Both the position numbers and the translations under genes were made by a program. A stretch of 46,426 bases of DNA from Spirochaetales bacterium. Lineage in GTDB: Bacteria; Spirochaetota; JAAYUW01. Of this stretch, positions 1-46,426 are shown in pieces (positions within the stretch are counted from its first letter, which is position 1; every line of letters starts with the position of its first letter). The notes beneath the pieces were generated by a model. That model ran no database searches and was not told the origin of the DNA. It saw only the letters and a program-made list of their open reading frames with translations. The stretch is taken from the NCBI GenBank assembly GCA_012797605.1, contig JAAZOT010000049.1:1-46426 (forward strand), given 5' to 3'.

Positions 1-16
1 GCAGATAAAATAGTCA

Positions 17-136
17 AGCCTGGTGACCATAGCACCGTGGAAACACCTGATCCCATCCCGAACTCAGAAGTTAAGCACGGTAGCGCCTATGATACTGCAA
101 GGGAGACCTTGTGGAAAAGTCGGTCGTTGCCAGGCT
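17..136 (+). rRNA. rrf: 5S ribosomal RNA
   Basis: Canonical 5S core (accgtggaaacacctgatcccatcccgaactcagaagttaagc) with terminal stem gcctgg...ccaggc, followed by a T-run. Confidence 0.95.
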
Positions 137-458
137 TTTTTGATTTAAATCAATAGATAAATTTAAAAATAGATTTGATTAAAATAAGATTTATAGTCAA
201 CTAGAAAAATTAAAAGTGAAAATATTACAAATAATTAAAAGAAATATTGCGATAAATAGACAATTAATGTAAGAAAATTAATTTATGAATTATGGATAAA
301 AATTTTTTCTATAAAAAAATAAAAAGCTAAAAATAAAAGTTAATATTAAAGATTATATTAATGCTAAGATTAAATTAATTATTGAAGATATAATTAAATT
401 AGCCAAAAAAATGCAAAATAAATTAAAATATAAATTATAAAAACTATTATTAATTTAT

Positions 459-1544
459 TTATTTTGATACTATAAAGATATTTCCATCAGCATCAATATC
501 AATATTAGGTGAAGAATTAAAATTATCTTTATAAATCTGATTTGTTAACAATTTTAAAAACGGAATGGATCTTTTACTTAAATCAAGTCTTGGGTTTTTA
601 CTTGATAGATCAATTGGAATTATTTTTCCTCTTAGGAATTGATTGGTATTTAAATCATAATTACATTGAAAAATAGAAGAAAGTGAAAGTTCACCTTTTA
701 CAGACAAACCACCAGAAACAACGAAATTTCCTAGGGAATATGCTATGAATTTTCCTTTATACAATTCAAATCCTCTAAGTATATGAGGTCCTGAACCTAA
801 AACTAAATCAGCTCCTGCATCAATTACTGCATGAGCAAAAGCAAAGATATTACCCCTATTTTCATTTCCAAAATATTCTGTTTTATTATAAACAAATTTT
901 GCATTTTGACCCTCAGTTCCTCCATGAAAGAAGACGATAACAAAATCATTATCTTCTTTTACCTTTTTAACAAAATAAGAAGAAAAATTGATATCCCTTA
1001 AATCATTAAATTTTGAACTATAATAAAACCCTATTATAGCAATTTTTTTGTTACCTCGGATAAACTTTGTGACATTATTTTTTAATCCTATTGGTTCTAT
1101 TTGAACTTTTTTTAAGTAGTTCAAAGTGTCATTAAATCCTTTCTCACCATAATCGAAAGAATGATTATTCGAAACTAAGACTCCATGAAAATTCAAGTAC
1201 TTCAATATTTTTGGTGTAATTTCTGGTGAAAATTTAAATGCGAACATTTTTGAAGAGGAACTATTTTTTGTTGAAACTGTTGAGTTTGTTATAGGACCTT
1301 CGAGATTCCCAAGATTTAAATCTGAATTAAAATAATTTATAAGTTCTGAAAAATGATTTTGCCAATTTTCAAGATAATAAGGGAAAACCATATCTCCAAC
1401 AGCAGTAATTGAAATAACTTCGCTCGACTGTAATGAAGAGGAACAAAAAATAAGTGTAAAACAAATTAATAAGAACATCCCTATTAAAAATTTGACTTTT
1501 TTAATATCTGAATAGTTGCAATTTTGCTTATTTTTGTACAACAT
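459..1544 (-). CDS. CapA-family (poly-gamma-glutamate synthesis-like) metallophosphatase, secreted or lipoprotein
   Basis: Motifs ITAVGDMVF, LGNLEGPIT, NNHSFDYG and VIVFFHGGTEG; N-terminal hydrophobic segment; RBS aaagga upstream of ATG. Confidence 0.85.
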   Translation of the reverse strand: MLYKNKQNCNYSDIKKVKFLIGMFLLICFTLIFCSSSLQSSEVISITAVGDMVFPYYLENWQNHFSELINYFNSDLNLGNLEGPITNSTVSTKNSSSSKMFAFKFSPEITPKILKYLNFHGVLVSNNHSFDYGEKGFNDTLNYLKKVQIEPIGLKNNVTKFIRGNKKIAIIGFYYSSKFNDLRDINFSSYFVKKVKEDNDFVIVFFHGGTEGQNAKFVYNKTEYFGNENRGNIFAFAHAVIDAGADLVLGSGPHILRGFELYKGKFIAYSLGNFVVSGGLSVKGELSLSSIFQCNYDLNTNQFLRGKIIPIDLSSKNPRLDLSKRSIPFLKLLTNQIYKDNFNSSPNIDIDADGNIFIVSK

Positions 1545-1679
1545 AGTAGTCCTTTGTTAATATCATATATATTTATTCAATTAAGACAATTTAAGTAAAT
1601 AGAATTTTATTTTTAATCAATACAAAAAAGATAATTATTGATAATTATGGCGTATAAAATCAATAAAATCAATGAAAAT

Positions 1680-1707
1680 TTGACAATTAAAGAATTTTAA
1701 ATAAAAT
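1680..1707 (+). promoter_or_regulatory. Putative sigma70-type promoter for the hydrogenase-like operon (TTGACA, 16 bp, TAAAAT)
   Basis: TTGACA at 1680-1685 and TAAAAT at 1702-1707, upstream of the first gene of the operon. Confidence 0.5.
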
Positions 1708-1822
1708 AAAAAAAATTATTAAAATTATAATTCTATTTTTTAATATTTCGAAATACAATATTGAGAGTTTTATTGGAGTAGTAAATATATTTCAATTATT
1801 CAAGATAAAAGGGGATATTTTA

Positions 1823-3325
1823 ATGGAATGGTGTACTGCTCAAAACCAGGTGATCCGTTCAAGAAATGAAATACCTTATAGAGAATTAAATGAATTTCAA
1901 AAAGAAATTTCAGATTATTTAGATAGAAATTTTAGATTGATAGCATTTGATGTTATTAACTTAAAAGAAAATGAAGATAAAAATATTAGAAATTTAATAG
2001 CTATTTTATCAAATGATGATCATTCAAACTTAAAAGTTGCTACAACAGAAATAGATATTAGAGAAAAAGTACCATCTCTTTCATTAAAATATCCTTCTTT
2101 TGCTATATTTGAAAGGATTTTAGCAGAAGAACATGGTATAGATTTCAAAGAGCATCCATATTTAAAACCTATGAGAGATATTAATTTTCCATTTATCTAT
2201 CCTTTATCTAAAGAACTTCATCAAGTTGGAGTGGGACCTGTTCATGCTGGTATAATTGAACCTGGTCATTTTAGATTCACATGCGAAGGAGAAAAAGTAT
2301 TATCTTTAGAAATTTCATTGGGTTATCAAAAAAGGGGAGTAAAACAGCTTTTATTAAAGTATCTTAAGGAAAAACAACCATTGACCAAAATATTTGCATT
2401 AGCAGAAAGTATTGTGGGTGATTCATCTGTTGCTTATGCTCATCTTTTTTCTATAATTATCGAATCCCTCGCTAATATTTTTCCAGATAAAAGAGATCTC
2501 GCTATAAGGGGTATCTTTTCTGAGATGGAAAGAATAGCAATGCATATTGCAGATTTATCTGCTATAGCAAATGATGTCGCTTATTTATCTACTTCTGCAT
2601 TTTTACAAGCATTAAGAACACAAATTATCAACAATCTTCTTGCTATTTGTGGCAGCAGATTTGGAAGAAATTTTTTTGGTATAGGTACAAATAGATTAGA
2701 TTTTGATGCTGATACCATAGAAAATATGAGAAAAAATCTCATAGATGTTCGCAATTCTTTTATAAATATTTGTGATGATTTTTTTTCAAATGCAATGATT
2801 ATCGCTAGGCTGGAAAATACTTCTATATTTACTAAAGAATATGCAAAAATTTTAGGTCAGGTTGGAATATCTGCAAAAGCTTCTGGGCTTCCGATAGATG
2901 CAAGATCAAATCATCCTTATGGTATTTATAGAAATTTCCCAATTTATCCTTACACATTAAAAAATGGAGATGTTTATTCTAGAGCTTTTATTAGATACAT
3001 TGAGGTTCAGCAATCTATTAAATTCATACTTGAGGTATTAGATTACTTCCCAGTAAAAGAGAAAAATGATTTTGATAAACCTATTTTAAAAATGCCAGAA
3101 CTTATGAAAGATTCTTTTTGTATTAATATTGTAGAAGGCTTTAGAGGAGAGATAGCATCATTTGTCACGACAGACTCTAAAAAAGATATCTTAGATATAA
3201 TAATAGTAGATCCATCTGTTCACAATTGGTATGGATTATCAGTTGCCATGAGAAATTCAGCAATTTCTGATTTTCCAGTGACAAATAAGAGTTTTAATCT
3301 CTCATATTGTGGGAATGATATGTAA
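1823..3325 (+). CDS. Energy-converting-hydrogenase-like large subunit (NuoC/NuoD-fused, HycE/HyfG family) lacking the NiFe-binding cysteines
   Basis: NuoC-like N-terminus and NuoD/HycE-like core (GPVHAGIIEPGHFRF, YQKRGVKQLL). CxxC motifs replaced by ESIVGDSSVAYAH and DPSVHNWYG. Confidence 0.85.
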   Translation: MEWCTAQNQVIRSRNEIPYRELNEFQKEISDYLDRNFRLIAFDVINLKENEDKNIRNLIAILSNDDHSNLKVATTEIDIREKVPSLSLKYPSFAIFERILAEEHGIDFKEHPYLKPMRDINFPFIYPLSKELHQVGVGPVHAGIIEPGHFRFTCEGEKVLSLEISLGYQKRGVKQLLLKYLKEKQPLTKIFALAESIVGDSSVAYAHLFSIIIESLANIFPDKRDLAIRGIFSEMERIAMHIADLSAIANDVAYLSTSAFLQALRTQIINNLLAICGSRFGRNFFGIGTNRLDFDADTIENMRKNLIDVRNSFINICDDFFSNAMIIARLENTSIFTKEYAKILGQVGISAKASGLPIDARSNHPYGIYRNFPIYPYTLKNGDVYSRAFIRYIEVQQSIKFILEVLDYFPVKEKNDFDKPILKMPELMKDSFCINIVEGFRGEIASFVTTDSKKDILDIIIVDPSVHNWYGLSVAMRNSAISDFPVTNKSFNLSYCGNDM

Positions 3326-3348
3326 GTAATTAAAAGGAAGGGATAAAA

Positions 3349-4119
3349 ATGTCTTCTTTATTTAAATCAAGGTTAAAGCATGGTTATCAAGCAATAAAAT
3401 CTGTTGAGCAGGCAAAGATAAATGAAAGATATAGGGGTTTTCCAAAAATACTTACAGATATTACATCAGAAGAATTGATGAGAAAACTAGTATCAATTTG
3501 TCCTACCGAAGCTATTAATAATAATCCACTTTCCATAGATCTTGGGAAGTGCATATTTTGTGGAGCATGTGAAGATTTCATAGAAGATAGTCCAATAAAA
3601 TTTACTAACAATCATAAAATCTTTGCCTTTAATAGAGAACAACTTATTGTCACTTCTGAAATAGATCAAGATTATTTTAAAAGACTTAAACCAAATATAG
3701 AGATAGAAAAACTATTTAAAAGATCCTTTAAAATAAGAAATGTAAGTGCTGGTGGCTGTAATGGGTGTGAGCTTGAACTTTCAGCATCCTTTAATGTAAA
3801 TTTTGATGCTGCAAGATTTGGTATAGATATTGTTGCCTCCCCAAGGCATGCAGATGCAATGGTTATAACTGGTCCTATAACTAAAAATATGCAAATTGCT
3901 ACATTAAGAACTTGGGAAGCAATGGCAGAGCCAAAGGTATGTATTTTATTTGGTAGTTGTGCAATAAGTGGAGGTATTTTTCATCAATCTAATGAACTTG
4001 CAAGAGAAATTCTAAGCAATTTTAACACATTATTATATATACCTGGATGCCCTGTTCATCCATTGACATTTATTGCAGCTGTAAAAAGATTGATTGGTTG
4101 GGGGGATGATGAACCTTAG
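3349..4119 (+). CDS. Hydrogenase-like small subunit (NuoB/HycG family) with N-terminal ferredoxin domain
   Basis: GGCNGCELE, GSCAISGG and PGCPVHP (proximal 4Fe4S ligands); N-terminal CPTEAI and CIFCGAC ferredoxin motifs. Confidence 0.88.
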   Translation: MSSLFKSRLKHGYQAIKSVEQAKINERYRGFPKILTDITSEELMRKLVSICPTEAINNNPLSIDLGKCIFCGACEDFIEDSPIKFTNNHKIFAFNREQLIVTSEIDQDYFKRLKPNIEIEKLFKRSFKIRNVSAGGCNGCELELSASFNVNFDAARFGIDIVASPRHADAMVITGPITKNMQIATLRTWEAMAEPKVCILFGSCAISGGIFHQSNELAREILSNFNTLLYIPGCPVHPLTFIAAVKRLIGWGDDEP

Positions 4120-4771
4120 TGTAGTAGAAGTCGCAGATTTACTTCAAATTCCAAAATCAAAAATACTAAAACTTGCTGAAACCTCAAAAATTCCTGCATA
4201 CAAGATAAATGGACAGTATTTATTCTCATTATCTGAACTAATTGAATGGTCCCTAATAAATCATAATTATATTTTCCCTCAAATGGTCGAACATGCATTA
4301 AATGAATTTAATATGAACTTCATTGTTTTATTTGAAAGAGGAAACCTTGTCTATGATATAGTAAATTCTATTAGCCCAAAGGAATATGATAATCTTATGA
4401 AAAATATTGCTATACCTCAAAGCACTAGGTTAGAAGATATAGAAAGAACATTAAAAGTTAAAAATAGTTTAACAATAGCTTGTTTGAAAACATCTTATGC
4501 TGCTTTACATCCAAGAAATCCATTATTTTGTCTTCATAAAGAGGAATCGATTTCAATCGTAAATTTTCAGAAATCTTTTGAAATTGATGATACAAGAAGA
4601 TCAAAAGTCAATACAGTATTTATAAATTTCAATGCTAATGCTGCAAGACATTTGCTTTGTCGACTTATAATATCTTATCTATGTCAAAGTATAGATATGG
4701 CAATATTATTAGAAAAAAAAGAAGAAAAAAATAAATTTATCGATCTTGCTAAACAAATTATAAATAAATGA
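4109..4771 (+). CDS. HTH (MerR/excisionase-type) plus PTS EIIA-like domain protein
   Basis: N-terminal LSVVEVADLLQIPKSKILKLAETSKIPAYKINGQYLFSLSELIEW; C-terminal EIIA-like region with ALHPRNP and a VNTVFINFNANAARHLLCRLIISYL pattern. ORF track starts at TTG 4094; ATG 4106/4109 is likelier. Confidence 0.65.
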   Translation: MNLSVVEVADLLQIPKSKILKLAETSKIPAYKINGQYLFSLSELIEWSLINHNYIFPQMVEHALNEFNMNFIVLFERGNLVYDIVNSISPKEYDNLMKNIAIPQSTRLEDIERTLKVKNSLTIACLKTSYAALHPRNPLFCLHKEESISIVNFQKSFEIDDTRRSKVNTVFINFNANAARHLLCRLIISYLCQSIDMAILLEKKEEKNKFIDLAKQIINK

Positions 4772-4805
4772 AAACCGAAGTTTAATATATTTGCAAGGAA
4801 TAAAG

Positions 4806-6866
4806 ATGATAATTTTTTATTTTAGTATAATTATCCTAATTTTTGGAACATTTGTATCTTTTTTATTCAAAAAAAATATAAAACTTATTATTTTTAGCGG
4901 ATTTCTCATATTGACTTCACTTATATTTTTGGTTATTTCCTCCATTAATTTTATAAACAATAATTTCCCCACATTAAACTTCTTAAATTTAAATCGGCTA
5001 ATTAGCCAAACAAATACTGGAAATTTAGACTACTTTTCAATATTTTCTAATTTAAATTTTGAAATAACCAGTATTGGTTTGTTTTTCATATTTGTTTTAT
5101 CGGTAGTATCTTTTTGTATAGCTCTATATATGCCTTATTATATAAGATCACATCTTATCAATCAACCTCAACTAAATTTTCATCTATTCAATTTCTCGCT
5201 ACTTCTATCTTCTATAGTTTTACTTCTTCTTACTTCAAATTTACTTATTTTTCTAATATTATGGGAAATTATGGGAATTTCTTCATTCTTCTGTATATTC
5301 TTCGATGGTCAGAAATCCAAAACTATAAATGCAGCTATTTTGTACATAGTTATGATGCATATAAGCTTCTTGTTAATATTAATTGGGACAATAATATGTT
5401 ATAATCATGTCGGCTCTTTTTCTTTTGAAAAAATCCAGCTTTATTTTCAACAAGCAAATAGTTTGGATTTAAATACTGACTTAAATAAAGTAAAACTATT
5501 GCTATTCTCTATTTTTACAGTCGGTTTTATTATAAAACTTGGTATATTCCCTTTTCATTTTTGGCTTCCTGAAGCCCACCCAGCTTCACCTTCTCATATT
5601 TCGTCTTTTATGTCCTCTATAGTTATAAAAACTGGGATTTATGGTCTATTTATAACATTAAATTTAATTGGTCTACCTACATTAACTTTTGCAAAAATTA
5701 TAATTTTTATAGGTCTTATTTCTGCGCTCATTGGAATAATTAATGCTGCTTCTCAGACACAGATAAAGAAGTTTTTAGCATATTCATCTGTAGAAAACGC
5801 TGGAATTTTATTGTTTTTATTTGGTTCTTCAATCTATGGCTTAATTAACAATAGTTTCTTTTTGTATTTATCTTCCCTTTTAGCAATTTTTATATATTTA
5901 TTGAATCATGCTTTTTCTAAATCCTCTGCATTTTTAAGTGCTGGTGTTATTATTAATGAAACCAAAAATGATGATTTAAACTTGCTCGGGGGGCTTGTTC
6001 ACTATTATAAAGACTTGACAGGAGCCAATTTAATTTCAAGCATTTCATTATCCGCACTTCCACCTTTTGGAAATTTCATAGGCGAACTTCTTATTCTAAT
6101 CGCTTACGCAAATTATATAACTAATTATGGCTTTTCTATCATACCTTTTTTTGTATTTTTATTTATAGGTTTGATAGGTAGTATAACTCTTCTAGGATTC
6201 ACCAAATATTTTGCTACTGGATTCTTAGGTAAATTTAGAGGAAAAAGCGACATAAAAAAAAGAAAACTTGATGTTTTTTTAACCTTTTCCTTATATATAC
6301 AATTGATATTTGCATTGATTTTTTCTTCCAGCTTTTTTTATAACTTCTATTTCAAAATAATTAAAGATCTTTCAGAAAAATTTTCTTTTTTAAGTGGAAA
6401 TTTTATTCTTGAAGCAGAAATGTTAGCTATTAATAAGATATTTAATTCATTTTATAAAATCACTATTCTTTTTCTGGCCCTTTTTATAGTGTTTTGGCTA
6501 TTATATAGTCTTATAAAATTAAAGAGAGAAAAAACATGGAGTTGTGGATTCATTTCAAAATCGAATGATAATTTTCAGTATACGGCCAATTCATTTGTTG
6601 AACCTTATATATCTGTTTTCAAACCTTTAGTAGGTATAAAAGTCAAGAAGAAAGAAAAAGAAATGGTTTTTATAGAAGATTCATATATTGAAACAGAACA
6701 TCAAGATATAGTTCAAAAAAATTTTATTAATCCTATAATTGAAAAAATTAATTATTTCTTTGAAAAATTATCATTTATTCAAAGTGGCAGGACACAAGAC
6801 TATATACTTTATGGTTTGATTTTTCTCATAATAATAATCATAATAACTCTTATAAGGTATATATAA
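4806..6866 (+). CDS. Proton-conducting antiporter-like membrane subunit (HyfB/NuoL-like)
   Basis: LWEIMGISSFF, KLGIFPFHFWLPEAHPASPSHISS; polytopic; C-terminal hydrophobic segment. ATG 4806 preceded by aaggaa; track start TTG 4791 less likely. Confidence 0.88.
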   Translation: MIIFYFSIIILIFGTFVSFLFKKNIKLIIFSGFLILTSLIFLVISSINFINNNFPTLNFLNLNRLISQTNTGNLDYFSIFSNLNFEITSIGLFFIFVLSVVSFCIALYMPYYIRSHLINQPQLNFHLFNFSLLLSSIVLLLLTSNLLIFLILWEIMGISSFFCIFFDGQKSKTINAAILYIVMMHISFLLILIGTIICYNHVGSFSFEKIQLYFQQANSLDLNTDLNKVKLLLFSIFTVGFIIKLGIFPFHFWLPEAHPASPSHISSFMSSIVIKTGIYGLFITLNLIGLPTLTFAKIIIFIGLISALIGIINAASQTQIKKFLAYSSVENAGILLFLFGSSIYGLINNSFFLYLSSLLAIFIYLLNHAFSKSSAFLSAGVIINETKNDDLNLLGGLVHYYKDLTGANLISSISLSALPPFGNFIGELLILIAYANYITNYGFSIIPFFVFLFIGLIGSITLLGFTKYFATGFLGKFRGKSDIKKRKLDVFLTFSLYIQLIFALIFSSSFFYNFYFKIIKDLSEKFSFLSGNFILEAEMLAINKIFNSFYKITILFLALFIVFWLLYSLIKLKREKTWSCGFISKSNDNFQYTANSFVEPYISVFKPLVGIKVKKKEKEMVFIEDSYIETEHQDIVQKNFINPIIEKINYFFEKLSFIQSGRTQDYILYGLIFLIIIIIITLIRYI

Positions 6867-6867
6867 A

Positions 6868-7800
6868 GTGGAGGAAAGGTTGAAAGAATTTATTTATTTT
6901 TTATTAAAAATAATTTTGATAATTTTTAGCCCTCCTTTAATGATAGGCATAATAAATAGAGTAAAAGCAATTTGGGCTGGTAAATATGGTCAAAGTATCT
7001 TACAACCGTTTTATGATATAATCAAACTTCTAAGAAAAAAAACAATTCGTAGTAATACATCCAGCTTTGTTACGACATTTGCACTACCTTTACAGTTCGT
7101 TTCCAATCTCATAGCTCTTTTATTAATCCCTTTTGGTAAAATAAAACCATTTATATCATTTGAAGGAGACTTTTTTTTCTTCATTGGGCTTTTAGGATTA
7201 TCTACATTCTGTCAGATAATTATGGCAATGGAATCAGCTGGTTCTTTTCAGGGAATGGGCGCAAGTAGAGAAATCAATTTTTCAATTTTTATAGAACCTG
7301 CTATTATTCTTCTATTTAGCTCAATGATATTTTATACTAAAAGTTATTCGATGAATAAAATGTTAATGGAATTTGGATTTTTATCTTTAGAAAAGATAAT
7401 GGTAGGAGTAATCCTTGGAATTTCATTCTTCTTATTGATATTGATTGAAGGTAAAAGAATTCCGATAGATGATCCTGCAACTCACTTAGAACTCACTATG
7501 ATACATGAAGCCATGATTCTAGATTTGAGTGGGAAAGATTTGGCTATAGCTATATATTCTGGTTATTTAAGAATATTTATCTTTTCTTTAATAACATCAA
7601 ATATATTTATTCCTACATTTATTTCAACCAATTTAAGCATATTGTTTTTGATTTTAATAATAATGTTTATATCAATAGTTGTTGGTGCTATTGAATCTTT
7701 ATTTCCAAGAGTCAGGATGAATCATATACCAGATTTTATGCTTCTAGTTTTATCTTTAAGTGTCATAATAATAGCCTTGATGTTTACAATGAATACTTAA
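6868..7800 (+). CDS. NuoH/HyfC-like membrane subunit
   Basis: IWAGKYGQSILQPFYDIIKLL, SAGSFQGMGASREINFSIFIEPA, LIEGKRIPIDDPATHLELTMIHEAM. Confidence 0.9.
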   Translation: MEERLKEFIYFLLKIILIIFSPPLMIGIINRVKAIWAGKYGQSILQPFYDIIKLLRKKTIRSNTSSFVTTFALPLQFVSNLIALLLIPFGKIKPFISFEGDFFFFIGLLGLSTFCQIIMAMESAGSFQGMGASREINFSIFIEPAIILLFSSMIFYTKSYSMNKMLMEFGFLSLEKIMVGVILGISFFLLILIEGKRIPIDDPATHLELTMIHEAMILDLSGKDLAIAIYSGYLRIFIFSLITSNIFIPTFISTNLSILFLILIIMFISIVVGAIESLFPRVRMNHIPDFMLLVLSLSVIIIALMFTMNT

Positions 7801-7812
7801 AAGGAATTCAAA

Positions 7813-8451
7813 ATGATAGAAGTTCTTTTAATAATTTTTAGCATCTCTCTTTTGGCTCTTTCATTAACCACAATGGTAGATTCATATGTAAGAAACTTGA
7901 TATACCAAGCAATAATTATATTTTTCATAACTTTATTTAATCATGAGGCTAAAAATCTAGGTACTGTAATTTTTATACTACTTGAAACCTTAATTATCAA
8001 AGGAATACTTGTCCCATACATTCTTTTTAGAAATATTAAAGAAAATGAAATAGTTAGAGAAGTTCAACCAAATACACCTCAGTACCTTTCGATTCTTTTA
8101 ATGTCCTTAATCTTGATCTTTGGTTTTGTCATTACATTCTGGTTTAATAAACATATCAATAATGTCAATTCAATGCAATTTGGTATATCTATATCGACGA
8201 TTCTTGCTGGTTTGTTTTTAATATTGGTAAGAAAACAACTTATAACTCATGTAATAGGATATATGGTGATTGAAAACGGAACTTTTTTACTCTCTTTGAC
8301 TGTTATCAAAAACCTTCCTTTACTTGTCGCTTTAGGAATTTCACTTGATATATTGATGGGAATCCTTCTAGCTGGAATTCTTATAAATCATATTAAAACA
8401 GAGTTTAATAAGGAAGAAGGGATAGATAGTCTTACTTCCTTGAAGGATTAA
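7813..8451 (+). CDS. HyfE-like membrane subunit
   Basis: Position in operon; VIGYMVIENGTFLLSLTV, typical of HyfE/NuoK-like proteins. Confidence 0.78.
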   Translation: MIEVLLIIFSISLLALSLTTMVDSYVRNLIYQAIIIFFITLFNHEAKNLGTVIFILLETLIIKGILVPYILFRNIKENEIVREVQPNTPQYLSILLMSLILIFGFVITFWFNKHINNVNSMQFGISISTILAGLFLILVRKQLITHVIGYMVIENGTFLLSLTVIKNLPLLVALGISLDILMGILLAGILINHIKTEFNKEEGIDSLTSLKD

Positions 8452-9971
8452 TGTCTTTACATGAATTATTGAAGTTTCAATTATGGATATGGGAGTTTAA
8501 AGTGTTTGAAACTTTTATTATTTTAAGTTTATTAATTTCCTTACTTATTCTTATTTTAAGAAATAATACTGTTAACTATATTCTTCTTTTATTTTATGGT
8601 GTATTTCAGTTAGTATTTACCTTTTTTGTAGTAAAATCATTTTTTAAAAATACTCAATCTTCCAGCTTTTTCTTGATTTTTGATTCAAAAATTTTAGATA
8701 GATTTATATATGCAGATAAATATACCATTTTCTTTATTATAATAACCTCAATACTATTTTTTATAAGTTCATTTTCTTCCATTAATAAAGTTCTCTTCAT
8801 GAAAGAGAAGAATTTTTCACTCTATTGTGCATTTTTGATTCTCTTTTTTGTATCATTATTTGGAGTTATTTCAGCTCAGAACTTGATAGTAATGTGGGTC
8901 TTTGTAGAAGCTACAACATTGACAAGTGGAGTCTTAATTTATCAAGATAAGACAAGGCATTCCCTTGAAGCAGCTTGGAAATATCTGTTTATATGTTCAA
9001 TAGGTATTGCTCTTTCATTTGTTGGTATTGTTTTTCTTTCACTTGCTTTTAATACTTCTTCTCTTTCCTTTAATGATCTTCTTCCCCTAAGTAAAAAAGC
9101 AAATCCTTTTTGGTTAGAACTTGGTTTTGGTTTTATATTAATAGGTTTTGGAACTAAAGCTGGACTTGCTCCTACTCATGCCTGGCTTCCAGATGCTCAT
9201 TCTGAGGCACCATCTCAAGTATCAGCTTTACTTTCTGGTGCATTATTAAATACAGCAATGCTTGGTATAATAAGAGTTTTAAATATATTACCAATTCAAG
9301 TTAAAAATATTTGTAGGATATATCTTTTAATCATGGGAATAATTTCATTATTAGTTTCATCTATTTATATGCTAAAAAGTGAAAATTATAAAAGACTTTT
9401 AGCTTATTCCTCAATTGAAAATTTAGGACTTATATCTATAGGATTATCTTTGGGAGGTATTGCTTCCTATTCATCCTACCTTCTTATAATATCTCATAGT
9501 TTAACTAAAGCTTCCTTATTCATAGTATCAGGAGTTATTAAAGATATTTATCATACTACAGAGACTAAAAGAGTTAATAATCTATTAAAATTTATTCCTT
9601 TTGCAGCCAGTACATTAGCTTTAGGATTCTTAAGTATCATGGGTTTCCCAATCTTTCTTTCTTTTTTTTCCGAGATTAAACTATTTTACTTTCTAATAAC
9701 AAATCAAAAATGGTTATTGCTTATAACTGTTTTATTTTTAATATTGGTAATACTATTTGCATTATCCAAAAATATATTTAATATGATATTTGCAGCGGAA
9801 GGGAAATATAAGGCTTCAGAATTGATAAGGTTAAAGGTGAAAAAGTTAAACACTGTTAATAATATTCAAATCTTTGGAGCATTTTTTCTTATAGCTTTAG
9901 CTTTATTATTAGGTATCTATTTCCCTAGTCAGTTTAAGGAATTCATATTGTCTCTTGTTTCCTCTATGTAA
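8451..9971 (+). CDS. Proton-conducting antiporter-like membrane subunit (HyfF/NuoN-like)
   Basis: MWVFVEATTLTSGVLI, GFGTKAGLAPTHAWLPDAHSEAPSQVSALLSG; start overlaps the preceding stop. Confidence 0.88.
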   Translation: MSLHELLKFQLWIWEFKVFETFIILSLLISLLILILRNNTVNYILLLFYGVFQLVFTFFVVKSFFKNTQSSSFFLIFDSKILDRFIYADKYTIFFIIITSILFFISSFSSINKVLFMKEKNFSLYCAFLILFFVSLFGVISAQNLIVMWVFVEATTLTSGVLIYQDKTRHSLEAAWKYLFICSIGIALSFVGIVFLSLAFNTSSLSFNDLLPLSKKANPFWLELGFGFILIGFGTKAGLAPTHAWLPDAHSEAPSQVSALLSGALLNTAMLGIIRVLNILPIQVKNICRIYLLIMGIISLLVSSIYMLKSENYKRLLAYSSIENLGLISIGLSLGGIASYSSYLLIISHSLTKASLFIVSGVIKDIYHTTETKRVNNLLKFIPFAASTLALGFLSIMGFPIFLSFFSEIKLFYFLITNQKWLLLITVLFLILVILFALSKNIFNMIFAAEGKYKASELIRLKVKKLNTVNNIQIFGAFFLIALALLLGIYFPSQFKEFILSLVSSM

Positions 9972-10006
9972 TATAAGACTTAAATATAAGTAGTAGGTGG
10001 GTTTTT

Positions 10007-10726
10007 ATGGGTAAAAAGAAGAATAAAAAGTTGGAAAAAGTGAGAAACTTGAAAAGCTTTTCAACAGAAAAACCAAAAGATAAAAAAGATGAAAAAAACG
10101 AATATGAAAAGAAAGATAGTTTGCTTTTGTTTTTAAGAGACGCTGTAATAATCGTTGTTATTTTTATTTTATTTATTCAACCTCTTATTATATCTAGTTA
10201 TACTATACCTACAGCATCGATGGATCCAACAATACCTCCTGGTACAAGACTCATAGGCTTACCCATAGTCTATGGTGGATTTTTATTTTGGACAAAGATA
10301 AAAATGCCATCTCTTAAAAAAATTAATAGATTTGATATTGTAATTTTCAAGCATCCAGATTCCAAAATAAAAACTCCTTATGTTAAAAGGGTTATAGGAC
10401 TTCCAGGGGATACAGTTTATGTAGATGGGAAAAATGTCTATATAAATGGACAAAAGATATTTGAGCCATACACGCAGTATATTTTAGATGCCCAATATTC
10501 AGCACATCCTGAAGTAAAAAGGCAGACTTTTGGACCTGTGAAAGTACCTGAAGGTAATCTTTTTGTTATGGGAGACAACAGAGATAACTCTGAAGATTCA
10601 AGATATTGGGGATTTTTACCTATAAAAAATGTCTTTGCTATGCCTCTTATAGTGACTTTCTCAAAGGATCCAAATAGTGGTAAGATAAGATGGAACCAAT
10701 TTGGTAGAATATTGTTTAATAAATAA
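10007..10726 (+). CDS. lepB: Signal peptidase I
   Basis: SYTIPTASMDPTIPPG (catalytic Ser), KTPYVKRVIGLPGD (catalytic Lys), VMGDNRDNSEDSRYWGFLP. Confidence 0.95.
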   Translation: MGKKKNKKLEKVRNLKSFSTEKPKDKKDEKNEYEKKDSLLLFLRDAVIIVVIFILFIQPLIISSYTIPTASMDPTIPPGTRLIGLPIVYGGFLFWTKIKMPSLKKINRFDIVIFKHPDSKIKTPYVKRVIGLPGDTVYVDGKNVYINGQKIFEPYTQYILDAQYSAHPEVKRQTFGPVKVPEGNLFVMGDNRDNSEDSRYWGFLPIKNVFAMPLIVTFSKDPNSGKIRWNQFGRILFNK

Positions 10727-10834
10727 TAATTATTAATTGATTAACATAGTATAAAATTTGTTAAGAGTTGTAAAATAAAGATTGCATATTTATTATATTA
10801 TGATATTTGCTATTCCAGATTAGGGAGAATTTAT

Positions 10835-11674
10835 ATGGATAAATTACCTGATTCTATAAAAAAGATATTTATAGATAAGAATCAAGATAAATCTTTACCA
10901 GATAATCTTTTTGCTGTTTGTCCTGGATGTCAAGAAATTGTATATAGACCAAAACTCGAACAAAATCTTGGGGTATGTCCTTTGTGCTCATATCATTTTA
11001 GAATATCTGTGGATGAATGGATAAATTTTCTTGCGGATGCTGATTCTTTTACTTCATTATTCGATGAAATTGTTTCAGTAGATCCCTTGAACTTCCCTGG
11101 TTATAAGGAGAAATTAGAAGAACTTTATAAAAAAGGGATAAATGAAGGGGTAAAGACTGGGTATGTAAAACTAGATGGTATAAAGACTTTAATAGGTATA
11201 ATGGATGCAGATTTTATAATGGGTTCAATGGGTTCAGTAGTCGGTGAAAGAATCACTAGACTTTTTGAATATGGAATGAATGAAAATTTACCAGTAATAA
11301 TAATATGTCGTTCTGGTGGTGCTAGGATGCAAGAAGGCGTTGTTTCACTATTTCAGATGGCAAAAACCTCTGCTGCAGCTAAGAAATTCTCTGACACAGG
11401 CAATCTTTATATTTCTATTTTGACAGATCCAACGACAGGAGGCGTTTCTGCTTCTTTCGCCTTTTTAGGGGATATAATAATTGCAGAACCAGGTGCATTG
11501 ATTGGATTTGCTGGACAAAGAGTTATAGAACAAACTATAAAACAAAAATTACCTGAAGGTTTCCAAAGGGCTGAATTTTTAGAAAAAAAGGGTTTTATAG
11601 ATATAGTTTGTGATAGAAGAAAATTACGAGAAACCCTTGTAAAAATTCTAGAAATTCATAGATACCGAAGATAA
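10835..11674 (+). CDS. accD: Acetyl-CoA carboxylase carboxyltransferase subunit beta
   Basis: Zinc ribbon CPGCQEIVYRPKLEQNLGVCPLC; SGGARMQEGVVSLFQMAKTSAA; adjacent to accA. Confidence 0.95.
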   Translation: MDKLPDSIKKIFIDKNQDKSLPDNLFAVCPGCQEIVYRPKLEQNLGVCPLCSYHFRISVDEWINFLADADSFTSLFDEIVSVDPLNFPGYKEKLEELYKKGINEGVKTGYVKLDGIKTLIGIMDADFIMGSMGSVVGERITRLFEYGMNENLPVIIICRSGGARMQEGVVSLFQMAKTSAAAKKFSDTGNLYISILTDPTTGGVSASFAFLGDIIIAEPGALIGFAGQRVIEQTIKQKLPEGFQRAEFLEKKGFIDIVCDRRKLRETLVKILEIHRYRR

Positions 11675-11704
11675 AATTAAAATGATATAGGTAGTTGAAT
11701 GCTA

Positions 11705-11790
11705 AAAAGTATTAAAAGCAAAGTATTTAAAAGATAAAAAAGTAATAAAAGTTAAATAAAAGTAATAAATAGATAGATAAAAGTAATAAA
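11705..11790 (+). repeat. Short iteron-like direct repeats (AAAAGTAATAAA x3 plus degenerate copies)
   Basis: Exact 12-mers at 11738-11749, 11758-11769 and 11779-11790; near-copies near 11705 and 11720. Confidence 0.6.
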
Positions 11791-11860
11791 ACTTAAATAA
11801 TGAAAAGATAAAATAAGAATGTAGTATCTGGAAATCCTAAATAAATATTAGGAGAATATT

Positions 11861-12862
11861 GTGAAAAAAGAAAAAATATTAAAACAAATCGATAAACTTA
11901 AATCTATTGCCATTTCTGAAGGAATCGATCTATCATCTGAGATTAATCGATTGAGAGGAATGCTTGAACTTGAAAGTGATGAATATAAAAAGGAAAAAGA
12001 GATTGAGGAAGTTTTTTCAATTGTTCAAAATTCCAGAAAAATTGAAAGACCTAAACCTCAGGATTTTATAAAATCTTTGATAAAGGATTTTATAGAACTC
12101 AAAGGAGATAGAAGATTTGCAAATGATGATGCAATCATAGGCGGTATTGGTTATTTTGATAAATATCCTGTCACAGCAGTTGGAATACAAAAAGGACATA
12201 CTTTGAATGAGAATATTACTTTCAACTTTGGTTCACCACATCCAGAAGGATATAGAAAAGCACTTAGATTAGCTTTTCAAGCAGAGAAATTTTCGAGACC
12301 AATTTTATTTTTTGTAGATACTCCAGGAGCTTATCCAGGAATAGATTCGGAAGAAAGAGGGATGGCTCAAGCTATTGCGGAAAATCTTTACTATTTATCT
12401 GATTTAAAAACACCGATAATCTCTATTATTACTGGTGAAGGGGGCTCTGGTGGAGCACTTGCTTTAGGTGTCTCTGATATTTTGATAATGATGCAGAATG
12501 CAATTCTTTCAGTTATCTCTCCTGAAGGTTGTGCTTCAATAATATTTAAAGACTCATCAAAAGCAGCAGCTGCGGCTGTTTCACTAAAGTTAACTTCTTT
12601 TGATTTGCTTTCATTAGGAATTGTGGATAAGGTGATCGATGAGGGACCTGGCCTCGATGTTGATCCTCAAATAGGTTATAGGAATTTAACTGAACAAATT
12701 TCTACTTCTCTTGCATATTTCACATCATTAAATAGTAAAGAATTGATTGAACATAGGTATCAAAAATTAAGAAAGATAGGCTTTTATAAAGATACAACTG
12801 GTTTTGTAAAAAAAGGATTAAATAAATCTAAAAATTTTATCTATGAGTTATTTAAATTCTAA
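11861..12862 (+). CDS. accA: Acetyl-CoA carboxylase carboxyltransferase subunit alpha
   Basis: ELKGDRRFANDDAIIGGIG, FVDTPGAYPGIDSEERGMAQAIAENL, GEGGSGGALALGVSD, SPEGCASIIFKD. Confidence 0.96.
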   Translation: MKKEKILKQIDKLKSIAISEGIDLSSEINRLRGMLELESDEYKKEKEIEEVFSIVQNSRKIERPKPQDFIKSLIKDFIELKGDRRFANDDAIIGGIGYFDKYPVTAVGIQKGHTLNENITFNFGSPHPEGYRKALRLAFQAEKFSRPILFFVDTPGAYPGIDSEERGMAQAIAENLYYLSDLKTPIISIITGEGGSGGALALGVSDILIMMQNAILSVISPEGCASIIFKDSSKAAAAAVSLKLTSFDLLSLGIVDKVIDEGPGLDVDPQIGYRNLTEQISTSLAYFTSLNSKELIEHRYQKLRKIGFYKDTTGFVKKGLNKSKNFIYELFKF

Positions 12863-12898
12863 CTGAAAATATAAAAAATAGAAACAAAGGGAATTTTT

Positions 12899-14236
12899 AT
12901 GATTGTTAAAAATATTAAACCAATGAACTTAGAAATAATTGATATTGAAAAGCTAGATCAAATGGAAGGGAAAGAGATTTCTATAAAAGGAGCGATTCAT
13001 AGATTAAGGATTTTGCCAAATGTAACTTTTTGCATTTTAAGATTGGAAAGAACATTAATTCAGGTAGTTGCTGAGCAGCAATATGACCTTTCTGCATTTT
13101 TAGAAGGAGATTTTGTAGAAGTTACTGGTTTAGTAAGAGCTTCAAAGTTAAATGATAAGGCAATATTAAATAAAAATTATGAAATATCATTGACAAAAAT
13201 TAATCTGATCCATAGACCAAAAGAAGTTCCTCCATTTGAAATAAATAAAAAAGAACTTAACATAAAGCCAGATTTAGAATTTGATATGAGACAGATTTCT
13301 CTGCGTCATCCGAAGAAAAGAGCCATTTTTAAGATTTCAGAAACAATTGCTAATTCATTTGCTTCTTTTTTAGAAACAAATAATTTTACAAGAATTTTTT
13401 CCCCTAAAATTGTTTTTGCCGGTGCAGAAGGTGGCGCAAATATTTTTAAGATACAATATTTTGATAGGGTTGCATATCTAGCCCAATCACCTCAATTTTA
13501 TAAACAATATGGAGTAGGTATATTCGGGAAAGTTTACGATATAGGACCTGTTTTTAGAGCAGAAAAACATAACACTACAAGGCATGTAAATGAATATATT
13601 TCATTGGATTTTGAAATGGGATTTATCTCTTCTTTTGAAGATATTATGGCTTTAGAAACAGCATATTTGAAATTTATGATTGAACAACTTAAAGAAAAAA
13701 ATAATTTTGAATTAGAATTACTTGAGATCACCCTACCCGAAATTACAGATTCCATTCCTTCAATAAAGTTAAAAGAAGCTCATGAAATCTTTTTTAAAAT
13801 ACAAAAAATAGATTACAGGAATGAACCAGATTTATCTCCAGATGAAGAAAAATTTCTTACCCAGTGGTCTAAAAAGGAATATAATAGCGAATTTTTATTT
13901 GTTACTCATTTCCCTACAAATAAGAGACCGTTTTATACTATGGATGATCCTTCTAATCCAGGTGAAACTTTATCTTTTGACCTTTTATTTAGAGGGCTTG
14001 AGATAACTACTGGAGGCCAAAGAATTCATGATTATGATATGCAGTACAATAAATTGATATCATTCGGAATGAACCCTGAAGATTTTGAATCATTTTTAAC
14101 ACTTCATAAATATGGTGTCCCACCTCATGGTGGTCTTGCTATTGGTCTTGAAAGATTGACTGCAAGAATTTGTAATATTGAAAATATAAAAGAAGCATCA
14201 ATGTATCCAAGAGATATAAATAGAATAACTCCATAA
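12899..14236 (+). CDS. aspS: Aspartyl-tRNA synthetase, archaeal-type (possibly non-discriminating)
   Basis: Class II motifs: IFSPKIVFAGAEGGANIFKIQYF, YDIGPVFRAEKHNTTRHVNEY, GGQRIHDYD, HGGLAIGLERLTARI; 445 aa with no GAD insertion. Confidence 0.9.
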   Translation: MIVKNIKPMNLEIIDIEKLDQMEGKEISIKGAIHRLRILPNVTFCILRLERTLIQVVAEQQYDLSAFLEGDFVEVTGLVRASKLNDKAILNKNYEISLTKINLIHRPKEVPPFEINKKELNIKPDLEFDMRQISLRHPKKRAIFKISETIANSFASFLETNNFTRIFSPKIVFAGAEGGANIFKIQYFDRVAYLAQSPQFYKQYGVGIFGKVYDIGPVFRAEKHNTTRHVNEYISLDFEMGFISSFEDIMALETAYLKFMIEQLKEKNNFELELLEITLPEITDSIPSIKLKEAHEIFFKIQKIDYRNEPDLSPDEEKFLTQWSKKEYNSEFLFVTHFPTNKRPFYTMDDPSNPGETLSFDLLFRGLEITTGGQRIHDYDMQYNKLISFGMNPEDFESFLTLHKYGVPPHGGLAIGLERLTARICNIENIKEASMYPRDINRITP

Positions 14237-14252
14237 ACTTTTAAGGAAAAAA

Positions 14253-15536
14253 ATGAAAAATTATTTGCTAATAGGAAATAGTTCGCTTGAAGATGCAATC
14301 GCATGGAAGTTGAACCAAGAAAGTAATATAGGCAATATTTTTATTTCACACGGAAATGGAGGAACATATACCAAGCCAAAAACCAGAAATATTATCTTAA
14401 ACTTAAATAATAGAGAATTAATAAAAGAATTTTTAGAAAGGGAGAAAATTAACTTTATTATTATATCTTCTTATAAAAATCTAACAAATGAGTTTGAACA
14501 AGCAGCCCAAGATCTGGGGATACCAACAATTGGACCAACATCAACAGTAATTTCTTTTTTTAGTTCAAGAATTAAAATAAAGGAATTTTTTAAAAAATAT
14601 AATATTTCATCACCATCATTTGAAATTGTAGAATCTATATCTAACCTTTCGACAATGATAGAAAATTATACCACAAGAAAAATAATATATTCCGAATCCC
14701 AAAAAAGCTGGAAAGGTGCTTATCTCATTGAATCAAAAGGACAAGGAGTAAAAATACTAGAAGCAATTCAAGAAAGTCACGAAAAGGATAATAAATTTAT
14801 TATAGAAAACTATCAAAAAGGGGAAGAGTATTCTGCTATTCTTGCTTTTGATAAATTCAATTACATTTTATTTCCAATTGTCAGAGTTTATCCAAAATCA
14901 TTTGATTATGATTATGGATTATATACTTCTGGTATGGGAGCTTTCTCACCGTCACCAACATTTTCAAGTTCTGATATAACAGTTTTAAACGAAAAAATCA
15001 TATATCCATTAATTGAAGGTTTGAAAAATGAATCATTTATATATAATGGTTTTCTTACAATTCATTTTGTTAAAACTTCAGATAAAATTTTAGCATTAAA
15101 TATAATTCCTTCGGTTCATAGTCCTGAGATAGAAACAATTTTGCCTTTGATGAGTTCTTCTTTTAATAACTTATGTAATGATTTGAATAGTAATTCCATA
15201 ATAAAATATATACTAAAGATCAATCAAGGATATTCCCTAAGTGTAGTTATGGCTTCAAAAGGATATCCTATAGATAGTGAAAAAGGTATATTGATAGCTG
15301 GATTAGATAAGCAATTTAATGAAATTAATATTTTTCATAATAAAACCTCTAGAATAAATTATTCGAAAAATAGAGGTTTTGTGACTTCTGGCGGAAGAGT
15401 CCTTACTCTAAACACTGTAGCGACAACATTGGAAATTGCGAGAGAAAGGATATATAAGTTGCTAGAAAATAACGAAATATTTTTTAATGGTAATTTTTAT
15501 AGAAGTGATATTGCAGAAAAATATAGTAAAAAATAG
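14253..15536 (+). CDS. PurD-like (GAR synthetase family) ATP-grasp protein with degenerate active-site motifs
   Basis: PurD-like N-terminus (IGNSSLEDAIAWKL...GNGGT), central GMGAFSPSP, C-terminal VVMASKGYPIDSEKGILIAGL and GGRVLTLNTVATTLEIARERIY; catalytic motifs missing. Confidence 0.75.
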   Translation: MKNYLLIGNSSLEDAIAWKLNQESNIGNIFISHGNGGTYTKPKTRNIILNLNNRELIKEFLEREKINFIIISSYKNLTNEFEQAAQDLGIPTIGPTSTVISFFSSRIKIKEFFKKYNISSPSFEIVESISNLSTMIENYTTRKIIYSESQKSWKGAYLIESKGQGVKILEAIQESHEKDNKFIIENYQKGEEYSAILAFDKFNYILFPIVRVYPKSFDYDYGLYTSGMGAFSPSPTFSSSDITVLNEKIIYPLIEGLKNESFIYNGFLTIHFVKTSDKILALNIIPSVHSPEIETILPLMSSSFNNLCNDLNSNSIIKYILKINQGYSLSVVMASKGYPIDSEKGILIAGLDKQFNEINIFHNKTSRINYSKNRGFVTSGGRVLTLNTVATTLEIARERIYKLLENNEIFFNGNFYRSDIAEKYSKK

Positions 15537-15605
15537 TTTTTTATTGAAATTATACTAATTTAACTTATAATTTATTTAAGATTTAATAAATCTTAAGAAG
15601 GTTTT

Positions 15606-15923
15606 ATGAAATTATTGTTTATTAGTGATTCTGATAAAGAAGTATTGAAAAATAATATTAATCTTGAAAATTTTAAATTTATAAATAGCAATGAATATTT
15701 TCAAAAAGAAAATTACTATAGTGATAAAGAATCCATTTTAATAATTGATAGAAACTCAATTAAGGAAGAGAAAATTGAAAGAATAAGAAAAAGTAAAAAT
15801 CCAGAGTCCATAATTTTGCTTAGTGAAACTTTAGATTGGGATAAGTTAATTGATACATTTCAAAGAGGGGAAACTTTTTATGTGAAACCAGTTAGAAAAG
15901 AAGATTTTGAAAATTTCAAATAA
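15606..15923 (+). CDS. Small receiver-like (CheY-fold) protein, divergent
   Basis: ILIIDRN, SIILLS, TFYVKPVRKEDF pattern and about 105 aa length suggest a stand-alone REC-like domain. Confidence 0.45.
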   Translation: MKLLFISDSDKEVLKNNINLENFKFINSNEYFQKENYYSDKESILIIDRNSIKEEKIERIRKSKNPESIILLSETLDWDKLIDTFQRGETFYVKPVRKEDFENFK

Positions 15924-15934
15924 AAGGAGGATTG

Positions 15935-16996
15935 ATGAATAGAAGATTAATTTCTATATTTGTTTTATTGTTAATTATTTCAATTGTTTCTCAAATGGTT
16001 TTAGGTCAAAATATCTCTTTTTCATTTTCTCCAAGGCTTTGGGGTCTTGATTTTTACCTTTTTTTAAATGATTTCCCAGCTAAACTAGGTGATTTTGCTA
16101 CAATTCAGATGATATTAGGTATTGGTGGTGGTTGGGAATCATACGGTTATTTTAGAGATACTTCAAATAATCCTTTACCATATTCTGAAAATTCGCCATA
16201 TGCCTTTTATTTTAATAGGATAGATTTAATCGGAACATTTGGTCTTGGTTTCCTCTTCTTTTACAATGAATTTTATGGAAAATATACTTCTCAACTAAGA
16301 TTTAAATTTTTAGTCGATTACCAATCTTATGAGCAAGATAGTGATGGTAAACCAACTCTTTTATCCCAAACAAACTTACCTGATAAGGAAGGTATCTTTC
16401 AAAATTCTTTTGCAATTGAGTTATATATTGATTTTTTAAAATATTCTTCAAAATATCATACGATTAGAGGAATGGATTTATTAGTTAGTTATGAAATTTT
16501 TCCTCAATTTATTAATGAAATTGCGAATTTTTCAAGAATACAGGCTAAACTTAGAGGTTTCCTTACAATTTTAGAAAATGACAATCTTTCAATATATTTA
16601 GCAGATAGAGTTTATTTTTATTATATACCTCAAACAAGTTCATATATTCCAATATCAGCTTTAACAATGGGAAGTCTCGGCTATTCAATGAGAGGGATAA
16701 ATTGGTGCCAATATGAGGGAACCATTAGACTTTTAAATAATTTTGATATTAGAATATTCCTACCTCAAATATTTGGGCAATCTTATATTATTCCTGGTCT
16801 AATTTTATTTTTTGATTTTGGAACTAATGACTACCAAGATTTAAATGGTGTTTTTGGTTTTTCAAACTTACAGTATTCTACAGGTATAGGTTTAGTTATA
16901 GTTGCACTTGGTATAGATTTAATTGACTTTTACTTAGATTATAACTTAAAAGAATCTCAGCTATATTTTAAATTAAGATTTTCTCTATTTTTTTAA
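15935..16996 (+). CDS. Hypothetical secreted, probable outer-membrane beta-barrel protein
   Basis: N-terminal signal peptide (MNRRLISIFVLLLIISIVSQMVLGQ), alternating aromatic strands, C-terminal LYFKLRFSLFF; RBS aaaaggagg upstream of ATG 15935. Confidence 0.6.
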   Translation: MNRRLISIFVLLLIISIVSQMVLGQNISFSFSPRLWGLDFYLFLNDFPAKLGDFATIQMILGIGGGWESYGYFRDTSNNPLPYSENSPYAFYFNRIDLIGTFGLGFLFFYNEFYGKYTSQLRFKFLVDYQSYEQDSDGKPTLLSQTNLPDKEGIFQNSFAIELYIDFLKYSSKYHTIRGMDLLVSYEIFPQFINEIANFSRIQAKLRGFLTILENDNLSIYLADRVYFYYIPQTSSYIPISALTMGSLGYSMRGINWCQYEGTIRLLNNFDIRIFLPQIFGQSYIIPGLILFFDFGTNDYQDLNGVFGFSNLQYSTGIGLVIVALGIDLIDFYLDYNLKESQLYFKLRFSLFF

Positions 16997-17018
16997 TTAA
17001 TATAAAATTTGGTAGTAA

Positions 17019-17459
17019 TTAAATATTGTAAGGATATTCAATTTCTTTATTATTTATAAATAATTTGACTATGATTTTACTATTCTTTTTAAGCATTGCA
17101 GAAACACCACAATATTTTTCTTGTGATAATTTAATGGCTTTTATTATATCAGAAACCCTATCTTCGATATCTCCAGTAAAATAATAATTTAATATAATAT
17201 CTTTAAATACTTTAGGATGTTCATCTGTTGTTTCTGTTGTACAATCAAGGGAAAAAGACTCTACTGTAATTTTCATTTTTTTCATTAAAGAAGCCACATC
17301 CATTCCAGTACAACCCAAAAGAGCTGTAAGCATAAGACCTTTTGGCCTCGGTCCTAAGTTTTTTCCACCATTTTCTATTGATGTATCAAGTTCTATAGTA
17401 TGTCCATCAAGTTCAGCAGTAAAAGAAAGGTTTTCATTCCATTTTGCTTTTGAATACAT
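17019..17459 (-). CDS. OsmC-family protein
   Basis: PKGLMLTALLGCTGMDVASLMKKM and KYCGVSAMLKKNSKI contain the two conserved Cys regions of OsmC/YhfA proteins. Confidence 0.9.
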   Translation of the reverse strand: MYSKAKWNENLSFTAELDGHTIELDTSIENGGKNLGPRPKGLMLTALLGCTGMDVASLMKKMKITVESFSLDCTTETTDEHPKVFKDIILNYYFTGDIEDRVSDIIKAIKLSQEKYCGVSAMLKKNSKIIVKLFINNKEIEYPYNI

Positions 17460-17607
17460 AAAAAATCTCCTTTTTAATTTTATTATTTTTTAATTTTATT
17501 GTTTTATATAAAAAAGGTAATAAAAATTTTAAAAAAAGGCACTTTTGAAATTCAAATTTAGTTTATTTGAGGATAAAATTCTAGATAAATATCTTTTAAG
17601 TAAATAT

Positions 17608-19536
17608 TTATTCTGGTTTTAGTAATTCTTTTTTATCTTGGAGATTTTCTGAAGTTAGCAATAATTTCTCTTCTTTCTTATTAACTTTTTTATTTTTTTT
17701 ATTAATTTTAGCTTTTATTTGATCTATTACTTCTTGTTTTATTATAAATGTATCATCCTTGAAAATATTGAAATTTTGAACACTTTCTTTTAATAAATCA
17801 ACTAAGGAAACAAGATTATTTGAATTTGCTTCCAATTCTTCAGAGATACTGATGCCTTCAGCGGTTAAGTCAAAATAATTTCTTACAATTGTGTCTATAA
17901 TAGATGTGTTTTCATTTTGAGTATTAGCTGAAGCTAATATTGATTTGACTTCATCTGCAATTACTTTAGTCTCGTCAAGGATAGATAAAATGGAATTGCT
18001 AATTATTCTGGAGTTTTCGATTGATTGCAAAATCTTAGTATTTATTGTATTAATTAATTCATTTACCTGATCTGAAATTACTGAACTACTCTCAGCCATT
18101 TTTCTGATTTCAGAAGCAACTACTGCGAAACCTTTTCCACTTTCTCCAACTCTTGAAGCTTCAATTGACGCATTTAACGCTAATAATTTGGTATGAGAAG
18201 CTATATCTACAATTAATTTTAATGAATCAGTCATTTTTTTGGAAATTTCACTAATCTGAGAGAATGATGATAAAGAGGATTCAAAGATAGAAATTTCTTT
18301 TTGTAAAATTGAGTTAGATTTTGTTATTATTTGAGCAGATTTATGCGATTTTTCAACTATGATAGTTGTAGAATTTTTAAGTTCATTTACTGAATTTAAA
18401 AGTTTTTGGATAGATTCATTTTGTCTTTCAGCGTTAGATTCTATTTTCTGAGAGACATTGAAATTTTCTTTTATTTTTTCTGAAACAGCTCCAAAATAAT
18501 TTAAGCTTTCTTTAATAATATTGTTGAGATTGATTGAAACTATATTTATCTTTTGTATTATATCAGCCAATTCATCGGAAGTTGAAATAGTTGAATCAAA
18601 TGAGAAATTGCTTTTTTCAAGTTCCGAAAGTATCTTTATAATATGTTTGAAATTTCTTCTTAAAAAAGAAACATATACCCAAGTAAAAATAGTAAAAACA
18701 ATTAGAGCAAAGATTAATAGTCTAAAAAAAATAGTTTTGGTTACATAATTTAATTCTAATGCTAAAATTGTACCTCCTTGAACTGCATATTGTATTAAAG
18801 AAAATGTTATTAGAAGTAGTAATATAGCTAGAAAAGACGATGGAATCATAAAAGTTGCAAATGTTTTTGTGATTAATCCCACCTTGTATATTTTATAAGG
18901 TGATTCTTCAGAGAATATCTTAACCTTTCCAGCAATATTAAATTGTTCTAATAATGAGAAATGAGATGAATAATAAGATAAAATTGATAATATAACAAAA
19001 ATAAATGCAAAGTATGCAACAAGAGTCACTAATAAGTTTGATGGTATTAGAGAAAGAACTGATCCAATAATTATACCAGATGAAGTAAAAATTAAAAATC
19101 TAATTGAATAATTTAACGCTAATATTACTGGCATATTTAACAATTTTGCCCTATATTTTAAGAATTCTTCCTTATCAAAATTGTATGAAACATTAAATAT
19201 TGAAAAGAAATCTACAAGATCTCTTACTTTGAAATATGTAAAAATTATTCCTACGAAGAAATTTACCAAATATAAAAATAATAAGATGTTTCTAAACTCG
19301 GTAAAACTTGGTCCTGCACTTGGAAATGGTTGAAAGATGAACCAGCACATATAGCCAAAAAGCAATGTTAAAAATTCCGATAAGAAAACTGGCAAAAAAT
19401 TGAATCTTTTTCTTGTATAAATTTTTTCTAATTTGGAAAGTTCCCCTTTCTTCTTTTTTGACTTTTCAGAATATCTCTTAGAAAGATTTGATTTATAAAT
19501 ATAAGATTTTGAAGTATTTCTTTGTTTTGCTTTCAT
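17608..19536 (-). CDS. Methyl-accepting chemotaxis protein with polytopic membrane N-terminus
   Basis: Signalling tip [43 protein letters not shown] 19536 has an RBS (ctgaggtttaag); track start TTG 19581 less likely. Confidence 0.93.
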
Positions 19537-19660
19537 CTTAAACCTCAGTATGGTGTTGATAAATAAAATCACTTTTTTCAATTATCGTCTGTTTTGTCAT
19601 AAATCTATATCTTTATAATTTTTTATTAAGATCTCATTTATAAGATATAATTACAAAGAA

Positions 19661-21271
19661 CTACTTCTTAAAAAGATCGATATCAATCTTTTTTTTTCTA
19701 TATCTATTTGCAAATCTATGGGCTTCATTCCTAATCTTCACTAAAAGTTTTAACCCTTCATTATCAAAGGGTAAACTGATTTCCCTTTTCCCCTTTTCTA
19801 CTATAATAGTTTCTTCTCTTTTTGCAAGACCAATTACTGGAATATCTATGGATAGATCCTCGTTAATTATATCTGATATCCTTTTTACATGTCCTTTTCC
19901 GCCATCTATACAAATAAGATCAGGCAATTGATTTCCAGTGTTTTTATATTCTAAGATCCTTCTGAGTACTATTTCTTCTATAGAAGAATAATCATCCTGA
20001 CTTTTTATACTCTTAATGGTAAATTGTCTATAATTGCTCTTATCGGGGAAACCATTTAAGAAACTTACAGATGACCCTACAATATAGGATGAGTTAATGT
20101 TTGAAATATCAAATCCATCAATTCTATGAGGAATTTTACCTAAATTTAATATTTTTTGTAGTTCCTTTAATTTTTTTTCTTCATTAAATAAAGCTATCTT
20201 AAAAGATTGTTTATACAACTCAATTAATTGCAGGATCAATGTTTTATAGATTTTTTTTTCTACCTTAGATTCATATAATTTTAACTCTACGACATTTTTT
20301 AATAGAGTCTTTAGTATTTTAGTTAATAACGGAGTAGGGATAAAAACATACTGAGCTGGTTCAATTTCTTTGTATAGAGAAATTATGGCTTGTAGTATAA
20401 TAGAATCAAAATTATCTTTATCTTCTATGTATGAAAATTTTTTATTAATTGAAAAGGTTTTGATTCCATCTTTACTTCTTAATAAGGTGATATAACCATT
20501 TCCGTTTCGAAGATAGAAAGCTATAAAATCATAAGTTCCCTCAAAGTTCCAGTTATATGAATAACGAGACTGATATTCCTTAATTATCATATATTGATTT
20601 TTTAAAAAGTTAGCCTTTTCAAATTCAAGGGACAAAGAAGATTGATTTATTTCATATTCAATTTCTTTTAAAAGATTTTTATATTCTCCTTTTAAAAATG
20701 AAATAGCCTTTTTATATTGAGCATTATATTGATATTCGTCTATGAATCCAGCACATGGTGCGCTACATTTACCAATATGATAATTTAAACATGGTTTAGA
20801 TCTATGATTTAATCTTTTTTTGCAAGTTCTTATCTTAAAAGTTTTTATTATAAATTCATAAAGTCTATCTGTCATTTGTTTTGATGTAAAAGGTCCAAAT
20901 GTAATACCCTCAAATTTGTCTCTTTGTCTTATTATAGAAAGAGAAGGGAACTTTTCTTTTGTAAAAGCCAAAAGAGTGTAAGATTTATCATCTTTAAGCT
21001 GGATATTATATTTTGGTTTCAATTCAGAAACTAAATTCTGTTCTATTAAAAGTGCTTCAAATTCAGAGTTTGTTATCCTATAATCTATATATTTAATGTT
21101 TGATACAAGAATTTCAGTTTTATCGTCTAAAATGCTTTTTGTAAAATATGAACTTACTCTTCTTTTTAAATTTTTTGCTTTCCCAATATAGAGTAACTTT
21201 TGAAATTTATCATAAAAAAGGTAAACTCCACTTTTTTCTGGTAAAGTGTTATAAAACTCTGCTTCAATCAT
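19661..21271 (-). CDS. uvrC: Excinuclease ABC subunit C, C-terminally short
   Basis: GIY-YIG SGVYLFYD...LLYIGKAKNLKRRVSSYF; CLNYHIGKCSAPC; FDISN, ICIDGGKGH and IRNEAHRFA of the RNase H-like domain. Confidence 0.95.
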   Translation of the reverse strand: MIEAEFYNTLPEKSGVYLFYDKFQKLLYIGKAKNLKRRVSSYFTKSILDDKTEILVSNIKYIDYRITNSEFEALLIEQNLVSELKPKYNIQLKDDKSYTLLAFTKEKFPSLSIIRQRDKFEGITFGPFTSKQMTDRLYEFIIKTFKIRTCKKRLNHRSKPCLNYHIGKCSAPCAGFIDEYQYNAQYKKAISFLKGEYKNLLKEIEYEINQSSLSLEFEKANFLKNQYMIIKEYQSRYSYNWNFEGTYDFIAFYLRNGNGYITLLRSKDGIKTFSINKKFSYIEDKDNFDSIILQAIISLYKEIEPAQYVFIPTPLLTKILKTLLKNVVELKLYESKVEKKIYKTLILQLIELYKQSFKIALFNEEKKLKELQKILNLGKIPHRIDGFDISNINSSYIVGSSVSFLNGFPDKSNYRQFTIKSIKSQDDYSSIEEIVLRRILEYKNTGNQLPDLICIDGGKGHVKRISDIINEDLSIDIPVIGLAKREETIIVEKGKREISLPFDNEGLKLLVKIRNEAHRFANRYRKKKIDIDLFKK

Positions 21272-21360
21272 TTTAAAAACAATTTAATAGTAAAAATGAA
21301 AATAATCAATATTGACATCAAGAATATCTATGATAAAAGGTAAAAAAAAGGAGAATATCT

Positions 21361-21621
21361 GTGCCAAACAAAAAATCTGCAGAAAAAAGAGTTAAACAAT
21401 CATTAAAAAGAAGATTAGAAAATAGAAGTATTAAGACTGAAATCAAGACTGGATTAAAAAATTTAACTTCTTCATTAAATAGTGGAGATAAAGCAAAAAT
21501 AGCTAACTTGTATAATGATTATCAATCTTTATGTGATAAAGCAGTTAAAAGAAATGTAATTCACAAAAATGCTGCAGCAAGATATAAATCTAGAGCCTCT
21601 AAAATGATTAATATTAATTAA
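21361..21621 (+). CDS. rpsT: 30S ribosomal protein S20
   Basis: MPNKKSAEKRVKQSLKRRLENRSIKTEIKT; GTG start. Confidence 0.95.
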   Translation: MPNKKSAEKRVKQSLKRRLENRSIKTEIKTGLKNLTSSLNSGDKAKIANLYNDYQSLCDKAVKRNVIHKNAAARYKSRASKMININ

Positions 21622-21630
21622 AATTAAAAG

Positions 21631-21933
21631 ATGAAGATTACTAAGAAAGATTTAATTGATTTAACCTATCAGAAAACAAATGGAGTTAATAAAGATTTAA
21701 TAGCATCTATCATAAATCAATTTTTAATCGAGTTATCGAATATTTTGTTAATGAAAGATGAGATTAGTATTGAGATAAGAGGTTTTGGTGTATTTAAGAA
21801 AAGAAAAAGAAAAGATCTATTAATTTTAAATCCGAAAACAAAAGAAAAAAAAATCTATAATGACCTTTATTCAATTAAATTCAAGTTAAGTAAAGTAAAT
21901 AAGTTAAAAAAAGAGGTCGGCCCCAATGAATAA
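21631..21933 (+). CDS. HU/IHF-family DNA-binding protein
   Basis: MKITKKDLIDLTYQKTNGVNKDLIASIINQFL...IEIRGFGVFKKRKRK...NPKTKEK. Confidence 0.88.
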   Translation: MKITKKDLIDLTYQKTNGVNKDLIASIINQFLIELSNILLMKDEISIEIRGFGVFKKRKRKDLLILNPKTKEKKIYNDLYSIKFKLSKVNKLKKEVGPNE

Positions 21934-22633
21934 ATTTAAAATAGTCATGGTTGATGATAATTGGGAAATTTGTGAGCTATTTAAAACTATTATTCAGAAT
22001 CTAGAAATGTTTGAAGTAATATCTTTTGATAAAGGTTATAGATTCCTTGAATATATTGAAGAAAATAAATATGATATAGCTATAATAGATATAGATTTAC
22101 CAGATATTTCTGGATATGAAATAATTAAAAACATAAGAAATGATCTTGAAAATTATACTCCAATAATAGTCATTTCAGCATTTGAGGATTTTGCTCATAA
22201 GATAAAAGCCTTAGAATTAGGAGCCGACGATTATATTATAAAACCAGTAAATATTTTTGAAGTAGTCATAAAAATGAACAATCTTCTTAAAAGACAAAGT
22301 TATCTTTGTGAGTTAAACAAAAGAGAATCGATTATTCAAGAAAAGGCTGAAATAATAAAAATATTAAAGTCTTTTTTTAATGAAAAAATATATCAGCCAG
22401 CTATAAAACTAAAAAACCATTTTGATACTGAGCTTGCTAAAGGTAAATCATCTCTCTCAATAGATAATATTTTTGATACATACAAAAAACTTTCAGATGA
22501 TTTTGATCTGCTGATTAAAAATTATGAAAAACTAAGTAAAGAAATAGAAAAAAGAATAGAGAAAATCGAAGAAAAAAAAGCAGAATTCCTTCCTGAAAAA
22601 GAGATAGAGAAAAAATTTAAAACTAAGTTTTGA
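21926..22633 (+). CDS. Response regulator, receiver domain plus C-terminal coiled-coil-like region
   Basis: VDDNWEICELF, IAIIDIDLPDISGYE, VISAFEDFAHKIKALELGADDYIIKPV; no recognisable DNA-binding output domain. Confidence 0.9.
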   Translation: MNKFKIVMVDDNWEICELFKTIIQNLEMFEVISFDKGYRFLEYIEENKYDIAIIDIDLPDISGYEIIKNIRNDLENYTPIIVISAFEDFAHKIKALELGADDYIIKPVNIFEVVIKMNNLLKRQSYLCELNKRESIIQEKAEIIKILKSFFNEKIYQPAIKLKNHFDTELAKGKSSLSIDNIFDTYKKLSDDFDLLIKNYEKLSKEIEKRIEKIEEKKAEFLPEKEIEKKFKTKF

Positions 22634-22721
22634 GGTAATTATTATTTTTCTTGAAAAATTTTAATTATAATGCATAAATAAAATGTAAAAATATCAAAAA
22701 AGATATTGAAAAGAGGAAATT

Positions 22722-22943
22722 ATGCTTTCAGAAGAAAAAAAATTACTACTTCAATACTATAATGAGGGTATAGATCTTTATTTCAAAAAAGATTTTCAAA
22801 ATGCCATTATTAAATTTCAAAAAGCTCTCGAAATTAATCCTTCTGATGGCCCTTCCAAACTTCAATATCTTAGATGTGTTGAATATATAAAAAATCCACC
22901 TCCTGAAAATTGGGATGGTGTTTTCACAATGGTTACAAAGTAA
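22722..22943 (+). CDS. TPR-motif microprotein
   Basis: YNEGIDLYFKKDFQNAIIKFQKALEINPSDGPSKLQYLRC followed by PPPENWDGVFTMVTK. Confidence 0.8.
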   Translation: MLSEEKKLLLQYYNEGIDLYFKKDFQNAIIKFQKALEINPSDGPSKLQYLRCVEYIKNPPPENWDGVFTMVTK

Positions 22944-22985
22944 AATATTTATAGATAAATATTCAATCATTAAGGAGTTCTTAAA

Positions 22986-23333
22986 ATGAATAAGAAAGAA
23001 AGACCATCTTTTTTAGATAAAGTCGTAACTACTTTTGGACCAGAAACAAATTTTAATGGTAATTTAAATTTCAAGACTTCATTAAAGATTTGTGGCACTT
23101 TCAAAGGTACAATAAAAACTGAAGGATATTTAGAAATATCACCAGAAGCAAATGTTGAAGCTGAGATAGAAGCAGGTACTGTTAAGATTGCAGGAATTTT
23201 GAGAGGAAATATAAATAAATCAGAAAGAGCGGAACTTATAAACTCTGCGCAAATGTATGGAAATATTACAACAAAAATTCTTAAAATAGAAGATGGTGTT
23301 ATTTTTCAAGGTGAATGCAAGATGGTTAAATAA
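22986..23333 (+). CDS. Bactofilin family protein
   Basis: FGPETNFNGNLNFKTSLKICGTFKGTIKTEGYLEISPEANVEAEIEAGTVKIAGILRGNI. Confidence 0.93.
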   Translation: MNKKERPSFLDKVVTTFGPETNFNGNLNFKTSLKICGTFKGTIKTEGYLEISPEANVEAEIEAGTVKIAGILRGNINKSERAELINSAQMYGNITTKILKIEDGVIFQGECKMVK

Positions 23334-23348
23334 ATTTTTAAAACTCTC

Positions 23349-23376
23349 TTGACAGTTGTAAAAAATCTGTTATTTT
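23349..23376 (+). promoter_or_regulatory. Putative sigma70-type promoter (TTGACA, 16 bp, TATTTT) upstream of tRNA-Thr
   Basis: TTGACA at 23349-23354 and TATTTT at 23371-23376, just before the tRNA gene. Confidence 0.6.
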
Positions 23377-23389
23377 TGCTTGCGGTTTT

Positions 23390-23462
23390 GCCCTCATAGC
23401 TCATACGGTAGAGCGTTTCCATGGTAAGGAAAAGGTACTCGGTTCGATTCCGAGTGAGGGCT
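23390..23462 (+). tRNA. tRNA-Thr (anticodon GGT)
   Basis: Acceptor gccctca/tgagggc, D arm gctc-gagc, anticodon stem tttcc/ggaaa with loop atGGTaa, T arm ctcgg ttcgatt ccgag. Confidence 0.95.
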
Positions 23463-23523
23463 GTGAATAAAAAATAAGTCTTAATTTTAAAAAAGATAAA
23501 TTAGTTTAATAAAGGTGAATATT

Positions 23524-23679
23524 ATGAGAGAATTAATAGCTTTCAAATGTGATGTATGTGGAAATAAAAATTATACTGCTGATAAAAACAAAAAAAATAC
23601 TCCAGACAAGTTATCTTTTAAGAAATATTGTAGATTTTGTCATAAACATACTGTTCATAGTGAGACAAAAATAAAATAA
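23524..23679 (+). CDS. rpmG: 50S ribosomal protein L33, zinc-ribbon form (not in the ORF track)
   Basis: Translation MRELIAFKCDVCGNKNYTADKNKKNTPDKLSFKKYCRFCHKHTVHSETKIK; CxxC pairs; canonical position upstream of tRNA-Trp and secE. Confidence 0.95.
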   Translation: MRELIAFKCDVCGNKNYTADKNKKNTPDKLSFKKYCRFCHKHTVHSETKIK

Positions 23680-23688
23680 ATAGATTGT

Positions 23689-23762
23689 AGGTCAGTAGCT
23701 CCAATTGGTAGAGCGGCGGTCTCCAAAACCGCATGTTGGGGGTTCGAATCCCTCCTGGCCTG
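23689..23762 (+). tRNA. tRNA-Trp (anticodon CCA)
   Basis: Acceptor aggtcag/ctggcct, D arm gctc-gagc, anticodon stem gcggt/accgc with loop ctCCAaa, T arm ggggg ttcgaat ccctc, discriminator G. Confidence 0.96.
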
Positions 23763-23785
23763 TTTTTTTAAATTGTGGAGGCAGG

Positions 23786-23992
23786 ATGGCTAAACAAAAT
23801 ATTTTTAAAAAATTTATATCTTTTATTACCTCATCATATAGAGAGTTAAAAAAAATAGACTGGAATATTGTTACCAAATCTGTTCCTGCTCACCTTATTG
23901 GTATACTGATAATTATGGCTTTTTTTTCATTGTTTTTTCTAATAGTAGATCTTGGAATTGGTAAATTTATTCAGTGGATTTTTGGTTTATGA
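23786..23992 (+). CDS. secE: Preprotein translocase subunit SecE
   Basis: MAKQNIFKKFISFITSSYRELKKIDWNIVTKSVPAHLIGILIIMAFFSLFFLIVDLGIGKFIQWIFGL; RBS ggaggcagg. Track ORF 23705 wrongly extends through the tRNA. Confidence 0.95.
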   Translation: MAKQNIFKKFISFITSSYRELKKIDWNIVTKSVPAHLIGILIIMAFFSLFFLIVDLGIGKFIQWIFGL

Positions 23993-24555
23993 AAAATTAC
24001 TATATTTTAAAAGTTACAAGTGGTACAGAATACCAAGTTGTAGATTATTTGAATAAGATTATTAAAAATACATATCTTGAAAAGTATGTGTTTAATCCTG
24101 TAGTTCCAGAGTCAAAAACAGAAAAAAAAATTAAAGGAAAAAAAAGAGAATTTACCTCAAGGTTGTATCCCGGATATGTGTTTGTTGAGATAGATTTCTC
24201 AGATAATCCAGATGATGAAAATTATTGGAAAAAAATCGTTAAGGAGATTTTAAGTATATCTTCTGTTTCCGCATTTTTAGGAGTTAAAAGGACCGATAGA
24301 CCAATTCCTTTATCAAAAGCTGAAGTTAAATCTTATTTGATCAATATTGGCCAAATAAAGGAAAGTGAAACAGAAGAAACTAAATCTGTTTTTAATAAAG
24401 AAGAAGAGGTAAATATAATCGCAGGTGGTTTTAAGGGTTGTACTGGTGTAATTAAAGAAATTGATAAAGATAAAACAAAAGTAATTGTTGAAGTTAAGAT
24501 ATTTGATAGACCAACTCCAGTTGAACTTACAATAGAACAAATTGAGAAGAAATAA
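23989..24555 (+). CDS. nusG: Transcription termination/antitermination protein NusG
   Basis: YYILKVTSGTEYQV...RLYPGYVFVEI...KOW GGFKGCTGVIKEI; ATGA overlap with secE stop. Confidence 0.94.
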   Translation: MKNYYILKVTSGTEYQVVDYLNKIIKNTYLEKYVFNPVVPESKTEKKIKGKKREFTSRLYPGYVFVEIDFSDNPDDENYWKKIVKEILSISSVSAFLGVKRTDRPIPLSKAEVKSYLINIGQIKESETEETKSVFNKEEEVNIIAGGFKGCTGVIKEIDKDKTKVIVEVKIFDRPTPVELTIEQIEKK

Positions 24556-24582
24556 TTTTGAAATAAAATTTAAGGATATATT

Positions 24583-25008
24583 ATGGCAAAAGAAATTAAA
24601 CAAATAGTTAAATTACAGATAGTTGGGGGTGAAGCAAAACCAGCTCCTCCAATAGGTACGGCATTGGGTCCGACTGGGATCAATTTACAGCAATTTGTTC
24701 AAACTTTTAACGCTAAAACTTCTAATAGAAAAGGCGAGTTAATTCCTACAATTGTTACAATATATAAAGATAGAACCTTTGATATAGCTTTTAAAGTTGC
24801 TCCAGTTTCATTTATGGTTAAAAAAGCGATAAATTTAGAAAAAGGTTCTGCTACACCAAACAAAACAAAAGTAGGGAAAATTTCAAGAAAACAAATCAGA
24901 GAAATAGCTGCAAAGAAGTTGCCTGATTTAAATACCAAAGATATAGAAAAAGCAACTAAAATTGTTGAAGGCACTTGTAAATCTATGGGTGTTGAAGTTG
25001 TAGATTAA
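24583..25008 (+). CDS. rplK: 50S ribosomal protein L11
   Basis: KLQIVGGEAKPAPPIGTALGPTGINLQQFVQTFNAKT. Confidence 0.98.
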   Translation: MAKEIKQIVKLQIVGGEAKPAPPIGTALGPTGINLQQFVQTFNAKTSNRKGELIPTIVTIYKDRTFDIAFKVAPVSFMVKKAINLEKGSATPNKTKVGKISRKQIREIAAKKLPDLNTKDIEKATKIVEGTCKSMGVEVVD

Positions 25009-25027
25009 TTATTAAGGAGTTTCAATA

Positions 25028-25708
25028 ATGACAGTTCATGGTAAATTATATAGAAAAGCTAAAGAAAATATTGAACCAAAAGCTTATAATATTAAAGATG
25101 CGATATCTTTAATAAAAAAAGTTTCTTATGCCAAATTTGATGAGACTTTTGAAGCAAGTTTTAATTTAAAGCTTGAAAAGAAGCATTCAGTTAGATCTAC
25201 AATATTATTGCCAAATTCTTTTGGTAAAACTAGAAAGGTTTTAGTTTTTGCTAAAGGACAAAAAGCAGAGGAAGCTATTTCTGCTGGCGCAGATTATGCT
25301 GGAGATGAAGAATATATTGAAAAAATCAAAAATGGTTGGCTTGATTTTGATGCATGTATCGCAACTCCAGATATGATGAAAGAAATAGGTAAGATAGCAA
25401 AAATTCTAGGTCCTAAAGGTTTAATGCCTAATCCTAAAACAGGTACTGTTACTGATAATATTGCTAACGCAGTGAAAGAGATCAAACAGGGTAAACTCGA
25501 GTATAAAGCAGATAAAGCTGGTGTTGTTCATGTTATGTTTGCTAAAAAATCTATGACGGAAGAGCAGATTTTAGAAAACTTTAATCAGCTTTACCAAGAT
25601 TTACTAAAGAAGAGACCATCTGATTTAAAAGGAAATTATATTTTATCCATATATCTTTCAACAACAATGTCTCCTTCTGTAAAAGTTGATATTTCAAGTT
25701 TAGCTTAA
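25028..25708 (+). CDS. rplA: 50S ribosomal protein L1
   Basis: [42 protein letters not shown]. Confidence 0.98.
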
Positions 25709-25800
25709 ATCTAATACTTGAAATTGTATTAATTCTTGTGAGCTATTACGCAGTTTATATAAAATATTTGTTCTATCTACCAATCTATTAAGGAACTTTT

Positions 25801-26328
25801 ATGGAGAAAAAAAGAGAAATTCGACCAGAAAAGATCAATTATTTTAATGAAATTAAGACAATATTTCAGGAAAATAATTTTGTGCTTTTCTGTAATTTTT
25901 CAAAATTAACTGTTAAACAATTTGAGGAACTACGCGGAAAGATTCGAGATAAAAATGGTTATATTAAAGTCATTAAAACTAATATAGCTCGACTTTCTGC
26001 TAAGGAATCAATTGATTTTGAGATTCCCGAAGATATGTTTAAGTTAAACACCTTTATCGTTTACGCAAATGATGAGATCAGCAGTATTGTTAAAGAAATT
26101 AAAAGCATTCAAAAGACAAAAGTAGTTACCATTAAAGGAGCTATTTTTGAAAATAGCTTTTTGAATGCTCAAGAAGCTGAAAGATTAGCTGATCTTCCAT
26201 CAAAAGCAGAATTATATGGTATGCTTGCCAATATTTTGGCTAGTCCATATACAAGATTTACAAGGGCTCTTGGTGATATTATTTCTAGGTTTCCAAGAGT
26301 TTTGAATCAAATAGCTCAATCTAAGTAA
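25801..26328 (+). CDS. rplJ: 50S ribosomal protein L10
   Basis: Position between rplA and rplL; FCNFSKLTVKQFEELRGKIRDKNGYIKVIKTNIARLS. Confidence 0.95.
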   Translation: MEKKREIRPEKINYFNEIKTIFQENNFVLFCNFSKLTVKQFEELRGKIRDKNGYIKVIKTNIARLSAKESIDFEIPEDMFKLNTFIVYANDEISSIVKEIKSIQKTKVVTIKGAIFENSFLNAQEAERLADLPSKAELYGMLANILASPYTRFTRALGDIISRFPRVLNQIAQSK

Positions 26329-26358
26329 AAAATTAAATAATTGTTTAAGGGAGTAATT

Positions 26359-26748
26359 ATGGCAAATCTTACAAAAGAACAGATTATTGAAGCTGTAAAA
26401 GGCATGACTGTAATGGAATTAAACGAACTCGTTAAAGCACTCGAGGAAACTTTTGGTGTTAGTGCTTCTGCTCCAATGATGATGGCAGCTCCTGCAGCAG
26501 CTGCAGCAGGTGGTGAAACCGCTGAAAAAGAAGAAAAATCCGAATTTGATATCTACATAAAGAATCCTGGTGCTCAAAAAATTGAAGTTATAAAAAGAGT
26601 TAGAGAAATTACATCTTTAGGTTTAAAAGAAGCTAAAGATGCAGTAGAAGACGCTTCTAAACCTATTAAAACAGCTGTACCAAAAGAAGAAGCTCAAGCA
26701 ATTAAGAAAAAATTAGAAGAAGCAGGTGCTCAGGTAGAGTTAAAATAA
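26359..26748 (+). CDS. rplL: 50S ribosomal protein L7/L12
   Basis: [36 protein letters not shown]...[13 protein letters not shown] 26359 with RBS aaggga; track start TTG 26341 less likely. Confidence 0.97.
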
Positions 26749-26789
26749 TGCCAGAAAATTGGCAAAATTGTCTAATATCTATTTTCAAT

Positions 26790-26819
26790 ATTGAAGGGGG
26801 TAGGGATACTCCCTTCAAT
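26790..26819 (+). other. Hairpin in rplL-rpoB intergenic RNA (attenuator or processing site)
   Basis: ATTGAAGGGGGT / ACTCCCTTCAAT, about 12 bp with one G-U, 6-nt loop agggat. Confidence 0.6.
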
Positions 26820-26896
26820 CTATATAATTTTCCAGCTATTTTTAAGTTTTCTAAAATTGTTTTTTTATCTTAATCTTAAATATTCAGGAGAAATTC

Positions 26897-29800
26897 ATGA
26901 AGGTGAAATTTTCACCAATTAAAAACAATCCAAAAAGATTTTATATCAATAATAATAATGATGAAATTATTGAGTTCCCTAATTTTTTAGAAATACAAAA
27001 AATATCCTATGAGTGGTTTTTACAGTTAGAAAAAAAGTTGAACAAACTACCTATTGAAACTCAAGGATTAGAAGATCTTTTCAAAAGTCATTTCCCTATT
27101 GAATCAAAAAATAGTAATATTGTATTAGAATATGTTGAATATTTTTTTGGTCAACCAAAATATACTGTCGATGAAGCAAGGGTTAAAGGGAAGACATATT
27201 CAATTCCTATTAAAATTGTTGTAAATTTAATATTCAAGGATTCTGGTGAAGTCAGAACAAAGGAAATTTATTTTGGTGATTTTCCTTTATTGACTGATGC
27301 AGGAACCTTTATTATAAATGGTGCAGAAAGAGTAGTAGTATCTCAGATACATAGATCTCCAGGAGTAATGTTCAAGTATGATGATAGAAATAATGAATAT
27401 CAAGCAAGACTTTCACCTGATAAAGGCGCATGGTTAGAGTTTATATTAGATGAAAAAAAGGAAATACTTTCGGTTAGAATTGATAAAAAGAGAAAAATAC
27501 CAGCTACGACATTCCTTAGGGTTTTGGGGCTTGAAACAAATGAAAAAATAATAGATGCTTTTTATGAAACTGAAATATTACCTATTACATATGACTTAAC
27601 TGGTAGGATATCTGCTCAAACTCTTATTATAGAAACAGATTTTGGTCCAGAAAGAATTATCGGTGCTGGTCAAGAAATTAGAGAGTTAGATATCGATAAG
27701 ATGATGGAAAATGAAATCAGAGAACTAAAAGTCGTAAATCTAACTGGTTCTAAAAAAGTAACATCTCAAATAATTTTAAATACGATTCAGAAAGAAGTTT
27801 TCGAAAAAGATCCAGATAACCCACTAAAATCAGAACCAACAAAAGAAGAAGCTATTAACAAAGTTTTTAATATATTAAGACCTGGTGAACCTGCTCTTAT
27901 CGAAACTGCAGAAATTGAAATAAAAGAAATGTTTTTTAACCCTCATAGATACTTTCTAGGTAAAGTTGGTAGATTTAAGTTAAATAGAAAATTTGGCTAT
28001 AAAGAAAATGTTTCAGAAATGAATCTCTTGATTGATGATATTATCAATACAATAATCTATCTAACAAAGATTGCGGAAGGCATTTATAATGTTGATGACG
28101 AGGATCATCTCTCAAATAGAAGAATTAGAGCCGTAGGGGAACTTATTTATAATGAGTTGAAAAAAGGTTTTGCTAGAATGCAAAGGATTGCTATAGAAAA
28201 AATGAATACTATAGATCCAGAAACAGCAAATCCAACGGAGCTTGTAAATAATAAGCCAATTACCTCAGTGTTAAATGAGTTTTTTGGGACTTCTCAACTT
28301 TCTCAATTCATGGACCAAACAAATCCATTAACCGAATTGACTCATAAAAGAAGAATTAATGCATTAGGTAAAGGGGGTCTCTCTAGAGATAGGGCTGGAT
28401 CTAAAGTTAGAGATGTCCATACATCTCATTATGGAAGATTATGTCCAATTGAAACACCTGAAGGACAGAATATCGGTCTAATACTTTCTTTAACAACTTT
28501 TAGCAAACCTAATGATTTTGGTTATCTTGAAACACCATATTTAAAAGTCGAAGATGGAGTTATTACAAATAAAGTTGAGTTTCTAACAGCTATAGAAGAA
28601 GAAAGATTTTATATAGCTCAATCGACAGAGCCAAGAGATAAAGATGGTAATTTTATAAATGAATTTATAGACTCAAGACATAATGGAGAATATATAAGTG
28701 TCCATAAGTCAAAAATTGATTATGTTGACTTATCTCCAAGACAACTGATTTCAATATCAACAGCTTTAATTCCATTTTTGGAACATAATGATGCTAACAG
28801 AGCATTAATGGGTTCAAACATGCAAAGACAAGCAATTCCACTTCTTTATCCTCAATCACCTCTCGTTGGAACTGGAATTGAACAGAGAGTTGTAAAGGAT
28901 GCTGGTATTATTCAATATGCAAAAAGAAGTGGAAAAGTGATCGAAATTTCAAATTCTACCATTACTATAGAACCTGATAATAAGCTAAATGAGAAAGACT
29001 TAGATAAATATAAACTTATAAAATACTTTAGAACTAATCAGGATACAGTATATAATCAATCTCCAATTGTTAAACTTGGGCAGAAAGTAAAAGAAGGGGA
29101 TCCATTGACCGATGGTCCTTCTGCTGCTGATGGTGAATTAGCTTTAGGTGTTAATTTGAAAGTCGCTTTTATTCCATGGTATGGATATAATTTTGAAGAT
29201 GCTATAGTTATTTCTGAAAGGGTAGTCAAAGAAGATCTTTTAACTTCGCTCCATATTAAAGAGTTTCAGATAGAAGTTAGAGATACAAAGTTAGGTCCAG
29301 AGAAAATTACAAGAGATATTCCAAACTGTAGTGAAAGGGACTTAAAAGACCTTGATGAAAATGGAATTGTCAAAGTTGGATCTTATGTTACCTCAAATAG
29401 CATTTTAGTTGGAAAAGTCACACCAAAAGGACATGAAGAGCTATTTCCAGAGTATAAATTATTTAAATCTATTTTTGGTGAAAAAGCTTCTGAGGTTAGA
29501 GATACATCTTTAAGGGTTCCTCATGGTGTTGAAGGTTATGTTACTGAAGTCATTAAACTAAACAAAGATGATGTTGATGATCTTGACAATGGTGTGGAAG
29601 AAATAATAAAAGTTTATGTTGCGACAAAAAGAAAGATACAGGTTGGGGATAAACTGTCAGGAAGACATGGAAATAAAGGTGTTATTTCTATTATCCTTCC
29701 TGAAGAAGATATGCCATTTTTACCTGATGGAACTCCTGTAGATATAGTATTGAATCCGCTTGGTGTTCCTAGTAGAATGAACTTAGGACAAATATTTGAA

Positions 29801-30394
29801 ACATCATTAGGGTGGGTTTGTGAAAAAACTAATAAAAAAATAGCTATTCCAGTATTTGAATCACCAAAATGGGAAGAGATTCAAAAGATGCTTGAAGAAG
29901 TTGGCCTCCCAAAAACATCTAAAACCAATCTCTACGATGGTAAAACAGGTGAGAAATTTTTAAATGATGTATTAGTTGGAAATATTTATATACTAAAGTT
30001 GAACCATATGGTAGAAGACAAGGTTCATGCACGTTCTACTGGAAATTATTCTCTTGTTACTCAGCAACCACTTGGAGGTAAAGCACAATTTGGTGGTCAA
30101 AGACTTGGGGAGATGGAAGTTTGGGCTCTTGAAGCTTATGGTGCCGCAGCGACTTTACATGAGTTTTTAACTCAAAAATCTGATGACAGAACTGGAAGGA
30201 ATAATATGTATCATGCAATTGTTAAAGAGGAACCAATTCCTCCTGCTGGGATACCAGAAGCTTTTAATGTTCTTATTCAAGAATTAAGAGGCATGTGCTT
30301 ACATGTTATTCTCTATGATGAGAATGAAAAAGAAATTTCTTTGACAGAAAAAGAACAAGAAAAGAATGTTTATAAATCCAAACAGATGTTATAA
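26897..30394 (+). CDS. rpoB: DNA-directed RNA polymerase subunit beta
   Basis: FFGTSQLSQFMDQTNPLTELTHKRRINALGKGGLSRDRAG; GRHGNKGVIS; GGKAQFGGQRLGEMEVWALEAYGAA. Confidence 0.99.
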   Translation: MKVKFSPIKNNPKRFYINNNNDEIIEFPNFLEIQKISYEWFLQLEKKLNKLPIETQGLEDLFKSHFPIESKNSNIVLEYVEYFFGQPKYTVDEARVKGKTYSIPIKIVVNLIFKDSGEVRTKEIYFGDFPLLTDAGTFIINGAERVVVSQIHRSPGVMFKYDDRNNEYQARLSPDKGAWLEFILDEKKEILSVRIDKKRKIPATTFLRVLGLETNEKIIDAFYETEILPITYDLTGRISAQTLIIETDFGPERIIGAGQEIRELDIDKMMENEIRELKVVNLTGSKKVTSQIILNTIQKEVFEKDPDNPLKSEPTKEEAINKVFNILRPGEPALIETAEIEIKEMFFNPHRYFLGKVGRFKLNRKFGYKENVSEMNLLIDDIINTIIYLTKIAEGIYNVDDEDHLSNRRIRAVGELIYNELKKGFARMQRIAIEKMNTIDPETANPTELVNNKPITSVLNEFFGTSQLSQFMDQTNPLTELTHKRRINALGKGGLSRDRAGSKVRDVHTSHYGRLCPIETPEGQNIGLILSLTTFSKPNDFGYLETPYLKVEDGVITNKVEFLTAIEEERFYIAQSTEPRDKDGNFINEFIDSRHNGEYISVHKSKIDYVDLSPRQLISISTALIPFLEHNDANRALMGSNMQRQAIPLLYPQSPLVGTGIEQRVVKDAGIIQYAKRSGKVIEISNSTITIEPDNKLNEKDLDKYKLIKYFRTNQDTVYNQSPIVKLGQKVKEGDPLTDGPSAADGELALGVNLKVAFIPWYGYNFEDAIVISERVVKEDLLTSLHIKEFQIEVRDTKLGPEKITRDIPNCSERDLKDLDENGIVKVGSYVTSNSILVGKVTPKGHEELFPEYKLFKSIFGEKASEVRDTSLRVPHGVEGYVTEVIKLNKDDVDDLDNGVEEIIKVYVATKRKIQVGDKLSGRHGNKGVISIILPEEDMPFLPDGTPVDIVLNPLGVPSRMNLGQIFETSLGWVCEKTNKKIAIPVFESPKWEEIQKMLEEVGLPKTSKTNLYDGKTGEKFLNDVLVGNIYILKLNHMVEDKVHARSTGNYSLVTQQPLGGKAQFGGQRLGEMEVWALEAYGAAATLHEFLTQKSDDRTGRNNMYHAIVKEEPIPPAGIPEAFNVLIQELRGMCLHVILYDENEKEISLTEKEQEKNVYKSKQML

Positions 30395-30426
30395 TTAGTT
30401 TTTCCTATTTATTAGAGAGGGAGAAT

Positions 30427-33400
30427 ATGAGTATTTTTGATAATGTTAAGATGATTTCGAAAATTCAACTAAAATTAGCTTCTTCAGATGTTATAATAGA
30501 ACAATCTTATGGTGAAGTAAAAAAACCTGAAACAATAAATTATAGAACATTAAAACCAGAAAAAGATGGGCTTTTCTGTGAAAAAATATTTGGAACAACA
30601 AGAGACTATGAATGTTCCTGCGGAAAGTTTAAAACTAGAAAATATGAAGGTGTTGTATGTGATAGATGTGGAGTACAAGTTACAGATTCTAAGGTTCGAA
30701 GATATCGCTGTGGACATATTGTTTTGGCTTCTCCTGTTGCTCATATATGGTATTATAAAACCACACCTTCTAAAATAGCTTTGGCTCTTGACGTAAAAAA
30801 CAAAGATTTAGATTCAGTTCTTTTCCATGAAAAATATATTGTAATTGACCCTGGTGACACAGACTTAAAAGAAAAAGAAATTTTAACAGAAAAAGAATAT
30901 GAAGAAGCTTTAACAAAATACGGTTCATCTTTTAAAGCTCAGATGGGAGCGGAAGCAATAAAAGAACTTCTTTCAGAGATTGATATCGATTATGAAGTTC
31001 AAGTTCTTAGAAGGATGATGATTGAGAAAGATAAAAAGGCAGATAAAAAACTTTTATCTAGACTTGCATTACTAGAGGATTTTAAAAAATCTGGAAATAA
31101 ACCAGAATGGATGATATTAGATGTTGTTCCTGTAATACCGCCAGATTTAAGACCTATGGTTCAACTCGATGGAGGTCGCTTTGCAACTTCTGATTTAAAC
31201 GACCTTTATAGAAGAATGATTCATAGAAATAATAGACTAAAAAAATTACAAAGAATGAAGGCTCCTGATATTATTGTAAAAAATGAAAAAAGGTTGCTAC
31301 AAGATGCTGTAGACTGCCTTTTTGATAACTCAAAAAGAAAAAGAGCAGTAAAAGGCCCATCAAATAGACCATTAAAGTCGATATCGGAAATATTAAAAGG
31401 TAAACAAGGAAGATTTAGACAGAATTTACTTGGTAAAAGAGTCGATTATTCTGGCCGTTCAGTAATAGTAGTCGGCCCTAACTTAAAGATTTATCAAGCA
31501 GGAGTTCCACGAAAAATAGCTTTGGAGCTTTTTAAACCTTTTGTAATAGCAAAACTTAAATCAGAATATAATTATACAATAAAAAGAGCCAAAGACGCGA
31601 TAGAACATGGTGAGAAAGAAGTTTGGGATGTGCTTGAATCAATTGTAGATAAGCATCCAGTATTATTAAACAGAGCTCCAACATTACATAGGCTAGGGTT
31701 TCAAGCATTTGAACCAAAATTAATAGAAGGTTCTGCTATTCAATTGCCTCCATTAGTATGTCACGCATATAACGCAGACTTCGATGGTGATCAGATGGCT
31801 ATTCATATCCCTTTATCAATAGAAGCTCAGATAGAATGTTGGATATTAATGCTTTCTGCTAAAAATTTACTTGATCCAGCTAATGGAACTCCAATATCCT
31901 GGCCTACAAAAGATATGGTCTTAGGAGTATTTTATCTTACAAAAGAAGATACAAGAATAAAAAGAGAAAAAATCAAATTTTTCAACAATTTAGAAGAAAT
32001 TGAATATGCAATTCAGTTCAATGAAATAGTGTATAATGAGCAAATTCTATATTACTTTAATGATCAATGGATAAAAACCACAGCTGGAAGAGTAATCTTC
32101 AATAGTATTTTACCCCAATCAATAAGATTTATAAATGAGGCAATGTCTGAAAAGAAACTTAAGAATCTTATCGCAAGAATTATTGTACAAGAAGGTATTT
32201 TTGCAGCTGGAGATTCTTTAGATAAAATTAAAGAATTAGGCTTTTACTATGCTACAAGGTTTGGCTCTACAATAAGTGTATCTGATATCATAATTCCAGA
32301 GGAAAAACATAAGATTATTTCTTCAACTGAGGAAAAGGTTAAACAATATCAAAAAGCAAAACAAGATGGTACTATTACAGAAGAAGAAAGATATAATGAA
32401 GTTATTAAACTTTGGGACAAAGCTAAAAGCAAAATACAGCAAAAACTTAAAAATACTATAGAACAATTTGATAGTGGAATTAACCCTTTAAATATATTAG
32501 TTGAATCTGGAGCAAGAGGAAATATAAGTCAGGTAGTTCAACTAGCTGGTATGAGAGGAAACATGTCTACTCCTTCTGGTAAAATTATTGATATTCCAAT
32601 AAAATCAAACTTTAAGGAGGGATTATCAGTTTTCGAATATTTTATTAGTACTCATGGAGCAAGAAAAGGACTAACAGATACAGCTTTAAAAACTGCTGAT
32701 GCTGGTTATCTTACAAGAAAATTAGTCGACATTGCCCAAGATGTTGTAATTACTGAAGAAGATTGTAAAACAATAAATGGTATTTATATTGAAAGCATTA
32801 AAGAAGGGGATGAAGTAAAAGTTCCACTAGCACAAAGAATAACTGGAAGATTTTGCCAGGAAAAGATATATCATCCAATTACCAATGAATTAATAGTTGA
32901 TGTTAATGAGTATATAAATGAAGAAAAAGCTCAACTAATAGAAAGATTGGGTATTAAAAAGGTAAAAATAAGATCAGTTTTAACATGTGAATCAAGATAT
33001 GGTGTCTGTGTTAAATGTTATGGTCAAAACTTAGCCACAGGTTCTATTGTAGATATAGGCGAAGCAGTGGGTATTATTGCCGCTCAATCTATAGGACAAC
33101 CAGGAACGCAGCTTACAATGAGAACATTCCATATAGGAGGTATTGCTTCATCCGGTGAAGGAATTGAGGCTGAACGAAGATTTAAAAATCCAGTTTATGT
33201 CGAAAGAATTTTTGGAACTACATATAAAAATGAGAAAAATGGAAATTTAATATTCTTGAGAGATGGTCAGATTATTATAAGAGAAATATTTAAAGATATT
33301 ACCAATACCTGCGCTACCAAAATTGAGGTAGTAGATGGAATGAAAGTAATACCTGACACAATTTTGGGATATGATGAAAATAACAAAATTGTCAAATCAA

Positions 33401-34638
33401 ATCATATTGGTATTACTAAGCAAATAGGACATCATCTATACTTAATGGGTGATGAAATCTCTATAGATGCAAGAACTGGAAGCATCTTTTATGGTAAAGA
33501 AAACGAAATTTTCCCTGCTGATAAGACTTTGTTAGAAACTGATATGCATAATGATATTACTTTAGCGGAGAATGAAGGTGTCGTTAAATTTGAAAATATA
33601 ATTATTAATGTCAATGCAAAGCAAATCGAAGGTGGGTATTTAAAGATCGCCCAACTTTTAAATGATAAGAGACAGCCAAAGTTGTATATTCTTGATAAAA
33701 ATGATAAAGATAAAATATTAACGACATATCATTTGCAATCCAAATCTATCTTAACTGTTAAAGATGGTGATAGCGTAAAGGTAGGAGATATTATAATTAA
33801 ACTTCCAAAAGAAAAAACAACTCAGGAAGATATTGTTTCTGGTCTACCTAAGGTTACTTCTTTGTTTGAAGCAAGAAAACCAAAGAAAAAAGCAATTTTA
33901 GCTCAAGTAGATGGAATTATAAAATATGGAGAGTCAAAGAGAACTAAAAAAGTTATCCTAATTGAAGATGATTTTGGCAAAATTTATGAGCATCTGATTC
34001 CTGGTTTTATGAATGTAAAAGTTAGAGAAGGAGACAGAATTAAAGCTGGTACTCCTCTTACTGACGGCGAACCAGATCCTTATGATGTTCTTTCCATAAA
34101 TGGAATATTTGAATTTTCTGCCTACCTATTGAATGAGATTCAAAAAGTTTATCGTGAGCAAGGAGTAAATATCAATGATAAACATATTGCTATAATTGTA
34201 AGGCAGATGACTAAAAAAGTCACTATTGAGGAAGTAGGAGATACAAATTTTGTATTGAAACAGATCGTTGATAGAGAAGAATTTTTTGAAGTAAATGATA
34301 GGGTAATAAAAGAAGGAGGAGTTCCTGCTAAAGCTTCTCCAGCTCTTGAGGGGATTAAAAAAGCAGCCCTTGGAAGATCCTTTTTATCCTCCGCTTCATT
34401 CCAAGAAACAACAAAAGTATTAACTAATGCTGCTATAAGGGGAGAAATAGATTATCTAAGAGGATTAAAAGAGAATGTTATTATTGGACAAAGAATCCCT
34501 GCTGGAACAGGAATAAGAAATTATAAAAATATAAAAATTTATGATAAGCAAAAAGATGATATTGAATTTAACATTGATGATATATTCAAGTCTTCAATAA
34601 ATAAAAGTTTCTTTCCAGAATCAGATAAATTTGGTTAA
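30427..34638 (+). CDS. rpoC: DNA-directed RNA polymerase subunit beta'
   Basis: CSCGKFKTRKYEGVVCDRCGV zinc site; NADFDGDQMAIHIPLS; AAQSIGQPGTQLTMRTFHIGG. Confidence 0.99.
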   Translation: MSIFDNVKMISKIQLKLASSDVIIEQSYGEVKKPETINYRTLKPEKDGLFCEKIFGTTRDYECSCGKFKTRKYEGVVCDRCGVQVTDSKVRRYRCGHIVLASPVAHIWYYKTTPSKIALALDVKNKDLDSVLFHEKYIVIDPGDTDLKEKEILTEKEYEEALTKYGSSFKAQMGAEAIKELLSEIDIDYEVQVLRRMMIEKDKKADKKLLSRLALLEDFKKSGNKPEWMILDVVPVIPPDLRPMVQLDGGRFATSDLNDLYRRMIHRNNRLKKLQRMKAPDIIVKNEKRLLQDAVDCLFDNSKRKRAVKGPSNRPLKSISEILKGKQGRFRQNLLGKRVDYSGRSVIVVGPNLKIYQAGVPRKIALELFKPFVIAKLKSEYNYTIKRAKDAIEHGEKEVWDVLESIVDKHPVLLNRAPTLHRLGFQAFEPKLIEGSAIQLPPLVCHAYNADFDGDQMAIHIPLSIEAQIECWILMLSAKNLLDPANGTPISWPTKDMVLGVFYLTKEDTRIKREKIKFFNNLEEIEYAIQFNEIVYNEQILYYFNDQWIKTTAGRVIFNSILPQSIRFINEAMSEKKLKNLIARIIVQEGIFAAGDSLDKIKELGFYYATRFGSTISVSDIIIPEEKHKIISSTEEKVKQYQKAKQDGTITEEERYNEVIKLWDKAKSKIQQKLKNTIEQFDSGINPLNILVESGARGNISQVVQLAGMRGNMSTPSGKIIDIPIKSNFKEGLSVFEYFISTHGARKGLTDTALKTADAGYLTRKLVDIAQDVVITEEDCKTINGIYIESIKEGDEVKVPLAQRITGRFCQEKIYHPITNELIVDVNEYINEEKAQLIERLGIKKVKIRSVLTCESRYGVCVKCYGQNLATGSIVDIGEAVGIIAAQSIGQPGTQLTMRTFHIGGIASSGEGIEAERRFKNPVYVERIFGTTYKNEKNGNLIFLRDGQIIIREIFKDITNTCATKIEVVDGMKVIPDTILGYDENNKIVKSNHIGITKQIGHHLYLMGDEISIDARTGSIFYGKENEIFPADKTLLETDMHNDITLAENEGVVKFENIIINVNAKQIEGGYLKIAQLLNDKRQPKLYILDKNDKDKILTTYHLQSKSILTVKDGDSVKVGDIIIKLPKEKTTQEDIVSGLPKVTSLFEARKPKKKAILAQVDGIIKYGESKRTKKVILIEDDFGKIYEHLIPGFMNVKVREGDRIKAGTPLTDGEPDPYDVLSINGIFEFSAYLLNEIQKVYREQGVNINDKHIAIIVRQMTKKVTIEEVGDTNFVLKQIVDREEFFEVNDRVIKEGGVPAKASPALEGIKKAALGRSFLSSASFQETTKVLTNAAIRGEIDYLRGLKENVIIGQRIPAGTGIRNYKNIKIYDKQKDDIEFNIDDIFKSSINKSFFPESDKFG

Positions 34639-34641
34639 TAC

Positions 34642-34669
34642 TTGACAATGAAAAAAAATTTGTTATTAG
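34642..34669 (+). promoter_or_regulatory. Putative promoter upstream of rpsL (TTGACA, 16 bp, TATTAG)
   Basis: TTGACA at 34642-34647 and TATTAG at 34664-34669 in the rpoC-rpsL gap. Confidence 0.5.
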
Positions 34670-34699
34670 TAAATTCCATGTGCAAAGGAGTTAATAAAA

Positions 34700-35077
34700 A
34701 TGCCTACTATAAGTCAATTAATTAGAAAAGGAAGAGAAAAAGTTACCTACAAATCTAAATCTGTTGCCTTAAAAGGATGTCCTCAAAGGAAGGGTGTTTG
34801 TACTCGTGTATTTACAATGACTCCAAAAAAACCAAACTCTGCTTTAAGAAAAGTTGCTAGGGTTAGACTTACAAATGGTTATGAGGTAACTGCTTATATA
34901 CCAGGAGAAGGACATAATCTTCAAGAACATTCTGTAGTTTTAATAAGGGGTGGAAGAGTAAAAGACCTCCCTGGTGTAAGATATCATATTATAAGAGGAA
35001 CTTTAGATACACTTGGTGTTGAAAATAGAAAGAGTTCTCGCTCTAAATATGGTGCTAAAAATACTAAAAAATCATAA
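34700..35077 (+). CDS. rpsL: 30S ribosomal protein S12
   Basis: [58 protein letters not shown]. Confidence 0.98.
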
Positions 35078-35097
35078 AAATTATTCCGGGAGTTATT

Positions 35098-35568
35098 ATG
35101 AGCAGAAAGAAAAAAAGAATAGATAGACCTTTACAGTTAGATTTTAATTATAAAAATCAAGAAATTTCTAAGTTTATAAATTATTTAATGTGGGATGGAA
35201 AGAAGACTGTTGCTCAATCAGTCATTTATGATGCTCTAAATTTAGTCAAAGAAAGATTAAATGAAAATCCTGTTGATGTTTTTCATCAGGCAATTGAAAA
35301 TGTTAAACCTATAGTTGAAGTTAGATCAAGAAGGATTGGTGGTTCAACATATCAGATACCTGTTGAGGTTCCATCATATAGACAATTTTATCTTGCTTGT
35401 CATTGGATAATTACTTTTGCAAGAGCAAGAAATGGTAAGAGTATGGCTGAAAAACTTGCAAACGAAATAATTGATGCTTATAAGAATCAAGGGTCTTCAA
35501 TTAAGAAAAAAGAAGATACACATAAAATGGCAGAAGCAAATAGGGCTTTTGCTCATTTAAGATGGTAA
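35098..35568 (+). CDS. rpsG: 30S ribosomal protein S7
   Basis: VFHQAIENVKPIVEVRSRRIGGSTYQIPVEV...ANRAFAHLRW. Confidence 0.98.
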   Translation: MSRKKKRIDRPLQLDFNYKNQEISKFINYLMWDGKKTVAQSVIYDALNLVKERLNENPVDVFHQAIENVKPIVEVRSRRIGGSTYQIPVEVPSYRQFYLACHWIITFARARNGKSMAEKLANEIIDAYKNQGSSIKKKEDTHKMAEANRAFAHLRW

Positions 35569-35580
35569 TTTACAATCGAT

Positions 35581-35661
35581 TGCGTGCGCTGGAGAAAAGA
35601 TTATTTATCTTTATCCGACTTAAATTCTCAAAAGTAATTTAAGTTAATACTCCATCACGCA
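35581..35661 (+). ncRNA. Candidate structured RNA (three-way junction) between rpsG and fusA
   Basis: Outer stem TGCGTG..TGGAG / CTCCA..CACGCA encloses hairpins AAAGAT-tattt-ATCTTT and ACTTAAATT-ctcaaaagt-AATTTAAGT. Confidence 0.5.
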
Positions 35662-35767
35662 TTCTTTATATACAATGTTATTTCTCAATTTATTAAATTT
35701 ACTTTATTTGCTTTAAGCTATTAAAGTTATTATTTTATCTTTTTATCAAATATCATAGGAAAAGGAT

Positions 35768-37834
35768 ATGACTGAAAAAATTTCTTTAGATAAATATAGA
35801 AATATTGGAATCATGGCTCATATAGATGCAGGTAAAACTACAACCACAGAAAGAATTCTATTTTACACTGGTAAAACTTACAAGATAGGTGAAGTTCATG
35901 ATGGTGCAGCTGAAATGGATTGGATGGTACAAGAAAAAGAAAGAGGGATTACTATAACATCAGCTGCTACTACGACTTTCTGGTTAGGTCATAGAATAAA
36001 TATAATCGACACACCAGGGCATGTAGATTTTACAGCAGAAGTCGAAAGATCTCTTCGTGTATTAGATGGCGCAATAGCCGTCTTTTGTGCAGTTGGAGGA
36101 GTAGAACCTCAAAGTGAAACAGTATGGAGACAGGCAAATAAATATAAAGTTCCTAGAATTATATATGTTAACAAAATGGATAGAGTAGGCGCCGACTTTT
36201 TTGAAGTAAGGAATCAAGTTATAGAAAAGTTGGGAGCAAAACCAGTTGTTATTCAACTTCCGATTGGCAGTGAATCAAATTTTAAAGGTGTTATTGATTT
36301 AATAAAAATGAAAGCAATAATTTGGGAATCATATGAAAGTAATGCTCCTTTTTCGGAACAGGAAATACCTGAAGAGTACAAAAAACTTGCTGAAGAATAT
36401 AGAGAAAAATTACTTGATGCGGTGTCAGAGCAGGATGATGTTGTTTTAGAAAAATACCTTTCTGGGAGTGAGATTTCTTATGAAGAAATCAGAAAGTGTA
36501 TTAGAAAAGGAACAATAGCGATGGATTTTTATCCTATGATATGTGGTTCTTCTTTTAAAAATGTTGGGGTCCAAACAATGCTTGATTCTATAGTATACTA
36601 CCTACCATCTCCTATAGATATCGCGGATGTTGAAGGTGTTCAACCAAAAACAAGAGAGATTGTAAAAAGAAAAGCTATTGAATCAGAACCTTTTTCTGGA
36701 CTTGCTTTTAAGATTATGAGTGACCCATATATAGGTAAGTTAACATTTTTAAGAATATATTCAGGTAAAATAACCCAAGGAGATGAAGTATATAATTCTT
36801 CTAAAGAAAAAAATGAAAGAATTGGAAGAATTGTTTTAATGCACGCGAATAAGAAGGAAGAGATAAAAGAAGCATCCGCTGGAGATATTGTTGGGCTTAT
36901 AGGGATGAAAAACACGCAAACTGGAGACACTTTATGTTCGCACCATGCACCAATAATACTTGAATCTATGGATTTCCCTGATCCAGTAATATCCGTTGCT
37001 ATTGAACCAAGGACAAAAGCCGAATATGATAAGTTGTCTATAGCACTTGGTAAATTAGCTGAAGAAGATCCCACATTCAAAATAAATGTTAACGAAGAAA
37101 CGGGTCAGACAATAATTCGAGGTATGGGAGAATTACATCTTGAAATAATTGTTGACAGAATAAAAAGAGAGTATAAAGTTGAGGCGAACATAGGAGCACC
37201 ACAGGTTGCATATCGTGAAACCATTCAGAAAAAAGTTAAATCTGAAGGTAAATACATAAGGCAATCGGGTGGTAAAGGTCAATATGGCCATGTAATTATT
37301 GAAGTTGAACCTCTTGAAAGAGGTAAAGGCTTTGAGTTTGTAGATAAGATAGTTGCTGGAAGAATTCCTAAAGAATTTATACCGTCTGTTAAAAAAGGAA
37401 TAGAATCAGCCATAGAAAATGGAGTTCTTGGTAGCTATCCTGTTACAGACATACGTGTTAACTTGCTAGATGGTTCTTATCATGAAGTTGATTCTTCGGA
37501 TTTAGCCTTTCAGATTGCAGCATCTATGGCTTTCAAAAATGCTTGTAAAGAGGCAGATCCAGTTCTTCTTGAACCAATAATGGCATTGGAAGTTATCATT
37601 CCTGAAGAGTATCTTGGTGAGGTCATGGGAGACTTAAATAGCCGCAGGGGAAAAATTCATGGAATGATCGATTCGGTAAGTGGAAAGATAATAAAAGCCG
37701 AAGTGCCATTAAGTTCAATGTTCGGTTACGCGACAGTCTTGCGCTCAAAGACACAGGGAAGAGGGACTTATACTATGATGTTAAGTCATTATAGTGAGGT
37801 TCCACAATCCATATTAAAAGAAATATTAAAATAA
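35768..37834 (+). CDS. fusA: Translation elongation factor G
   Basis: [59 protein letters not shown]. Confidence 0.98.
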
Positions 37835-37838
37835 TTTT

Positions 37839-37862
37839 TTCTTATTAATACAACAATAAGAA
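37839..37862 (+). other. Hairpin directly downstream of fusA
   Basis: TTCTTATT-aatacaac-AATAAGAA, 8 bp. Confidence 0.4.
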
Positions 37863-37883
37863 TTTAATTGATTTATGGATAAT

Positions 37884-37906
37884 AAGACAAGTATATTGTC
37901 TTTTTA
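37884..37906 (+). terminator. Putative intrinsic terminator between fusA and tuf
   Basis: AAGACAA-gtata-TTGTCTT followed by TTT. Confidence 0.5.
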
Positions 37907-37936
37907 AATAAAAATGTTATTGATTCCTATCAACCC

Positions 37937-37966
37937 TTGAAAAGAATTTATATGGTTGTTTATTTT
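37937..37966 (+). promoter_or_regulatory. Putative tuf promoter (TTGAAA, 18 bp, TATTTT)
   Basis: Hexamers at 37937-37942 and 37961-37966, just upstream of tuf and after the putative terminator. Confidence 0.4.
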
Positions 37967-37991
37967 TTTATTATTTGAGGAGGAAATAAAA

Positions 37992-39209
37992 ATGGCAAAG
38001 GAAAAGTTTAATCGAACTAAACCACACATGAATGTTGGTACTATAGGACATGTTGACCATGGTAAGACAACACTTACTTCTGCAATAACAAGATATTGTG
38101 CTGCATTAGGAAGAGCTGTCGCTAAAAAATATGATGAAATTGATAATGCTCCAGAAGAAAAAGCAAGGGGTATAACAATCAATACTCAGCATGTTGAATA
38201 TGAAAGTGAAAAAAGACACTATGCTCACATTGACTGTCCGGGGCATGCTGACTATATTAAAAACATGATTACTGGTGCTGCTCAGATGGATGGAGCAATA
38301 CTTCTTGTTTCAGCTAATGAAGGTCCTGAAGCTCAGACAAGAGAACATATTCTTCTTGCTAGACAAGTAAATGTTCCTTCAATAATTGTTTTCTTGAATA
38401 AAGTTGATATGGTCCCAGATCCAGAACTTGTCGATCTCGCTGAAGAGGAAACAAGAGAGCTTCTTACAAAGTATAATTTCCCTGGTAAAGAAATTCCTGT
38501 AATTAGAGGTTCTGCTTTGAAAGCTATGGAATATGAGGGAAATGATGTAAATGCTGAACCTTGGAAACCTATAGCCGCACTTTTAAAAGCAATGGATGAT
38601 TATTTCCCAGATCCTGTTAGAGACCTTGATAAACCTTTCTTGATGCCTATAGAAGATATATTCTCAATCAAAGGTAGAGGTACTGTTGTTACAGGTAGAG
38701 TTGATAGAGGTAGAATAAGAGTCAACGATAAAGTTGAAATTGTAGGTTTCGGTGAAACAAAAGAGACAGTTATTACTGGTGTAGAAATGTTTAGAAAAGA
38801 ACTTGATGAAGGTTTAGCTGGTGATAATATAGGTCTTCTTTTAAGAGGTGTTGAAAAAGAAGAAGTTGAAAGAGGTATGGTTATCGCTGCTCCAAAAAGC
38901 ATAACTCCTCATAAAAAATTCGTTGCTCAGGTTTACATTCTCTCTAAGGAAGAGGGTGGTAGACATACTCAATTCGCAGTTGGTTATAGACCACAATTCT
39001 ATTTTAGAACAACTGATGTAACAGGAACAATTGCTAAAATACAAAATGTTCAAACAAATGAAGAGGAACAAGTAGCACAACCAGGACAAAACGTTCTTAT
39101 GACAGTTGAGCTTATATATACTGTTGCTATGGAAAAAGGTTTAAGATTTGCTATCAGAGAAGGCGGAAGAACTGTTGGTGCTGGAGTTGTCGCAGAAATT
39201 ATTGAATAA
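37992..39209 (+). CDS. tuf: Translation elongation factor Tu
   Basis: [64 protein letters not shown] gaggagg upstream of ATG 37992; track start 37956 is upstream of the RBS. Confidence 0.99.
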
Positions 39210-39214
39210 TAAAT

Positions 39215-39240
39215 TGTGGGGAGTATATCTCCCCACATTT
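39215..39240 (+). terminator. GC-rich hairpin between tuf and rpsJ (terminator or attenuator)
   Basis: TGTGGGGAG-tatat-CTCCCCACA followed by TTT, 9 bp stem. Confidence 0.6.
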
Positions 39241-39262
39241 AATGCTATCCTGGAGGATATTT

Positions 39263-39574
39263 GTGAAAAGCACTAAAATTCGAATTAAATTGCAGGCTTA
39301 TGATCATCTAATTCTTGATAAATCTGCTGAAGAAATAGTAAAGACATTAAAAAAAGCTAAAGCAGTCGTAAAAGGTCCAATACCTCTTCCGACTAAAATT
39401 AAAAGATATACTGTTCTTCGTTCACCTTTTATAAATATTGAAAGTAGAGAACAATTTGAGATTAGAATTCATAAAAGAATGATAGATATAATTGAACCTT
39501 CAGATGATGCAAAAAATGCTTTGATGAGTTTAGAATTACCACAAGGTGTTTATGCAGAGGTCAAACAATTATAA
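39263..39574 (+). CDS. rpsJ: 30S ribosomal protein S10
   Basis: [49 protein letters not shown] start with RBS tggagg; track ATG 39242 precedes the RBS. Confidence 0.96.
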
Positions 39575-39615
39575 GTTTATAAAAAACAAAATTATAATTC
39601 AAAAGAGGTTAAATT

Positions 39616-40290
39616 ATGATGGGCTTAATTGGTAGAAAAATAGGTATGACAGAAATATTTGATGAATCTGGTAAGCAAATCCCTGTTACAGTAATTAGGG
39701 TTGGCCCATGTACTGTTCTTGAAGTTAAAAATAAAGATTCACATGGATATAATGCTATTAAGTTAGGATTTGAAGAATTAAAGGAAAAAAAACTTAATTC
39801 CCCAAAAAGAGGATATTTTGATTCATTAAACATAAAATTGAAAGAACAAAATAAAGACATAAACATTGCACCTAAAGCTGTAGTTAGAGAATTTCGAGTT
39901 AATGACAATGAACTATCTATGGAAGTAGGGCAAGATTTAGATGTTTCTATTTTTGAAAATATTAAATATGTTGATATTATCGGTAAATCTAAAGGTAGAG
40001 GATTTACTGGTATGGTTAAAAGATTTAATGCTAAAAGAGGTAAAATGACTCATGGTTCTAAATTTCATAGAGGTCTTGGTGGTACAGCTATGAGAGAACA
40101 ACCAGGTAGAGTTTATCCTTTCAAGAAGATGCCAGGTCATTATGGGAATGAGCAGGTAACAGTCCAAAATTTAGAAGTTATTAAATTAATAAAAGATGAA
40201 AATATTATTTTAGTAAAAGGCGCGGTTCCTGGTGGTAAAAATAATTTGGTTCTTGTTAAAAAATCAGTTAAAAAACTGGAAAATAAATAA
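39616..40290 (+). CDS. rplC: 50S ribosomal protein L3
   Basis: GLIGRKIGMTEIFDESGKQIPVTVI; GKGRGFTG-like SKGRGFTGMVKRF; GGTAMREQPGRVYPFKKMPGHYGNEQVT. Confidence 0.98.
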   Translation: MMGLIGRKIGMTEIFDESGKQIPVTVIRVGPCTVLEVKNKDSHGYNAIKLGFEELKEKKLNSPKRGYFDSLNIKLKEQNKDINIAPKAVVREFRVNDNELSMEVGQDLDVSIFENIKYVDIIGKSKGRGFTGMVKRFNAKRGKMTHGSKFHRGLGGTAMREQPGRVYPFKKMPGHYGNEQVTVQNLEVIKLIKDENIILVKGAVPGGKNNLVLVKKSVKKLENK

Positions 40291-40320
40291 GATTATTCCT
40301 TAAGAAGGAAGGGAAAAACT

Positions 40321-41022
40321 ATGCAAGTTACAATTTATTCGCTTGAAAATAGACCAAAAGAAGAAATTCAAGTATCAGATTTAATGTTTAATGCAAAAAT
40401 AAACAACTATCTTATCTGGCTTGCTGTTACAGTAGAAGAAGCAAATAAAAGGGCAGGTACAGCTGATACTAAGACAAAGGCAGAAGTTGCGGGATCTGGA
40501 GCTAAACCATGGAGACAGAAAGGAACAGGTAGGGCAAGAGTTGGTACAAAAAGAAATCCAGTATGGAGAAAAGGTGGTGTTGCTTTTGGTCCTCATCCAA
40601 GATCTTTTAGAAAAAAGATAAATAAAAAGATGAAGAAACTAGCCTATATTTCTCTTTTCTCTTTGAAAATGAAAAAAAATCAGATCAAAGTCATTGAAGA
40701 TATTGTAATAGAAGATTCAAAAACAAAATCACTGGTAAATATTTTAAAACCTTTTGAAATTAAAAATAATGCTGTTCTTATTTATGGTGACAAGAAGTTC
40801 ATGAATGATGTTAATGAAAGTCAAGTATTGACAATTTCTGAAAATGATAGAAATATAAAAGCTGCTTCTAGAAATTTAGAAAATATTACCACTCTTCATT
40901 GGAATAATTTGGCAGCAAAAGAGATTTTTTATGCCAAAGAACTTCTAATAACAGCAAGTGCTTTACATTATCTTGAAGAGAAATATCTACCAATGGTTAC
41001 ACCAAAGGTTAGCTCTGTATAG
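40321..41022 (+). CDS. rplD: 50S ribosomal protein L4
   Basis: GAKPWRQKGTGRARVGTKRNPVWRKGGVAFGPHPRSF. Confidence 0.98.
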   Translation: MQVTIYSLENRPKEEIQVSDLMFNAKINNYLIWLAVTVEEANKRAGTADTKTKAEVAGSGAKPWRQKGTGRARVGTKRNPVWRKGGVAFGPHPRSFRKKINKKMKKLAYISLFSLKMKKNQIKVIEDIVIEDSKTKSLVNILKPFEIKNNAVLIYGDKKFMNDVNESQVLTISENDRNIKAASRNLENITTLHWNNLAAKEIFYAKELLITASALHYLEEKYLPMVTPKVSSV

Positions 41023-41065
41023 AAAAATTAAAAAAAATAAAGATAGTAAATAGAAGGAATAAAAT

Positions 41066-41359
41066 ATGAAACTTGAATATCATAATATTATTTACAAGCC
41101 AGCTTTTAATGAAAAATCTACAAATTTACAGGGACAAAACAAATACACCTTCTATATTCATCAAGACGCAAATAAGAAAATGGTAGCTGAAGCTGTAAGT
41201 AATCTTTTTAATGTTAAGGTAATCAATGTTAACATAGTTAATTTACCTAGGAAGGCAAAACAAAGAGACAGATTTCATCCTGGATTTACTAATTTCAGGA
41301 AAAAAGCAATTGTTACGATTGCAAAAGGACAACAGATTAAAGAACTGATTGTAGAATAG
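41066..41359 (+). CDS. rplW: 50S ribosomal protein L23
   Basis: [45 protein letters not shown]. Confidence 0.97.
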
Positions 41360-41369
41360 TGAGGTTATC

Positions 41370-42191
41370 ATGGGATTAAAGAATTATAGACCGATTACTC
41401 CAGGACAAAGATTTAAAACATCATTAGATTTTTCTGAGATTACTAAAGATAAACCTTATAAAAAATTAACAGTTTATATACCGGAAAAATCTGGAAGAAA
41501 TAATTTGGGTAGAGTCACTATGAGAAGAAGAGGTTCTGGTCATAAAAGATGCTACCGAATTATTTCTTTTAATAGAAATATGTTTGATGAAATAGCAAAA
41601 GTTGAATCTATTGAATATGATCCAAATAGAACCGCAAGAATTGCGTTAATTTGCTATTCAAATGGTATTAGAAGATATATTTTGGCACCAGACGGACTTA
41701 AGGTTGGTGATAAGGTAACAGAAGGAGAAAATGCCCCTATAAAATTGGGAAATGCGCTTCCTTTAAATAAAATTCCTGTTGGTACTTTAATACATAATGT
41801 TGAAATGAGTCCTGGTAGAGGAGGACAATTAGCGAGAGCTGCAGGAACTTTTTGTCAGCTTTCTGGTTTTGAAAAAGATTATGCAATTTTGACAATGCCA
41901 TCTGGTGAAATTAGATATGTTTTATCAAAATGTTATGCGACTATTGGAGTAGTTTCAAATGTTGATCAAAAGAATGTAGTTATTGGTAAAGCAGGTAGAA
42001 ATAGATGGCTTGGGAAAAGACCAAAAGTTAGAGGTGTTGCTATGAACCCTGTTGACCATCCTATGGGTGGTGGTGAAGGAAGAGGAAAAGGAAATCATCC
42101 TCAATCTCCTTGGGGAACACCTGCTAAAGGTTATAAGACAAGAAAGAAAAAGAATCGTTCTGATGTTTTTATAATTAAAAGACGCAAGTAA
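41370..42191 (+). CDS. rplB: 50S ribosomal protein L2
   Basis: [40 protein letters not shown]. Confidence 0.99.
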
Positions 42192-42211
42192 ATGATTGTA
42201 GGAGATAAAAT

Positions 42212-42496
42212 ATGTCACGCTCAATAAAAAAAGGACCATATGTTGAAAATAGTCTTTTCAAAAAGATAACTGAACTTTCTAAAAGCTCTACTACACAGAA
42301 AACAGTAAAAACATGGTCTAGAGAGTCAACTATAATACCAGAGATGATTGGCTTTACAATTAATGTATATAATGGTAAAAAATTTGTTCCTGTTTTTATT
42401 ACAGAACATATGATCGGACATAAATTGGGTGAATTTGCACCTACAAGGTTATTTAAAGGTCATAGAAGTTCTGAAAAAGTTGCTCAAGCTAAGTAA
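42212..42496 (+). CDS. rpsS: 30S ribosomal protein S19
   Basis: [19 protein letters not shown]...[46 protein letters not shown]. Confidence 0.99.
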
Positions 42497-42514
42497 ATAT
42501 AAAGGAATAGTTAT

Positions 42515-42895
42515 ATGAAATCAAGAGCAATAGAAAAATTTATAAGAGTTTCACAAACAAAAGTTTTAAGGTATTCTAGAGAAGTGCCCCCTGGAATGCT
42601 TGTAAATGATGCAATAAACAAATTAACTTTTGTCAATACTAAAGGTGCTAAAGTATTAAAAAAAGCTTTAGAGTCAGCTAAAGCAAATATGATAAGCATG
42701 GCTACAACTCATAATATAGATATAGATGACTCTAATTTTACTGTTGAAAAAATTTCAGTTTTGAAAGCTCCAACTTATAGAAGGCTTCGAAGAAGGGGTA
42801 GGGGTCATGCTGATGTTATTTCAAAAAGAAATTCACATATCTTTGTTGAAATATCTGATGAAAGAGTGAAAAAGGATCAAGCAAGGGGGAACTAA
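42515..42895 (+). CDS. rplV: 50S ribosomal protein L22
   Basis: VLKAPTYRRLRRRGRGHADVISKRNSHIFVEI. Confidence 0.97.
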   Translation: MKSRAIEKFIRVSQTKVLRYSREVPPGMLVNDAINKLTFVNTKGAKVLKKALESAKANMISMATTHNIDIDDSNFTVEKISVLKAPTYRRLRRRGRGHADVISKRNSHIFVEISDERVKKDQARGN

Positions 42896-43576
42896 ATGGG
42901 TCAAAAGGTAAATCCTGTAGGTTTACGACTTGGTATATCAACAGATTGGCAGTCAAAATGGGTCGCAAAATTTAATCATGAAGATTATGCTAAAAAACTT
43001 GTTGAGGATCAAGAAATTAGATCTTTTATAAATAAGACTTTAAAAGATGCGGCTATTTCTAAAATTGAAATTATTAGAGAAATAGACATTTTAAAGATAA
43101 TTATTCATACTGCAAGACCAGGAGTTGTTGCGGGGCAAAAAGGCAAAACTATCGAAGATTTAAGACAAAACTTAATAAAAAAGGTTATTAAAACAGTAAA
43201 ACCAGACAATGTTAGAATTTCGATTCAAGAAGTTAAAGAAAGATACACATCAGCTGTTTTGGTTGGAGAAAGCATTAAAACCGCAATAGAAAGCAGAGCA
43301 AACTATAAAAAGGCTATTAAAAAAGCCATGGAAAATGCTATGAAAAGCGGTGCTTTGGGAGTTAGAGTTAAAGTTTCTGGAAGACTTGGTGGTGCTGAAA
43401 TAGCGCGAACCGAGCAATTCGCTGATGGGCAGATACCTTTATCTACATTGAAAGCAAAAATAGATTATGCAGTTTCTGAAGCTCTTGTTACTCTTGGTAT
43501 TATTGGGATAAAAGTATGGATATATCTTGGAGATGTTGACAACGTGAAAGGAGATACTCATGCTACAACCCGCTAG
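42896..43576 (+). CDS. rpsC: 30S ribosomal protein S3
   Basis: MGQKVNPVGLRLGISTDWQSKWVAKF; SGRLGGAEIARTEQFADGQIPLSTLKAKIDYA. Confidence 0.98.
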   Translation: MGQKVNPVGLRLGISTDWQSKWVAKFNHEDYAKKLVEDQEIRSFINKTLKDAAISKIEIIREIDILKIIIHTARPGVVAGQKGKTIEDLRQNLIKKVIKTVKPDNVRISIQEVKERYTSAVLVGESIKTAIESRANYKKAIKKAMENAMKSGALGVRVKVSGRLGGAEIARTEQFADGQIPLSTLKAKIDYAVSEALVTLGIIGIKVWIYLGDVDNVKGDTHATTR

Positions 43577-43985
43577 AACAAAATATAGAAAACAACAAAG
43601 AGGTAGAAACAAAGGCGAAGCTACACGAAACAACAAGATTGCTTTTGGTGATTATGCTCTTGTAGCTTTAGAAAATGGTTATCTTACACCAAATCAGATT
43701 GAATCAGCAAGAATAACTATTACAAGAAATGCAAAAGGTGCAGTTAAATTGTGGATTAAGATTTTTCCAGATATTCCTTATACTAAAAAGCCTCTTGAAA
43801 CAAGAATGGGTAAAGGTAAAGGCGCTGTTGATCATTATGTTGCTAGGATTAAAAGAGGAGCAATCCTTTATGAATTAGGTGGACAGATTAGCGAATCTGA
43901 TGCCTTAGAAGCATTAAAACAGGCATCTTTCAAATTACCCATCAAATGTAAAATCGTTAAAAGAAACATTTTGACAGGGGTTTAA
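43560..43985 (+). CDS. rplP: 50S ribosomal protein L16
   Basis: MLQPARTKYRKQQRGRNKGEATR; RMGKGKGAVDHYVARIKRGAILYEL. Confidence 0.98.
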   Translation: MLQPARTKYRKQQRGRNKGEATRNNKIAFGDYALVALENGYLTPNQIESARITITRNAKGAVKLWIKIFPDIPYTKKPLETRMGKGKGAVDHYVARIKRGAILYELGGQISESDALEALKQASFKLPIKCKIVKRNILTGV

Positions 43986-43986
43986 A

Positions 43987-44187
43987 ATGAAAAAAGCAAT
44001 GGCTGATATTATTAATGCAAAAAATGAAGAGATTATCAATATTTTAAATGAATTATCAAGAAAATTAGTTGATCTAAGAATAAAATCTGAGTACGGAGAA
44101 GTTAAAGATACTTCACAGATTAAAAAAATAAAAAAGCAAATAGCAAGATATAAAATGATCCTTCATCAAAGAGGCATATCACTATAA
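43987..44187 (+). CDS. rpmC: 50S ribosomal protein L29
   Basis: Position and [38 protein letters not shown]. Confidence 0.93.
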
Positions 44188-44198
44188 GGAGTTTGGTA

Positions 44199-44459
44199 AT
44201 GGAAAAAAAACAGTCTCATAGAAAATATTTTCAAGGTTTAGTAGTTTCTGATAAGATGGATAAAACAATAGTTGTAAAAGTTGAAACCTTGAAAATGCAT
44301 CCTATTTATAAAAAATATGTTAAAAAATGGAAAAAATATAAAGTTCATGATGAAAAGAATATTGCTAAAGAAGGTGATGTCGTTCTTATTGGTGAAACAA
44401 GACCACTTTCGGCAACAAAATATTTTGAACTTATAGAAATAGTTAAAAAACAAGGATAA
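44199..44459 (+). CDS. rpsQ: 30S ribosomal protein S17
   Basis: [47 protein letters not shown] 44199 with RBS aaggag. Confidence 0.97.
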
Positions 44460-44473
44460 GAAAGAGGTGTACC

Positions 44474-44842
44474 ATGATTCAGCAAGAGACAATACTTAAG
44501 GTTGCTGATAATAGCGGCGCCAAATTATTAAAGTGTATCAAAGTTTTAAATCATTCAAAAATTAGATATGCTTATGTTGGAGATATCATTGTTTGTTCTG
44601 TTTTTGAGGCAATTCCAAATTCTAATATAAAGAAAGGTCAAATTGTAAAAGCCGTTATTGTTAGAACAAAGGATGTAATAAAAAGACCAGATGGTTCCTG
44701 TATAAGATTTGATGAAAACGCTGCATGTATTGTAGATAAAGATAAAAATCCTATTGGAACTCGTATTTTTGGACCTATTGCTAGAGAGCTTAGAGATAGA
44801 GATTTTGCAAAAATCATTTCTCTTGCTCCAGAGGTTCTATAA
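44474..44842 (+). CDS. rplN: 50S ribosomal protein L14
   Basis: [25 protein letters not shown]...[43 protein letters not shown]. Confidence 0.99.
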
Positions 44843-44853
44843 GTGAGGTGACT

Positions 44854-45165
44854 ATGAAAATTAAAATTAAGAAAGATGATAATGTTCTTGTTATAGCTGG
44901 CAGGGATAAAGGAAAGAAAGGTAAAGTAATCGCCGTTTATCCTGAGGCAAATAGAGTTTTGGTAGCAAATGTTAATCTTAGAAAAAAAGCCATTAGACAG
45001 CAAGACCAGATGATGGATAAAAACTTTGCTGAAAGAGAAGTTCCATTGCATATATCAAATGTTATGGTAATTTGTCCACATTGTAAAAAACCCGCAAGAC
45101 TTGGAAGAAGAAACGAAGAAGATCATAAAAGATACTGTAGAAAATGTGGTAAAGATATAGATTAG
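44854..45165 (+). CDS. rplX: 50S ribosomal protein L24
   Basis: MKIKIKKDDNVLVIAGRDKGKKGKVIAVYPEANRVLVANVNL; C-terminal CPHC...CRKC. Confidence 0.97.
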   Translation: MKIKIKKDDNVLVIAGRDKGKKGKVIAVYPEANRVLVANVNLRKKAIRQQDQMMDKNFAEREVPLHISNVMVICPHCKKPARLGRRNEEDHKRYCRKCGKDID

Positions 45166-45188
45166 TTAAATAAGGAAGAGGTATAAAT

Positions 45189-45728
45189 ATGGCTCAGCTA
45201 AAAGAAAAATATAAAAAAGAAGTTATTCCAGTTCTAAAGGAAAAATTTAATTACTCTTCCATAATGGAAGTGCCAAAAATTGAAAAAGTCATACTGAATG
45301 TTGGCGTTAGCGAAGCTGTTATTGATAGAAAATTTGTTGATGAAGCAATGAAAGATATTGAAAAAATAGCTGGTCAAAAACCAGTTAAAACAAAAGCTAA
45401 AAAATCTATCAACCAGTTCAAAGTTAGACAAGGGCAAGAGTTGGGTGTTAAAGTTACTCTTAGAAAAGAAAGGATGTGGGAATTCCTTTATAAATTTATC
45501 AATGTTGCTTTGCCTCGAATAAGAGATTTTAAGGGTATAGCTGTTAAAGGTTTTGATGGTAAAGGAAATTTTACTTTAGGAATAAAGGAACATACAATCT
45601 TTCCAGAAATTGAATTTGAATCAACTGAAAAGATTAGAGGTCTTTCAATTACTATAGTAACAACAGCAAAAACAGATGCAGAATGTAAAGAGTTGCTTGC
45701 AACTTTAGGTGTTCCATTTAGGAGGTAA
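45189..45728 (+). CDS. rplE: 50S ribosomal protein L5
   Basis: IEKVILNVGVSEAV; FRVRQGQELGVKVTLR-like FKVRQGQELGVKVTLRKERMWEFL; LPRIRDFKGI. Confidence 0.98.
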   Translation: MAQLKEKYKKEVIPVLKEKFNYSSIMEVPKIEKVILNVGVSEAVIDRKFVDEAMKDIEKIAGQKPVKTKAKKSINQFKVRQGQELGVKVTLRKERMWEFLYKFINVALPRIRDFKGIAVKGFDGKGNFTLGIKEHTIFPEIEFESTEKIRGLSITIVTTAKTDAECKELLATLGVPFRR

Positions 45729-45732
45729 TTAA

Positions 45733-45918
45733 ATGGCAAGAAAAGCAATGATTGAAAAATCTAAAAGAAAACCAAAATATGAGATTAGAAAGCATAATAG
45801 ATGTAGAATATGTGGTAAACCTCGAGCATATTATAGAGATTTTGGGATTTGTCGTATTTGTCTAAGAAAATTAGCAGGTGAAGGTAAAATCCCTGGATTA
45901 AAAAAAGCTTCATGGTAA
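45733..45918 (+). CDS. rpsN: 30S ribosomal protein S14, zinc-binding (type Z)
   Basis: [39 protein letters not shown]. Confidence 0.98.
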
Positions 45919-45928
45919 GGAGTGGTAA

Positions 45929-46333
45929 ATGTATTCAGATCCAATTAGCGAAATGACTACTAAAATTTACAATGCCCAAGTGGCTAATAAGCCTGATGTC
46001 ACAATAAGCTATTCAAAAATGAAAGAATCAATATTGAATATTTTAAGAGAAAAAGGTTTTATTCAGGATTTTTCTATCGAATCTCATACAACAAATTCAG
46101 ATATTAAACAAATTCATGTTGTATTAAAATATACATCAGATAGAAAGCCAGTTATCAATGGTATTAAAAGAGTTTCAAAACCATCTAGAAGGGTATATCA
46201 TTCAGTAGAAGATATTAAACCAATTATGAACGGTTTTGCAATTGGCGTCTATTCCACAAATAGAGGGATTTTGACCGATAAACAGGCAAAAAAAGAAAAT
46301 ATCGGTGGAGAATATCTTTTTTATATATGGTAA
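45929..46333 (+). CDS. rpsH: 30S ribosomal protein S8
   Basis: DPISEMTTKIYNA...GIKRVSKPSRRVYHS...GIAVYSTNRGILTD-like GVYSTNRGILTDKQAKKENIGGEYLFYIW. Confidence 0.97.
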   Translation: MYSDPISEMTTKIYNAQVANKPDVTISYSKMKESILNILREKGFIQDFSIESHTTNSDIKQIHVVLKYTSDRKPVINGIKRVSKPSRRVYHSVEDIKPIMNGFAIGVYSTNRGILTDKQAKKENIGGEYLFYIW

Positions 46334-46364
46334 AAAATGAAACATATGAAATTAGGAGATTAGT

Positions 46365-46426
46365 ATGTCTCGATTAATAAAAAAACCTATAATCATACCT
46401 TCAAATGTTAAATTATCTATTCAAAA
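46365..46426 (+). CDS. rplF: 50S ribosomal protein L6, 5' end only (runs off window)
   Basis: MSRLIKKPIIIPSNVKLSIQ following rpsH, RBS aggag. Confidence 0.9.
   Translation, partial: MSRLIKKPIIIPSNVKLSIQ

Follow-up and report, generated by a model that had tools for sequence, protein, structure and literature searches.

Introduction

The hydrogenase-related complexes known as Ehr, represented in Geobacter (GSU0739-45), Margulisbacteria, Saganbacteria, Melainabacteria and comammox Nitrospira, share one set of subunits and lack the NiFe ligands. We know of no substrate assigned to Ehr since its first description. Group 4 [NiFe] hydrogenases, such as HycE of the E. coli FHL and the MBH of Pyrococcus, resemble Ehr in the fold and motif positions of the large subunit, in the hydrogenase-type CxxC of the small subunit and in a HyfB/C/E/F-like membrane arm, while complex I (NuoB/CD/H/K/L/N) shares with Ehr the fold, an uncleaved C-terminus and the logic of the membrane arm. 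The Mbx and Mbs complexes of Pyrococcus are likewise hydrogenase-derived and no longer make H2. Relationships also exist outside the redox enzymes: DabB of the DAB system is a relative of the Ehr antiporter subunits, DabAB, SbtA and SulP/BicA recur as neighbours of Ehr, and PtsN/EIIA-Ntr and HTH-EIIA proteins have the fold and the two invariant histidines of the HTH-EIIA protein encoded at the locus described here.

This locus lies on a 46,426-nucleotide stretch of DNA from a Spirochaetales bacterium, referred to below as the window. Its complex falls in the same clade as the Ehr listed above, and differs from them in its gene order (HTH-B-C-E-F-L-S in those, L-S-HTH-B-C-E-F here and otherwise only in a sister genome), in a single ferredoxin-domain cluster, in a very divergent EIIA domain and in a long stem branch. 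It is separated from the group 4 hydrogenases by the absence of the NiFe ligands, of the C-terminal extension and of a genomic HypD, and from complex I by the absence of an NADH module in the operon, of the NuoD quinone loop and of a genomic UbiA.

Results

The operon

Positions 1823-9971 are filled by seven intact plus-strand ORFs (Table 1), whose Pfam and NCBIfam matches are those expected of the family: 49 kDa/30 kDa, 20 kDa (NuoB-like), HTH_17, two Proton_antipo_M, NADHdh and HyfE-like. The first-pass annotation was correct in reading a complete Ehr-type complex; alignment, tree and model support its membership in Ehr, which is firm. That annotation had also singled out the compact gene set; a HyfD-like subunit is indeed missing from the operon, but this is typical of Ehr and not special to the locus. 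The HTH-EIIA gene starts at 4106 or 4109 and overlaps the end of EhrS. A search of the operon against Rfam gave no match, and promoter-like and terminator-like matches in it did not exceed those in shuffled sequence.

Table 1. Features of the Ehr operon, in window coordinates
Feature	Position	Strand	Basis
EhrL, large subunit, NuoC-like N-terminal domain and NuoD/group 4 hydrogenase-like domain, 500 aa	1823..3325	+	Pfam/NCBIfam, alignment, tree, model
L1 motif ESIVGDSSVAY, counterpart of E/D-R-x-C-G-x-C-x-x-x-H	2405..2437	+	alignment with HycE, group 4 enzymes, NuoD
D200 of EhrL, conserved 98/98	2420-2422	+	alignment
EhrL C-terminal NKSFNLSYCGNDM, in place of S-x-D-P-C-Y-S-C-T-D-R	3284..3322	+	alignment
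EhrS, 256 aa, NuoB-like small subunit with a fused ferredoxin-like domain	3349..4119	+	ORF and family matches
C51, C68, C71, C74, ligands of the single [4Fe-4S] cluster of the EhrS ferredoxin domain	3499..3570	+	alignment
C137, C140, C204, C234, proximal [4Fe-4S] ligands of EhrS	3757..4050	+	alignment
HTH (excisionase/MerR-type) and divergent PTS EIIA-like domain	4109..4771	+	PF12728, family alignment, model
H134, where EIIA has its phosphorylated His	4508..4510	+	alignment
H181, second invariant His	4649-4651	+	alignment
EhrB, HyfB/NuoL-like antiporter subunit; alternative ATG 4806	4791..6866	+	ORF and family matches
EhrC, HyfC/NuoH-like subunit	6868..7800	+	ORF and family matches
EhrE, HyfE-like subunit (NuoK-like part)	7813..8451	+	ORF and family matches
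EhrF, HyfF/NuoN-like antiporter subunit	8451..9971	+	ORF and family matches

The genome that carries the window belongs to the Spirochaetota (G000, 90% complete) and has a sister genome that is 95% complete (G001). With dN/dS between the two no higher than 0.17 (about 0.14 for EhrL), the Ehr genes are under purifying selection. The wider comparison covered about 90 Ehr relatives, with counts taken over 87-98 sequences or loci depending on the feature. Intact operons were found across phyla in the comparison of loci, and 64 columns of the family alignment are invariant over many phyla. Ehr is widespread, with more than 570 relatives from many phyla among the matches listed.

The former NiFe site

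EhrL matches hydrogenases and complex I with E-values down to 6e-34 and family models at 3e-42. Its model (pLDDT 88.7) has HycE as the best PDB match (7z0s_E, TM 0.86) and matches NuoCD at TM 0.8. In the tree the window copy is monophyletic with 95 other EhrL, apart from the NiFe and Nuo sequences, with an SH-aLRT of 100 that supports the monophyly of Ehr and does not bear on its placement relative to the branches of group 4.

In the alignment the L1 motif coincides with RxCGxC of the group 4 hydrogenases, as had been proposed. The segment DPSVHNWYG, previously taken as the counterpart of DPCxxC, aligns instead with AATYANW of HycE, a segment present in genuine hydrogenases too. The true counterpart lies in the last ten residues of EhrL, NLSYCGND against DPCYSCTDR, so that the protein ends at the DPCxxC position and the C-terminal extension cleaved in hydrogenases is absent. 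The claim that all four ligands are gone holds nonetheless. The first is V in the window copy and A in 74 of 98 EhrL; the second is S here and T or S in 95 of 98; the third and fourth are S and G, respectively, throughout (98/98 each). By alignment, the four ligands of EhrL are lost, not displaced. C496, considered as a displaced ligand, was rejected, being one residue off the position of the fourth and conserved in only 76 of 98 sequences. In their place stands a new constellation, G-D-(T/S) plus S-Y-x-G, whose D, S, Y and C-terminal G are each conserved in 98/98, the first three being D200, S494 and Y495 in the window copy, and the pocket of EhrL holds no conserved Cys. Where NuoD has the HPxxHG quinone loop, EhrL has GPVHAGIIEPGHFRF, with a hydrogenase-type EPGHF.

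Iron-sulfur clusters and membrane arm

Two [4Fe-4S] ligand sets are left in the window EhrS. The four proximal cysteines had already been recognized and are all present; the single-cluster ferredoxin domain had escaped the first-pass annotation. The window copy lacks the four ligands of the other ferredoxin-domain cluster, which 61-67 of 89 relatives have. In the family at large, the proximal ligands are lost in 19 of 87 loci, through about five changes on the tree; these loci keep the EhrL pocket and the ion-channel residues. Among them are Bacteroidota members of the D-C-D-N type. In an Ehr of this kind, as far as its sequence tells, that cluster can no longer serve to reduce anything at the former active site. 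Moreover, two Gemmatimonadota loci have lost the ferredoxin-domain clusters. We found no published report of the loss of proximal ligands across the Ehr family.

The LWEIMG and lysine motifs noted earlier in the antiporter-like subunits B and F are present. Charged residues of the ion path are kept in B, C and F and are near-invariant across the family; K249, H256, H373 and K377 of EhrB and E153, K236 and K353 of EhrF are conserved.

The HTH-EIIA protein

The HTH of this protein matches PF12728 (E 6e-10). Its second domain has lost the GIGxGIAIP motif of PtsN/EIIA-Ntr and lies below detection by PF00359, unlike the relatives in other Ehr operons (E 1e-25 to 1e-29). H134 and H181 are invariant in 30/30 sequences, that is, in the window copy and 29 relatives. 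The model (pLDDT 88.1) has EIIA-Ntr structures among its best PDB matches, with a moderate fold match to PtsN (3urr_B, TM 0.74 by target length). The EIIA identity proposed earlier thus appears right by fold and family alignment, although the window copy gets no direct Pfam match. The gene is widespread among Ehr loci, a homologue was not found in the plasmid-borne Ehr searched, and no published report of a widespread HTH-EIIA gene with two invariant histidines in Ehr was found.

Transporter neighbours

Of 94 Ehr operons, 10 have a SulP, SbtA or DabAB gene no more than 1 kb away, a rate about 22 times that at 1-10 kb (p about 2e-6, the 1 kb limit having been set after the data were seen); the other 84 loci have no such gene within that distance. 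The matches are strong (SbtA PF05982, E 4e-121; DabA-DabB PF10070, E 2e-241), and one locus lines up Ehr, DabA, genes like DabB and a SulP carrying a P-II domain in a row. We found no published report of such genes adjoining Ehr. DabA, SbtA and SulP were searched for in the 46 kb of the window and none was found, the Ehr operon itself holds no DabA homologue, and SulP is also absent from G000. Across the loci, loss of the proximal cluster showed no significant association with the presence of such a gene nearby (p 0.25). A query of the Ehr loci with the E. coli carbonic anhydrase Can found no homologue; the distant plasmid Ehr (about 30% identity; Variovorax, Bradyrhizobium, Methylocalor, Allomeiothermus) have no annotated DIC neighbour; and the unannotated Ehr records of Rhizobium and Azospirillum gave no match to SulP or SbtA queries.

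Genomic context

HypD is absent from G000 and G001, and its absence from G000 supports the loss of the NiFe site. It occurs in 4 of 17 Ehr-bearing and 13 of 44 other genomes of the phylum (p 0.76); with frequencies so alike, Ehr neither needs nor excludes it. The UbiA prenyltransferase is missing from G000-G003 and from 8 of the 17 Ehr-bearing genomes, and the molybdopterin oxidoreductase PF00384 from G000, G001 and 11 of the 17. A quinone acceptor and a formate dehydrogenase (FDH) partner were thereby rejected for the window Ehr. G000 encodes two FeFe hydrogenases and three NuoF/RnfC-type proteins.

Discussion

We give an even chance to the explanation in which the window encodes a functional, ferredoxin-fed Ehr with a remodelled pocket, ion movement and an EIIA link. 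Electrons of low potential, for which reduced ferredoxin of FeFe-hydrogenase/Rnf type metabolism is the simplest source, would enter at the ferredoxin domain of EhrS and pass through the proximal cluster to the EhrL pocket, where the acceptor would be neither H+, there being no NiFe, nor a home-made quinone, there being no UbiA. Electron flow would then drive or gate the movement of H+ or Na+ through C-E-F-B. Input of the ferredoxin type is the likeliest for this copy, and ferredoxin is one possible donor among others. The earlier proposal, in which a carrier other than H2 feeds a pump, is plausible here, where ferredoxin-type and proximal clusters are kept, but too simple for a family in which 19 of 87 loci lack the proximal one. 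Such losses in related Ehr, and that of the ferredoxin-domain clusters in the two Gemmatimonadota loci, mean that the main role of the complex may be something other than redox coupling.

Those losses, with pocket and ion path preserved, and the ten operons adjoined by SulP, SbtA or DabAB are what recommends a rather unlikely alternative, that Ehr is a vectorial complex I-like module, not primarily redox at the old site, supporting the handling of HCO3-/CO2 or another anion. Its arm would move H+ or Na+, and the remaining FeS clusters would sense the redox state or be vestigial. However, most loci have no such neighbour and the window genome has no SulP; SulP carries sulfate and other anions too; the two lines of evidence are not significantly associated and the distance limit was post hoc; and most Ehr, the window copy included, retain the cluster ligands. 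In its general form the idea is an unlikely one: within the complex I superfamily, Ehr would form a branch for which passing electrons to the former NiFe site is not the essential task, with a conserved non-metal pocket, an adjacent cluster dispensable in several lineages, an arm serving ion-coupled inorganic-carbon or anion handling and, in some lineages, a PTS EIIA switch.

A pump driven by ferredoxin or NAD(P)H that reduces a small soluble acceptor, for example sulfane sulfur on the pattern of Mbx/Mbs, would have the same architecture and would suit an electron wire that ends beside the pocket in most members. The pocket has no conserved Cys, however, and the comparison of loci shows neither an acceptor enzyme nor a sulfur gene recurring beside Ehr, which leaves this reading quite improbable. 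Hydrogenase, quinone-reductase and FDH-Ehr readings fail in the window genome because HypD, UbiA and molybdopterin oxidoreductase are absent from it. A quinone reductase, that is, complex I without the NADH module, would agree with the similarity to NuoCD and the C-terminus uncleaved as in NuoD, but it is made very improbable by EPGHF standing where NuoD has its quinone loop and by the genomes lacking UbiA. A formate dehydrogenase feeding Ehr has been put forward for Margulisbacteria and Saganbacteria (PMC6349859), with a like suggestion for Geobacter (PMC7894505), and co-occurrence and formate-linked abundance are published; here the absence of PF00384 refutes it, unless the gene sits in the missing 5-10% of G000 and G001, and we regard it as exceedingly improbable. 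The view of an inactive, decaying relic, implied for Geobacter KN400 (PMC13194489) and in keeping with the loss of the ligands, is refuted by conservation (invariant columns, low dN/dS, intact operons across phyla) and retains hardly any credence.

Comparison across the family gives the first concrete leads to the function of Ehr: natural variants without the proximal cluster, the fixed GD(T/S)/SYxG pocket, the conserved EIIA switch and the recurrent bicarbonate-type transporter neighbours. If the link to carbon or anions holds, another energy-coupled system joins the complex I-like machines; if it fails, the Ehr without the cluster would be a natural experiment on the need for electrons in complex I-like ion movement.

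In the ferredoxin-fed explanation, the HTH-EIIA protein would tie expression or activity of the complex to the phosphorylation state of the PTS (PEP/pyruvate). Among the PTS partners, EI is encoded in G000 and HPr in G001-G003; HPr was looked for in G000 and not found. G000 also encodes a cation/proton antiporter with a fused EIIA.

The operon and its conservation

The window operon encodes a true Ehr complex, both complete and functional, and belongs to an already known kind. The stretch 1823-9971, described as a complete Ehr complex in the first-pass annotation, is indeed filled by seven intact, frameshift-free ORFs with the expected Pfam and NCBIfam matches (Table). The interest lies in results at the level of the family: a proximal cluster lost repeatedly, a fixed pocket without metal ligands, a proposed EIIA switch and carbon-transporter neighbours.

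The genes are not relics. Between the window and the sister genome, amino-acid identity is 58-80% and dN/dS is at most 0.17, with dS close to saturation, and 64 columns are invariant among 38 EhrL proteins of many phyla; a relic is thereby excluded. Both genomes have lepB, accD and accA downstream of the operon. Acetyl-CoA carboxylase consumes bicarbonate, and its adjacency to Ehr may be due to chance. A promoter-like TTGACA-16-TAAAAT lies upstream of EhrL, although such sites are no commoner than in shuffled sequences, and a 5S rRNA gene stands near the start of the window.

Table. Ehr genes of the window and compared features
Feature	Location	Strand	Match or remark
5S rRNA gene	window 19-135		Rfam RF00001
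Promoter-like site	window 1680-1707
EhrL	window 1823-3325	+	49/30 kDa families (Pfam, NCBIfam)
EhrS	window 3349-4119	+	20 kDa family (Pfam, NCBIfam)
HTH protein	window about 4109-4771	+	HTH_17 (Pfam)
EhrB	window 4791-6866	+	hydrogenase-4 B relative (Pfam/NCBIfam)
EhrC	window 6868-7800	+	NADHdh relative (Pfam/NCBIfam)
EhrE	window 7813-8451	+	hydrogenase-4 E relative (Pfam/NCBIfam)
EhrF	window 8451-9971	+	hydrogenase-4 F relative (Pfam/NCBIfam)
lepB-accD-accA	window 10007-12862
SbtA/SulP genes after EhrS, matching position	L047:9087-10067; L046:9349-10962; L049:6410-8005
DabA, two DabB-like, SulP-P-II	L098:3782-12371		planctomycete, after EhrS
EIIA-CBS protein and CitMHS/ArsB-type transporter	L060:12296-14522		after EhrS
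EIIA-antiporter-like fusion	L135:1498-3396		window's genome
EhrS without proximal-cluster Cys	L037, L046, L047, L049, L063, L064, L080, L081, L093-L095, L100, L101, L104, L115, L119, L122, L127, L130

The former NiFe site

Besides HycE of E. coli, the EhrL alignment included eight of the phylum's group 4 hydrogenases and four NuoD sequences. The segment E-S-I-V-G-D-S-S-V-A-Y falls exactly on RVCGICGFAH, and the alignment upholds the absence of all four NiFe ligands; DPSVHNW, previously equated with DPCxxC, aligns instead with AATYANW, and the true position of DPCYSCTDR is the C-terminal NLSYCGND. Among 98 EhrL proteins the first ligand position (C1) is occupied by Ala in 74 and by Val in the window, and the x of CGxC is Asp in all; the second ligand position is Thr or Ser in 95, and the third and fourth are invariably Ser, followed by an equally invariant Tyr, and Gly. 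Given such uniformity, the NiFe site was not merely lost, but a different constellation became fixed. Hydrogenases carry an extra C-terminal tail past DPCxxC that is removed during maturation; nearly every EhrL checked ends at NKSF-x-x-SY-x-G-x-D-L/M. In the tree, Ehr forms a single clade (SH-aLRT 100) and Nuo a separate one, the window and sister proteins sharing a long stem. The EhrL model (pLDDT 88.7) matches HycE best (TM 0.86) and then NuoCD, with the lowest confidence in the GPVHAGII loop (residues 140-147) and at 497-500.

Clusters and electron input

Window EhrS retains the proximal ligands C137, C140, C204 and C234, as first noted, together with one ferredoxin-domain cluster (C51, C68, C71, C74), which we take from the NuoI ligand pattern to be of N6b type, adjoining N2. 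The N6a-type ligands, so labelled from the same pattern, are missing, and are present in 61-67 of 89 relatives.

Three or four proximal cysteines are replaced in 19 of the 87 EhrS proteins with a paired EhrL, which amounts to 5 changes on the EhrL tree. The replacements are D-C-D-N in L037 and a clade of Bacteroidota, N-x-E-D in L046, L047 and L049 (three genera within a single spirochaete family), N-E-E-W in planctomycete L101, S-E-E-W and D-V-C-W in the Verrucomicrobia L080 and L104, and D-D-H-S in L130. The surrounding sequence is intact (e.g. AGGDGSCELE, GTDAISGG, PGNPIHP), the EhrL pocket is kept in the same loci and so, single gaps aside, are the ion-path residues (E153, K236 and K353 of EhrF; K249, H256 and K377 of EhrB). 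Hence, in several Ehr lineages, the usual cluster offers electrons no path to the former site, though the complex persists. The literature searched, which left out most subscription journals, yielded no report of this loss. The reverse case occurs in Gemmatimonadota L088 and L091, with proximal cysteines present and ferredoxin-domain cysteines lost. Spirochaete G021 carries two Ehr operons, L036 with normal proximal cysteines and L037 of the cluster-less Bacteroidota type, which suggests lateral transfer.

HypD, one of the maturases to be checked for, was not found in the window's genome (2.07 Mb, 90% complete) or its sister, and neither were UbiA and PF00384; the three are jointly absent in 7 of 17 Ehr-bearing genomes. 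Two FeFe hydrogenases are encoded in the window's genome, as are three proteins carrying the Complex1_51K domain of NuoF and RnfC. For this organism, coupling to H2, quinone or formate dehydrogenase is therefore unlikely; the simplest inputs are ferredoxin or NAD(P)H.

The HTH-EIIA gene and transporter neighbours

An HTH-EIIA gene occurs in 37 of the 65 Ehr operons showing it or having enough upstream sequence to judge, usually in first place; in the window it lies between S and B. Its relatives match HTH_17 and PTS_EIIA_2 (PF00359, E 1.5e-25 and 8.8e-29), and W47, H134 and H181 are invariant in 30 aligned proteins. The window copy retains both histidines and has lost the GIGxGIAIP motif. Among the best PDB hits of its model (pLDDT 88.1) is PtsN (3urr); the highest places go to SLC4 anion/bicarbonate exchangers, through their cytoplasmic domains, probably because these share the EIIA fold. 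EI was found in the window's genome and HPr in the sister genome G001 and in G002 and G003; HPr was not found in the 90% complete window genome. A PTS-linked switch could thus act through HTH-EIIA on Ehr expression or activity. The window's genome also encodes a cation/proton antiporter-like protein with a fused EIIA domain.

SulP is the commonest recurrent family flanking Ehr operons. SulP, SbtA or DabA lies within 1 kb of the operon at 10 of 94 loci (149 kb), versus 2 genes in the 653 kb lying 1-10 kb away, a 22-fold rate (p 2e-6) at a 1-kb limit chosen afterwards; none occurs in the 46-kb window. Directly after EhrS, the spirochaete family with N-x-E-D has SulP in two genera and SbtA in the third (PF05982, E 4e-121), and the planctomycete L098 has DabA (E 2e-241), a pair of DabB-like proteins and a SulP bearing a P-II domain. 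Bicarbonate is indicated by SbtA and DabA; SulP by itself does not prove it. At L060, EhrS is followed by genes for an EIIA-CBS protein and a CitMHS/ArsB-type transporter, and upstream of the operon lies a divergently oriented SulP gene.
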